This document shows positions 1-64,000 of a DNA stretch of 64,000 nt, piece by piece. A program made the position numbers and the translations under genes. This DNA is from Massariosphaeria phaeospora (Eukaryota > Ascomycota > Dothideomycetes > Pleosporales), in NCBI GenBank assembly GCA_011032825.1, contig JAADJZ010000002.1, positions 2,294,001-2,358,000 of the forward strand. The letters are read 5' to 3'. The notes below the pieces were generated by a model. The model was not told where the DNA came from. It did not search any database and saw only the letters and a list, made by a program, of their open reading frames with translations. Position 1 is the first letter of the stretch. Each line of letters starts with the position of its first letter.

Positions 1-1594
1 ATAGTGATTTGCGACCTGCTTCATGAAAAGTAGATTCTCCGACCCATAGCTTCCCAAAAAATCCTGGCTCGGATCCGCATAGTTCATATATATGAAGTCC
101 GTAGTAGCACCCTCTTTCGCGATGAAAGCTTTCAATTTCTCCGTCATAGCACCTGACTCAGCCTGTGCAATTGCCAGTGCCGCGTCATCGCTGAAGACGG
201 CAACGCCGCCAACCCACAGTATCGCGTTGGATTCGATTCGCTCGACGCCTAGCATGTTGCCGCCTTTGCTTTGGCTAACATCGCTGTAGAGTTTGGGAAA
301 AGGTTGAAGGACCATCTGAGCGGCAAAGTTCTCGGCTCCGATCTTTTCGGAAAGTGATACCATGAGCTGCTCGAGGAGGACGGCGCTGTAGCGAAGAACC
401 TTAGGCGAGTTGAGGAATGTGAGTGTCGATTGCGTGTTTCTAAACACGAGACTATGAGTATGATAGCAGATATGGGGGGGATCAAAATGACGCTGACTGA
501 CCGGGTTCCTCCAGCCGCCTGAGACGCATTTGCGGCATCAGCAAGAGACATCTTCGCCCAAGTGGATGACACTGTGGGAATCTTGTTGAGTCTGTCGAAC
601 GCCGTTTCATTGAGATCGCCTTGGGTATTGACACGGATTGCTATCACGCTCACACCCTTGTTCCCCGGAGTGGAGGCATACATGGTGATGAGATGGTCAT
701 GGGGTTGTCCCTGCGATCGATCCGTGAACTCGACCACAGTATCAATAACCTCATCGGAAGAGCCAGGGATGAGGACGTTCTGTCCATACGCGAGATCGAC
801 TGCTGGTTGAGCCTCGAGATCGAAGCGGGTGACGATACCGAAATTTAGCCCTCCGCCCTTCAGTGCCTTCCACAGATCGGAGTTCTTGTTGCCATTGGCC
901 TGCACGATGGTTCCGTTCGCAAGTACCACCTCGTAGTTCGTGACCGTGTTGCAAGCAAAGCCGTTGGTGCCAGTATGGTACGAGACACCGCCACCGAGAA
1001 GAAAGCCTCCGACGCCAACGCCGCCGTCACGGCCGCCCGTTACCGTCACTTGGGCAATGTCTAGAAGATTCGCGTAGACATCCTTCCAACGACCACCTGG
1101 CTGAACACTCGCGACTTGGCGCTCAGCATCGTACCACGAGCCGTTCATATTTCCGAGATCGATGGTGACGCCTTTGGCAATGTTGTTCGAGCCGGGAAAG
1201 CCATGGCCGCCGCTGCGTACTGCGATATGCCAGTCGCCAGCTCCAGACCCTGTTTTATCTAGCGCGGCGATTGCTACCGAAACTTCGTACGTTGTCGTTG
1301 GCAGGAAAAAGCACCAAGGGCGGAAGCGCGCGTTGGCGGACCACCAGCTTGCAACCCGGGGCTCGTACGCGTCCGAGGTTGCTAGAACAAGGCGGTCGCC
1401 AAGTCCCGCGGCGATCAAGATATCGCACTGGAGTGTCAGTATGAGATCGGAAAGCAAAGGATGAAAAGTAGACATACAGGCGGGAAACCGGTAGCTTCGT
1501 GCTGAGCGTCTATGGAGTTTTGGGCGAGACATGGGAGAAGGACAAGGAAGAAGGGGACCAGAGCACGAAAGTTGCCGACAGAACTGAACATCAT
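1..1594 (-). CDS. Secreted FAD-linked oxidoreductase, berberine-bridge-enzyme-like (3' end outside window)
   Basis: Predicted secreted flavoprotein oxidoreductase; the substrate cannot be read from sequence. Exons on the minus strand are 1594-1478, 1427-502 and 439 to the window edge, with introns of 50 and 62 bp. The spliced frame runs uninterrupted to base 1. The first exon encodes a signal peptide ending near PCLAQ. The PCMH-type FAD domain follows, with RSGGHG around residues 110-115; the His there (about 114) is the expected covalent flavin attachment site. The second attachment Cys of bicovalent members is absent: the loop reads GRDGGVGVGG. Near the edge the motif MNYADP matches the C-terminal BBE domain. 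The join TTC-CCG-CCT to TGC-GAT restores the FPPCD segment typical of the family. A second in-frame ATG lies at 1591. Family assignment is firm; substrate unknown. Confidence 0.88.
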
Positions 1595-2485
1595 GGTCTG
1601 CGCGCGGTGTTGAAAAGAATGACTACAGTGGGTGACGAGGAAGAGTCAATAGGCCTTGGGATCTTGTCTTTTATGAAGAGGTACCTACTCATCGTATTCC
1701 AGCATCGAGTGACGGCCTGATCACCGTCCTTGCGCTTAGTGTCGAGGGTTGCGTAGCATGAGCCCCTTCCTTGATTCAATGTGGTTGAGCTTGCGATACC
1801 CAAGGGTTCTCTGGATACGCGTGTTCCCGCGTTAGGGATTGCCTTCCCGCACTCCATATAAAGCCATATGAAAGGGGATATCGTCTGGCTGCGGCAAGAT
1901 GAGGTCTTGGCTGCCGGGGGCATTCGCTGACCTAATACGCGTGTTACGCGCATCCTAGCTACCCGATCCTTGGAATGTAGATCTTCACGTGATTCTGCAA
2001 GAACAGACGCGCCTGAAGACTGATGAGGCTCGTCACAACGAGCTCGCGAAGCTGAAGCCTTAGTGATTCCGAAATCCATGATCTGGTCCATGTAACTCCG
2101 TACGAACAAGCCAGTCGACTCGCCGGGAGTCCGCCGCTCGGTCGCGTCCGTCGTGCGGTGTCCGTGCATCTCGCTCGCTGACATAATACGCGTGTTACGC
2201 ATGTCCCAGCTTCATGAACGCTTGTACGATCCGAGCTCGGCATTCAGGATTGGTTAGAGATTGTGCACCATCGAATTTGAAGTCCTGGGCACTGAGAAGT
2301 GCTACTGCTAAGGCGGTTTATATTCTGGCCACCGCCCTCGGATGACAGTAACTGTACCTTTCTCGTGGGGAACTTCCGGCATTGAAGTTCTATATTTACG
2401 AAGGCGAATGAAATACCTGGTTCATTAGAAATTTCAACTTCGGCGTTTCATCTTAGACTCTTCGCATTCTCCAGCGGATTCGAAA
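1595..2485. other. Intergenic region with short repeats
   Basis: Separates two divergently transcribed genes, so it should hold both promoters. An open frame at 1591-2202 on the minus strand has no recognisable domain and overlaps the upstream gene's start; I do not call it. The only clear structure is the three ACGCGT-containing repeats listed separately. Confidence 0.5.
1817..2201. repeat. Three dispersed copies of ACGCGTGTTACGCG-like motif
   Basis: Copies start at 1817 (ACGCGTGTTCCCGCG), 1937 (ACGCGTGTTACGCG) and 2188 (ACGCGTGTTACGC). The last two also share flanks: GCTGAC a few bases before, TAAT directly before, and an AGCT a few bases after. ACGCGT is palindromic and resembles an MCB-type promoter box, but the shared flanks also fit remnants of a repeat family. 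Function not shown. Confidence 0.6.
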
Positions 2486-3688
2486 ATGTCGGAAGGAGAG
2501 CCTGGTAACTCATTAAGGATATGTACGTCCACAGTGAAGACTAACATTTTGGCAGTCCCCGGAAGTCTTTACATCTATGCTCCGAATAAGGTCGCGCCGA
2601 TATTCTTCGCAATCGCATTCGCGCTTTCGGCTATTGGCCATACATGGCAGTGTTAGTGAGTGCTCCAGAGCCGCTAGCATCACAACGTCAATTGTACCCT
2701 CTAACATCTGCAATCAGTCACTACAAAAGCTGGAAGCTAATTGGACTCCACCCTCTTTGTGCTTGGGTGTTTACCCTCGGCTATGCTCTGCGCGAATATG
2801 GAGCTTTCAATTACATTTACAAGGGCAAAAATCTGGTCGTATTGATGACATTCATCCTCAGCCAGGTTTTCATCTACGTCTGCCCGTAAGTGATTTCCAG
2901 TAGTGAGGAAATACTAACTAGAAGCTGATTGCTGCAGTCCGCTTCTCGAGCTTGCGAACTACCACGTCCTCGGCCGAGCACTCTATTACGTCCCTTTTCT
3001 CGCACCTCTTCCTCCCGGCAAGGTCCTATCCACGTTCGGTGCTGTGATGCTTTTCGTTGAAATATTGAACTCGGTCGGCGTATCCCTTGCGGCTAACCCA
3101 TCGTCGTCGGAAACAACACAGCACCTAGGAAGCGTCCTGACGATAACCGCCATCTCCCTTCAGCTCGTCGTTATCCTGATTTTTGTCACCCTGGCGGTCA
3201 TCTTCCACTTTCGCTTGCGACAAGCCAACATCCACAACAAAGGTCTCAGTCGCACGTTGAAGACGTTGCATACAAGCATGGCATTGATATTCATACGCTG
3301 CATCTACCGTCTTATCGAACACATGGGCCATACATCGGTCGATCTCAAAGACATCGACGCACTCCGCAATCTCACCCCCATCCTGCGCTACGAATGGTTC
3401 TTCTACATATTCGAGGCGTCGCTCATGCTGGTCAACTCCGTGATCTGGAACGTGTGGAACCCGGCTCGCTATCTTCCGCGTCACCACAATATCCGCCTGG
3501 CGACGGACGGCGCTACGGAAATCCATGGTGAGGAGGAGAAGGATGAAAGGCCTTTGTGGGCTCAGATTGCTTCGGCGCTGACCTTCGGGCTGCTCTTTCG
3601 GAAGAAGGTAAACGGGCCATTTGTGCAGCTGGGTGAGTATTCGGCTGACCAGACGAGTACCACCAGGCTTGTTAGAGGATCTATATGA
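2486..3688 (+). CDS. RTA1-like seven-transmembrane protein
   Basis: Member of the fungal RTA1 family (lipid-translocating exporters / 7-aminocholesterol resistance), a plasma-membrane protein with seven predicted helices. Exons are 2486-2504, 2556-2655, 2718-2885 and 2938-3688, giving 345 aa; introns are 51, 62 and 52 bp. The tiny 19-nt first exon was chosen because splicing GCCTG to TCCCCGG gives the family N-terminus PGSLYIYAPNKVAP. The join TGTTA to TCACTAC gives WQCYHYKSWK, and the next gives YVCPPLLELANYHVLGRA. The motif GYALREYGAF is also typical. The C-terminal tail after about residue 290 is hydrophilic and acidic. It is divergent from the oxidoreductase upstream. Substrate or drug specificity cannot be inferred. 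Confidence 0.88.
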
Positions 3689-5250
3689 TCGTTTTCCCGA
3701 TGAGATTCGTCGTTATGAATAATTGGATGTATTTGTAGAGAGACTATAATGTGTAATGGAGGAGCAGAGCGACCTTTGTGCTCTGGCCATCGGGGCCTGG
3801 CGGGGACTGGAGACTTACTACACGAGCGAATAAGAACATCCCGGCCAATGCATTCAGCGTCACGCCTGCGGAGCCAGCCATAGCTTACCGAGGGCCCGTT
3901 TGTGCCATCCGAAGTGAGAAGCTCAGATTACGAGTCACTTCTGTTGAATGATTGCTGCAGCCACACCCTTAGTCTGGAACGGTGCTTCCACCGTGTCTCG
4001 CCCAGCCCGCATCCCTCACGCTCGCTTTCCCGTGTCGTATGCTTCAGGAAAGCTGTTTTCTGGTGAATCCGTTAGGGTCCTTAAACGGAACGGCCACTAG
4101 TAAAGGCTGGCTAGGAGGTTAGTTATTGTATCTCCACCAACATCCTTGCTCGGTCGCAATTGGGTGAGAACAAACATGCAGTCGTGAGACATAAATCGCG
4201 TAGAGTAGGGACTGGGTTCGAGCGATGTCATGTGTTGGTGTAACATTTGACATACATGGCTGACAGGGGTTGCAAAGAGGGGAAGACGCATGCTGGCATC
4301 CACCATCAGCTCGCCAGCCAGCCCACAAAAACGCACGGCTGGTTTCGGGAATTTTACACGAGCGACCGCTTTCTGAGAGTCTGTATGGATTTCGACATGC
4401 ATATACGTAGTCGGCGACGTAGAAACGCAGCCGCCCGACGCCGCCGAACAAACCGGCCGACGCTGCGTCCGGCATCGCACGGCACTTGACCGGACTAGAT
4501 TGACACGTCATGGTAGGCACCATCTAATTGGCAACCACGACCCGAATATCAGGATCCTGTCTGCATGCAGGGTCCGACGGAAACAGCGAATTTGAGTGTT
4601 CAGCTGCCAAGACTACTCCACACTTGGGGCTGAGCTGTGAGGGCTTTTGAAGGACTGAGGCTCTGCGCGGTGGGGGCGGAGAAAGTGAGGACGACGCTTT
4701 CACTCCAGACCAAGAAAATCCGTGGGCGCTTATGACGAACCTCATTAGTTTTCACTCGAGGCAATCTAGGATGGGATTAATCATGAACACTCACTCATGA
4801 AGTTTGGGCAATGCGACGTGAGAATAGGTCAAATGCGCTATTTAATTTGCAGGATTAAAAGTACAAAATTTCTCTAAAATAACCAAGCGCGAAGGTGGAA
4901 TCACAGACGTTTCCAACCAAAGGATAAGAGCACCAGAAGCTACAGTCTCTCGAATAAACAGACCAGATTATTTCACAAAAGACTGCGATGTTGAGCGGAT
5001 CAATGACCGCGTTGTTCTCATTGTCTAAACTGAGGAGCAGTCTACCCAGGTAAGATATCCAGGAAACTTCCGTGTTCCTTACTTGGAGAGGATACGTCGG
5101 TGGTTCTAAATGCCTCTGGTTAGTCTCTCCTCTAATGGTCTGTTCTGGGATCCAGAAAAATAAAGGTCACGAGGATGTGGTGACAGCCGGTACCGAAAGC
5201 ACGTAAGCGTGGAAGTGGGTTCCGAACGCAGAAAAAGTGAAATGTGCCAC
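3689..5250. other. Gene-free interval
   Basis: Only short frames on both strands, overlapping one another, with no domain or signal peptide I recognise. The part from 4750 to 5000 is locally AT-rich. A possible short last exon of the minus-strand gene next door may lie near 5044-5104 (see that gene). Otherwise nothing found. Confidence 0.5.
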
Positions 5251-7107
5251 TCACCTGCCGCCGGTCGCCACGGCATGCGACTCTGTATTCACCTCATGTG
5301 TCTCCAATACGATCGATTTTTTCCCGTCAATTCTCGGCACGATACAAGCGCGTGCATTCGCGTCTCCCTTAAACCATGCGATTGTGGTATCCCGCTTCCA
5401 GGAATGCTGGTTATTCGGAGGAATCTCCTGTTCAACAGTGGACGTTCCGCTTTTCTCGGGATCTTTGTTCCTCGATGCTTCCTGGTGAGCGAATTTCTCA
5501 TCGAGGAAGCTGTAGAGCAGAGTGGCTTGCAAGCCTTGGACGTAGTACCAAGGGAACCATGAACGAGATGTAATAATCCATGCGATCAAGAACATTGCGG
5601 CCCATGCTAACGGAATGGATGCAAGTGCGGAAACGGATAAGGCCCTGACGTTGCCGCTGTAGAGCACAAAGTCCGCTATTTGGTCGAGTTGATCGAGTGG
5701 GATAAGATTCGGAACGTCAGCAGCTGATGCGCTACTGCCATTCGCAACGAAAGCGGTCTCGGAAAGGGTGTTCTTGGTTGCGATATACGAAGCGAGTACA
5801 AGGCGGGAGAGGTCAGAGTGAACGCTGGCTCGACTGGCATCGAAGTACTCGCCGATACCTCCAGTAGTAGCGGAAAGTAATGCGGAGGCACCTAGTTGAA
5901 TTCCCAGCGACTCGATCTTAGGCCTCGAAAGAAAGCGAGTGAGGACGAGATTCAGTGGTTCGGGAATGTCTGCGAGGGCTCCCCCGGGTCTGTTCAGGTT
6001 ACTAACGGGGAACCGCTGATCCTTGTACACCCAAGAGTCACTTTGCCAGCAAGACAAAACTGGACGTCCAGGTAAGACCCGTAAGAATTTGTCCCCTTCC
6101 AAGGGTTCGATGTCGGTGAGATAGAAAGGGTCGTCACCACGCGTGAAACTCTTTCGACTGGAAGAGGAAACGAGAATGGCGAATGATGTGTTCAGCTGAT
6201 GGTTCTCCTCTCGTGGAATTTCTTTAACAATAAAGCGCGCTATCGGCATCGGAGCATCATAGATGGAAATCTCTACGTCTCTTGTTTCGTCATTCCAGAG
6301 ATGATAGGTATCGACAGGCGCCTCTTCTTCGACAGGCACCTCTTCATCTGGTGTCTTACTGAACCACCAGTTGTATTCAGTTACACACGAACCCTGGACT
6401 TGTAGCTCGAGGCCATGATAGTGCTGCAGTCCGAAGTCCTTTGCCGTAACGTTGTAGCTATAGTGATAGCGGCTGATGGACTCGCCATCACCCAGGTCTT
6501 CGAGATATTCGGGATCGTCGATTCGTACTTGATGTTGGGAGTCGGAAATGTTGGCTGACTGGACACCGCCCACTGCACGTAACGCCGCAGGAATCTCCAA
6601 GCTATTCACTTTCAAGACGCCTTCGGTAGAAGTATCACTGTTGTCCGGGACGTAGAGCTTGATCGGATTGACTGGGGCACCGTGGCCAGCGACGATATAA
6701 GGGCCGACGAGGATGGGAACGCCGGAGCTCACGACCAGGGCCATCGTTGATATCGAGAGCCATAAGAAAAGACTTCCGGGCGTCTTTCGCTTGAGCTTCC
6801 AGAGATATTCAATGCTGAGTTCAGTGACATCGAGGGGTCGTTTGGCATTCAACACTCCAGCGGAAGCGACGACGGAATTGTGCGAGCGGTTGGGCTGTCT
6901 CAGAGAGAAGTAAACGCCAATTACAACCATGATCGTCCATAGCTGCACCACTGCAGATTTGACCAAGAGGGAGTAGAACGAGATGATCCGGTCGGAGTTG
7001 CGGGCAGTCACAGCAACCGCGAGCTGTGGTCCATTATCTGTAGGGAAGGTAAAAAGACGATTGAGAACGTAGACCTCTGGATCCAGATCACGCAGATTAG
7101 AAGCCAT
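5251..7107 (-). CDS. Unknown fungal membrane protein, 618 aa
   Basis: I do not recognise a named domain. Hydrophobic helices lie near residues 44-68 and 112-134 and again near 507-530, with a long hydrophilic segment between them that carries potential N-glycosylation sites (NIS, NVT, NTS, NGS). This suggests two N-terminal membrane spans, a large luminal or extracellular domain, one C-terminal span (ending near the SRSWFPWYY patch) and a cytoplasmic tail. The architecture is common among uncharacterised Pezizomycotina proteins. The stop TGA lies inside AGGTGAGT, a perfect splice donor. An intron from 5254 down to an acceptor after ACTAACCAGAGGCATTTAG near 5105 would replace the last codons with a short extra exon ending near 5042. 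Either end is possible. The 5' leader contains the 44-bp module at 7200. Confidence 0.7.
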   Translation of the reverse strand: MASNLRDLDPEVYVLNRLFTFPTDNGPQLAVAVTARNSDRIISFYSLLVKSAVVQLWTIMVVIGVYFSLRQPNRSHNSVVASAGVLNAKRPLDVTELSIEYLWKLKRKTPGSLFLWLSISTMALVVSSGVPILVGPYIVAGHGAPVNPIKLYVPDNSDTSTEGVLKVNSLEIPAALRAVGGVQSANISDSQHQVRIDDPEYLEDLGDGESISRYHYSYNVTAKDFGLQHYHGLELQVQGSCVTEYNWWFSKTPDEEVPVEEEAPVDTYHLWNDETRDVEISIYDAPMPIARFIVKEIPREENHQLNTSFAILVSSSSRKSFTRGDDPFYLTDIEPLEGDKFLRVLPGRPVLSCWQSDSWVYKDQRFPVSNLNRPGGALADIPEPLNLVLTRFLSRPKIESLGIQLGASALLSATTGGIGEYFDASRASVHSDLSRLVLASYIATKNTLSETAFVANGSSASAADVPNLIPLDQLDQIADFVLYSGNVRALSVSALASIPLAWAAMFLIAWIITSRSWFPWYYVQGLQATLLYSFLDEKFAHQEASRNKDPEKSGTSTVEQEIPPNNQHSWKRDTTIAWFKGDANARACIVPRIDGKKSIVLETHEVNTESHAVATGGR

Positions 7108-7185
7108 GACGAGAGGCTAAAAGAGCAAGACGGAAAGATGGTGAGAGAGAAATTAGACGCGGTTGATGCTGATGTAGCTAGCCGT

Positions 7186-7258
7186 CCGGTCAGTCGGAGA
7201 AAGTTTTCGCAAAGCTCAAACTTGCTGCAGAGAGCCTCATTTGTAGACCGGTCAGTCG
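7186..7258. repeat. 44-bp dispersed module, copy A, between 11-bp direct repeats
   Basis: The direct repeat CCGGTCAGTCG occurs at 7186-7196 and 7248-7258. Between them, 7200-7243 begins AAAGTTTTCGCAAAGCTC and ends GAGAGCCTCATTTG. The same 44 bases with a single A/G difference occur at 49307-49350, flanked there by a different direct repeat. The copy lies about 93-136 bp upstream of the start codon at 7107, so it may be transcribed as leader. No gene-like or RNA-like structure is evident within it. Confidence 0.85.
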
Positions 7259-7554
7259 CGCAGTCGCCGACTTGATTCATCGGGCAAAAAAGGACGGCTC
7301 TATCGTGCTACCATGCTTTGCAGCTGATCTGTTGATGCGAAGGGTAGGCGACCTACAGCTCAGCTACAGCAGGGACTGTAGCAAGTCACCCTCAGCTGTC
7401 CACTAGGGACGGCCCGCCACCACTTGGCCGGCATTTGGTGGCGCCATTTTCGGTCAACCCAATCACAGATGCACCTCTTATGCGACATCATATTAGCCCC
7501 GTAAATAAGACGAGCTCTTCCCAGAATGCTGGGATCGCATGCCTCCGCATCGAG

Positions 7555-7600
7555 ACAGCTTCGCCCAACCTGCAATGACAGCTTCGCCCAACCTGCAATG
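7555..7600. repeat. Perfect 23-bp tandem duplication
   Basis: The unit ACAGCTTCGCCCAACCTGCA followed by ATG occurs twice with no mismatch and no spacer (7555-7577 and 7578-7600). Identity suggests a recent slippage event or a two-unit minisatellite. It lies 255-300 bp upstream of the fasciclin gene start. Confidence 0.95.
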
Positions 7601-7731
7601 ACAGGACCCTGCCTCAATTGCTCGGCGCATCCGTCGGCTCGCCGAGCTCGTACTCACATGTCCTTCGATCAAAAGGTTTGCCATGGGGTCCGAAAGGCCG
7701 CCGGATCAGCCAGCCTTGTTGACCGCACTCT

Positions 7732-7739
7732 TATATAAA
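7732..7739 (+). promoter_or_regulatory. TATA box of the fasciclin-like gene
   Basis: TATATAAA, 120 bp upstream of the ATG at 7859, followed by a pyrimidine-rich stretch (CATCTCTCCATCC) that is a plausible initiation zone. Assigned by sequence and position only. Confidence 0.55.
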
Positions 7740-7858
7740 GTGAATCCACAGCCTCAAGTCTGGTGTAGTCATCTCTCCATCCGAATTGTTGTCGATATCT
7801 TTTCACTCGCTTAGTCTTTGTTGAATCCGAAATATCGGGGACTTTCGATCCAGCCAAC

Positions 7859-9019
7859 ATGCTGTTTCGGTACGCTTTCGTTGCAGTTTCTGGCCTTTGG
7901 ACCACCAGTAATGCGGCGGATCTCCTTACCACTCTACGAAACTCCAACGCCAGTCTCTTTGCCGATACAATCGAGTCAGACCCTGTGCTCTCTGCCATAT
8001 TCTTGGGTCCCAACGTCCAGACGGTCTATGCACCAGTCGATAGTGTTCTGTCGAGCATCCCACCATCCCGACGCGCTTTGTATCTTCGGGACGAGGCCCA
8101 GGATAAGCAAAGAGAGAACTCTTACCAGTCCGGACAAGAGCAGTCCGATGCAGCGTCGGACAGGTCTATCCCGGGTAAAGAGATTGAAACCGCTAGCGAT
8201 ATAGTTCCTTCCAGAAGGGGAGGTCGCAAGAAGCAGGTCATTATACAAGACAACGGGTTGCGAGAAGGTCAAGGTGAAGGTCAGACAAATGAACGACGCC
8301 ATCCGCATCCGGAGACCCCGCTGTCCCTCAAGCTTTTTACTGGGCTGGGAAACAGCGTGAACGTTCTGAACTCCGGAATCTCGTATGACAAGGGATCCAT
8401 CTACACCATCGATGGGTAAGTCGCCATCGTCCAGTCTCGTAGCCTCGCTAATATCTCCAGTCTCTTCACCGTCCCTACCAACCTCTCCAATACACTCGCT
8501 TCCCGTTCAGACACAGCAGCCTTCGGCTCGCTTCTCAACTCCACGAACTTAACCTCCTCTCTCGAAGCAGTCACGGGCGGTACCTTTTTTATTCCAAGCA
8601 CTTCCTCTTTGAGCTCGACCAACCAAAGTCTCACGGCGAGCGCGCTACAAGGCCATGCCGTTGCGGACTTCTCAGGATATCTACCGTCGTTGAAGAACGG
8701 GCAGACATTGAAGACGCTGAACGGTGGTGTACTCACGGTCAACATCAGCGGCGGAGAATTCTATATCAATGGGGCGAAAATTGTTTCGAGTAACTTGATT
8801 CTGGAGAACGGTGTCGCGCACGTCGTGGATAAGGTACGTTTGGTGTTTCCTCTCGCTTCATCACCGCTGACCGGGTCTGAAAAGGTTATTGCCGAACAAC
8901 ATACGCCGGCTACGCCGGAAGAGTTTGTTGGTGGAGCTTCATTGACCCACCGGGGATCCCTTGGGTCCAACGGCATTGTCATCTTCAGCATGATCGTCAC
9001 AGCCGCCTTGATGTTGTAG
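7859..9019 (+). CDS. Fasciclin (FAS1) domain protein, secreted, probably GPI-anchored
   Basis: Exons are 7859-8415, 8461-8833 and 8885-9019. The protein starts with a signal peptide (MLFRYAFVAVSGLWTTSNA). The first FAS1-like part has NVQTVYAPVDSVLSS near residue 55. A hydrophilic, charged insert follows (about residues 80-140). The second part carries LFTVPTNLSNTL, GTFFIPSTSSL and GVAHVVDK, the usual strand before the end of a FAS1 domain. The C-terminus is a hydrophobic helix (GIVIFSMIVTAALML) after a small-residue stretch, as in GPI-anchored wall proteins. FAS1 proteins mediate cell-surface adhesion. The first intron (45 bp) is required for the frame. The second (51 bp, 8834-8884) is a multiple of three without a stop, so it could be retained. 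A TATA box lies upstream. Confidence 0.8.
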
Positions 9020-9623
9020 AGTCCGGCGTTGGCCGTTGGTGACCGCAATGATGATCGTATCGGATAGTGGTCGGCTTTGGGTGAGGACTTCATTATTGAC
9101 GGTATTTAATGTAATCTTGCTTTTGGATATTCGTTGTATCAGAAGAATCAGACCTGGTGAACATGGAGCTCGTTACGAGGGCTTAAGTGACCTGCTTCGG
9201 AGATGCGTTTCTAAGTGTAGCCAACTGGGCATTTCTGCTAGTATCCAGATTTGGACGGCTGTACACAAGACAAGAGATAACTGGATAAGCGATACGTATA
9301 TCGCAAATGAGTGCTGCTGAAGGAACGTTGAGTCGGAGGGTCACGGGCAAACTTTGAAGTGCTAGGCCCAGATGGGTAGGTGTGGGTCTGACTAAGCACG
9401 CCAGCTTGATGTAGGCTAGCGCAATTAGTCAGAGGATAGGCACGTCGAACGTTGTTTCCACTCCACTGCATCGCCACTCATCAGCAATTTGCATCAAAGC
9501 CATCAACAGAAATCGTTCACTCTATCATGGTTTGTATCTCATCGCAGAGCCGCGGTGTGCGTGTCCTCGCACCGTGTCTTGCTTGGTCCCCAAGCCTCTA
9601 ACGTCTTGATTGAGGCGGTGCCT
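9020..9623. other. Convergent intergenic region
   Basis: Lies between the 3' ends of the fasciclin and glycerate kinase genes. Short overlapping frames only; no repeat or domain seen. Confidence 0.5.
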
Positions 9624-11130
9624 TCAGGTCCGCCTTCTCCCAAGAGCCAGCCCAACCAAGATCATCCGCATCACCTTCTCGGCGCCGTCCTTGACAAGTC
9701 TCTCGGTCTCTGCAATGGCATCTTCGAGCGACGATGGGCCCCTCGAGATACTTGTGAACGCCTTGATGCCCGCGCCGTAGCACCCATCAGCGCCCTCCCC
9801 GATGGAGCCGGCCAAAGCGACCACTTGGACCCCGTGCCGCTTCGCTTGGCGGGCCATCTCCGTCGTCATTTTCCCCTGGGTCGACTGTGAGTCCAAACTT
9901 CCTTCGGCGGTTATGACAAAGTCCCATTGACTCTCGAACACCCGGTCAAATTCGAAGTACTCGTTGATGGCTTCGCTCCGTGGTCGTAGTGTCGCGCCAA
10001 GAAGCATCAAACCCGCACCAAGACCGCCAGATGCGCCGCCACCTGGCGCACTCGAAATGTCCATTTTCAGGTCTTTCTTTGCGACTCCTCCCAATATCTC
10101 CAATGCTGCAGCGAGCAGCTCCACCTGCTCTGGTGTGGCACCTTTTTGTGGCCCATAGATTCGCGCAACCCCTTTGGGTCCGCACAATACGTTTTTGACG
10201 TTGCATACAGCTTCGATCTCAACCCTGGACTCTGCTGAACAGTTAATATTGGACCTATTGGATCAAATGAATCAACCTACCTGCATCGTTTCGAAGCCGG
10301 GGATGGATTCCACACCAGCAAAGCTTCGTCAAACGGGATAGTGAGCGCCCACCGTCTGCTTCTGGGAGCTCCTGGCCGTTAGCGTCGAGCAGTCGCACCC
10401 CAAGAGCTTGTAGCATTCCTGCGCCTCCATCAGACGTCCCCGAGTCGCCGCAGCCGATTATGATGTTGTTGCATCCTCCGTCTAGTGCCGCTTTCATCAG
10501 CTCGCCGACTCCGAACGTGGTGGTCACAGTAGGGTCGCGCATGGACTTTGGTACCAGTCTCAGCCCCGCGGCTGCAGCCATGTCCAAGACTGCTGTCTTC
10601 TTGCCCTCCCCAATGAAACCAAGGTGGGACGCTACGGGCTCCCCGACAGGCCCTCTGACTATCTTCTCCGCGATTTCTCCGCCATGCGCTGCCACCAAGG
10701 CTCGACAAAAGCCTTCTCCTCCATCATGAAGCGGTAACTTACGCAAGACGATAGAGCCGGTGTCCACAACTCTGCGAAGCCCAGCTTCGATAGCATCAGC
10801 AACATGCTCTGGACCCAGGCTCTCTTTGAACCCGGAAGGCGCAACGAGGACTCGGAGGGGATGTCCAAAGAGGAGGTCTGATGTTGGAGTGAGAATCGTG
10901 GTAGATACCGCCGAATTGATTAGGTCCTCGACCTTTTGCGGTGGAAGGTTGAACGTTTTCAAAGTGGAAAGCCGTGGCAGAGCCGGTCGCATTGTAGGAT
11001 ATACGACGGGACCCAAAAGACCACACGGTTCCAGTCCAGGAAGGTTGAGCATTGTTCTGAGATTCTGCTTTTCGAGCGAGTGTAGTTGAATGAGAAAAGC
11101 GAGGGGATGCTCGGTAGTGCAAAGGTACAA
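9624..11130 (-). CDS. Glycerate kinase, GlxK/GarK type
   Basis: Predicted to phosphorylate D-glycerate with ATP in glyoxylate/serine-related carbon metabolism. Exons on the minus strand are 11130-10281 and 10234-9624 with a 46-bp intron. The kinase begins near residue 93 with LRVLVAPSGFKESL, the family's first strand. It continues with KLPLHDGGEGF, MAAAAGLRLVP and IIGCGDSGTSDGGAGMLQALG (the Gly-rich centre). After the splice come RVEIEAVCNVKN, YGPQKGATPEQVELL, SAPGGGASGGLGAGLMLLGA, ITAEGSLDSQSTQGK and VALAGSIGEGAD. All landmarks of a complete enzyme are present. The first 90 residues extend beyond bacterial homologues; an in-frame ATG at 11052 is an alternative start, and a targeting role is possible. 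A TATA box lies 84 bp upstream. Confidence 0.87.
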
Positions 11131-11213
11131 GCGAAGGTGAGTGTTATACTCTTATGAACGATTGTGAGATTTCGATTGAGTGATGTGTTGATTATCGCGA
11201 CTTCACCACGTCT

Positions 11214-11219
11214 TTATAT
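11214..11219 (-). promoter_or_regulatory. TATA box of the glycerate kinase gene
   Basis: On the minus strand the sequence reads GAATATAAAGACG, 84 bp upstream of the ATG at 11130. Assigned by motif and distance. Confidence 0.45.
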
Positions 11220-12126
11220 TCAGGAGTTCGTCGCTCTCAGTTTCCTTCACTTGTTCGAAGTTGCGTTCTGTCGCTGGTAGATTTACCGTCTCAAACTGCA
11301 CAGCCCGAAGACCACGAATGCTATATCAGCCCCCCCAGAATGGGATAAGTGGATCCTAGAAGAGTTCAAGACTCACGATACACGACACACGACACACCGC
11401 ACAACAACCGCCGATACAGACTGCTAGTTACAGCACAGCCTCAAATTCACCAACAAAGGCCAACACAGCCATGTGACTAAGGTGCCACGGGTACCCTCTG
11501 CTTGGGGACGGGAGAATATTTCAATGCTAATCGATTTGGCATGTCTTGTCTGTACAAAAAGTCAACCCCAAGGATCTTCTCGTTCTTGACCTGACTGCCG
11601 TCAACCAGTCGTGGTAGCGCCAAGGGTCTTCGCTACTCTTGGCAGCGCATTCGAGCACAGCCTAGGATGACGTTGACTACTAACGCTGATCTTCACACTG
11701 AATCAAGCTACCTTCTTTTCCATTCGTTACTGGTGTTGATCTATGGTACAGGCACGCGACATGTTTCTATTCTGACACTGGAGAACTGCCGGTAATGCAT
11801 TCCAGCCTCTGGTCTAGTGACGGTAGCACGGTTTCTTGAGGCGTGATCCTATCTCCTGGTCCCTAAGTCGGCCCGAAAGCCTTCCATAGGCTGTTCCAAG
11901 TCAAATGCACACGACTACACTCTTGAACAGCCACGTTCTGCCACAGGCATACCTGTTGACATAGCCACAACGGTGCTGTCAATGGAAATATGGCATTTAT
12001 ATGGAGAGGCTCCACTGTCGTGGTGAAGTTAGAATATCCACATTACCACACTCGTTTTTAGAACGATTTAACGACTAGTTTTACATTCGCTCTGAGCCGT
12101 TGCATTCATAAACACTTTCGTTCATC
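11220..12126. other. Divergent promoter region without genes
   Basis: Separates the glycerate kinase and MFS genes. It contains a short ACACGACAC repetition near 11378-11396 and otherwise no long frame, repeat or RNA gene that I can support. Confidence 0.5.
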
Positions 12127-13957
12127 ATGCCACGACTCCAGAAGAAACGACCTACATCTTATGAGGAGCCTGAGGATGTTTCTCTACCGAGGTTTTCTTT
12201 TGAGAGCTCAGAGGAAAGACCCTTAGTCAGCACCGACCGACTTTTTGCAAGGCTCTCCGAGGGCGATACCCACTACGACGCTGGGAAGCACATGTTCAGC
12301 AGCGATAGAGATGAGGAAGACGACAGTGGAGAGATCGTGGTAAGAGGAACTCGTTATGCTATCATCTCCTGACTAACAGTGCTGTTTATTAGGTTACCTG
12401 GAATGGCCCACACGATCCATTGAACCCACTAAACTGGTCCTGGAAACGAAAATGGATAGCGACGATTTTAGTCTCCCTTTTCACCTTCATATCTCCATTC
12501 TCTTCGACCATGGTCACACCAGCGCTCCCGGATATCTCAGATGACTTCGACATTCCTGAAGGTTTCATGCAGCAACTTGTCATGTCTATATTTCTACTCG
12601 GCTATGCACAGGGCCCGTTTGTGCTTGCGCCGCTGTCTGAGATCTATGGCAGGGTGACTGTGCTACAGTATGCGAACCTGATCTACTTGGTGTTTAATAC
12701 CGCTTGCGGGTTTGCGCAAACGAAGAACCAGATGCTGATCTTTCGGTTTCTGAGTGGGATTGGCGGGTCCGCGCCACAAGCTGTGAGTGGTGCGCTGAGC
12801 TTTCTAGCGAAGCCCTCTCATCTTCAGACTATTTTCATGCTAATGCGAATAGCTTTGCAATGGCGTTCTAGCCGACACCTGGAGCAAAGAAGAGCGTGGC
12901 AAAGGCCAAGCCATCTACGGCATGCTGACCTTCATCGGCCCATGCGTCGCTCCTGTTTGCGGCGCCTACATTTCCACAAACACGACATGGCGGTGGATCT
13001 TCTTTTCCACTTCCATATTCGACGTCTTAGTACAACTCACAGCACTCTTTTTCCTGTCCGAAACGTTTGCTCCCGCTATCCTCGAACGAAAGGCCAAGAA
13101 GATCCGGAAAAACTTGCAAGCCAAAGGCAGTGTCAAACTTGTGAGAACCGAGTATGAGAACGGCGATCGGTTCAGCAAGATCCTAAGGAAGCGATTGATC
13201 CTGCCGTTTATCATGATGTTTACGCACCCAGCCGTCCAGGCCCCGAGTGTCTATCGTGCGTATCTGTACGGAGTCATGTATCTGGTGCTCTCGACGTTCC
13301 CGCTCGTCTTTGAAGGAGCATACGACCAGGACACCAGTACTGCGAGCTTGAACTACCTCTCGCTATGTCTGGGCTTCATGATAGGGCTGCAGATATCGCA
13401 TCCGCTCATGGACAAGGTATGCAACACTGACTGAATCTTTTCTCAACCGTGTTAACATCACGTCGCAGCTCTACGCCCGACTGAAAACCCATTACGGCAT
13501 CCAGGAAGGCCGCCCCGAGTTTCGTGTTCCCCCTATGCTCCTCGCAGGTATTCTCTGCCCCATTGGTCTCTTCATCTACGGATGGACTGCGCACTACCGC
13601 GTCCACTGGATCGCGCCGAACATCGGCTGCATGATCTTCGCCATCGGACTGATCATCGCGTTCCAGTGTTCGCAGGCCTATATCGTCGATGCATACTCGG
13701 CGCAGTACGCAGCGTCTGCAGCGGCGGTCGGTGCATTCTTGCGCACGATGTGCGGGTTCAGTTTTCCGCTTTTTGCGCCGGCGATGTATGAGCGGTTGGG
13801 GCTGGGTGGCGGGAACTCGCTGCTGGCGGGATTGACGGTAGTCGTCGGTGTGCTAGGGACATTGGGGTTGTGGGTTTGGGGGGAGAGCATTAGGGGGTGG
13901 AGTTGGAGGGGGCTGGAAAGGAGGGATGATACCAAGGGCAGGGAGGGTAGGGTGTAG
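12127..13957 (+). CDS. MFS transporter, DHA1-like drug/polyamine type
   Basis: Proton-coupled plasma-membrane exporter of the major facilitator superfamily. Exons are 12127-12339, 12393-12782, 12853-13416 and 13469-13957, giving 551 aa in one consistent frame. The first 70 residues are a charged cytoplasmic tail. VTWNGPHDPLNPLNW is the classic pre-helix-1 motif of fungal DHA1 proteins, and PALPDISDDF, LGYAQGPFVLAPLSEIYGR (motif A region) and FRFLSGIGGSAPQA follow. Exon 3 carries GPCVAPVCGAYI and SETFAPAILERKAKK before the central loop. Exon 4 holds helices 9-12, including AYIVDAYSAQYAASA. All twelve helices appear present. The substrate is unknown. There is no biosynthetic gene cluster beside it. 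Confidence 0.88.
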
Positions 13958-14365
13958 GTGTAGGCCGTTACGATCATGTGATATGGACGCGATGAAACGC
14001 GCGCTTAGGCAGTCCTTGAGCAGGACAAATTAATAGATTGGCGTACACATGCTAAAGTGACTACCTGATTACCTATTCAAGTAGGTGGGTATACCTACCG
14101 CGTGCTGAACAGGGATGCGGCGTTTCATATTAGTGGGAACGTCGAAACATGGTAAAGTTGCTTTTCCGCCGTTCACCAGTGCGGATGTATCGCGGTCAAC
14201 TGCTTACTATTTACACGTTGTTGATTCTCTCGTACCTAAATACACAGGGTAACATCTGGGTAGGGCATTGCAGGTGGACTTGGCGGCACGTGAGCGGCTG
14301 AATGAGATACTCAGACTGCAAATGGCAACACTCTGTGATTCTCTCTCACACGAAATCAGCGAACC
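13958..14365. other. Gene-free interval
   Basis: Downstream region of the MFS gene. A small direct repeat around ACCTGATTACCTATTCAAGT and the following TAGGTGGGTATACCTACC is visible near 14060-14100; nothing else found. Confidence 0.45.
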
Positions 14366-14710
14366 ATGCCTTCAGAAGGCGCTCCAGAGTCTTCGCGCAT
14401 AACGTTCTCGTTCCAACACCGCGAGTCCGAAAAGAAGAACTCCTGTTGTTTCCCTTATACTAGCGTTCCGGATTCCTGGTCGGGAATCTTCTGTTTCTAC
14501 CCCGCACCCATCGGGATCGCCGCGTGCATGCATCCACTGTGCGATCTAGATTCTTTGGTTTCGGGATTTGCTTATGCCGTTGGATTGAAACTTGAAACAA
14601 GTGTATGTGAAACGGAAAGCGGGCTGGGAGGTCTTTGCGAGGGTGCGGGGTGTTGGAACGGAGGGCTCTGGAAGGGTATGCTGGTGTCAATAGGACTGGG
14701 CAAAGCTTAG
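14366..14710 (+). CDS. Hypothetical 114-aa open frame, Cys-rich
   Basis: Uninterrupted frame from ATG with six cysteines in its second half and no recognisable domain, signal peptide or intron. It could be a lineage-specific small protein or chance. The preceding AAATCAGCGAACC gives a reasonable start context. Retained only as a candidate. Confidence 0.22.
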   Translation: MPSEGAPESSRITFSFQHRESEKKNSCCFPYTSVPDSWSGIFCFYPAPIGIAACMHPLCDLDSLVSGFAYAVGLKLETSVCETESGLGGLCEGAGCWNGGLWKGMLVSIGLGKA

Positions 14711-15797
14711 CAGCTTCGATAGGGGAGTCGAGACGAGTAAGAAACAGCAGTCACAAGAGTAGTAGCTAGTGGAACTTTCAATAAGAAGCGGACTATCCCT
14801 AATTAGGATTAGATCGTTTACTCGATCGCGCCAGCTTCAACCTCGGAAGAGTTTTTTGCAGACTACTTTGCGATTTAGCTATCGGAATCCGAAGCCGCAT
14901 TGCGCAATGCATAGGTATACGTACCCATCTCTCGTGCGCGTATTCCCTACTGCATGTTTTGACCAGACTCCGGACATTGCGCTCGCCGTGTCACGGAAAC
15001 CGTTTCGGCCATGCACCCTCCTCCCAACTCCATCTTCCTCCTCTCACCATCCACATGTTCCCCTCTTGCTATGTACGGAATATATACAAACTGCCGCACA
15101 GTAAGGCGCGCCCACCAAAACACTATATTCACGACACGGGTCAGTTCGTTCAGCTCTTCGCCAATTGTCGCTTTGTTGGGGTGCGTAGTGCCGAACTGAG
15201 CGACATCGCCCTGTTGGTGTCCATGGTGTCGAGTATTGTAACGTAGTACCCGTGGATAGGATATCCGCGCAATCCAGTATGAGAAATCCGAACGAATAAC
15301 CTGCTCTCGTGTTTAGAGGGAGTCAGATTTGGATATTTGAATCGAACTGCTCAGCTTCAACATGCATCGTGGCGCACTGACAACTGCTAGGATAACGAGC
15401 TGCAGGCAAGCGGGCGCCTAATGCGGCCTTTTGACACACAAGCAATCAAGCCTTGACCAGACGGTATGCTTACTTCTTCCTACCCTTCCAGCCAGGTACA
15501 TAGCTCAAGCCTCCCGGACCGCTTCTTCCCGCACCTCATTTCCGGCGCTTCTATCCCGTTGTTGGATATTTTGTTGGCTGCCTGAAGGTTGTCCGGACTT
15601 CTCTACCAGGGGTCCGAGCACTGAATTCGAGACATGCCACACCATAGTCCTTTATCCGTCGATTTGTATGGCCGGTTGAGAACTCGGCCGAAAAACGAGG
15701 GTTCTTTTCCCCTACAGAATGGAAGAGTCTAGGAACATGGCTGTATCGTTTAGATATCAGCGCCGGCTGGCCTGACTCGCCTTGAAACAACTGCATG
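14711..15797. other. Gene-free interval upstream of the BYS1-like gene
   Basis: Short frames on both strands only. A CT-rich patch at 15005-15070 resembles promoter DNA but has no partner gene. The last 150 bp belong to the promoter of the gene at 15951. Confidence 0.45.
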
Positions 15798-15803
15798 TAT
15801 AAA
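15798..15803 (+). promoter_or_regulatory. TATA box of the BYS1-like gene
   Basis: TATAAA, 153 bp upstream of the ATG at 15951, followed by pyrimidine-rich leader sequence. Position and motif only. Confidence 0.5.
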
Positions 15804-15950
15804 GGCCACCTGCGCCTCGATATGGTTCTGATCTACCACATCAGCTAGACTCAGGTTCTCCAGCTCTCGTCGTCTTAATCCTGCTCTTTGAACCTTTTTA
15901 GTTCGTCCATTCGTTGTTAAGGTTTGATACCTTTCGCCACTCATTCAAAG

Positions 15951-16755
15951 ATGATTTCTAAGATCTTCTTCGCCGCTGCGGCTCTCCAAGCCACTATCGC
16001 TTCCGCGTCTCTTTCCGCTTCCATCCATAGAAGACACGCCGATTTCCATCACGGCATCAAGCCCGAGGTGTCCGAGCCCACTAATGCGTCCGACGCATCG
16101 AATCCCTATGTGGGAGATAATGTCCAGACACGTCAAGCTACAGGAGGATTGATAATCGACAACCGCTGCTCATACGATATCTGGTACCAGGCCGTCAATG
16201 AACTGGTAGGTCTTCAATTCCACCCTTAGCTGTGATTGTCCAGATATCATACTCACACACGAGTCTCTAGATAACAAAGCCAATGGTCCATGTCCCAGCC
16301 GGTACAGCAGCAGAACTCGAACCTTACCTTCAATGCGGTAATTGTGGCACTTCCTACAAAATATCCAAAACCGAGGAAATTATAGAGATGAAGCACGTGC
16401 AAGCGGAGTACACTTTCGAGGCGGGCTTGCTATATTACGACATCTCCCTGATCAACTGCGCCGACTTGAAGGCCAAGGACGGGTCGAACTGTCCAGGTTT
16501 TGAGGGAGGCCTCCGGCTCGCATCACCTGAGGTACGTGATATGCATGCTACATGAGCTACGTCGAGCGGACTGAGACTGACTTCTTCATATAGGCCTCGT
16601 GCAAGCCTGCGTATTGCCCGCCCAACACATACTGTCCCGAACAAGTGTATTGGGTCGATCAACCAAAACTCAAAATGGGTATCGAAGAACCTGTACTGAA
16701 CTGTGGCGCTGCCGGATCAAGCGCGGTCCTCCAAATGACGGTGTGCTCTGGCTAA
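15951..16755 (+). CDS. Secreted BYS1 / thaumatin-like domain protein, 225 aa
   Basis: Exons are 15951-16205, 16271-16531 and 16594-16755; introns of 65 and 62 bp have clean GTAGGT/CTAG and GTACGT/ATAG ends, and all joins are phase 0. A signal peptide (MISKIFFAAAALQATIASAS) is followed by a short spacer. The BYS1-like domain then opens with GLIIDNRCSYDIWYQAVNE, continues with VHVPAGTAAELEPY, and has a strand/Cys pattern including LYYDISLINCADL and NCPGFEGGLRLASPE. The final exon is cysteine-rich (KPAYCPPNTYCPEQVYW, ending MTVCSG). BYS1 proteins are small secreted fungal proteins named for a Blastomyces yeast-phase antigen; biochemical function is unknown. About 160 bp after the stop, coding-like sequence near 16860-16915 may be a relic or a missed exon. 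Confidence 0.75.
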
Positions 16756-17467
16756 GCGTCGGTTTCAAAGCGGGATAACAAAGAATTCGCGCTCCTTTGC
16801 CCGTGGATACACAGGGCTGTCCTCACCGACGAAATTCGTGATTCGTTACCGTGCATCGAGCACCGTGGTTTGTGGCACAAGCACAGACTGGCCCTTCGGA
16901 ACCGCATCAAGGTACCTTACACGCATGCACGCGTCTGTAGATATGGTCTTTTCCCTCCACCAGTACAATAGCTAGCCCGATCTTACACGTCTGGTTTCTC
17001 ATCTAACTTCCCATATTCGCAAAGTATTTTTAAAAGTATATATTTTAAGTTAGTTTCCTCCTTTTGGAATAGACAAAACTATCGTACGATTTTGACACCT
17101 TCAATCTCCACAGTGATATCGAAACCCATACTGCCATGCCATTCATTGATCTGCCCACTGGGGCGATGTAGAAGGTAAGCGCTTGTACTTGATCGCCCAT
17201 ACAGATTGCTGTCTGATACAGAAGCGGACGTGTGCAGCTCAGCTGGGTTGACCTGGCCTAATGGATCAGGCGTCGAAAGCTTGATATCGAATCTATTGAT
17301 TGGCTCAGTATCGTTTTTCGACTCAGTCGCCAGATGCTTTTGGACCAGGGTATGTTTGGCAATGCCAGACACTGACACCCACGACCGGCTCCTTTGCTAT
17401 CCTGATAGGATCCAGAGTATACCCATGCGAAGCTGCGTTTGAGGTCTCCACCACACCCCTGCCTGTA
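16756..17467. other. Interval with weak coding-like traces
   Basis: A minus-strand open frame at 17079-17378 ends MGFDITVEIEGVKIVR and could be the last exon of an unrecognised gene, but I find no convincing upstream exon. 17030-17060 is AT-rich. No other feature. Confidence 0.35.
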
Positions 17468-17692
17468 TGGAGGCATGGATACAGACGATGAAGGTTTCAT
17501 AAAATGCAGCTCGAGAGGAAGAAGAGGCGGAGGAACTGGCTGGAGCTGGGGATGTGAGCGTGAGTCGAGAGACTGCCCTACAGAACCCAGAGGTAACTCC
17601 GGCGAATGCAAACCTGAGTCCACCCAGCTAACTGGGCTATAGCAGCTCGAACATGCCACGCCGCGCGTCGTGCATTATTCATCGCTGCTCAC
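17468..17692 (+). pseudogene. Decayed copy of the 3' end of the ORFan gene at 49956-50522
   Basis: Aligns with 50381-50592. Shared blocks include GAGGAACTGGCTGG, GATGTGAGCGTGAGTCGAGA versus AATGTGAGCGTGAGTCGAGA, the end of the coding region, and 3' untranslated sequence (CTCGAACATGCCAC versus GTCGAACATGCCAC). In the matching frame it reads EEAEELAGAGDVSVSRET, close to EEVAEELAGSPGNVSVSRET of the intact gene, and ends in a stop. Upstream, a one-base shift and an in-frame TAA separate this from the DTDDE block at about 17475. It is therefore a broken duplicate; similarity fades left of about 17400. Confidence 0.75.
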
Positions 17693-17949
17693 TTTTCCTC
17701 AGCACTATGTCATCAACCACCCGTGGGCGCAACAGCATGGCGTCTTAGCTCGAGACGAAGCCGATTTTCATTGTAACACGTATTTGAGGCTCACTAAACC
17801 TCGCGATAACCTCAATATAAGCTTAGCTTGATTGCTCGCTCATAGTGGCTTAAGACGACGCCGCAACTCCTCCACTCTCTACGAATTAGGTTTTACAATC
17901 TGCTCTGACACCATAGCTCAACACGAAACTACTTCTCGCTCAGGCTAGT

Positions 17950-18288
17950 ATGGATGAGTTCTTAGTATCAAACGTCGTGGCCGAAGTCAAAGCCACCTCA
18001 CTGGTACGTCCCCATACATCTAGTCGCTTCCCACTCAACCTTGTTTAGTTTGTACCTAAGAATTGTTGTTTCGTACACAGACTTATTTCGCTTATATCTG
18101 AACACATTTGTGCTGAAGACAAAGCCGCTGTTATGTTTGTAGAAGCATCAATTGCGACCACCACAAAGGCCGGCCCTATCACGATTCACCAGGCCTCTGA
18201 AACCGCGCATTGCCGACAAACTATCTTTGTCAGGTCCTCGCTTCTATCGATTAACCGGAGGGGCTTACGTCTGCTCATGCCTGATTAG
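17950..18288 (+). CDS. Small two-exon gene, 97 aa, unknown
   Basis: Not visible as one frame. Exon 1 (17950-18003, 18 codons, MDEFLVSNVVAEVKATSL) ends at CTG followed by GTACGT. A 45-bp intron ends TTGTTTAG. Exon 2 (18049-18288) keeps frame for 79 codons and starts FVPKNCCFVHRLISLISEH. An AATAAA signal lies 40 bp after the stop. No signal peptide or domain recognised. The intact splice signals, phase agreement and poly(A) motif support a gene; the lack of a known relative keeps confidence modest. Confidence 0.4.
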
Positions 18289-18327
18289 GTTTGCTATGAT
18301 GTCTCATCCGCTTTATTGATAGCGGAT

Positions 18328-18333
18328 AATAAA
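18328..18333 (+). terminator. Candidate polyadenylation signal
   Basis: AATAAA 40 bp after the stop of the 97-aa gene. An inverted repeat CCGCT...AGCGG (about 18309-18325) directly precedes it. Confidence 0.35.
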
Positions 18334-18524
18334 CAAGGGATGTGAATTAAACAAATGGCTTGTGTTTGTTATGTGCTTAAATAGTGTACAAATCTTATCG
18401 TTTTACTCCTCTTCGATCGTCACAGAAGTCTACTTCATGACTACTTAAGCCCCCTGTACGGCTCACCTCGTCGTTCACCAACCATCACACGCGCTTTTTC
18501 AATCAACCTCCTACTCTTGCCACC

Positions 18525-19427
18525 ATGCGTTTCAATGATCGTCGCCGTCAGCTCAAGCGCGAAATATCCACAAAATTCAAGAGGGGAACGAGTCGCGCTA
18601 TGTCTAGGCTACGGGGACGACCAACTTGTATACTACCCATTCATCTAGCGCCTTGCTTTTAGCTCTTCCTTTAACTAATCGGTCTCAGCTCCAACCTCTA
18701 CCGGAATACCATCCCCCACTTACCCTAATGATTCAGCTTGTATGCTCTCTCTGTACAGTACCTGTTACCTTCCTCTTGACTAACCTTTCTCAGATGCAGT
18801 CAACTACGAAACACCTCTGCCCGCTTCTACGGAACAATCGGACCGTAGATTACCTTCCCCTGACGACTTAGCTTGTATGGTCTATTGTACAGCACCCATT
18901 GCCTTCCGCTTGACTAATCGCTCTCAGATGTAGTCAATTCTGGAACACGATCTGCCGCCGCAGAACGCGCTTTCGGCTCGGGCACTTCGGGATTCTCGCC
19001 TGACACAGTCATCGGGTCTAGAGCTCACAGGGGGCAGCAGAATCGAACGTACTCACAGGCGCTTGTCGACGAGTGTGCTAAGTCGGACTCCTTAGAGAAG
19101 AAGGTTCAGGATCTCCAGAAAGAGAAAGAGGCTCGGAAGACTCTGACGGGAAGGAGGGCGACTCTTGTGAATGGTAATGCGAGGAAGACACAGATTCGGT
19201 TTGGACTGAATACGATTGAGGAGCTATCTACGAACCCGAGTATGCTTAACGAAGAGACGAGGGAGGTCCAGACGCAGCCGAAAAAGTTGCTTGAAGAGAA
19301 TACGAAGAGGAAGAAAGAAAAGCTGCATGAAGACAAGTTTCGTGCGGGAGCGGCGAAGAGGGAGAAGGAGACCATGCATGAGTTCCCTCAGAAGACAAAT
19401 GCAAAGAAGAACACGAGCTGGAGATAA
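18525..19427 (+). CDS. Four-exon gene for a basic coiled-coil protein with duplicated exons
   Basis: Exons are 18525-18627, 18689-18739, 18794-18874 and 18928-19427. All three introns (61, 54, 53 bp) sit in phase 1 after a T and before the rest of the codon, giving one continuous frame. The start has the context CTTGCCACCATGC. The N-terminus is basic (MRFNDRRRQLKREISTKFKR). The middle is Pro/Ser-rich (LPSPDDLA and similar). The C-terminal 130 residues are charged and predicted coiled coil (DSLEKKVQDLQKEKEARK, KKLLEENTKRKKEKLHEDKF). Introns 2 and 3 and the exon ends around them are near copies (see findings). No known family recognised; a nuclear or cytoskeletal scaffold role would be speculation. 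Confidence 0.6.
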
Positions 19428-19704
19428 GGATAATATGTGGCTTGCGGAGCTTGCGGGGCTTGGGTGATGTGGAGGATAAGTACGAGGCATGCTTCACCTC
19501 CTGGTATCGCTCTTCCGCTGGTTACTGTTATTCTTTGTTTTTTCTTAACGGCCTGTAGTATAGTGATTGAGGATCGTGCATTGCGGAGGGCTTCTTTGAC
19601 CATAGGATGGTGAAGAATTAGGAAGGGCTCATATGCATGCACATGGTCGATAGTCTCAATTCCTCATAGTATTTCCTTCTTACAAGTCCGCCTTTTGCCA
19701 TCCT

Positions 19705-19712
19705 GTCCTGCG
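19705..19712. repeat. Target site duplication of the hAT element, left copy
   Basis: GTCCTGCG directly before the left terminal repeat; the identical 8 bp follow the right terminal repeat at 22807-22814. Eight-base duplications are the hallmark of hAT transposition. Confidence 0.95.
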
Positions 19713-22700
19713 CAGACTTGTCAACAATCCGTCCGGATTGACAGATTGATTGGACGGATTGATTAATAAGCAATCCGTCCAATCAATCCGAGACCTTGAT
19801 TACTAGCAATCCATTCAATCCAGAGGTCCCAGATTGATTGGACGGATTGTTTACGGATTGATTGTTTTGCGTACAGAGGTCCTTCAAGATTCTAGGTGTT
19901 AATAGCTAGCGGAGGCGTAAAAATATAAAATATAATATACTTTCCAGTTCGAATCCTGTAAAATTACTTTCTCGCCCTCGCTCAACCGGCCGTATTAGGC
20001 CTAGCCGCCCCAGAAAATCGATTACGCTGCCCCGAAATATCTCGCGACCCAAGATTTTCGACGCGCCGAGATTAACGCGCACTCACTACGTTCGCCCACA
20101 CCCACGAAAGTACGTATGTTTATCGCGATTTTTCGCCCAAACTAACCTCGCAGATGAATCGGCAGCTTAATGAAGTATTTGAGCGGGTCCTTGACTCCCA
20201 GTCCACGCAAAACGCCGCCGGCGCAGCTTCCTCGTACCAGGCAACCGATGCACAGTCAACATCTGACGCGCCACTCGATCTCGATCCTCTCGCTGTCTCT
20301 GCCTCCGCCGACGATGATGAGGACTATGAAGGCCTTGTTTGGTCGCGCGTACCTAATTTACAGAAGCCTCAATACGCTGCTAAACGTGCCTTAACAAGCT
20401 AGGTTTTTTAATACGGCTAGCGCGTATACCATCGCAAGCATAAGGCGCTGTATTGGCTGTGCAAATACTGCCATATACACAAGCAAAACGGGTTGTTTAA
20501 AGTGGCAACTTCAACCTCTGCTATCCATCGGCACCTCGAGGCGCGGCGACCTGGCCACGGAGTCAGCAAAGATGGCCCAATTCGGTTCAAGAAGGAGGCA
20601 TCTATCATCTCCGCCCTACAGCGACAGGGCGTTGATGTGAGTCAAGAGGTAGCAAACGCCGTCGCCGATACCTTTTCGGCGCCCGCTTTTTAGCAGGCGC
20701 TCATCGAGTGGGTGGCCGCCGATAACCAAGCTCTGCGCGTTGTAGAGGTGCCTGCCTTTCGAGATATGATCAAGGCTGCTAATCCGCTCGCTGAGCGCGT
20801 TTTGTGGAGCAGCCACAACACTCTCCAGTCGCACATTATAGATGAATACAACGCCTACCTACCCGCCGTCGTGAGCTACATAAAGGCAGCCAAATCCGCT
20901 ATACACGTATCCTTTGACAACTGGACCTCATACGGCGGCAAACGCGCTATCACCAGAATCTGCGTACACCACTTGAACGCAGCGGGTCAACAAGTAGATT
21001 ACTTCCTTGGCCTGCCGACGCTATCGGGCGACCACTCCGGTTTAAATATCGCAGCAATCGTGAGCTCAACTCTCCACCAGTTTCATATACGAAAAGAAGC
21101 CTTAGGTTACTTTGTGCTTGATAACGCGACAAACAACGATACTGCCGTTAACGAGCTAGCAGAGGAGTACGGCTTCAACCCGAGCCACCGGAGATTGCGC
21201 TGCAGCTGCCATATACTCAATCTCGCTGCCCAAAACGTTATCTTTGGCCAGGATCGCGACGCGTTTGAGAACTCGCAGGAGAATTTAGTAGTACGTATTG
21301 CCTTTTTCTTTCCTGCCGCCGTCTCTCGCGCAGCACCTGCTAACTCGCCCTAGGCAAAGGAACAGTACATGAACGAGTGGCGCAAAGCTGGCCCGCTAGG
21401 CGTACTGTTTGACGTCATCGCCTCAATCTGTACGCCGCAGGCGCGCGAGCTTTTGGAGGGATACCAGCGAGATGAGGCAACGTCGCTAAATCTCACGAAC
21501 TTTACGCCAAGAGAACTCAAAAAGCCAGTCAAAACTCGCTAGAACTCTTACTACGATACGTTTGAGCGCGCCGTCGACCTCAGGGTGCCTCTGGACGATT
21601 ATATGGGCTACAAAATCGGCGAGAGCAACCGCTCCGCAAACCGACAGCGATCTCGGGCGGGAGCTCGCCCTTCGGAGGCTAGCCAGCCACGCCTGTATAT
21701 ACGTGAGGAAGGGCTTACTGGCAAAGACTAGGCTACTATTACTGAGTATATCGAGTTGCTTAAGCCTTTCAAGGAGGCGACTAGCTGGCTCGAAGGTCGA
21801 GGCAAGGCTAGTCGCTACGGCGCGATTTGGAAGGTTATCCCTACGTTTGAGTAGCTTCTTGCTACGCTACAGGCTCAACAGGATCGCGTAGAGGCAGTGG
21901 ATTACAACGATCCTGACGCGCCTGAGGATCACGTCAAAACAAACCTCAATCTCGCCATTAGTAAGCTAGAAAACTACTACGCCAAATTCAAAGACGCCCC
22001 AGCGTATTACTGTGCCCTACGCCTCTACCTAGCGTACAAAAACTTCATCGATACTGCCTGGCGAGTACCCGCTGAGTACGATGACGTAGATAGCCTCTAT
22101 CCCCGCAAGGGGTAGCTAGAGGCAAACAACAAAAGTTTTCAATCACTTTGGGCGGGCGCTAAGCTAGCATCTAAAATCGCCGCCGCTGATCCAGCTACGC
22201 CGCCGCCTGCTAAGCGGCAACGTTTTGACTACGCCGTTAACTGTACTGAGTTTATGCTAGCCTCTATGAGAGAGGCGGAGATTGCGGAGGAGATTACTAA
22301 CGAGTATGAGCTCTGGAGCGCAGAGAAACCAATTAATCTAGCCTACAAGCTTGCTTAGCTGCCAATTGCCTACTAGTTGTCAAAGGAGCATTAATACCCT
22401 GTTTTGGCGCGGTTTGCTATGAATATATTGAGTATCCTAGCCTCAGCAGCCAATTGTGAGAGGACTTTTAGTGAACTGGCTGATCTTTTAGGCGTACGGA
22501 GACTCAATATGAGGCCAGATTTACTATCCGCTTTACAGAGCCTCCGATCCTGGAAACGCCTTGGGATTGAGCGCTTCAAAACGCCTTACAAACCTACGAA
22601 CACGTACGATATCACTATCCATAAGATCGACGAATATATTGGGCAATTCACCAATAGTTAGCTTACTAATCAATCCATCCAATCTATCAATCCGTCCACC

Positions 22701-22806
22701 CCCCAAATCCCTAAACAATCCATTCAAGCCAATCCAGGAGAGATTTCTTGTCAATCCATTCAATCCGGGGACCCGGATTGGATTGGACGGATTGTTGACA
22801 AGTCTG
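19713..22806 (+). mobile_element. hAT-family DNA transposon, 3,094 bp, structurally complete
   Basis: Bounded by 22-bp perfect terminal inverted repeats (CAGACTTGTCAACAATCCGT plus CC at 19713-19734; its complement at 22785-22806) and an 8-bp target duplication GTCCTGCG on both sides. Both subterminal regions (about 19730-19880 and 22660-22790) are crowded with direct and inverted copies of ATTGGACGGATTG-like motifs, the usual transposase-binding arrangement. The interior encodes one transposase on the plus strand, now interrupted by stops. The element is non-autonomous at present, but its ends look usable if transposase were supplied elsewhere in the genome. Confidence 0.95.
20154..22661 (+). 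pseudogene. hAT transposase, inactivated by about eleven in-frame stops
   Basis: Reading the single frame with one intron (21291-21353, 63 bp) shows all parts of a fungal hAT transposase. There is an acidic N-terminus; a BED-type zinc finger region (CKYC...H...H near 20460-20545); the catalytic core with SFDNWTSYGGKRA, FVLDNATNND and CSCHILNLAAQN; and the hATC dimerisation region with ANCERTFSELADLLGVRR at the end. Stops lie at 20400, 20409, 20418, 20691, 21540, 21729, 21852, 22113, 22356, 22374 and 22392. Where the family residue can be judged they replace Trp or Gln: TAG for TGG, TAA for CAA, both explained by CpA-to-TpA change. The final stop at 22659 is natural. Confidence 0.9.
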
Positions 22807-22814
22807 GTCCTGCG
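22807..22814. repeat. Target site duplication of the hAT element, right copy
   Basis: GTCCTGCG immediately after the right terminal repeat, identical to 19705-19712. Confidence 0.95.
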
Positions 22815-23899
22815 CTTCATGCACGACATTGAACGACTCTATGCTGACATCTGAAAGGGATGCTCACGACGACAGCAGATCTCAGTTTCGCAAGCTGGAC
22901 GACCTTACTCAGCCATATGCCAATCCCTCAGCGTGTCCGAGTTCTCGCCACCGCTTACGACAACTTTTGAAGGGATCGACGTCGTTGCAATAGCTATCCA
23001 AACCGCGCAATTTCTTTTCAGCGCTGTGAGTACAGCGAAGGAAGACATGAGGCTGAGCGAAACCTCACTGGCGCAATCCATATGTTTCAGAACACTCAAG
23101 AGGAAGCGGCTTCCTCTTAGATTCGGTAGTACCCAATCGGTTGGGATGGCAGCTAAGTCTCGTCTGCTCCGTGTCACATGCATTGTCTTGGAGAAGTAGA
23201 TGGTGAGGCTCATAGGACATTGGACAAGATCTTGAAAGGTATTCAACACCTCAGGACATGGATGGATGAACGATGAATGGATCCGAACGGGTGATGACGG
23301 CATCGATGGCATGCCCGCGGAGCTGGGCGGGGTCTGATTGGCTCGGCACGCTACCCAGCCCCTTCAGACCCATCATCTCCGACCACCAGCCTCCAAACGT
23401 CATCTTTCGTTGCATCACAATGAAGCCAGCCACCTGCAGTCGCAAATCCGCTCATCATTATACTCCACAGCATCCGAAAGACAATAAGTCGTCTCTTTGT
23501 CTCTCTGCCTGCGAGCTCAGCTCTGGAAACGCCCCTGACGTGATGGAGAGCTGGGATGCAGGATGGAGGGGTCGTCATGACTAAGCCGGCCCGACCCTGC
23601 GCCGCCATGCTTTTGTTTTTGTTGATCTCACCCCGCACCGCGACCGTTTGGCACCGCCCACCACCACCACTGGGCCTGTCATTCTTGGAGTCTGGGGATC
23701 TTGGGAATACGTGTAGGTATAGTTTATGCTCTGCGGAATGCGAACAGAGGGGAACGCAAGAGTGTATTATTATGTACTATTGGATCTATGCTCGTACGCC
23801 CGTAGCCCGCTGCATCGAATACACATACGACCTTCTCCATACCCATCGCCGCTACCGGCACGGATAAAGCCACGACCCCTTAAGAAATATCCGTCCCGA
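22815..23899. other. Gene-free interval right of the hAT element
   Basis: Open frames on both strands up to 135 codons (22905-23312 minus, 23351-23638 minus) overlap each other and match nothing I know. No repeat found. Confidence 0.4.
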
Positions 23900-26800
23900 A
23901 GCACGAACTGTGCTCCTCCCCCCTCCCGACGCTCGCTTCCAGCTTGAGACGGCGCATCTCTCAATGTGGCCGCCAACTCGAGTTTTCATCTCCGTCGTCG
24001 TAGACCCCGCCCCCTCGTCATAACCTCGCTCCATCCCCTCACAGCCTTCGATCCTGCTGCGCGCTCCACTCTTTTAGGCTCCACCGATCATGGTCATAGC
24101 AAGCCCGCAGCCTCATTTGATGGCCGTAACGGCCCCTCTTGCTACTGTAGGCGCCGGAATCGACGCCGCGGATCGCGATTTACTTCGTTTTCGCAACACA
24201 ACCGTGCTCGGATCAGATTTCTATAAGAGAGGTTTGATTTGTCCTTGTGATCGTCAGTAAACTTCCATCACGGACACCGCCAACGTTACAAACTGTGGTT
24301 TTGGCTTCGACTTTGCCAACCTCGGAATGATCCTACAACTAGGGCCGCTCCTCTGAATTCATCATTTCCATATCGAAAGATCACTTAAGTTCCTCAACCA
24401 CTTTATTACCCACCGTATAATAATATAGCCTGCAACATAGATTAATGCCATTCTCACACCTACTAACTAGACCTTGGCTACACGTCCCTCAACCCTGCTA
24501 GTTTAGTACGATCGCTTCCTCGCCAACGAGGCCTCATCCTTAGCAACGCGTTATTTGCAAAGATTCTTTGGTCGCCGCTGCTTCTCGAACCTACTACGCT
24601 TGATGCAGAAAGTTACTCACTTTTCTTGACCTCAATCTTCCTGTCAGCATGACACCGTCTCCCTCTACGCACACGTCCATCGTTACAGACGCTACTAAGA
24701 CTATAGCTACACCATGTAGCTCATCGCCATATCCTCTACTCGGAATCCGAAACTTGGCCGCCCGTCCTCCACCATCCACTCATACGGGTGCTGCCTTCAC
24801 AATTGCGTTTTTGATGTAGAGATCAACTCCACCACCTCCATTGTTATGCCGCCACATCACTAGCCCAACACTGCTGGCGGCAACACCCACCGCACTACAT
24901 AAAACCCCCACCCCCGATTTTTATCTCGTTTACGACTAGAACCACCACGATTGCCGCTTTCTAGATCATTAGGTTTTGGCCCTTATATCCGCACAATGTC
25001 TCCCGTACTCACAGGTCGTATATCAATCTGATCTTTACTCCCACGCTACTAGCAGCCCAACACAATCCTGCTCACCCTCATAACTGCTATCCCAAATACC
25101 ACAAAGCCACTCCACCCCAATCTATCCCCAATTATCAAAAGTCGGGGATCCAACTACATTGGGCTATGAGATCTCATCTGGAATCTTTCAGAGGCCGGCT
25201 GTAGAGTCCAGCGCAGCCCCTCCGTACCGCGGGTAGCAACCTCAATAAAATGCTGAATGGTAATCTTCAACTTGCCGCATCCGCTTCTCACGTTTATTTC
25301 TTGATATTCTTCAATTCCTTGAACCCGACAATCTTACCCCAAACCCGGCATTATCAAGGCAAAAGATTTTGGCGAGCCCATGTCGACGAGTCTCGTCTGT
25401 TTTCTCAGGTGGGCGGTAGGTGTAGACGGTTTTGTGCGCCACCCGCTAATTCCGTCACTATCGCCCTAAACGACACAGAACCGTAGCCTCATCTTCTTCA
25501 TCCCCACTCTTTACCTCATTCACCGTTCCGCTGCTACAAAATCGATGACGTCTGAGATTCTGATCTCCATCTGCGTGCCGGGACCTGCTGCCCCACACTC
25601 ATCAAACAGTACACGCCCATTTTCTCCACTTCATAAAACCCCAACACCTCAAACCGCTAACGGTACGAGACGACCCTCGCCCCTATTGCTGTCGCCGCGA
25701 AGGACTACAAAACTGTAGCCTTAGTGTCTTTATGCCGTCCCGGAGTCTAGCCAGCAACACTGGTAACACCAACGATATCCTGCATCCATGTTCTGAAGCT
25801 GTCGGACCTGCCGCACGCGGCTATCGCACATACAACCCCCTCTCATTTCACTATCTCTAGTTTTATGAAGTCGGCCGGCTCACCTCGGACCCCACCGGCC
25901 CTCATCGGTATCAACGCCAACGCTGCAACACCGTGGCCTTTTCCTCGAGTCATGCCTATCCTTATTTCAGCACGGCATCTACCAGTCCGTCACCAATACC
26001 AACACTACCAGATGGTAACCTTACTCTCTCCATTACAGCCTTCCATTAAACGGTAACACCCCCGTCAGATCCGCCTGTGGTCACGACTCCACCCCGATTC
26101 ATCATATTCAAGCCCACGAAACCATCAGGTCTACCTCAGTCCACAATTAGCAGAAGGCCATCAACCGCAGCCCGCCGGCACTACAGATTCTTCATGAACG
26201 TGGTTATCGTCGCCGCCGCCGCCAACACCAACGCCCCCATTCTCGAAGCGATTACCGTCGCCAACGCCACAAACCAGTAGCCCATCCCCAGACAACCGCA
26301 GCATATCCATCATCTCCTCTACAAACGACCACTACCAACCGACTAACCACCAACGCCACAGAAAACTATCACCATTCGTACCACAGCATTTCGCCGTCAT
26401 TCTCGTAGCCCCTTCCAACCCCATTTCAACTGCAGCGCCGCTACTATTACCTTTTCCGCGACCAAGGAGTCTTCGTTGTTTTCGTCACCACGCAGTTTTT
26501 TACATGTCAGCTGCTGTCGCTAGCACCGCTAACCCCCCCTCTCCCCTTACCCAGACATGGCCAATAACCGCATGTCCGCCTTCATTTTCATCTCTTCCTC
26601 TCGCGCTCCATCCTCAGCCCTTATTCACCCTAGCACGTCCACAAAGGACAGACAACCCACGCCATAGAAACCCGTCGCCAGCCCGCATCCATCGTTCCCA
26701 CCCCTACATCACAATATCCATCACCGTCCCTCTATCTTGCGCCACGCCTCATCATCACCTTTGCGAAATAACGCCATAGGCCCCCGCTACTACCAATATT

Positions 26801-28500
26801 TCAGGATCTCCAACACCTTCGCCGTCGTCGCCGTAGCAGTTCGACACGCACCCATCCCTATTCATGACCATTAAAGTCACAACCGCTTTTCGCCACCCAT
26901 GCCGTCTTCAGCCTCGCTCTCGTTGTCGCCCACCTCCCTTACCTCCTTGATCGTCTTACGGTCGCTATCGTTACCACTAACACAGACCAGCGCCACAGCG
27001 CCGCAGATCCATATACCGATTCTCGTTTCCCTTATTCCGTACGTTAATCGACCCCTATCCTTATCCAGATCCGCATCTGCTTCCCCACCTCATCCCACCA
27101 CCCATAGCAGCACCTCCACCACAAGACCCGTTGCCACTCGCATTGCAGTATTTCTCGCCACCCCCTTTACCCCCACCTTTAGTTATTGCTGCCTCCGACG
27201 CTGTCGTAAATCTGCATCTCCATCCTCATCCAGATGCTTCCATGGTGTTCCAGTTTCCGAGCCGAAATCACTTCCCTACAGTGCCTTCACGAATAATCAC
27301 CAGCGCCGTAGAAAGGCTACCCCACTATACCATGGTCGCCAAGGTCGTCATCCTCGTTATCGTTACTGATACCCACACCTGCAGATTGAGCCCCCATCTT
27401 CATCCACCTCATCCCTTGCCTCTCGCCCTAACGGCAACGCTACCACCGCATTTCAACTGCTATGTCCACCTCAACAACGTCCCCGAAACTCGTCGTTGTT
27501 GCCATTCCCGTTGTTCCGTCTAGATTCAGTTGGCCGTCAGGAATTGATAGCTTAACTAAACGATAAATAGGAATAGAAGGAGAGAGAGAGAAAGAAAGAG
27601 AGAAACAGAGTGAGAAATGAGAGAGAGAAAGTGTGTGAAAATGAGAGAGCAGAAAGAATCGAAGATTTTATTGGGGTCATTTTGCAGATGAACCATGGTT
27701 CCGGTAGATCCATCTTGACGGGACCTAGTTCCAATAGCTCCACAAATCAACCACTCAACACGCTGAAACGTGGCTCGTCCGCAGGAGCACGGAAAACCTT
27801 TCATCACTCGCGCCCTCGCCGCGCCCACTGCAGCACGTTCACTGCTACCTCCCCCCATACACAACCACGGCTGGCCGGCTACTAAAATAGCAGAACACGT
27901 CTCAACCCGCACCACAGCAAGTATGTGTTGAGACAAAAGCAAAACGCACAAAGAAGCGAGAAGAAAATCCAGATTTCTGTCTAGGAACGAATCCCTGGTT
28001 GAGATAGCGACTCGACAAAACATGTCACTTGGCGCACCGCCCACAAATGAAGCCTTTCGCACAAGTCGTAAGAGCCTTCTACGTAATTCACAACGCCACA
28101 GATCCGCCCCCACTATCCTCGTCATCCCCATTCTCATCCAGGCCCACCGCGTCTCCACTATCTATCCCATGCGCCGTCTACCCTTATCCTCATACTGTCA
28201 GATACGTGTCCCATCTCGCGCCCCACCCTCCAATAACAGCCCTTACCAACACAAACTAATCCCAAATACAACATAGTCACTGCTCTCGTTCCCGGCCCCC
28301 TCTTCATCGCCGTCCTCGCCGCCTCTGCCGCCACCGCCAGCCCTAACGGCGCTGGTTCAGTTCCTCACCTCTATTTTTATCTTATTGTCTTGTTCAGCTC
28401 TCCATAAATCTCGTTAGCCTCATCCCACAACAACCCCACAATAACCCCACCACCCCCGACGTCACTCGAATCGAATTATGTCCGACACTGTCACCACCAC
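23900..28500. other. 4.6-kb C-skewed, gene-free tract
   Basis: The plus strand is persistently rich in C and poor in G; for example 26281-26340 has 28 C and 4 G. Frames are short and mostly Pro/Thr/Ser/His artefacts of this composition. Loose motif recurrences are visible, such as ACAAAACTGTAGCCT (25700), ACAGAACCGTAGCCT (25475), CAACACCGTGGCC (25927) and CAACGCCACAGA (26351, 28091). A decayed tandem repeat or repetitive gene is therefore possible. No TIRs, long terminal repeats or transposase remnants seen. Skew reverses near 28500. Confidence 0.6.
27571..27659. repeat. GA-rich purine tract
   Basis: About 90 bp consisting almost only of A and G on the plus strand (GGAGAGAGAGAGAAAGAAAG and so on), interrupting the surrounding C-rich strand bias. 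Low-complexity sequence; a minus-strand frame crossing it reads SLSLLLFLF and is an artefact. Confidence 0.85.
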
Positions 28501-29027
28501 CGCAGATCTACGCGCGTCTGGAGCAACATGAGGGGACTGGGGATTTGGTTCGGCAGGACGGGACAGAGGTGATGGGATGAATGTCATGGGTGGTGGTTGG
28601 CGGTTTGGTCAGAGTGCGGTGTGATAGGGACTGGGAGCATAGATGGTTGTGAAGGCAGCGTCAAGCAGAGTCAGACAGCGTAGACCTGCAGTGAGGCGAC
28701 GGACTGGGTGAAGATGGGGGCGGAGATGCAGATAGATAGTGAATGAAGCGAGGATGGGCGAAGAAGTGGTGCGAAGGAGGCGCGGGAAGGACGCAAGGTA
28801 AACCAAAGTCGATACCCAGACGTTTCTGGAAATTCGGCTTGACGACCATCGACTGATGAGACGAGCGAACGCGATATGAGCGTTTGCGGGGGTGCAGAGG
28901 AAAGGTGCGCATGAAGGCGAGGTTCAACTACGTCTGGACGTTTAAGGCTGCAAAAGCAAGAAGATTACAACCTCCAGCTTACTTACGCGCGTCCCAAGCC
29001 AGTTCGCGCAATCGCCTTGTCCTACGT
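28501..29027. other. G-skewed interval at the 3' side of the AA9 gene
   Basis: Opposite bias to the left neighbour: 28561-28620 has 29 G and 5 C. Minus-strand frames (28609-28806, 28661-28927) are rich in Pro/Ser/His, as expected from composition. No supported gene. Confidence 0.5.
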
Positions 29028-30210
29028 CTACCCAGTCCAGACTGTCGGCCCTGGAGGCACATATGCCAAAAATCCATGCAGCCACCTCACGCCATTCCGC
29101 GCCTTGCTATCCACAATCTGCTCTCCATCAGGCAGACTCAGCGCCGGTTCATCGACTTTGTATGTGCCTGGGAACCTTGCGAAACTCTTCGGCGGTGTGC
29201 CTAGATGCGTTGTCGTTAGTTCAGTTCAGATGAGTTCAGCCCAGATCGGGTGATCGCCGACCATGGTAGTAGTAGTGTAGAGGGGTAGTGTGGATAGGTA
29301 TGCAGATGACTCACCGCCTCCCGGTCCAAGAATATTAACCTGCGCGCAGTTGACGTAGAACTCGGTCTCGCTCTTCGGACTTGGGTTAATATGCTCGACG
29401 CGCAAGAGGTATTGGCCCGGCGGCGTTGACCGGGGTATAGTGACTACGACGCAGTGTCAACAAACTTATCGACCTCACTGAGTGACCAGGCCGCCGTCCG
29501 CCCACTCGTCATTTCAAAAAGTACATACAGTTGTATTGCTTCTGTCCGAACAACGACCAGGTGTCATCGGTATCCGGCCCCTTGTAGTCGATCTTCATCC
29601 AGTCGCCGTCGCCGTCCCATTGCGCGAGGTCGATGCCGTCCGGTTTCTTCGCGAGATAGGCGAGTCCGGGGCCGATATGGGTGATATTGTCGTACTGTTG
29701 CATGAGCGCCTTGGATTCGGTGGTTAGCTCACTCACAGTCCAGTCCAGGCCAATGTGGCCGCGCACAACCCCGCGGTAAGCATGTAAATACGTACCACGT
29801 AACTCTCGACCTGGAAACCTACGCTCTCGCCCGCAATGACGTCTGCAATGCCGGTCGAGAGGCTTGGCCTCCATGCATCGCGGCCACAGCGATGATTCGC
29901 CGTCAGCACGTCGGCGCTGTATTGCGGCCAAGGCCTCATGAGCCTCTCGAGTTCTTCCCACGGGATTTGGTTGCCGTAAGGCGCGCCGGGCTTGGCTGGG
30001 AGACCGCCGTCTGGGATAGTGAAAGTGTGATTTGTGACCATGCGCACATACTCATAGGGCTTGGTGACGGTGTTGTTGACGATGAGGTGCGCGAAGTTAT
30101 CTGGTGGGGTCAGTGGGTGTTTGAGAGGAAGGGAAGGGATATGGCTTACAGTGAGCGCGGGCACGAAAGAGGAGCGCAGAGAAGAGAAGAAATCCTGCGA
30201 GGGACATCAT
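29028..30210 (-). CDS. AA9 lytic polysaccharide monooxygenase, 282 aa
   Basis: Secreted copper enzyme that oxidatively cleaves cellulose or related beta-glucans. Exons on the minus strand are 30210-30150, 30100-29796, 29709-29529, 29443-29315 and 29200-29028; introns are 49, 86, 85 and 114 bp, and the sum is an exact multiple of three. The signal peptide (MMSLAGFLLFSALLFRARA) is followed directly by His20, the mature N-terminal His of the copper brace, in HYNFAHLIVNN. The second brace His is about 133 in THIGPGLAYLAK. The axial Tyr is about 212 in EFYVNCAQVNI, with the second-shell His near 200 (LLRVEHINPS). The usual Gln two residues before the Tyr is Glu here. The second intron removes GTACGT...CCAAG and gives SYVALMQQY. 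No carbohydrate-binding module. Confidence 0.9.
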
Positions 30211-32256
30211 CACGGAAAGCTGTACGGGATAGCTTGGTTGAACGACGTCGCAGTCAACCGAGCCACGAAGCCCGGACGAGTTATAGGTGTGCCCGTCTGC
30301 TCCCGATTCGCAATGCCGAAGTTGCACCCAAAACCTATCCAGGCGGAGAGATCGCATGTGCAGGGCACTATGGCAGAAATGGTTCTAAAGATTTGCAGCT
30401 GCCATGGATATTCGATTCGTAAGTTCCCTTGTTGCCAAATGCGCAAAATCAATACGTTCCAGAATTCTACCGCTTCCTCTTTCAGGCGAGCAGATCCTGT
30501 CAATTAGAACAGGTGCCGATAAGGAATGCAGAATTAGGCGCTCTCAACGGGACGTAACTCTATAACTCCACATGCGTAATATAGAGATCCAAACGTCCGG
30601 GACTCGTGCAGTGTAGATCCATGATGTGCGCCCGCCGCCTAAGAGAAACGCGCTGCGGCTAATTGAGCGCCTGTAAAAGGTATTAATGAAGTGCATCGGC
30701 TCGACCTATCGGAACCTGACGTGCGCTAGCAATCTCTCCGCACCATACCCAGAGTTCACTTTCGACCTATATCAGCTTCGGATGCTGCCGGGCGGGTGCA
30801 AGATTGACAAGAAGGCAATCTAGGCCCGTGAGGCCTCGGCGCAAGTGTAACAGTCGTTCTATCGTGTGAACGTCTTTAGCCGGTTCTGTAGACTGCATTT
30901 GTATTTGTTTCGCAGCATGCCTAAGTAGCTTGCATATTCACATACCTTGTATTGACCCAGTTCCGCCTTGTCCTCTCTGTGAAGTCAAGATCACGTGATT
31001 AGCTGTTACGTTGCAGAGGTAGCTGCTAAAGCGTCTACAGCACTTTAGCTATCAAAGAAAGCGCGTGGTAGAGAGAGTTAAGAAAAGGCACAACTAGCTC
31101 TACGGCGCTGTAGAAACTGTAGTGATACAGGGCACAATGCCCGAACCTGCCAAAAGGATACAGAAGAAGCTTCTGAATCTGGAGCTAGCACGACGTACGC
31201 AGGTTCCTTGTTCGATAGCGATTAATTTGATATTCTTTGAGATGAGTTGGTTGTGCCAAGGAATTCTGGGGGGTTCGATGATCCATTACGTTACCTTGCG
31301 ACAGATTGTCTCTCTCTACAAAGTTACAGAAAAAGGTTTATCTCGCATCCACATGTTGAAAAATCCACATATTTTGCTCCCAGAGTCGCACTTGTCTGCG
31401 AAGGACGGTGGGGACTGTGTCTGAAGTAGGCGGTAGGATGTATCTGGTGATGACTAGCAACTTGTATGAGTTACTTGGCTATACGAGTAAATTCTCGGAA
31501 CGATATAAAGCGCCCGCAGATCTTACCTCCACCGCTACCAGGAGCTCTCTTCTTCTCGCTTCCTTCGTCAAGGCAATCCATAAAAGAAGGATATTCCTAA
31601 GAGTTGAAAGGATGTAGCCGATTGGGTGCAAATTTCGTAGTCGCGGACGTCATCGAGGGGAACCTAGATTGCTTGCGCGGTATGGCTGGCTGCGTTAAAC
31701 TACCCTGACTGATATATGGTATTCAACAGCCCGTCGGTCTCGCCCTTTTCAATTCCGGCTCAATACCTTGACAAGCTCGAAGAAGTCTCTGAACTACCAC
31801 CTAGGGCAGCTGCGGGTTGCGAACCCACCGAGTAATCTGTCTACGGGTGCAGACTAGCGCAGAAAAACTCGCCCGGTGTGAGCCACGCATTGATGCATGT
31901 TGCCTGATGTGAAAGTTATAGAGAGGGAGCTGAGAACCCCACGTGGCGTGGAGGCGGTTGAATGCGGTCGTAGGCATCCTCCACACCCAGCCTTGTTTAG
32001 CGGACTCCACGGTTCTGTAGCTTTGAATATGTCGACCTTGTTCGAAACTCGCCAAGCCTACGCCGTCGCCAGGGTCGAGAGAAAGATTGGTTCGGTCTGT
32101 AAAGCGGCAGAACGGGCTACTGAAATCTCGTGGTGGAATGATCGTGCGTGCCAGGACGGCGATTGAGTCCGGAATCCGATAAGACTGATAGATCCACGGT
32201 GTGAGCTTCAAATTTCGAGCTCCCCGCAGCGCGACCGTTGTAGCGGCTGGAAACAA
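30211..32256. other. Gene-poor interval upstream of the AA9 gene
   Basis: Short frames on both strands (for example 31122-31424 plus, 31801-32331 minus) have no recognisable domain and overlap others. The first few hundred bases should contain the AA9 promoter; no clear TATA box seen. Nothing else supported. Confidence 0.4.
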
Positions 32257-32929
32257 ATGCATTCGGCTCCTCCGCCTCTGTTCTTGTACGCCGGGCGCGA
32301 CCAGCTCAATGTTCATCTGACACCCGAACAATTATTGCGGATTGAGCTCGACCACAGTCCCGAAGTTGTGGCCGCAGCAGTAACCGCCAGGACCTGGTGA
32401 GAACGAGATTCCTAGAACGTATAGGGAGATGCTACTCTCCAAACTCTAGGTTGCCACCTGAACTGGGTCGTGCCGACCTGTCGGCTCTTCCGGAACTCGG
32501 AAACGTAGGCCAGCGGGCCCTCCCGTCCCTGACGACCTCTCCATCCGCCTGCAACAAGCTTTTTCGGCACTCTTCCGGTTCACGCATTGTCGGCGCTGAC
32601 AAGGGGTGTCGGGAAAACTCTCGTGCTAGGAAACGCCGCCGACTTCGCCGTTGTTGGATGCGTACTCGATGCTTGGAGGCACCGTCTCCGGGCTCTGTCC
32701 AGACGTTCGGTATACCGCTCCGACGCATTTGTATCGACCGGGTGGACTTTGCATGTGGTACAATTGCCCAACACCGCCCCTGTACATGGCCTACTCGACA
32801 GCAACGTTTATTGTATATCTCGACTTTGATCCGTGGTGGCCAATGCACGAGACAGGACTTGCGCTAAACTCGTCGGGGTTGATCTGGTCGAACGAAGCAG
32901 GGCGCATCTGCCTTGCGACCGGCTACTAG
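32257..32929 (+). pseudogene. Coding-like decayed segment
   Basis: A 47-codon frame (32257-32400) has protein-like composition (LYAGRDQLNVHLTPEQLLRI, then ELDHSPEVVAAAVTARTW) and ends at CCTGGTGAG, which contains a splice donor. Downstream, 32651-32929 is another open frame (PTPPLYMAYSTATFIVYLDF). Stops and frame changes separate the pieces and I could not build one gene. Family not recognised; it may be chance. Confidence 0.25.
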
Positions 32930-35900
32930 TCTTCATAATTTGAGGTCAACACGGCGTGCCTAGCGAGGAGCCCAGAGAGGTTGCAATTCGCAGATATTCT
33001 CGGATGTTTACTCCCTCGAGTGGGTGGCGCTCCGCATGTTTGCTGCAGCAGCATAACAAGCGCACAAAGCTTAGTAGCACGTGATATAGTTTGGTAGAGA
33101 AGTCCAGGTCGAGCGAGGACGGAAAACCTTGAGGTAGTTCGTGGCCTGTGGAAGATCTCTGCGTCGATGTTGGGTATCACGGAACGTTCGAAACGGGAAA
33201 CTTGCAAAGATCGAGCGACACTCTTCTCCATGCTCCTGAGGTACGTCCTGAGGTACATCCCTTCGCATGCATATTTCCTTACCTCTTTCCGCCTATCTTG
33301 CCGCAGTCTTCAGTCTTCTTCCAGCACATTCTCGCTTCTCCAATTCCACCCACTCTAGTCAGCTCTGCCAGCATATTACCCAATGATGAAATGTCTCAGC
33401 TTGACAGATTCGACTATTACTGAGTTTACCCGGCCTTGGTTTCACAGCGATGGAACGAGATGTAGCCGATGCCCAGTCTGGTTCGTTGTTGGTGTAGGGA
33501 TCTTCGACGCTGCAACCGACCAACTGAATGCCACCTCTAAAGACGTTAGCAAGCTATTATTAACGACTAATGCTGAGTTTCGTCGGCGTCCGATGTGACT
33601 TACCCAGTCGCTTTGTCACCTTCCCGTGGCTCACTTGGCCCGTCAACGGTCCGCATTGGTCTTGGTTGACTTTCTTCCTCGACCGTGATCTTATACCGCT
33701 ACTCTTATCGTGTACCCAAACTCGGCTCCCGTCACGGGTGGTTCAATTCTGCTTCACTCCCACCAAATCATCGCACCGCACCGCTGCTTCACCGGAGAGG
33801 TCGGTGATCAAGTTGAAGAATCCACCACAAACGGCCTATCTATTGTTAGCGAAGTGAGATCGCACGTCGAGAGAGGAGAATTTTGTGCTGCGCGCGCAAA
33901 CAAGACCGAAATGCACATACGCGTTCTAGTCAATGGGCGGCCGTGTGATGCGTCCAGGCCTTGGCAACTGATGTTTTTAATATACCCAGCAGATCGCATC
34001 GATTTTTGCCGTACACATCATTTTGACGTGCCCCGCCGGGGAGCTTGGCTTCGAAACCAGTCCGGAAAAGAGCATTTCAAAGGACGAAAGACGGTTCCAC
34101 ACCTTCCGCGGGATCTCCGCGCAGTCGCGATGCCGTGCTACACGATGTCTGTTGTGAAACCTCTAACTGGGCCAGCTAGTCAACCTACATCCGTCGAGCG
34201 TCAGATGAACAAGGTATTAGAGCCTGCACCCGGACCCTAAAGGGTCGACGCCGCGGAGGTAGCTCTAAACAGTCTTTCTTCGCGCTGTCAAGAACCGTCG
34301 CCGATGTCTCAAGCGTCGACGTTGGAATTACGACGAGGCGCTGACGTGCGAACTTCCTGAAGCTGCCCTGCGTGTACACTCTCTCCCAAAGGGCCGTGCA
34401 GAAAGTTCGAGCAGGCATTCCATGCTTGACGGGAATGAGGCGAATGCTTCATAGGAAGAACACATAACTTTGCGCGGAAGTAGGGCCGTTCCCGCGAGTC
34501 GCCGTCTCCCTGCACCCGTCCAGACTATGTCAAAGAGGAGTAATGGTTGTGTCGTGACAGGACAAAGCGACCCCAGTATGAAAACGCCCCAAATCGGCGG
34601 CTGCTTCCTCATGCCTGGCACCGAAGATCCGAGGGATGGCTTCGACAATGTCACGGCGTGAAAGTATTGTTAGTGTGCTCTCTTGCACGACCTCATTGCG
34701 CAACCCCAACTGTCGAACATCCACGCCCACGCCACCTTAGTCTTTAAATGCCCAATTCATGGCCTGTCTATGTCCGCACTCCGCACCCCGCACCGTCCCC
34801 CAGGCCCCAAAGCATTACTCTTCCCAACTGTAGTCGCTGTGTTGTTGGGATCGGTGGAGCACAAGTCGTCAATAATTCAGGTTGTGGAGAGAAGCGATGT
34901 CGCGTCGGTCGGCTCGGAACCAATGAAGACATTGCAAGCTTGGAACCACTGGCCGTGAGACATTTGCAGTTCGGCCGTCGAGAGGCTCCGAGGATTCAGC
35001 TACCAAGGTACGTTGAGGCATGACCATTCGTCCATATTCTTTGAGGACCCGGCTGTAGACAGTGGTTCATCAAAGGTTTTCGGAGAATCGACCACATCTA
35101 GACGTGGAATTTCTCCCGAAATCTTTGACGACCGACCGGAGTGTTCTAACAATCCCCCACCTGGTATCAACATAGCACGTCTGTTCACCTGTTGGTGAGC
35201 CGATAAGAGATGCGCAGTGGTCAAGTTGCACGTAAATCAAAGCGCGATAAACAGCGGCCAACTGCAATCGGTAGTAAGTTGCTGCAAGGGTGCCTGGTTC
35301 GAATGAGTGTGGGCTTTCGAGCTCCCAAACTTGCGGCACATCTCAAGCGAATTGGTGCTGAGATACGGCTAGGCTACTGGATGAAAGTAATTACCAGGCA
35401 ACATCACCTGTGTTTGCCTCCTAGGAATGCTTGCCACCTTGCCAAAAGGTTTGCCGCCGAAGCTCGAGAATTGGGATTGTGCTCCGATGAAGAGAAATCA
35501 GTCGTTTATTTTCTGGGTTTTTTTAAGCGCAAGTACACAAATGTAAGGTTAAATCCCTTCGTATCTCATATGAACCGTTGTAAATAGAGAGATGGGTGAA
35601 GAGGCGACTGGAATTGATAGCTTCGGGTTGACATTCCGTAGGCGTGCAGCCGGCGCCAGGTGCTTTGATAAAGTATATGGGACGGGGAAACGGAGAGAAG
35701 GGAACGGCTGCACGTAGAAAACAGCCCGCGATTGCTGCAGGTGTAGTGTCTGCCAAATACCACTCCTTGGACATTCCATCAAGTACTCCAATCTTCGAGA
35801 GCTAAATCGATTGAATCTTAATCTCTCAAATTCGGGCCAAAATGGCAAGTGATCCTGTAGTTGATATCGATGATTCGCATGATGCGAATTGGAGTGTGTT

Positions 35901-38900
35901 TACGATGATCGATGTTGGGGCGGTCGTCGATGTGTCTTAAGGTAATGGGCATGATAGTTTCAGGAGCCGGCTGTCAGTTTCCAAGGAGCTTCAATCCGAA
36001 TTCGGAGAATTATATTCCAGACTCTTTAGGACCAGGACAAGTATACCTCTCCAGTTTATGCGCTGATCGAAGAAAGCCACAGGACCGAAGGCGCATGAGC
36101 TCGACGGCAACCTGGGTCAATGGCGCATGAACTTGGTGCTGGCGGCTGCTCAGCAGATATTGCGAAAATACGGACAAAAAGAACCAATAATACTAAGCTA
36201 AGAACTCTCAGATATTGCTTTGATGCCGCACAACTACGTCGAGAGCAATATCGTGAAGGGTGCAAAAGATACAGCCCTGGTCGACGAGGCCGGTTTGTCG
36301 CGCATCATGCCTGCAGATCGACCGCGTCCATGCACGCACGGGAATATCACAAGCCCATTTTTGCGAGCTGTAGAATTCAGCATCAGACCGGATCGCACGT
36401 ACAATGGCATACTCACTCATGTTAGCTACCGTGAGCCATCATAAGGCGCTCCAGACGGCGTACCGGAGTTTGAGCATCTCCGAACGCCACTCTCGTGCCG
36501 GTGGCTGGAAGGCAGCTGAACCTCGTTGGCGCAGTGCGGTCTTTGAACAGCGCGCATGCTGCAGTTCGGTCGCAAATTCTTGTCAATAGTTTAGAGTGAT
36601 GCTCGTGCCAGCATGCGCAGCCAAGTTCCCAAAGGGTTTAGGCCGGCTGACATACAAGGCCGACACGAGGATCGTCTGTCTGTCGAGCGTCTCTGCAAGC
36701 GCTGCGAAAAGGAAATATATCCAGTCTTGTGGAATTATTGGGCAATCTTGCGACCTTTTGGAGAAAGGAACACCCTGCCAATCCGTGCCAGTAGCATCAA
36801 TAAATTCCTCGGTAGTAACACCATCGCAAGTAAGAGCATGGGAGGTCGATGCTCCCGAGATCGGTGGAAGGCGTTACACGGGCATGCTACGCGATCGTTC
36901 ATGCATTCGATCGTGTACTCATAACGGTCTGGTGACACTGAAATCGCGAACCCAAGCGCCCGACCGACAAATCTATGACGGGTTCCGGAGCAATATGGTG
37001 GCGATGAGTGAAAGTCGCTCTTCAAACTTCGACCCTGCGACGCCTACTGATGGGTCGCGATTGCATTGAGTATCTCCCTCAAGGCATCCAGATTGTCCAC
37101 ACTTCATCCAGTCCTGCTCGTGGGGTTTCAGATAAGCGTCGAGCAAGACGTGGGGAGGCCCAAGATGTCATTCGGGTTCAGGGTTAAGTAAATCGGGTGG
37201 ATGCGAGCTGATGGTTGGTAAAAGCGACTGGTGCGTAGGTACGCTCTTCCATTAGATGATGGTGAGGGTGAGCAAGCTAGGTTAATCCGCGAAAACCTGA
37301 CGCGCCGAGAGAACTCAATATTGGTTGAATGAACCGAGTGTATGCCGAGGCAGCTAAAGACATTTCAAACCATCATCCTGAGAGGTCCAGAAATGGTGCT
37401 GTACTCACGTATCCCACTACATGTTCCAAGACGTAGTCTTAGTAACCAATTTCCGTGATGCAATGAAGAGCAGGACGCTGGTGCTGTTGTTGGCGGGTGA
37501 CCGAACCTCGTATGGGAGGTTCCTGGGTGTGAACAATGCGGGCTGTGAGTAGGAGGCATTCTTCATCAACAAGCATTTGGCGGGGAACTTGTCGGTGCTT
37601 GTGACGCGCGTTTTCCGTGTTGCATGGTGGATCGGCTTCTGAACACGCTATTTCGGTCGCACTGGTCTTGTCTCGATTGGCCACGCACACATCTTGAAGG
37701 TTGATTTGTGATGGGCTTGGCGGATGTTTCGGAAAGGTGGTGGTGAATCTGCTGTGCTTTGGGATCTGTGGCGTGATAAAAGCAAAGGCCGGCCGGCTGC
37801 GTAAGGGGCGACCGTATCATCGGTTGGGATTGCTCTTCGGAACTGGTTGGATACTTGCTCTGCTCTACGTTCAACCGAACCTCGATCTCAACCGCACAGA
37901 GAGCAGCTGCCAGCCGAATCCGCGCACGGAAATGAAAGATGAATAATACCCCTCCATCCGCCCTCCAGCAGCTCTTCGGCACGTCACCAGCAGCCCTACG
38001 CCCTCAACTCCGCGGGGCTCTGTACGCCTCCTCAGCCGCCTCAACCTCCTCGCACTGAGATGATCGCGCAGTGGACTTCCAAGTCTCTTCACTCCAATAT
38101 TCACCAATTCAGGAGATCCGCGCTGGCTGTATGTGGAGAAAGCGAGTTGAATGCGAAGAGGTGTTAACTAAGTAGCGACACTCTCGCAGTGCAGTCGTCG
38201 GGGGTCGACGCTGATGTATGGTCGTGAATTGGGACTAGCGAATGTTAACATCGAAGCTCGTAGGGCAAACGGGTGATGCTCTTACTGTAGAGTTCTTCAC
38301 CGGATTACTCTTTGCGGGGCTTGCATTGGGGTTGCAATGTTGAAGCGGTCGGGCTCGGTCTCCTCCAGGCGCCGAAGATGTCCACTCGGGCCGAGTCGAA
38401 TTTCCTGTCCACAGTAACTTGTATGGGCGAGGCCACCTGCGGGGTCAAGAAACTTGATCCTGCGAGCTTTATCAAATTTAAACCGGACGTTCAAGGAGTA
38501 CACTGATCGCCCAATGTCCTACAGTTGGATTCGCAGGACGACGTTCCGCAAACTACGAGACGTTGAAGAGCTGACGAATGGACCACCCGAGTCCCCGTGG
38601 AGAAATCCCATGTCGACGGCTGGGCATGGGCGTGGGCGGCCGACAAATGCAGCTTACTAAGCGATATCGCTTACTCTCACCCCGCTCTCGGGGCGCAGCC
38701 GATGCTCGGGATCGGCCAAAGCTCGCGGTGGTGGGTGATCTAGTCCGTCGATGGCCGGGTTCCAGGGACCAGACGACATTCCCGGTTGAACATCCCCTAT
38801 GACGTATCGCGTCGGCTTCGGTCGCACGTTTGCCTGGTATGGATAACTCTTCCTGTTGGCGAGGCTTTCAAGGTTGGAAGGGATCTTGATATGCCCAACT

Positions 38901-41222
38901 GCTTTGGCGCGTGCTTGGTCCGGTGTGGGGCGGGAAAGGCGAGACCTGGCTACGAGAACTCTGATGGAGAGCCTGGTGTGACGTTTTGTAGCAGTCGAGA
39001 CTGTACTCTTGCGCCCCGAAGCCGTCCATTGCGCCGTCCATTGCGCCCTCTATGCTGTACTGGTCCAGACGTGTCTTGCGCGGCTCCCGATCTTCAACAG
39101 TTGCTGTATTCGAAACCCGAGTGCCGGATTGGTGGTGTCAAGCCTTTGGCGTGCATCGATGTCCCTTCGGCATGCACCGTCATAACAGAGTCGACCCGGG
39201 AGCAGCCTTAATGCGACCTTATATGCCTCCCCTCTTCGTACCGGTCTTCCTTGCCCATCGCGACGTTCTGCAGATGGATGTAGTAGCGACTCTGACGATG
39301 GTCGTGGTGACGCCGGGTCGGGATTTAGGCGCGGTACTGATGGAGGTCCAGGTGTCGACTCGCTGAACCCCGCGATTGGCAGTCGGCGGGATGGAAGACG
39401 CGAGAAGTGACGAGGAAGTAGATGGGGCGAGGTCGAGGCGGGCGAGGGGAGCTGGGGTCGGGCAGGATGAGGAGGCACAGGACGGTGTACGATGGTCGGG
39501 TGCAGGTGAGAGTGGGCACATGTGGCTGACACGCGGGGGTGATCGGCATCCTCGCGCCAAGCTTCGGGCAGGTTCCACAGACGGCGGATGACGGCGACGA
39601 CCCACCGTGGCGACAACCACAACGACGACCTACGGCAACGACATAATGCGACGAGCGAGGGTGTCTGTCCGTACCCACGCCTTGCTATCTACCCCTAAGT
39701 GCAATGGCGAGGGTACTTCCACACTCAGGGCCTTGTTGATGCGCATTGCACGAGGGTCAGCACTCCCCGTCGTCATACCTCTCCTACTGACACCTGCAGC
39801 TTAGCTCCATCACCGTATCCGCCTCGCCGCACCCTCGCAATGCTCCTCCATGCAGCGCCTCGTCACGCAGAAAGCTCCAGATGAGTGAAGATATCCAGCG
39901 ACAGATCCATGGACCACCGTCACAACCCGACGCTAGCCTAACCAACCTCCGCAACGTCGTGGTACTTGGCAACTACTAGTTGTGTTTGGACCCTGTGCCT
40001 CTCTATTGTCGCTTTGCAGGTGTGCTTTGACATGCGGCTTACTGGTGGCTCTGCAGCAGCGAAGAAGGTGCAGACCAACAACCTAGAGCGCCAACATGCA
40101 TCGAGTTTATGCATCGTGCTAGCGACTTCAATCTTACTACCTGCAAGCACCGAGCAAACGGCGGGGCCAATAGAGGTTATGAAACTGCCTGACGCCTGGA
40201 CTGTAGTTCGCTTCGAGGGCAGCGACCACTCCGCGCAAGTAGATGTGAGCGACTTGTCTAAAGGAAATAGGGTGTGGTGTTTAGCCGACGCCAAAACATG
40301 CTTGCAGGCGCTACTTCGAACAGAGATATGCTCGCGTCGTGGTGCGATCTCAAAGCTTGTTGAATGCGAAGCATTTTGGACTGTGCATCACTTCAGTACT
40401 CAGTGAGCACACTCTCGCATTCGCGCCCCTCACGAGACTGGCATCGACCCGAATTGGATTGGCCAGAGTCAGTCAGACGTGCTCAAAGGATTGCCAGTGA
40501 CGCACCAGCTGTCACTCGCGCACGGTACACAGGAAACCCTAGCACGTGTGGGTGATAGTAGACATACCAAACGCGCTGGCTCTGGTTAGGCCGCTCTACT
40601 CCGCTCCTTGGCTGATGAGTTGAGTGCGTCGCCAATACGCAAGATTCGACTGAGAGAAAGACACGGTGCTCGACGCGTTCCAAGAGGGCTCGCCTTGAGC
40701 AGTACCTCGCACACACAATTGATATCAACTTAATCATGAAACCGACGACTCACGCCTGGCGTTTTCACGATAACACAATCAAACAAGTCTACAAATATCA
40801 TAGGTGCTTAAATCACCAGGGCTGCACAGATGGACAGATCGTACCTAGAGCCAAACCAAGCCTTTGACGGATGTCACTGCTCGCCTAGCGCTAGAAAGCT
40901 AGGCTGAAAAGAACCTGTGGGTCCGCCACCTACCAGCCATTTACGTTGATGTTCAGCAATAAAACAGTCATGTATCGCACTTGAGGTTTTCGGATCATTT
41001 TCGCGACTGTTCAGGGGAAGACGTTCCGCTTCCGTGGTTGGAGATACCAGCAAGGGATCGGTGCGATTCTTAGTTGATACATCTTCGTTACATCATTGGT
41101 AAGTGCCTGGGTTCCGTCTCTTCGTTCACAGCCTGATGCTGTTATTTCGCATCGCTATCATTGCGTTATTTACCTACCTTGGAGTATCGTTAACCTGGGT
41201 CCGGATCGCAGCAACTATCAAT
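32930..41222. other. 8.3-kb gene-poor region
   Basis: Many overlapping frames of 60-190 codons occur on both strands, none with a domain, signal peptide plus Cys pattern, or intron set that I can support. The longest are 33710-34240 (+), 36596-37069 (+) and 39050-39622 (-, low-complexity Pro/Arg). A frame at 39966-40406 (+, 146 codons) begins with a hydrophobic stretch and is the best small-protein candidate. A 12-bp duplication (GCCGTCCATTGC twice) lies at 39021-39044. Base composition is ordinary, so this is not strongly RIP-affected DNA. Confidence 0.4.
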
Positions 41223-42553
41223 ATGAGAATCCGCCCGGAAGGACCCCCTGTTACTTTGCTCGTCGTTCAGAGTATTGTGATAGCACTTACCACGATTACA
41301 ACTATACTCAGGGTGTTCATCCGAGTCAAGACACGAGCTTTCGGTCTCGATGACTATCTCATGGTATTTGCCTACGTACGTTTACTGACATAGCCAAACA
41401 ATGATTGTGACGACTAACAACAGTTAACAGGTGGTCAGCATCGCCGTAGGTGTCTTTACCCTTATTTTTATCAACTATGGTTCTGGTGTGCTTGCGTCAA
41501 ACACAACAAAGTACGACGTGGCGCAGTCAAAAAAGGTGAGTTTTGGCACTTCAATCCTCAATCATCCCCCCAGTCCAAGACTAAATGCTGTTATAGTGGA
41601 ATCTTTTTGCTGGCATAGGCTACGCGGTCGCCACTGCTTTCATCAAACTCTCAATATGCGTTATGCTTATACGCATCACGCCTCGCACGAAGCGTAGCAT
41701 CTTGTACACCATTTATGGCGTCATGCTACTCGCATGTTGCGGCGCTCTTGCGCGCACGATCACTTTTACGACAAGATGCAAACCAATGTCTGCTGCATGG
41801 GACCTGTCTCTCGGTACCTGCAGTTCTGCAGTAATTCTTACCAATGTTTCCTATTTCTTTGCGGCCGTGTGTATTCTCACGGACCTGATATGCGCTACAA
41901 TCCCTATCTTTATCATTTGGGACGTCCAGCTCTCCGTGAGAAACAAGACATATATCGGAATGATCATGGCACTTGGGATCCTGTGAGTATTTCCAGGGCG
42001 TGTTCGTCGCGTGGAGTACCTCTTCGAAAGATCACTAGAGCTTGACTGACTTTACCTGTGCAGCGCCTCCGTGGCAACCTGTATCCGGATAAAGTACTTG
42101 GTTGGGTACGCAAGCCAGACCAAATACTTATTCGGCCTATCCTACATCGCGACCTGGTCGGAAGTAGAAATCTGCCTTGGCATCATCGCAGGCTCTCTCC
42201 CCGTTATGCGTCCGCTTCTCCGCTATCTGCACCCCGGCTCGACACAGGGCGGCCAGAGAACACAACAAGAGATCTATCGGCTCAAGGGCTCGGGTGGCTG
42301 GAAACGGAGCACATCTCGCCATGTGCCCGGGAATACCAACGGGCGTAGCGATGGCGCAGGAGCTGAGCGTATGGGAAATTCTTTCTACGTCGGCACAAGT
42401 AGCAAGGAAGAAGTTGAGGCTGGAGACACCGAGGATGCGAGTAGTCAGCGACATATCTTGACTGAGGCGAGGTTGGAGGTTTTCAAGGAAACGCAGTATG
42501 AGGTGAAGAGCGAGAGGGATATAGGCAGTTTGGATTCGCCGAACCAGGTATAA
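41223..42553 (+). CDS. SAT4-family rhodopsin-domain membrane protein (first of two), 377 aa
   Basis: Integral membrane protein of the fungal rhodopsin/SAT4 family (Pth11-like), seven helices, role unknown or receptor-like. Exons are 41223-41375, 41431-41535, 41597-41982 and 42064-42553. All splice ends are canonical and the total is a multiple of three. The N-terminus MRIRPEGPPVTLLVVQS is typical, and the first loop has FIRVKTRAFGLDDYLMVFAY. Exon 3 carries WNLFAGIGYAVATAFIKLSI, RITP, and CKPMSAAWD with paired Cys. Exon 4 has LASVATCIRIKYL and TWSEVEICLGIIAGSLPVMR. The C-terminal tail is hydrophilic, Ser/Glu-rich and probably cytoplasmic. A GTG-started extension upstream (41103) is open but not needed. 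Confidence 0.87.
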
Positions 42554-43740
42554 GATTTACGTCAGTTTTATTTCGAAGTCGGAAAATCTCTGAGGCCTCC
42601 GCGCAATGACCTGATTGAAACCCCAGGTTCCGGCCCCGTGCGGCTCGACTTGTGCATAGCCCATGCAGTACTATGGGCCAGACCACACATAATCCACCAT
42701 ATTAATCAACCAATAGCTTTTATGCTTTTTCTCCACCACTCTTTGTCTTACTGAAGCTATCACCAAAATTTCGATTATACTCGTCTTCCCTATTAAGCGG
42801 CTAGAACTATTCCCTCCAGACCCTGACGAAAAATAGAGAATTGCGCACGTACTGAATCTTTCCAAAGGACCTTTTCTAGCAAGGGGTGTGTGTGTTGCAC
42901 CTACAAATACTGACTCTCGCTATAGAGCTTAATTGGTACCTCGTCTGCCATCGCAGCTACAGCGTCGTAATCTGTCTAGCAATCTAGTTCCCCACATAGC
43001 TAACGCTTTATTGTACCGCAATAATGACCTTATTGTTTTTTGCTGCGGTTTGTCTTGCTGTACCTACTGGGATTCGCTCGACATGAAGTATCTTGTTCGA
43101 GAATGTCACAACGAACTCCAACGTTTCGTATTGAAACGTCGGTTGCAGGGTTGCTGGTTTGCCCTGGCGTGGTGGCGCTGGTGGCGCCGCCCTCAGATGA
43201 CGTAATCTGCCCTAGTCCCGCGCTCCTGCGACAAAAAGAATGGCCAAAATGGATGAATCAGCCTAATGTATTTTTGGCCTATTGACTTTGCCGCAGGAGT
43301 GCCTGCTCTTGCCTTGTTTCGGCTGCTTCAGCTTCATGAATCCAATCAGTTCACCCCTTCAAACTTCGACAGTTCAAGCTAATCTGAGCCTAAAAGTTTT
43401 GGCCAAAAAGAGTTCCAATCTCGAGAATCAGATAGGATTGAACGGATTGTCGACGACTCCGCTTTTTCTCGCGGTTTTGGATGATGCTCATCTATGTTGT
43501 TCAGTTGCAGTCCGATGTTTCCTTACTCCCAATTACAGCTCCGAGCTCGGTGGAAATCTGTCACCATACCTAGCTGTATTCCTACTCTACTAAACGCGTC
43601 CATGATTTAGGTTATTCACAGTCGCTATCGCGCTATGAGACTGGTTTGCAGACTAGCCAAATTGGTCGATCGTCTGGGCAAATATTTGGCTGGATCTTGA
43701 CAGTTGTGTTTTACTTTCAGGAGGAGGGACTGCGTTTGAA
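42554..43740. other. Interval without supported genes
   Basis: Contains open frames at 42933-43205 and 43282-43593 (+) without known domains. At 43434-43456 the sequence GGATTGAACGGATTGTCGAC resembles the terminal region of the hAT element (GGATTGGACGGATTGTTGAC) but has no partner end. A short palindrome ACGTTTC-GTATT-GAAACGT lies near 43122. Confidence 0.4.
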
Positions 43741-44046
43741 AAATGTTCTCGCAGTATGCACGGAGTAAAACTCGTATAAGCGAGGGAACTCGGCGTTTCG
43801 TTCAAACAAGGGAGAGAGAGGCAGAGGAGTAGGTCGAAACGGGCCTCGGAAGCCTAGTGAGAATTACAGTAAGAGTAAGAGGAAATCCTTGAATAGGTCG
43901 CTTGCTGACGTGAATTATACGGAGAGGTAGGAGACCAACTCGATACACGAGTCATTTGAAAGTTACCACAACTTCACGAGGTACGTCAAAGAGCTCGGAT
44001 GGAGATTCACCAAGGGTGAAGTGCGCATCGCCAACGTCAGTGCACC
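43741..44046 (+). pseudogene. Decayed coding fragment, family unknown
   Basis: In one plus-strand frame the segment reads like protein for about 100 codons, for instance ENYSKSKRKSLNRSLADVNY, then SFESYHNFTRYVKELGWRF and TKGEVRIANVS. It is interrupted by a TAA and a TAG that could derive from CAA and TGG. The end (AACGTCAGT) looks like a splice-site region. I do not recognise the family; the basic, Lys/Arg-rich composition suggests a nucleic-acid-binding or transposon-related protein, as inference only. Confidence 0.35.
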
Positions 44047-44303
44047 CCATTGAAGGATGACTAGATGTGACCTAAATGGGATTGAAGATTTCACAAATCA
44101 ACAAGCCTCGACCATTCTCCTCGTCGTACCATTACTCTACGAGATTACCACCATGCTGTGCTGAACTAAATTGCTGGATTACATGATGCTCTCCGGATTG
44201 CCGCTATCCGGCCTACCTTGCGGGACAGTTGACAGGCTGTACTGTTGACGATAAGTTGAGTCGAGCGGAACAACTCCACTCTAGGTGCTGAATAGAACAT
44301 TCA

Positions 44304-45655
44304 TCAAGCCAATCCATCCAGCATGGCGTTCAGATAACCAACAAAGCCCTCGCCCTGGTAGTCCTCGTATAAGAATGAGACATCTTCAACCGATATCTGG
44401 GATCTTGAGCGGCGCGTACAGCATGGCGTTCTTCAGCGAAGGCATGCAAAGACCCGCCGCCTCGCCGAAGTCACCGAGCAAAGGCACGATGATGTAACAG
44501 TTGGGAACAGCCTGGCACGTCGCTCGGACGTTGTTGTCCCATTTGACTCAGTCGATATTGAACTCTTCTTATTCATCTCCTGCGTCATGAGGGATGGGTA
44601 GTGGACTTCGATCACCTCGAAACCTCCCTTAGCACCCGCTTCGTCACCTAGCCCGTCGCAATACTCTGTTCTTGAGGGCGACTAAACGTGAAGCATAATG
44701 CTGAGAGCTTTGAGGGACGGCCATGCATTTGGCGACAAATTGTTATCGTTCAACCAGGAGAGCGTTGAGTCGAATACGCCTCGGAGGTTTTGCGGCGCAG
44801 CTGATACGAGAGCAAGCAGAGGATTGTGCGAGATTGATCGCAATGGTATGGGGCAACTAGATTAGGCATCTTCTTTTGATGGTACAGTTTCTAGCTCGGC
44901 CCTTAGGCCAAGGTGACATAGCCAAGGTAGCCCAACATTGGCAAGAGCCTCCGCGAATCCTCGACGCGAGGCCCGATGCTGGGTAGTAACGACCGAGAGT
45001 GCAATCCAGACTGGGCTGCTATTTGTCGCTACTGATCTTGCATCCCGCGTGGTGAAGCCGGGGAAGTTAAGTTCTGGTGTTCTGGTGCTAGACCTAGGAT
45101 TTCCGTCAACTCATTCTGCGCACTGCTGGCATTTGCTTGTACCCATGGTGCGGCTTCAATCTCGTCCCACTCTTGATTTCTAGCGGCCGGATCAGCGAAA
45201 GTGAGTCTGGTGAAAGGAGGTGTACGCGCGTTTGGTGCCAACAATACCGGCTCCGATCGACTGTCCGGGTTGGAGAGAAGATGGTGAGCTCTGAGTTTCT
45301 CATCTTGGCACCCACTTTCTCAACCCATCCTCGAATGCTTCAATGGTTGGGATATTAATGGTATATGCGCCGTGAAACGGTGACTTGTTTTAGGAAGCTG
45401 TACGATTTGGTATCAACACGGGGTTGGACTTTATCAATACCCATAGTGTCTTTGTCGCAATTGAGCACTGGGAAACCTATCCGAATCTTTATCTTCTCGA
45501 AAGCGACATCCGCGGATCGGATGATTGGGGGTCTGGCGTCCCTCAGAATTCCTGAATGCACCAGAGTATTATTGATCTGCACCGCATGGAAGTTTCGTGA
45601 GATAGGCAGGGTTGATTTGCGATTGTTCAGGTCAAGTTGAGCGATCAAGTTCAAC
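44304..45655 (-). pseudogene. Relic of an F-box/LRR-like protein gene
   Basis: Reading the minus strand in pieces gives a long protein-like sequence with stops and frameshifts. Pieces are ARPPIIRSADVAFEKIKI; RNQEWDEIEAAPWVQANA; GFAEALANVGLPWLCHLGLR; SISHNPLLALVSAAPQNLRG; WLNDNNLSPNAWPSLKALSI; CDGLGDEAGAKGGFEVIEVH; NVRATCQAVPNCYIIVPLLG; and EDYQGEGFVGYLNAMLDGLA ending at 44304. The leucine pattern and order resemble C-terminal leucine-rich parts of fungal F-box proteins; the F-box itself is not evident. At least two internal stops and a one-base shift (near the KIPDI codons, about 44372) show it is dead. Assignment to F-box/LRR is by general resemblance. Confidence 0.5.
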
Positions 45656-46781
45656 GAACAAACTCTTGCGGTAGCAAATCCACTCTGGAGATATTAACAA
45701 ATTAACGGAAAGTGCACTATAGCGATGAGCCAAACGCTAAAGACGAGAAAATTGAGGCACGCATTATCCATCAATGCAGGCAGTGCAGGCAGTGCAGGTT
45801 CAGGTTGACGATGTTTGGCGAAACATTTCCCTACCTTGCGGCGCTGTGCGTACGCCGTGTTCGTTCCGGCCCCTGGTCCGTTTCGCGTTGAAGTGCACGT
45901 CAGCAGAGCCCGTGGTCTAATCTTCCTATCCTGATCCCGGTGATGTGTCCAGATGAGTTTACTATCCGGGAGCGCCTTTGACGCACCAACAAGCAGATAA
46001 ACTGACTTGGTTAAACCGAATGGCTGCGTCCGACTACTACGGTTGCAATTGCCTCACCGCGTGGCCGTTGACTCAGGTACTACTGTTGCCTTGATCGTAT
46101 ACCAAAAGTGCCGTGCCGCGTTCGTCTTGTGGTGGGTCCTCTATGCAATCCGCCCCAGCACCGCAACGTTAAAGTTTATCATCAAATGCTTCTCACGGGG
46201 TGACGGGCTGTGGAAGACACTGACTCTCCTGGCTGTCTTAAACGCCCCAACGGCTACCCTCGCTGGGTTGTCGGTGATTCGATTTTTGCGCTCGGACCAG
46301 CATATAGACTAGAGCTAATCAATTGGTGTTGTAGTGTATATGGTAGTGAAGGGTTGTTAAGAGATCAGCGGAAAGAGTATAGGTCAAGGCCGCATATTAT
46401 TCGTATCGAAAGGGGAATTTTGATCGAACCGAACTCCCAGTTAGGTCACCTAAAATGCGTGGAACGCGATAAAACAAAATGACCCAATTCATCATTCGCT
46501 GGGCCATGACGGATACTCTATTGCAGATGTGGAACAAAAGCGGAAACCAAATGGCCTGACCTAAGGCGGTAGTGATTCAAGCCGACTGACAAACTTTGGT
46601 GAAGAGCTCTACCCGTTTGAGAAACCGAATACCCAGGATGAAATCGTGCACGCAGTTCGTTTGTTGGTGAAGTGATTCTCACCCTCAAGGCGGATTGCGA
46701 GGTCAACGACACCAACAGTGGCCAACTTCTCTTCCTTTGAAAGTTAAAGTAGGCTAAAGGCGACAAGAGCCCATGTTACTG
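45656..46781. other. Gene-free interval
   Basis: Short frames only. A 9-bp unit TGCAGGCAG is repeated almost three times at about 45775-45799. Nothing else supported. Confidence 0.4.
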
Positions 46782-47692
46782 TCAATATAGAACAGCTTTG
46801 AGACGTCGTCGATAGCAGAGCAAGTATCCAGAAAACCTATAACTGCGTAGAACCACCCAGACAGATTCTGACGAGATGTTCTTAGTATGAAAATCAGCAT
46901 GCGATGCGCCGGTAAGCATGCCGTTAGCACAGTAATGCCGCTTAAGCTCTTGTCTTCCAGTCCTCCACGCCGTCTTATCAGCCCAATCTTCAAAGCTGCA
47001 TTGGTTCAGTAGTTGGTCGTAGGTCGCATAAAGCTCATGGCCAGACACCTTCGGAACACTTGAAAGCTTCCACCACTGTTTCCGCCATCGTGAAGGCATG
47101 GCCACTACGTTATACCGACGAAATCGTACTCTGCCGTGTGTTAAACCCCTAGTTGAGTAAGGAGGTGCTCCGTGCCCCTAGATCTAGGTATCAAAGGTAG
47201 CAAGTAACTGTAAATGATGCTGGCGAGGTGGCCCTCGAGCACTGATCCGCATCCGGGACCTTCGCAAAATTGCGAGAGCTCAGGGCTGTCTTCGAATTCC
47301 ATGCCGGACGAGGTTTCCGACCCTATGCTTGCCGTGTAGCGGTTTCCGTGTTCCTCAAAGGATAGAGTTTGGGGACTGTTGAAGGAGCGGAAGACATACG
47401 AGTCTACCATGACGTAGGGGAGAGTGTGCCAACATTCATGGCTGGAAACTCTGCCGCAGAGTTTATTGAGTCTTACAGCACGCGGCTTGCATACTCCTTG
47501 GACAGTCTGCTTTTCCACGTCTGGGTTGGTGTAGGTTCGACTTCCGGGTTGAGTGGGAGGCTCGGGCTGTCGAGGTGCTAATGGATCACTCATGGAGGTC
47601 CTGGTCAGAACTTCGGAGAGGGTCGGGGAACGCGGCCTCTGAATCTTCGCCGCGAAGCCGTGCGACCATCCATTCTGGAAGAGACGGCTCAC
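46782..47692 (-). other. Two adjacent unassigned open frames
   Basis: Frames 47141-47692 (183 codons; an internal Met at 47593 is another possible start) and 46782-47105 (107 codons) lie on the same strand in sequence. The second reads WKLSSVPKVSGHELYATYDQ, then FEDWADKTAWRTGRQELKRH, which looks protein-like. I find no clean intron joining them and no known domain. They could be exons of one lineage-specific gene or a relic. Confidence 0.25.
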
Positions 47693-49286
47693 ACGCCGTC
47701 GACAGAGTGTGGAGAGTTAGAGGTTCGAAGCCAGGAACGCACGGTAGTTTGGTGGTTGAAGGGCGCCGGTGTCTTGAGACGAGATGCAGACGCGGGGCAG
47801 GAACAGCGCTGAGGCAAGGGTATTGGCTGTATACATAACAGAGCACACTGCGTGTTGTGTAACGCTTGATTTGCCATGTCTCCCAACCTTCTTGATCGCA
47901 TGCAAATGGCATGTGTACGTCCACTGTAGAGAAAGGAACCTCGGGTTGAGATGGTCGCGTCTTTTGTATTTTTCATCGACTGAGCTGCAGAGCATTTGTA
48001 ATTGACCTTTCCGAGGTTAAGATAATGCATCCAGACGTAGCCAACCCGCGACGACCGGAAATCCAAATGGAAAGCTGGATTTGGCGCCCAAAGAAGAGCT
48101 TCCGGAGTATCATCAGGCGTCGATCATGCAAACGCAATTCTGCAACATCGGGCGGCCCTATCATCGCTCAGTCTTTCAACACCTGTACCTCTCGTCAGAC
48201 GAGCGAAGGAAATGCTCGATGACCCAAGAACTACGTCGCCTTGCATCCACCAGCAGACGACACAAGTCTAGACAGGCATGTTGCGGCGCCAATCTCCTGC
48301 GAAGGCGATGTATCGATATCAGTCCCGCATACATCGGTGAACGATGGCACGCGCCGATGTTTTCAGGCTGTCGAAGCCCTCGCTTAAGAGAGAGGGTCAT
48401 GGAGATGGCTGAAGAGAAGACAAGAAGCACTAGCGAAGCAGTGCTGTTGCAAAGGTCGCGTCCGCAATGCAGCATCTGGTTGGCAGTGGTTCAGGGCCGA
48501 CGACTGTGATGGTGTCTGAAAGCTGAGGCGCACTGGCTCATATTAGCTGACCTTACTTCTGGACCCTCTGTATAAGTACGACGGCGTTCTAGTTCCTGGG
48601 ATAGCACCAGCCCCGGTATTCGTCATCACCCTAAAGCAATACCAGCGTACCCGAATGCGATGTCGCGATGTGGTTTGTAGTGGGCGGCCCTCAAAGCAGC
48701 CCCAGTTTCGCCGCTCTCCATTCTGGAGGTTGACCGCCTGTTCGATGTTTTCTCGCCTAGCTACCCAGTGTCAGTGTGCCAGTGCCAGTGCCAGTGCCAG
48801 CCACCGTATGCCGAAAATTTGATTATTTTGTTCTTCTCGCATCGTTTTGGCGCACGCGCTTGAATAGCGAACGCATCGAACTCGAGGATCAGAGCGGTGG
48901 AGCGGGACATAGGCATCGGCGGCCGGTGGTCGGCGCAGCGGCTAAGATAGCTGTTTTGGCACCTGGTCGCCAGGGGTTCAGAGCAAGACGTGACGTCGGC
49001 AGATGGTTCAGTGAAGCTTTCGCAGAGCGAGTCACTATTGGTAGCGACAGGGAAGCGCCGGCCCTCGAGAGCAATCACAAGTTTATCGGATAACTCAGAA
49101 CGTTGAATTGAAAGACGTGATGAGCAATCTGCCTCTGAAATGTGCTTTGCAGGCGTTGCTCTGGCATGACGGTCTCGACAAAGTTTTGGAGGCAGGAGGT
49201 TGGATTTCAGCCACGGCTAGTGCCTTGGCATTGGTAGCCGGATCCATGGATGCAGCTTAGTGCGCCCAGATTATTCACGTGCACTC
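47693..49286. other. Interval without supported genes
   Basis: The frame at 48081-48509 (+, 142 codons) is open but unrecognised. A CCAGTG hexamer array lies at 48779-48800. No other structure found. Confidence 0.4.
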
Positions 49287-49364
49287 TCCTACCTGGGGAA
49301 AAAGAAAAAGTTTTCGCAAAGCTCAAACTTGCTGCGGAGAGCCTCATTTGGATCCTACCTGGGG
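49287..49364. repeat. 44-bp dispersed module, copy B, between 12-bp direct repeats
   Basis: The direct repeat TCCTACCTGGGG occurs at 49287-49298 and 49353-49364. Between them, after an A-rich leader (AAAAAGAA), 49307-49350 repeats the 44 bp of 7200-7243 with one substitution. The flanking repeats differ completely from those of copy A, as expected if each insertion duplicated its own target. Confidence 0.85.
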
Positions 49365-49955
49365 CTTCTCCCCTTCCGAACGACTTGCTGATTCCTCTCA
49401 ACAGTCAGGATAGATTGTTACGGACAGTTGCCCTGTCGCGCATGACTTGGCCGCGATAGGTGAGAAGCAGCGTCGGCAAGGCAACTCACTGGATGCATTG
49501 ATGTCCGACGACGAAAAGGCTGGTTGATTTTATTTCGGAGCGGAACAAGTTCATCAATAGCGAGCCTAATCCCCATCAACCATGGTTCCTGCCATGCATG
49601 CGCCCAATGCGAGCTCAAGACAAAACCTAATTCGTCAGCCTCTACTCCGTAACGCCACCGTACTGCTTCAGAACCGTCAGAATGACTCTTATAAAATCGG
49701 ATCTTTCTGTTTTCCTATCGCAGGAATATTGCTTCGATCGGACCATGGTACTTTGAGAGAAGCTAGAGGCTGGCTGATACCAGATCCGCTGAGTGGCTGT
49801 GTACGTGGGTTGCGCATACCTGGCAATAATGAACTAGATTCTGGAAGTTCTTCTACGTGTTCTCATTTTCATTTCGCACCCCGTCCACCCACACATCTAT
49901 CATATCGACAAATCCACCGCACCGCGCACACGTCCTCCCCATAACACCTACAACC
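49365..49955. other. Upstream region of the ORFan gene
   Basis: Short frames only. The last 100 bp are pyrimidine- and CA-rich (CACCCCGTCCACCCACACAT, CCTCCCCATAACACC), as in fungal 5' leaders. No TATA box seen. Confidence 0.4.
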
Positions 49956-50522
49956 ATGTCCTCCGCCTCAGAGCAAACCCCTGCCCAGCCGCAGACCCCC
50001 GCCCAGCCGCAGACCCCCGCCAATCCGCAACCCCCGTCTGCGCTCGCGCCCCCAAAGCCCGCCGAGCCGTCGAGTTCCGAGGATGCCGCGGCACCATACG
50101 ACGTGAACGAGAGCCCAGATTGGGCACCGTACGAGCGTTACACAGCCTACAAGGCCTGGAGAGATGCTGGTGGCCTGGCCGAATTCGCGGCGTCCCACGG
50201 TGTGAACGCCGACGACCTCGTAGCCGGCAAAAATGTATCATCCTATGCGTACATGTCATACCACGACAAACTCTATCGCATCCCGGGCATGCGCGAGGAA
50301 GTCAAGGCGGCCAAAGCCGCCTGGAACAAGACCCACTACTTCACGGCAAGCGAGGGCATGGACGCCATCATGGAGTCGTATATAGATACGGACGACGAAA
50401 GCTCGGAGAATGCAGATGGAGAAGAAGAAGTTGCGGAGGAACTGGCTGGCTCTCCAGGGAATGTGAGCGTGAGTCGAGAGACTGATTCACAGTATCCAGA
50501 ATGCAAATCCGAGTCCATCTAG
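49956..50522 (+). CDS. ORFan with N-terminal TPAQPQ repeats, 188 aa
   Basis: Single-exon gene; ATG at 49956 in ACAACCATG context. The N-terminus contains three imperfect TPAQPQ/TPANPQ hexapeptides and is Pro/Ala/Ser-rich to about residue 45. The central part is compact and aromatic (ESPDWAPYERYTAYKAWRDA, VSSYAYMSYHDKLYRIPGMR, AAWNKTHYFTASEGMDAIME). The C-terminus is acidic (DTDDESSENADGEEE) and ends VSVSRETDSQ...SESI. No known domain, signal peptide or membrane span. The last exon region and 3' flank exist as a broken duplicate at 17468-17692, showing the gene has been copied. The frame is also open upstream to 49857, but the later start fits the leader better. Confidence 0.65.
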   Translation: MSSASEQTPAQPQTPAQPQTPANPQPPSALAPPKPAEPSSSEDAAAPYDVNESPDWAPYERYTAYKAWRDAGGLAEFAASHGVNADDLVAGKNVSSYAYMSYHDKLYRIPGMREEVKAAKAAWNKTHYFTASEGMDAIMESYIDTDDESSENADGEEEVAEELAGSPGNVSVSRETDSQYPECKSESI

Positions 50523-50840
50523 TTAACTGTTGAACTATAGCGGGTCGAACATGCCACACCGCACCTCGCCCGAACTTGCTATTCGTCGCCATCACAACGT
50601 CCGTCGCTGTCGCTGTCGCTGTCACCTTACCTAGATAGAAAGAGGGCCCCTACCGCCCAGCTAAGCAGCCCGATCAAACGCATAAGGCGTTTGTAGTAGT
50701 GTATGAGCACCAGCATAACTTATAGAATTGAAGCTGTTTGGCTAGTACCTGAAAACGTTCTCGCTAGTACCTACGTAGTGCATGATGTGACCCCGCGACA
50801 ACAGCCAGTTTACCAGTATTGGGCCAGGAGAATTGGTGTT

Positions 50841-51821
50841 TCATAGGATATATGGCGGCCACGGGCCAGACTGGTCCACGAGTTGCCATTTCGTATACGT
50901 GGGCGCGCCCCAGTGCTCGCACGCGACGGCAAATATCTCGCACATCTCGGCCACGACGATGCGGTTCGAAACGTCGCTTTCCGCAGAGGCGGTTCTCGCG
51001 AATTCTCGGTAGGCCGCGTCAATCTCAACGGCTTTCCCTATCCCAAAAACAAGGTAGCGGATTCGGAGGCCTTCCGCTGAATGAGCGACCATCTTGAAGG
51101 CTCGATGCCATGCAGAGAATTGTATCATCCGCCCGAAAGTGCCGCGCCCGTTGCTGATTTCGCGGTAGTATGTGACGGCGTACATGCTCTTCCGCCATAT
51201 CTGATCCAGGCATGCTTTCATGGCCGCGGCACTGTTCCAAACTGCTACAGGCATGTTCTACGCATCAGGCAAGATTAGTGAAGGCCAAACGATAATTCTG
51301 TAGCGAAATTTTCATGCCTTATCCCACGACACCTTTCCACTCTCAACGTGGTGCCATTTCTCGAATTCGGCGTCTTCCTTCAACTGGATCGCCATCCCTA
51401 CTGACGAATCTATCAAGAGCACGTCGGCTCCAATGGTTTTCTGTACAGCCCGATGTTTGCTGGCGTACTCTACATAGCCGCCGTGTGTGGCCGTAGCCTC
51501 GTTCACTTCAATTGCGAAAGAAGTGCAAAGGCCGTTGCCTTCTGCCCACAGGTAGTCAGGGATTGGCTCTAAGGCCGGCGGATTTTTGCCGCTTAGTTTG
51601 AAGATGATTTTTTTGTTGGCCCACTCCCAAGTTGTCTTCCCATAATCTGCTTTGGGCTTCGCAGACTTCTCATCACAGAATTGGAAGAATTCTTTCCAGG
51701 GATTGTCCGAACCAGGGTACATGACGTTGAGAATGTGGCGCAACATGGCAAAATTTGAATAGAGAGATGTATTCCATTTGTGCAGATATACCGCATTTAC
51801 CTCTTCCGGGATCGAAGTCAT
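50841..51821 (-). CDS. Hypothetical protein, possible transglutaminase-like fold, probable GC-AG intron, 306 aa
   Basis: Exon 1 is 51821-51318 (168 codons) and exon 2 is 51257-50841 (138 codons plus stop). They join in phase 0 if a 60-bp intron starting GCATGA and ending GCGTAG is removed; it contains CACTAATC as branch site. Without splicing the first frame stops two codons later. The segment around Cys99 (EGNGLCTSFAIEV), His123 and Asp138 (VLLIDSSVG) follows the C...H...D order and spacing of transglutaminase-like proteases and acyltransferases; this is inference only. Trp/aromatic-rich elsewhere (KTTWEWANKK, WGAPTYTKWQ). No signal peptide. Transcribed toward the ORFan gene. Confidence 0.6.
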
Positions 51822-52456
51822 GGTGGCGAAAAGCGGGATTTGGAGAGGGTTTGGGATGTTGAGGGGGTTGGTGGTGACAGTTGGTAAACAACAGGACAGG
51901 TCACAGATCAGAACTCACGACGCTCAGACCGCTCAAAGCTGAATATGCAGGGACGTTGGCTTCACGAACTACCTATAAGAACTCCTTCCTCTACCCCTGT
52001 TTTCACGCACATGTGCTCCTCCCACAGCCAAACGGGCTAGCATGCTCTACGGCCATGCGGCTTCCGCATGCTCCTCCCATGCTTAGGACGGCAAGACCCC
52101 GACGCGACTGCCAGCGCTCCCATCGCCAATAATAGTCCAGACAGACATGTACGCGAAGTATTAATCGACAACGATGTTTCGGCGGAGCAGCCAGGAACGT
52201 GGCAAGGGGCCCGCACAGTCTACATCATCCCCAGCTTCACAGTGCGCTCGAAGATTATCCAGCAGTCCAGGAATCAATGGTGCCCGACTGCTAGGAGATG
52301 GGAGCTTGTCTTGTCGTCGACGAGTCGAGTCGAGTCGAGTCGTCGGAAACACGACGTTGCTGTTAGGCGCAAGAGTCGACGCGCTAGACAGACACTACTA
52401 GAGTTGCTAACAATCAAATCAATTACGAGGAGCTCGTTTTTAGTGAGGCATACCGG
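51822..52456. other. Interval before the Fot-type elements
   Basis: Promoter side of the minus-strand gene followed by unassigned DNA. It contains a (CGAGT) array at 52319-52340 beside GTCGTCGA repeats. No gene supported. Confidence 0.45.
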
Positions 52457-52458
52457 TA

Positions 52459-52506
52459 CCGAGGATGTGCGCGTAATGCTCGTGTTCGCGTAATGCTCAC
52501 CCCAAC
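52459..52506. repeat. Left 48-bp TIR of Fot-type element 1
   Basis: Complementary to 54525-54572 except one position (GCGCGTAAT here against GCGTGTAAT in the other end read outward). Holds two GCGTAATGCTC motifs in direct orientation, likely transposase-binding sites. Confidence 0.93.
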
Positions 52507-52556
52507 ACAACAACACCGTTTTACCTATAACTTCCACACGCGATATCTCACCCAAT

Positions 52557-54419
52557 ATGGATCCGATCAATGCAGCGATTGAATTTTTAGAATCGCAGCC
52601 ATCGAATGCACGATCCTCGTACACAAAAGTTGCCCTCCACTTTGGTGTATCACGCCACACGCTCGCCCGCCGACATCAAGGCAAATGTGACGCGTATGCC
52701 ACCAAATCAATCAACCAGCGACACCTCAGCCCACAACAAGAGTTAGATCTCATAAGACATATCAGACGGCTGACTGAGGAGGGCTTGCCACCTAGCAGGC
52801 GGATGCTGCGGAATTTATGCGCCTCAATCGCCGGGAAGCCTGCCTCAGAAACTTGGGTGACGCGCTTCCTCGCCCGTCACAAAGATAAGCTGAAATCGCA
52901 TCACGGCAAGGGGAAGGACCGTCTCCGCCACAGGGCAGATTCCCTATACAAATACGAGTGGTGGTTTCGCGATCTCGACAAAATCCTTCGCAAATACCAC
53001 TGCCGACCGTCTGATATATACAATATGGATAAGAAGGGCTTCCACCTTGGTAGAGGTGAAGGTAGCCACAGAGTCTTTAGTAGAGACTCATGGGAGCGAG
53101 GAGGACGTCGTCAACCTATTCAAGATAAGTCAAGGGAGTGGTTGACGGTGATAGCAGCCGTTTGTGCTGATAAGAGCGCGCTGCCACCAAGCGTACTGTA
53201 TAGCTCAACTTCTAGTAACATTCAAGAACGCTGGACGAAGGATATAAAGTACGAGGACGATGAGGTAATGGTAGTCACAACCCAGACGGAATGGAGCAAC
53301 AACGACATAGAGATAGCTTGGCTAAAGAACGTGTTTGATAGGTATACTAAGGACAAGAACTCTCTACGTCACCAATTACTCCTTCTAGATAGCCACTCAT
53401 CCTATTATACACAGAAGTTTATGAACTACTGTCGTCCCCAGAGAATCCTACCTCTGTTGCTACTTTCTTATAGTACTTATACGTTGCAGCCGCTAGATGT
53501 AGGCTTCTTCTCCTCTCTTAGCAGAGCGTATAGCACAGCTTTAGAAAATTACCTAGAGAAAACACAAAGGCTACTATCCCTTAAGAAGAGCAACTTCTAC
53601 TACCTATTCAAGGATGCCTAGGATGCCTCCTTCACTGTCGCCAACGTCCGAAGCTTATTTTCGACTACTAGTATTGCTTCATTTGACGCTAAGCAAGTGC
53701 TTAAAAAGTTCCGCAATACAACGCCAAAGTCTCCTAAGTACCCTACTACGATTGATACGGTTAATAGGGTTTCGATCCGGTTGCTTATGAGTAAGCCTAT
53801 CACCCCTGGTAGCCGTAAGGCTGAGATAGTAAAGGGAACGCTCTTTTCACTACAAGCGCAGCAAGCTATTGTAGAGTACGAAAACAACGGCTTTAGGTTC
53901 GCCTTAGGACGGAAGCAGAGGGACTATGAAACTCCTATTAACGCTCTAGATCTTCAGATGAATAGAGAGGCTCATTGGAGGGCTCAACTTTTATCACCAA
54001 GGACAATCCGCCATGCCACTAATCGGAGGGTACAGAGGGAGGAGGAGGAGGAGGAAAAGCGACTTAAGCGACTTAGGACGAAGGATATGAAGGCTGAGGC
54101 TAAACGTATTCAAGAAGAGCAGGCTCAGATTAGGCGGGTTGAGCGTGAAAGACTCAAGAAGGCGCGGAAGGAGGAGAGGGCTGTAAAGGCGGCCAAGCGC
54201 GATGCTCAAAAACGAGCCAACGACGCCAAAAAATTGCAACAAAAACACCAGGATTGTAATCGCAAGGTATCAAAGCCCCGTACCTGTAAGCCTCAGGTAA
54301 AAGAACGACGCGTAGGTGGTGCTGTTAGGGGTGCTGCTGAGAAGGTGCCTGCACCAGCGCCTCCACCAACCCTCACCCGGCGCGGCCAGGCCGTTAATCT
54401 TCTGGCAAAACTTAGATAG
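52557..54419 (+). pseudogene. Fot-type DDE transposase with one in-frame stop
   Basis: The frame runs 621 codons with a single TAG at 53619-53621 between DA and DA, where TGG (Trp) is expected. Psq-type helix-turn-helix: KVALHFGVSRHTLARRHQG. CENP-B-type DNA-binding domain: LSPQQELDLIRHIRRL to SETWVTRFLARHKDKL. Catalytic aspartates lie in DIYNMDKKGF, LLLLDSHSSYY and STYTLQPLDVGFF. The C-terminus is a basic coiled coil (REEEEEEKRLKRLRTKDMK) ending NLLAKLR. Apart from the one stop, all domains are intact, so loss of function appears recent; readthrough or a clean copy elsewhere could still mobilise it. Confidence 0.9.
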
Positions 54420-54524
54420 CCAAAGTTGTAGAGCTACCTCTATAGAACAATACACCAAGTTATCTTCTAATAATAGCTATTGTGGGTGGTTGCGCAGCCT
54501 CATATTTGCTATCGCAGTAATGTA

Positions 54525-54572
54525 GTTGGGGTGAGCATTACGCGAACACGAGCATTACACGCACATCCTCGG
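54525..54572. repeat. Right 48-bp TIR of Fot-type element 1
   Basis: Ends CATCCTCGG followed by TA. One mismatch to the left TIR. Confidence 0.93.
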
Positions 54573-54574
54573 TA

Positions 54575-56316
54575 GCGCACGGGCACTCTAAGCGAGCCGC
54601 GTCACAAATCGAGCTACGAACACCAAAATACCAGACACCACCCCCACTTCAACGTATCACAACTTCACTAATATGGAACCAATTGACGCCGCGCTTGCAG
54701 CAATCAAATCGCGCGAATCAGAAGAACAGTTTTCGTACCGGGAAGTTGCTGATCAGCTTGGTGTAAATCGAACTACACTGTCACGAAGACACCAAGGTCG
54801 TCAAGGGTCGCGAAGCGATGGGGGAACAGCGCGACAAAAGCTTAACGAACACCAGGAAGCCACTCTTGTACAGTATATTGAAGGGCTCTCGAGCAAGGGC
54901 TTGCCTCCTACAAGAGCTATGATAAAAAACTTTGCGTCGCAGGTCGCTGCTCAGCCCGTAAGCGAGTCCTGGGTGAACCGCTTCATCCGCCGAAAGGGTG
55001 ACAATCTCGTCTCAAAATGGTCCTCTGGAATCGATTCTCAACGCCACAACGCCGACAGTAGGGCTAAGTACAAGTTGTACTTTGATCTCCTACATTCAAA
55101 GATGCTTCAGTATCAGATTCAGCCCTATAACACCTACAATATGGACGAAAAAGGCTTTATGGTTGGTGTAACAGCGCGCTCAAAACGGGTCTTCAGTCGA
55201 CGTCAATGGGAGCGCAAGGAGGTAAGGGCAGCGCTGCAGGACGGCTTACGTGAGTGGGTAACACTGCTAGCAACTGTTTGTGCAAATGGGACTGCTCTTC
55301 CTCCTGCTATTATATACCAGTCGGATAACAGCACATTGCAGGCGGCATGGGTGGCTGAAGTCGATACTGAAAAGCACTAATGCTTCGTCTCATTATCACT
55401 ATCTGGATGGACGAACAACGGGCTAGGTTTAGCGTAGCTAGAGCAGGCTTTCGAGCGCTGTACGAAGCAAAAAGCTCGCCTTGGTCGCGACTAGCGTCTC
55501 CTTATACTTGATAGGCATAGCAGCCACCTCACCTTTGACTTTTTAGAGTACTGCGAGTCAAAACGTATACTACTGTGTGTGTTTCCGCCTCATTCGACTT
55601 ATACTTTACAGCCACTCGACGTCGTTTGCTTCAAACCTCTCTCTGGAGCGTATACCTACCAGCTAACGCGTTACCTCCACCGCACCCAAGGCCTTGTACC
55701 TCTCAAGAAAGGCGACTTTTTCTCGCTGTTCTGGGCAGCCTGGAGCTCCTCTATTACTGGAATACTCGTCCTTAAGTCGTTCGAAGCGACTGGTATATGG
55801 CCAAAGGATCCCAACGTTATCCTCAAGCGATTTGACAGCAAGGAGCAGAAGGAGGCAGTAGAAGCTTCACGCCTCACTAGCAGCGACTGGCGTTACACGG
55901 AGCGTCTTTACCGAGCTGCAGTAAGCGATCGTACCGCAGAGGAGTTAAAAAAGCTCTCTAAAACGCTCCATTCACTCGCCGTACAAAACGAGCTACTTCA
56001 CGACGAGAGCGACGGCCTACGAGAGGCCCTTGATAACAAGAAGAAGCGCAAGGAGCGCGGTAAACGTCTTAACTTGCAGCGCGAGGATTCGTACTATGGT
56101 GGTGCTACTTTCTAGTCGCCGCGCAAGATCCGCCAAGCCCGGGCTCATGAGCTTGAAAAGCAACAACAAGAGAAGGCTGAGATAGCTGCAAGACCGTCTC
56201 GAAAGGAGCTTCAGGCTGCTGCCAAGCTCCTCAAGGAGTAGCAGAAGGAGGAGGCCGATAAATTCATGTCAATAATAATAAGCCCCTCTCTTCTCTCAAA
56301 CCTTCGCTATCCATGA
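54575..56316 (+). mobile_element. pogo/Fot-type transposon 2, 3' end missing
   Basis: Starts directly after the TA that ends element 1. The distance from here to its transposase ATG (54673) is 98 bp, the same as in element 1, so 54575 is probably its true left end (GCGCACGGGCACTCTAAGCG...). No complementary right TIR is found downstream. About 150 bp should follow the transposase stop, but the SAT4 gene's stop codon lies only 15 bp away, so the right end is deleted. Confidence 0.7.
54673..56316 (+). pseudogene. Second Fot-type transposase, five in-frame stops
   Basis: One continuous frame ends with a natural TGA at 56314 (SLLSNLRYP), homologous to the end of element 1's protein. Premature stops lie at 55378 (TAA), 55435, 55492, 56113 and 56239 (TAG). 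The first three replace Gln or Trp as judged from the family. Landmarks: KVADQ-type helix-turn-helix (EVADQLGVNRTTLSRRHQGR), CENP-B region (SESWVNRFIRRKGDNLVSKW), TYNMDEKGF, LILD-R-HSSHL and STYTLQPLDVVCF for the three acidic positions. Clearly diverged from element 1 (a different subfamily), so the two are not a recent duplication. Confidence 0.88.
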
Positions 56317-56330
56317 GTCATTACCGGGAC

Positions 56331-57802
56331 CTAAATGACATCCCTCGTAACCGTCACATCAGTGGTCACTATCACACCATCTTTAGCGTCTTGCGTTCCC
56401 GTTCCCGTAGTCGTTCCAGTTGGAGATAGGCTGGGCTTGCGGTCCAGAAAAGTCAGCTCCATTTCGTCCTCGCGATTTCCGCCATGAGCATACGACCTTG
56501 ACGTGCCACCCGCACGACTGATGGCTTTGCCGGAGCTGGTTTGCATGTAGCCGTTGGTGCTGCGATTGGACGTGTTCGTAGGGGTTGATCGCACGATGAG
56601 GGTTTTGAGGGCAGGGAGGGAGACCACGATTGTTGCTGTGCATAGTTCGGCCGTGCACCATAGGTCTGTAGGGTGTTAGGCACACAGATGAGAGGGATAC
56701 TAGATGCGGAGAGATATGCGGAACAAGGGAAGAGTAGACGTACTGCCAGATGCGTCATCAACACTGTAATCCGTTGCCGTGTATACAACAAACCGCGCAA
56801 GGCTTATAGCCATTGTAATGACACCCAAGGAAAAAACACCAATTAGTCCGATCTTCTGCCGCCGCCGGAGCTTGAGACAGTTGATGATGAAGAAGGGGAG
56901 ACCAAAGACTACAGGCGAGCGCGCTCAGTCAGTGGAAAAGTGCGACATTTGTATCGGATTCACTTACGGAGTAAGTCGGTGGCGATGTTCAACGTCCAGT
57001 TAATTATTAGGGCATTATAGCTGTTCCATGTCGAGTTCGACTGATTTTCGATGGACCTTGTAGAGAAAAGGCGTCAGCATAAGAAACATCCGAATGATCA
57101 GGGTTGGGTATACCATACCAATTATCAGAGATCGTGTTCGCAATGAAAGTGTCGGTCGAGATAGTGGCAATGAAGGTAACCAGTAGGAAGGCCGCGCCTG
57201 TGTATACCGCTATGCGGAGACGCCTGAATCCTGATGGGATCAACCACCAGTAGAACGCAATGAGAGAAGCTTTCGGGAAATAGAGCCCAAAGTCAAAAAA
57301 GTAGCAGGATAAGAAGACTGTCTAGGGGCGAGACGTGTGTGGTTAGTTCTCTTCCGATGTTTGCCATTCAAATGCGGTAACTTACCTTTAAGTAATCCAC
57401 AGAATCAGTCAACAGATCCTCATCTAGCGGGTGATCGATTTGGATCGAAAGCGATTTGATGGACTAAAGATTGAAGTTCACTTAGCAAGTGCCTTGTGGT
57501 ACATATGTATAGAACATGTAGGGACTGCGTACACAAGCAACCCAACCCGCTGTGCATACCCATCCGCCCCATACGAGATAGTCTGGAAGCGTCAAGGCGC
57601 GGTGTTCTAACTTGATTCGAATGAAGCATCGCAAGACGCTCACAGCCAACGCAACACCGAGTAGGAGAGCTTGGATAGCCTATGCAATGTTAGCAGAGAT
57701 TCAAAGTAAACAGATGAGGCTCCCTCGCTATGAGCTCGAGAGAACTTCTCCGAGATCGACAGTAGATGGTAAAGCACTCACAATAGATGTCACAAGCTGC
57801 AT
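56331..57802 (-). CDS. SAT4-family rhodopsin-domain membrane protein (second), 345 aa
   Basis: Seven exons on the minus strand: 57802-57782, 57679-57533, 57463-57386, 57321-57119, 57056-56968, 56908-56744 and 56665-56331. Six introns of 59-102 bp are all GT..AG, and the sum is a multiple of three. Spliced landmarks: start MQLVTSIAIQALLLGVALAV; loop IRIKLEHRALTLPDYLVWGG; WVCTAGWVACSIKSL; IDHPLDEDLLTDSVDYLKTV; YFPKASLIAFYWWLIPSGFR; STWNSYNALIINWTLNIATD; LKLRRRQKIGLIGVFSLGVI; SGNLWCTAELCTATIVVSLP. The 95-residue tail is hydrophilic, Ser/Thr/Gly-rich. The stop codon is 15 bp from a truncated transposon, so the original C-terminus or 3' UTR may have been altered. Not tandem to the first SAT4 gene (15 kb apart). 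Confidence 0.85.
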
Positions 57803-60144
57803 TGCGAGAGAATGTAGCCCACCGTGGGACGCTCAAGAGCTGTTGCTATCCGACGTGCAGTATGAAGTGGGACGGGGGAGCGGCTGTTGATGGAATTCTT
57901 ACTCTACATATCGCAGAAAAGTGATAAGGGAGATTGTAGACGGGAATCATGCCAGAGAAACATACGTCGGCTTTGTCGTGGACACACGGCACGACTACTC
58001 ATGTCTATTTGCCGCGGTAGGTTCATGAATCGCATAGCTGTAGGCCATGTTAGCGTCCGACTACCAGCGCCGTCAGTCGAGAACAGCCGGAGCTAGTATA
58101 CGCCGTCGACTGTCGTTGTCGTACGATGTTATACGCTTCTTAGTAGCGAGCCTGTTCTTTGCAAGCCAGTGAGAGAGGTAGCCGTGGTGAATGCGCCGAC
58201 AGTGAAAACGGACACCATGCAGCATGGAAGGATATCGGTAAAAGGCTTCGGAGAGAGATGCGCAAGGTGGAATTGTGTTTTGTCAGCTCTAATCTAAAGC
58301 TGCACAATCGTACACAGGAAGCAGTGCTGCATGCGGCCTTTCGCCTATCAACAAAGTTGGTAAGGCGTAAGCCTTGTGTGGATCTCCCGCGGTGGGGCCG
58401 AGATCTCCAAGCGGCTGGCGTGATGCAAGCGCGGTGGTAGTCCAAAGTTTAAACCCAAGTCCACGGCACCACGATGCACGATGTCTTCCCCTGGATGGTT
58501 CCTTGGGTCTCGATGAAAGTCTAGGCGCCATTAGAGTTTCGAGCGACGATAACGAGTCATATTTCGCCGTGAACTCCACCTCCTGGCCCAATAGTATCGC
58601 GGGTCAAGGACGGAGAAGGCATTATATTTGACGTGGTGCGGTTCTCCAACCAATGGCAGGTCGCAGGTCAGCTGCCGATGGGTGCATCTTGATCTGACTG
58701 GGTTCGGAGCCGGGTCGTAGACAGATAGCACGCGGTATGGCAGCCAAAGTCTGTTCTTTTGTTGAGCCTCGTGTGGCGCTACCTGCACTTCGGTGAGCCT
58801 GCGTTCATCTGCGTCTCCAAGATCGACTGCGCCGTATCTGGCAGTGATGCCGGATGAAGTGGGCTTTGGAAGGACGGCAGGTCGCACGTCCGCGTCCGCG
58901 TCCGCGTCAGGCTGGTCTGAGACGGGAGCGGTCGAGCGCGGTTGCGTGCAGATAGCGACGCGTGAGAAAGACGAGCACGCGGCGGGGGCGAGAACGGGGT
59001 CATCAAGCGACGGTTGATGGACGATGGTTGATGGTTGATGGACGATAGTTGATGGTTGATGGTGGATGGTTGATTGGTGAGAGGCGTGACGGGTGCCAAG
59101 ACGTCGGCCCGGCGTCAGCCTGGAGCCGATGCCGGTCTTTCTTGGACTCAACTGCCAGGGGAACCCTCTCACGCCTCCATAACTGCAACTCCTCCCTCGC
59201 GTTTGCCAAGTCACTGCCGGCACCCCAGCCATGGAAGCTGGCCGCACTATACGATTGGCCCGACCGTCGTCCGCCGTGCCCCTGCGGCGGGTTGTAGAAG
59301 CCTAGAAGGCCGCGCTGAGAGCCCGAATCTTCAAGCGGGTATGTGCGCCTTCTGTCCAAGCCCTCCAGCTGTTCTGCGTCGGCGAGGCTAACCTCACGCC
59401 TGACTGCAGCCCTTCCCCAGCGTCGTCGCCACCTCCGGCGCCCACCTCGCTACCCGACCCAGCACCCCCGCCGCACAATACCGTGTACCGTGATCTCTCC
59501 TAGTGGCTAGAGAACTGCGCCAGTGGTTAGAGGCCCGCCGCGTCCATCGCCGTCACACTCGTGCCAAACGACACGGATGGGAGACTGCAGATGACTGCCG
59601 GCCAGGGCATACACCTCTTGAAGCCTGCCAGCGGGCTCTCGAAGCATGTCTCGAAGCTGTCGAGGAATCGGGAAGCACGCTCAACTTGATGCCGGTTTGG
59701 AAGACGAGGCCGACTGTTCTCCGCGCTCCGTCTTTGCGGAGCTGGTAGAACAAGCGACCGAGGTCAACGGTGGAACAAGATGAAGACGTGGAGGATTGCC
59801 CCACTTTTTCACCACCTGCCGCCCGGAACCACCACAGCCTCCTTGTGGGAAGAGCGAACAGGCGCATGGAACGGACAATAGTTATTGTGCGACGGGAGAG
59901 GTTGGTCAAGGAACTCGGAGGTGCAACGCCCATGATGGACAAGGCCGCTGCAAGCCGCGCCGTCTTCCAGCTACTGTCGGCCTCGAAGACGTCCATATCT
60001 CTGACTGAAGACCACGCTCTGTGTGAGTACGGGTCACGGAAGATGATATGTCGATCACAGGGCTTATATGCTTTCTGGGAAGGTTGGTTTTTGACTACGT
60101 GGGTGTGCCATACAGCAATTCAATGTCTTCACCACCCCCTCCGT
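57803..60144. other. Gene-poor interval
   Basis: Many overlapping frames, none recognisable. A minus-strand frame at 58531-59247 crosses a minisatellite. The plus frame 59503-59748 (LEACQRALEACLEAVEE) looks weakly protein-like. 59770-60588 (+) runs antisense into the HET gene and is probably a shadow. Simple arrays: GTCCGC repeats near 58888-58908 and the minisatellite listed separately. Confidence 0.4.
59011..59078. repeat. GATGGTTGATG minisatellite
   Basis: About 68 bp of imperfect GGTTGATGGACGAT / GGTTGATGGTTGATG units on the plus strand. The opposite strand reads HQPSTIVHQPSTI in a chance frame. Confidence 0.85.
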
Positions 60145-60351
60145 TCAACAGATCCTGATGCCCTGCCAGGAAAACCCCTTTATTGCGAGCACCTCACCAC
60201 TCATCCATCCATGGATGTACGCATCGCCAACCACACGATACTCTGTTCCACTACCTCCAGGCCTCAGCACGAATGGCGCCTTCGCCCCTGCAAACACGCA
60301 CAAAACATCGCCCGGTCGCGCCTGCTGCGGTGTCCACCCGATATAACCCTT
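60145..60351 (-). other. Conserved C-terminal HET-protein segment beyond the premature stop
   Basis: After the TAA at 60354-60352 the same frame continues for 68 codons to a TGA at 60147-60145. It encodes the usual end of HET-domain proteins: KGYIGWTPQQARPGDVLCVF, AGAKAPFVLRPGG, VVGDAYIHGWMSGEV and GFSWQGIRIC. No intron can remove the stop: the only GT..AG pair around it is 14 bp. Confidence 0.8.
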
Positions 60352-61875
60352 TTACGACTTACAGAAGTTGACTTCCGTCGACACCCCCATGGCATATCGT
60401 TCATAGCGCAACTGCTCGTTCCGCAGTTCCGTGTCGTCAACTGCCAAAGCAACATCTCCTGTGATGTAGAGACTGAGTCGCGTATCGAGGTAGAACGGCC
60501 CGTATCCGTCTGCGGCACGACCATTGCCCCTCAGTCCGGGCAGCTGGACGGTGTCGGCGATGGCCGCGCGCCACCATGCTTCCGATGAGGTTTCGCCGGA
60601 AGGATATGTCGCGGCGTCGTAGAGATCGTGGCACTTCCTGTACCATGAGCACGGTGAGGGCTCGCTGGTCTCTGCCCATGTTTCGTAGCTCAAACAGTCT
60701 TGAATGGTGTCGACGATGAAGCCTGAGGCAATCAGCACGTGCGGGTTGTGAGCGTCGAAACTGAGGTGCGGCGTCGACCCGCCATGTGCCTGATGCGTCT
60801 CGGTGTGATGGCTATATGCCCGCTGCGTCTTGGTTTGCAGCGCATAGTTCGGGACCCAGGACGGCGACAGATGAGTCGACGCCGGACCCAGAAAGGAAAC
60901 AAACGCGAGATCGGCAAAGGGGTCCGGACTGTCTTGGTAGAGAATCCGGGCCGTGGACTCATACACGTGTGCAACAGGCGCCGAATAATCCACGGTGATG
61001 GCATCCGCCTCGGCCTCCTCAATCAGTCCCAGAATAGCATAGATCTTGTCCCTCGGGTTCAAGCATTGCAGGCCGAGGCCGACGCGCAGGAGGAAGCCTA
61101 GCCGTTGGGGCGTGTTCTTTGCGAATGACTGGCGGATGTCGCACATGTGGCCGACGTGTGCGCAGCGGCCGTAAATGGGCATGCCGCCGTAGGCGTCGAA
61201 GTTGGAGCAGATGGCTGCGGCGACGGCGCTGATAGCGCTCCAGGAGGCGCTGTATGTGGACCAGTGAATCACCGGGCTGCCGGCTACAACGAGCTCTTGC
61301 AGGATCCACATGCGGGTAAACCACGCGCGCATAAAGAACTCCTCGAGGGCCGGCAGAGTGTCGACATTTCGTGCTGTTTCGCGCGCGATGAAGTCTCGAA
61401 TCGAGGCAACGGGGCCCGTTCTCGTAGAGACAGTTTGGAGGATCTGTTCAACGGCGTTGAAGACGTCGTGTGCAATCTTGTCGAGCAGCAGGCCCGGGCC
61501 TAGCCATATAAGCACGGCTTTGGCGGTAGCATACACCTTCTTCATCAACTTGACCTGCGAGCTGCGTTCCGGGATATTGCCTTGATTGATGCAGATGGCA
61601 TCCGCCCACAGCGTCCGCGGCCGCTCCCGATCGCGATAGGACACCAAAGCGTGGAAGATGTTCTCGCGGACCGGGAACGCTTGCCCGTCAAGAAGGATGT
61701 GATGGGTTAGAGCGTCGGCACCCCACGTGTAGGATATGGCGTCATAGTCCGGATTCTCGCTCAGTCTGGCATGCGCGAGCCGGCAAGACAGCTCGGCGTT
61801 CTCGTCTCCGGGCTCGAGGATCAGCAGCCGGATGCCGTCGTTGTCGGCTATGTCCTGGTATGTGTGAGTGGACAT
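60352..61875 (-). CDS. HET-domain protein, truncated by an in-frame stop
   Basis: Heterokaryon-incompatibility type protein; HET domains in fungi trigger programmed cell death after non-self recognition and act in the cytoplasm. The 507-codon frame starts at 61875. HET domain: DAISYTWG (residues 45-52), LWADAICINQGNIPERSSQV (89-108), VYATAKAVLIWLG, FMRAWFTRMWILQELVVAG and LNPRDKIYAILGLI. The middle contains SWVPNYALQ and a variable region. The frame stops at TAA (60352) where a Gln codon (CAA) would fit, and the conserved C-terminal segment follows in frame (60145-60351). The allele therefore lacks about 68 residues, unless the stop is read through. A TA microsatellite lies 86 bp upstream of the start. 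CDS status versus pseudogene depends on whether the N-terminal domain alone is active. Confidence 0.85.
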   Translation of the reverse strand: MSTHTYQDIADNDGIRLLILEPGDENAELSCRLAHARLSENPDYDAISYTWGADALTHHILLDGQAFPVRENIFHALVSYRDRERPRTLWADAICINQGNIPERSSQVKLMKKVYATAKAVLIWLGPGLLLDKIAHDVFNAVEQILQTVSTRTGPVASIRDFIARETARNVDTLPALEEFFMRAWFTRMWILQELVVAGSPVIHWSTYSASWSAISAVAAAICSNFDAYGGMPIYGRCAHVGHMCDIRQSFAKNTPQRLGFLLRVGLGLQCLNPRDKIYAILGLIEEAEADAITVDYSAPVAHVYESTARILYQDSPDPFADLAFVSFLGPASTHLSPSWVPNYALQTKTQRAYSHHTETHQAHGGSTPHLSFDAHNPHVLIASGFIVDTIQDCLSYETWAETSEPSPCSWYRKCHDLYDAATYPSGETSSEAWWRAAIADTVQLPGLRGNGRAADGYGPFYLDTRLSLYITGDVALAVDDTELRNEQLRYERYAMGVSTEVNFCKS

Positions 61876-61960
61876 GGTGCGGACGGAAGGGGGTCGAGTT
61901 TGAGATGAGATGATGGGAAGGGATACTTGAAGAAGCGACGAGACGAGGCAACACTTGCAC

Positions 61961-61987
61961 TATATATATATATATATATATATATAT
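61961..61987. repeat. TA dinucleotide microsatellite
   Basis: Thirteen uninterrupted TA repeats plus a T, 86-112 bp upstream of the HET gene start; it could serve as or displace its TATA element and is likely length-polymorphic. Confidence 0.95.
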
Positions 61988-64000
61988 GCTGTAAGATTCT
62001 ACAGCCTTGCGGCTCCGAGGAGGTTGCCTACTCAGCTCAGGCAAAGCGCAGGGCTTCCAATTGCAACATCAGACCGGAAAAAAACGAGGCCAAGAGCAAG
62101 GCAGGAAACCCTGCGTGCCTTCTTGCCAACAGACGACAAGAGAAAAGCCCACTCACCATTAGTATGCCTGTCGATCTCCAGATGCAGAGCGAAGGTCACC
62201 GGTAGAACACAGCACAGCCATCAATCAGAGGACATGTTAGATGTTTTCTTCGCACAGCCCCACCTGCAGCTGCGCCCACGTAATCGGAAGACTAAGCCAG
62301 ATATAGGGCGCTAAGCGAGGACTCTTGACAGCCTCACCGCGTGGTCTTGAACACAGGTGGTCAAGGTTCAAGGGGACTACAGGTGCTAGAATACGAACCA
62401 CTGCACAGAACTGCATGTTGCCTAGTTGTTGAGGCTATCATGGCTGTTAGGTATGTGATAAACAGACAATGCGGATATTGCAGGCATATATACGTTATCT
62501 ATCCACCCTACCTTTAACCGTCAACAACCTGTACCCCACGCATCTCCATCCATCTCCGCGCCTTCACACACGCGCTGCGCCCAGGCGCGTTCCTGATCCC
62601 ATGTTTCGATGGTATCGACATCGGCGCCGGCACGGTGACGTTCATTTTGGAGCCAGGAGTGGCAGCAGTAGCAGTATCTGTCCATGCAACTGGACTCCTA
62701 CCACTGCCTTTTCCCCTGCGGGCAGATGTGGGCTACTTCAGTGCCTTCAGTGCATGCCCTTAAGCCCACGCTGATCCAGCTGAACTCGTCATCCGTCATG
62801 TTGCTTCCGCATGCCCGTGTATATCTTCTCAACGACTCCGGTACAGAGCACATCGCTCTTGGGTTGAGTATGGCAAGTCGTTGAAATGAAGAGAAACCAC
62901 GACGGCTTGCCCCAGACGATGGTGGTTGTTTATTGCGGGATGGCGTTCGCGTGGAGGGCCAACGGACGAGAGCAATCAAGTTTCGTCGACGACGTGAGGG
63001 CTTGACGAGATGTATGCATGCGGCGGCTGAAGCTGAGGCTAGGAGCGGCGAGACTTCGTGCTGGAGCTGTGCCGCCCAAAATAGTCATACCTGAACTCTT
63101 GCAGCTCGATTCGCTTAAAATCTGAGTATGAAGGAAGCTCGCCGGTCGACGTTCCGCGGAGGTGTCGTGGTGATGAACAGCATCTCCCAGGACACTCCAA
63201 TTGCGCCGCCCCTTTATCAGGCGTTTGAAGTGACCCGTAGACATTGCTAGGATCGTTTTGGCGCTTTGCGTTCGTTGTCAGTGGGGAGAGAAATAGTAGA
63301 GTCGGTGAATAGTATCGGGACAGCGGCACGGCCAGAAGAAAGCGGCGTCGCCTTCCAAGGTTGGTAAGCTAGTCAAGAGCCAGTGCATGAGTCCAAGAGT
63401 CGGTATTTGAGCCGGTTGCAAGCTAAGCCATGCTCATTGAGCAGTTGAGAGCGACTACACGGGTAGGGGGAGACGTAGCACCGCAAGAACGACCCCCGCA
63501 GCCAGCCTCTTCTTGTTCCTCGAAACAAAGTCCCATGTCTGAACCCCCTTCTTTTTTACGCCAGCCCAGGTCCTTGTCAAGAAGTCTGGTGGCCGTGGCC
63601 CCAAGAAGTCTGGTAGCGCTGGTTCGGTCGGCGCGCGCGTCCGGTACCTGGGCCATGAGTGTCGGCGATCCTCTCGGCGGCGGGAGGCGTCGCGGGCGCA
63701 ACGTTCGTCCCAAAATTTCTTAGTATTTCTCCTCTGACGGTCGCGGGAGGGCCTGTTGATACCGACTCGGGCTGCTCGGGTCAGCACATGGACTTGATCG
63801 GAGGTTCAATAGCATACGCCTGTTCTGGGTAGGTTGGGGTAGCCCAGGTCTTTTCTTCTTGATTACGACTTTGACTCGGGAGATATCGTGTGGCTTGGAT
63901 GCTGCGACGCCTGTGAGGAATTAGCCATTGAACATATTGGTTGATGCCGAAAAGTATACTTGGACGAGGAGTGCGAGGCATGGCTCGAACTCATGCAAAT
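61988..64000. other. Right-hand interval without supported genes
   Basis: On the minus strand around 62535-62690 a Cys/Trp-rich reading (MDRYCYCCHSWLQNERH, then DTIETWDQERAWAQRVCEG) looks like a last exon, with an acceptor TGGTAG before it, but upstream exons are not clear. Elsewhere only overlapping frames. A 13-bp repeat CAAGAAGTCTGGT occurs twice near 63578-63612. Confidence 0.35.

What the first reader, a model, noticed from the sequence alone, without database searches (positions are those of the whole stretch)
7186..7258. 44-bp module present twice, each time between its own 11-12 bp direct repeats
Seen in sequence: 7200-7243 and 49307-49350 are identical over 44 bp except one base. Copy A is bracketed by CCGGTCAGTCG twice; copy B (49287-49364) by TCCTACCTGGGG twice. 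Unrelated flanking direct repeats around a shared core are what an insertion with target duplication produces, yet the insert is only about 51-54 bp, with no TIRs or poly(A) tail. It may be a very small non-autonomous mobile element, a templated filler at break repair, or a new introner-like unit. Both lie in gene-free DNA; copy A is in the leader region of a gene.
Basis: partly seen in the sequence, partly recalled or inferred. Interest (0 to 1): 0.78.

Follow-up and report, generated by a model that had tools for sequence, protein, structure and literature searches.

The report
Heavily truncated fungal retroposon copies
The two matching 44-letter pieces are very short, 5'-truncated copies of a dispersed copy-and-paste element in the genome of a fungus, each framed by the short duplication that insertion leaves behind; this is a known kind of event, although the copies here are unusually short.

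Summary
Window 7200-7243 and 49307-49350 differ at one base, and each insert (51 and 54 bp) sits between its own exact 11- or 12-bp repeat. The core is not confined to two places: a 29-nt core has 121 matches (<=3 mismatches) in the 42-Mb host genome, against 0 for the reversed pattern. The host is the fungus Massariosphaeria phaeospora. In the copies analysed, one end is constant (sense-strand 3' end ...GCGAAAACTTTCTC) and the other stops anywhere from 32 to >=223 nt away. Exact repeats >=10 bp flank 15 of 90 copies; 0.0 are expected from swapped flanks. A constant 3' end, variable 5' truncation and a duplication at the truncation point are the signature of target-primed reverse transcription. 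The pieces are therefore extreme 5'-truncated copies of a longer retroposon, on the minus strand, rather than a self-contained 44-bp element, an introner or repair filler. A third, old, longer copy lies at 27594-27802. No helper LINE with this tail and no Pol III promoter was found, so the parent may be an orphan SINE or a longer RNA. What is unusual is the short reach: about 1.6% termination per nucleotide.

The parts
7186..7196 (.). target-site duplication of copy A, first repeat (CCGGTCAGTCG)
7197..7247 (-). copy A: 51-bp insert, retroposon 3' end truncated at the 5' side, sense on the minus strand
   Evidence: core matches 121 genome places
7248..7258 (.). target-site duplication of copy A, second repeat
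49287..49298 (.). target-site duplication of copy B, first repeat (TCCTACCTGGGG)
49299..49352 (-). copy B: 54-bp insert, same family, with a longer T-rich 3' end
49353..49364 (.). target-site duplication of copy B, second repeat
27594..27802 (+). old, diverged, longer copy of the same family

Best explanation
Copies A and B are independent, extremely 5'-truncated insertions of a dispersed non-coding non-LTR retroposon family of M. phaeospora. Shown: a fixed 3' end, 5' ends anywhere along a body of at least 223 nt, and 10-13 bp target-site duplications at the truncation point in the best-kept copies. Inferred: an RNA ending ...GCGAAAACTTTCTC is recognised by the reverse transcriptase/endonuclease of a LINE acting in trans. 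The target is nicked, cDNA is primed at the nick from the RNA 3' end, and synthesis stops early (median reach 72 nt, about 1.6% termination per nt). The nascent end is joined, sometimes with a few extra nucleotides, which fixes a short insert between duplicated target bases.
For: 121 core matches vs 0 in the control. Common 3' end and graded 5' truncation in 90 extracted copies, 89 after collapsing one pair. Exact flanking repeats >=10 bp in 15 of 90, 0.0 expected; inserts between these repeats measure 32 to 154 bp. A 23-nt 3'-end pattern gives 95 matches, 0 in the control. Extra bases at the 5' junction of both window copies. Copies with repeats >=10 bp have fewer tail mismatches (0.47 vs 1.36), as expected if repeats decay with age. 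One composite (L077) has an inverted 5' part and a sense 3' part inside one 13-bp repeat, resembling a LINE 5' inversion. Published parallel in fungi: MGL-driven chimeras and Mg-SINE of Magnaporthe with 10-20 bp repeats (PMC2104539).
Against: 74 of 89 copies have no exact repeat >=10 bp beside them. No LINE with this tail was found: the only two loci with a LINE-type endonuclease (C4, C28) have no matching tail in the 1.7 kb fetched downstream of each. No excess-stable 3' structure (z +0.85), no tRNA and no credible Rfam match. At a termination rate of 1.6% per nt a LINE of several kb could hardly copy itself, so a separate, more processive use of the enzyme has to be assumed. No empty site in a relative could be examined.
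Confidence: 0.88

Rival explanations
1. The mobile RNA is itself a discrete ~50-nt fragment (a processed small RNA) rather than a long RNA copied incompletely; longer copies come from the precursor.
For: 15 of 89 copies reach 48-54 nt (P 0.004 under constant termination; bin chosen after seeing the data) and only 2 of 89 reach under 37 nt (P 0.003). Copies under 60 nt keep repeats >=10 bp more often (11 of 35 vs 4 of 54, p 0.007).
Against: 5' ends are spread from 32 to >=223 nt with a roughly even fall-off elsewhere; no single sharp 5' end.
Confidence: 0.12
2. The copies are 3' ends of an autonomous LINE whose full-length copies are lost, unassembled or destroyed by repeat-induced mutation, so no separate SINE-like parent exists.
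For: Head-bearing loci L120 and L121 share about 75 nt more upstream of the point where the TSD-bounded copy L101 begins, so the parent RNA is longer than the copies. Many RVT_1 matches are riddled with stops.
Against: No Pfam match in five peptides from L120/L121; only two EN-bearing loci in the genome, neither with the tail. RVT_1 candidates were only partly scored (150 of 327).
Confidence: 0.35
3. Templated filler or capture at double-strand breaks, unrelated to a retroposon.
For: Some copies are composite or inverted (L065, L077); 74 of 89 lack exact repeats >=10 bp.
Against: 121 matches with one shared end; flanking duplications far above the swapped-flank control.
Confidence: 0.03
4. Introner-like element or a DNA-transposon (MITE) family.
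For: Short, dispersed, with target-site duplications.
Against: No terminal inverted repeats seen; one end arbitrary; repeats of 10-13 bp against the 3-9 bp reported for introner families (PMC9860276, passage). Splicing was not tested.
Confidence: 0.02

Closest known systems
Mg-SINE / MGL / MINE (WEIRD-MGL chimeras) of Magnaporthe (PMC2104539; abstract and first part of the Results section read)
   Same: fungal non-LTR-driven insertions, 5'-truncated 3' parts, 10-20 bp target-site duplications, composite insertions
   Different: there the LINE partner MGL is known and shares its 3' end with Mg-SINE; here no partner was found and no sequence relation was tested
AfuSINE families of Aspergillus fumigatus (PMC5063351; listing and passages seen)
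   Same: short non-coding fungal retroposons (140-493 bp) with 4-14 bp target-site duplications
   Different: those have tRNA or 5S heads with Pol III promoter boxes and low copy number; no such head was found here
5'-truncated LINE-1-type insertions made by target-primed reverse transcription (recalled)
   Same: fixed 3' end, graded 5' truncation, target-site duplications, occasional 5' inversion
   Different: no poly(A); median reach 72 nt; autonomous parent unknown
Introner-like elements (PMC4457414 listing and two passages; PMC9860276 listing and passages)
   Same: short dispersed insertions; some introner families have 3-9 bp duplications
   Different: introners are introns within genes; these have arbitrary 5' ends and longer duplications

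Membership tests
Target-primed (non-LTR) retroposon insertions | constant 3' end with variable 5' truncation | tested here: met
   90 extracted copies, reach 32 to >=223 nt; 95 matches of the 3' end, 0 in the control
Target-primed (non-LTR) retroposon insertions | target-site duplications of variable length at the truncation point | tested here: met
   15 of 90 exact >=10 bp vs 0.0 expected; 30 of 90 >=7 bp vs 2.93
Target-primed (non-LTR) retroposon insertions | a source reverse transcriptase/endonuclease sharing the 3' end | tested here: inconclusive
   two EN-bearing loci, neither with the tail in the 1.7 kb fetched; RVT_1 candidates only partly scored, 150 of 327
SINE | short non-coding element without its own reverse transcriptase | tested here: inconclusive
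   no Pfam match in five peptides from L120/L121, but the 5' end of the parent was not reached
SINE | Pol III promoter or tRNA/5S/7SL head | tested here: not met
   no tRNA in 8 loci; no Rfam match at E<=1 for L063 and only a 14.8-bit match (gathering score 65) for L101; boxes A and B were looked for by eye only
SINE | 3' end shared with a partner LINE | tested here: inconclusive
   no partner found; search incomplete
MITE / DNA transposon | terminal inverted repeats and fixed-length TSD | tested here: not met
   one end arbitrary; exact repeats of 10-13 bp
Introner-like element | spliceable intron with conserved ends inside genes | not tested
   no transcript data; arbitrary 5' ends argue against

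The most novel reading that the evidence does not exclude
An orphan retroposon family whose reverse transcription terminates so early (about 1.6% per nucleotide, with hardly any copies below 37 nt and an excess at 48-54 nt) that its typical product is a ~50-bp insert with a perfect target-site duplication: a class of ultra-short TPRT insertions that seeds micro-insertions near genes and is easily mistaken for independent mini-elements.
Probability: 0.3. Interest if true: 0.55.

Novelty: new member of a known kind. Interest (0 to 1): 0.38.

Why it matters
It shows that apparently isolated ~50-bp insertions with direct repeats in fungal DNA can be the far tail of retroposon truncation, which length-filtered repeat annotation could easily miss. 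The graded set of copies is a natural read-out of where reverse transcription stops along one template, and copy A shows such an insert landing just upstream of a gene.

Tried and rejected
A self-contained 44-bp element was rejected because the 5' boundary varies between copies. MITE, break-repair filler and introner are rejected or unsupported as given under rivals. tRNA head: ARAGORN found none in 8 loci. Rfam: nothing at E<=1 for L063; for L101 and L120 a single 14.8-bit SCARNA7 match that rests largely on a TG run. 3' stem-loop: no excess stability (z +0.85), nor for the 223-nt draft (z +0.63). LINE partner at C4 or C28: best local alignments to the draft score 23.5 and 22.5 on the wrong strand and do not cover the 3' tail; 50 shuffles of L112 reach 22.0. 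A suspected further copy just downstream of copy B was not supported: 5 of 300 shuffles scored as well. L078's 268-nt upstream stretch is single copy, so its distant 10-bp repeat may be chance or mark a chimera. Plasmid collection, for the L120 head: no match. Pfam on five peptides of L120/L121: no match at E<=5. Papers: the searches (open-licence library only) listed nothing that I recognised as this family; they were by words, not by sequence.

Full report
Observation. In the window the first 21 nt of the element match twice with up to 3 mismatches, where shuffles give 0.01. The host is Massariosphaeria phaeospora (Pleosporales): the window's 620-aa ORF matches BDV95DRAFT_614799 at 100%, and the contig length given there, 2,441,825, equals that of contig C12.

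Genome-wide. A 29-nt core has 54 + 67 = 121 matches with up to 3 mismatches and none for the reversed pattern; the list itself is capped. 90 copies were extracted; 89 remained after one pair with the same 3' flank was collapsed: 44 of the AAGTTT type, 21 AAATTC, 24 other.

Anatomy. Read on the strand opposite to the window, the copies share the 3' end ...GAGCTTTGCGAAAACTTTCTC(TG), and their 5' ends fall anywhere along a body of at least 223 nt (ends come from local alignment and may be off by a few nt). Median reach is 72 nt, 35 of 89 are under 60 nt, and three reach the end of the 223-nt draft. Exact repeats >=10 bp lie at or near the element ends in 15 of 90 copies, against 0.0 when flanks are swapped among copies; one of the 15 (L021) has two alternative repeats. 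Inserts between these repeats measure 32 to 154 bp. Allowing the upstream repeat to lie further away (89 copies) gives 7 matches >=13 bp against 0.10 expected, including L065 and L077, where pieces in opposite orientation lie inside one repeat pair. L077 has an inverted 5' part followed by a sense 3' part. That resembles the 5' inversions of LINE insertions, though by eye the two parts overlap by roughly 80 nt, so two events or a fold-back are not excluded.

Mechanism. A fixed 3' end, graded 5' loss and duplicated target are what target-primed reverse transcription produces. The termination rate fitted to 89 copies is 0.0159 per nt, a mean of 63 nt past nt 30. Binned rates mostly lie between 0.009 and 0.022 per nt beyond 37 nt, with 0.027 at 51-58 (13 of 68 at risk) and 0.003 below 37 (2 of 89). 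The 48-54 nt range holds 15 of 89, P 0.004 under constant termination; the range was chosen after seeing the data. Both window copies end there. The scarcity of very short copies is not only an effect of the 29-nt probe: a 23-nt 3' probe gives 95 matches, of which by eye seven were not in the core lists; of the six of these fetched, two are longer copies and four are short or odd. Copies with repeats >=10 bp are the least diverged (0.47 vs 1.36 mismatches in the 29-nt tail). Against this reading, 74 of 89 copies lack an exact repeat >=10 bp, and an enzyme with this termination rate could hardly copy a LINE of several kb.

Parent. The 99-nt 5' part gives 30 matches in 28 scored candidates. L101, with a 10-bp repeat 110 nt upstream (0.37 such matches >=10 bp expected among 89 copies), carries a further head. 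The head recurs at C48:968469, there joined almost directly to the 3' tail (L120), and at C12:1141703 (L121); shuffles do not reach these similarities (0 of 500 each). L120 and L121 share about 75 nt more upstream (score 29.5, best of 1000 shuffles 17.0), so the parent is longer than the TSD-bounded copies seen. Five peptides from there match no Pfam family. The genome has many RVT_1 matches with stops (150 scored of 327 candidates) but only two loci with a LINE-type endonuclease, and neither carries the tail in the 1.7 kb fetched. Helper and promoter are therefore unknown. I call it a SINE-like retroposon, not a SINE.

Position. Copy A with its repeats lies 79 to 151 nt upstream of the ATG of BDV95DRAFT_614799. 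Copy B lies over 450 bp upstream of the next long ORF on the + strand. Whether either affects expression is untested. A third, old copy at 27594-27802 was found with the draft family sequence.

Known parallels. In Magnaporthe, LINE-driven MINE and Mg-SINE insertions have 5'-truncated parts and 10-20 bp repeats (PMC2104539). A. fumigatus SINEs have 4-14 bp repeats and Pol III heads (PMC5063351, passages). Cochliobolus heterostrophus, another member of the Pleosporales (order recalled), has 101 LINE superfamily I copies (PMC4112212, passages), so a lost or unassembled helper is plausible. The word searches listed no paper that I recognised as describing this family.

Verdict. This is a real insertion family of a known kind, a new unnamed member with an unusually short typical product.

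Noticed in passing
   Followed up: partly
window 52494-54419 and 54592-55380: Open frames with DDE_1 and Tc5-type HTH domains (first frame) and a Tc5-type HTH domain (second frame): pogo/Fot1-like transposase genes or remnants (name recalled).
   Followed up: no
window 60352-61959: HET-domain (heterokaryon incompatibility) protein gene.
   Followed up: no
L120 and L121 (C48:968020-968640, C12:1141380-1141880): By eye, antisense frames of the two head loci give similar peptides (TIALIQ.V.Q.EDP.MSLL), so the head may come from antisense of a gene; no Pfam match, no statistical test.
   Followed up: partly
L100 (C12:604251-604837): Two copies 98 bp apart with the same 3' flank and the same local 7-bp repeat, looking like a tandem duplication of a whole insertion.
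   Followed up: no
89 copies, genome-wide: Copies under 60 nt keep repeats >=10 bp more often than longer ones (11 of 35 vs 4 of 54, p 0.007), although mean tail divergence is about the same (1.23 vs 1.20); unexplained.
   Followed up: partly
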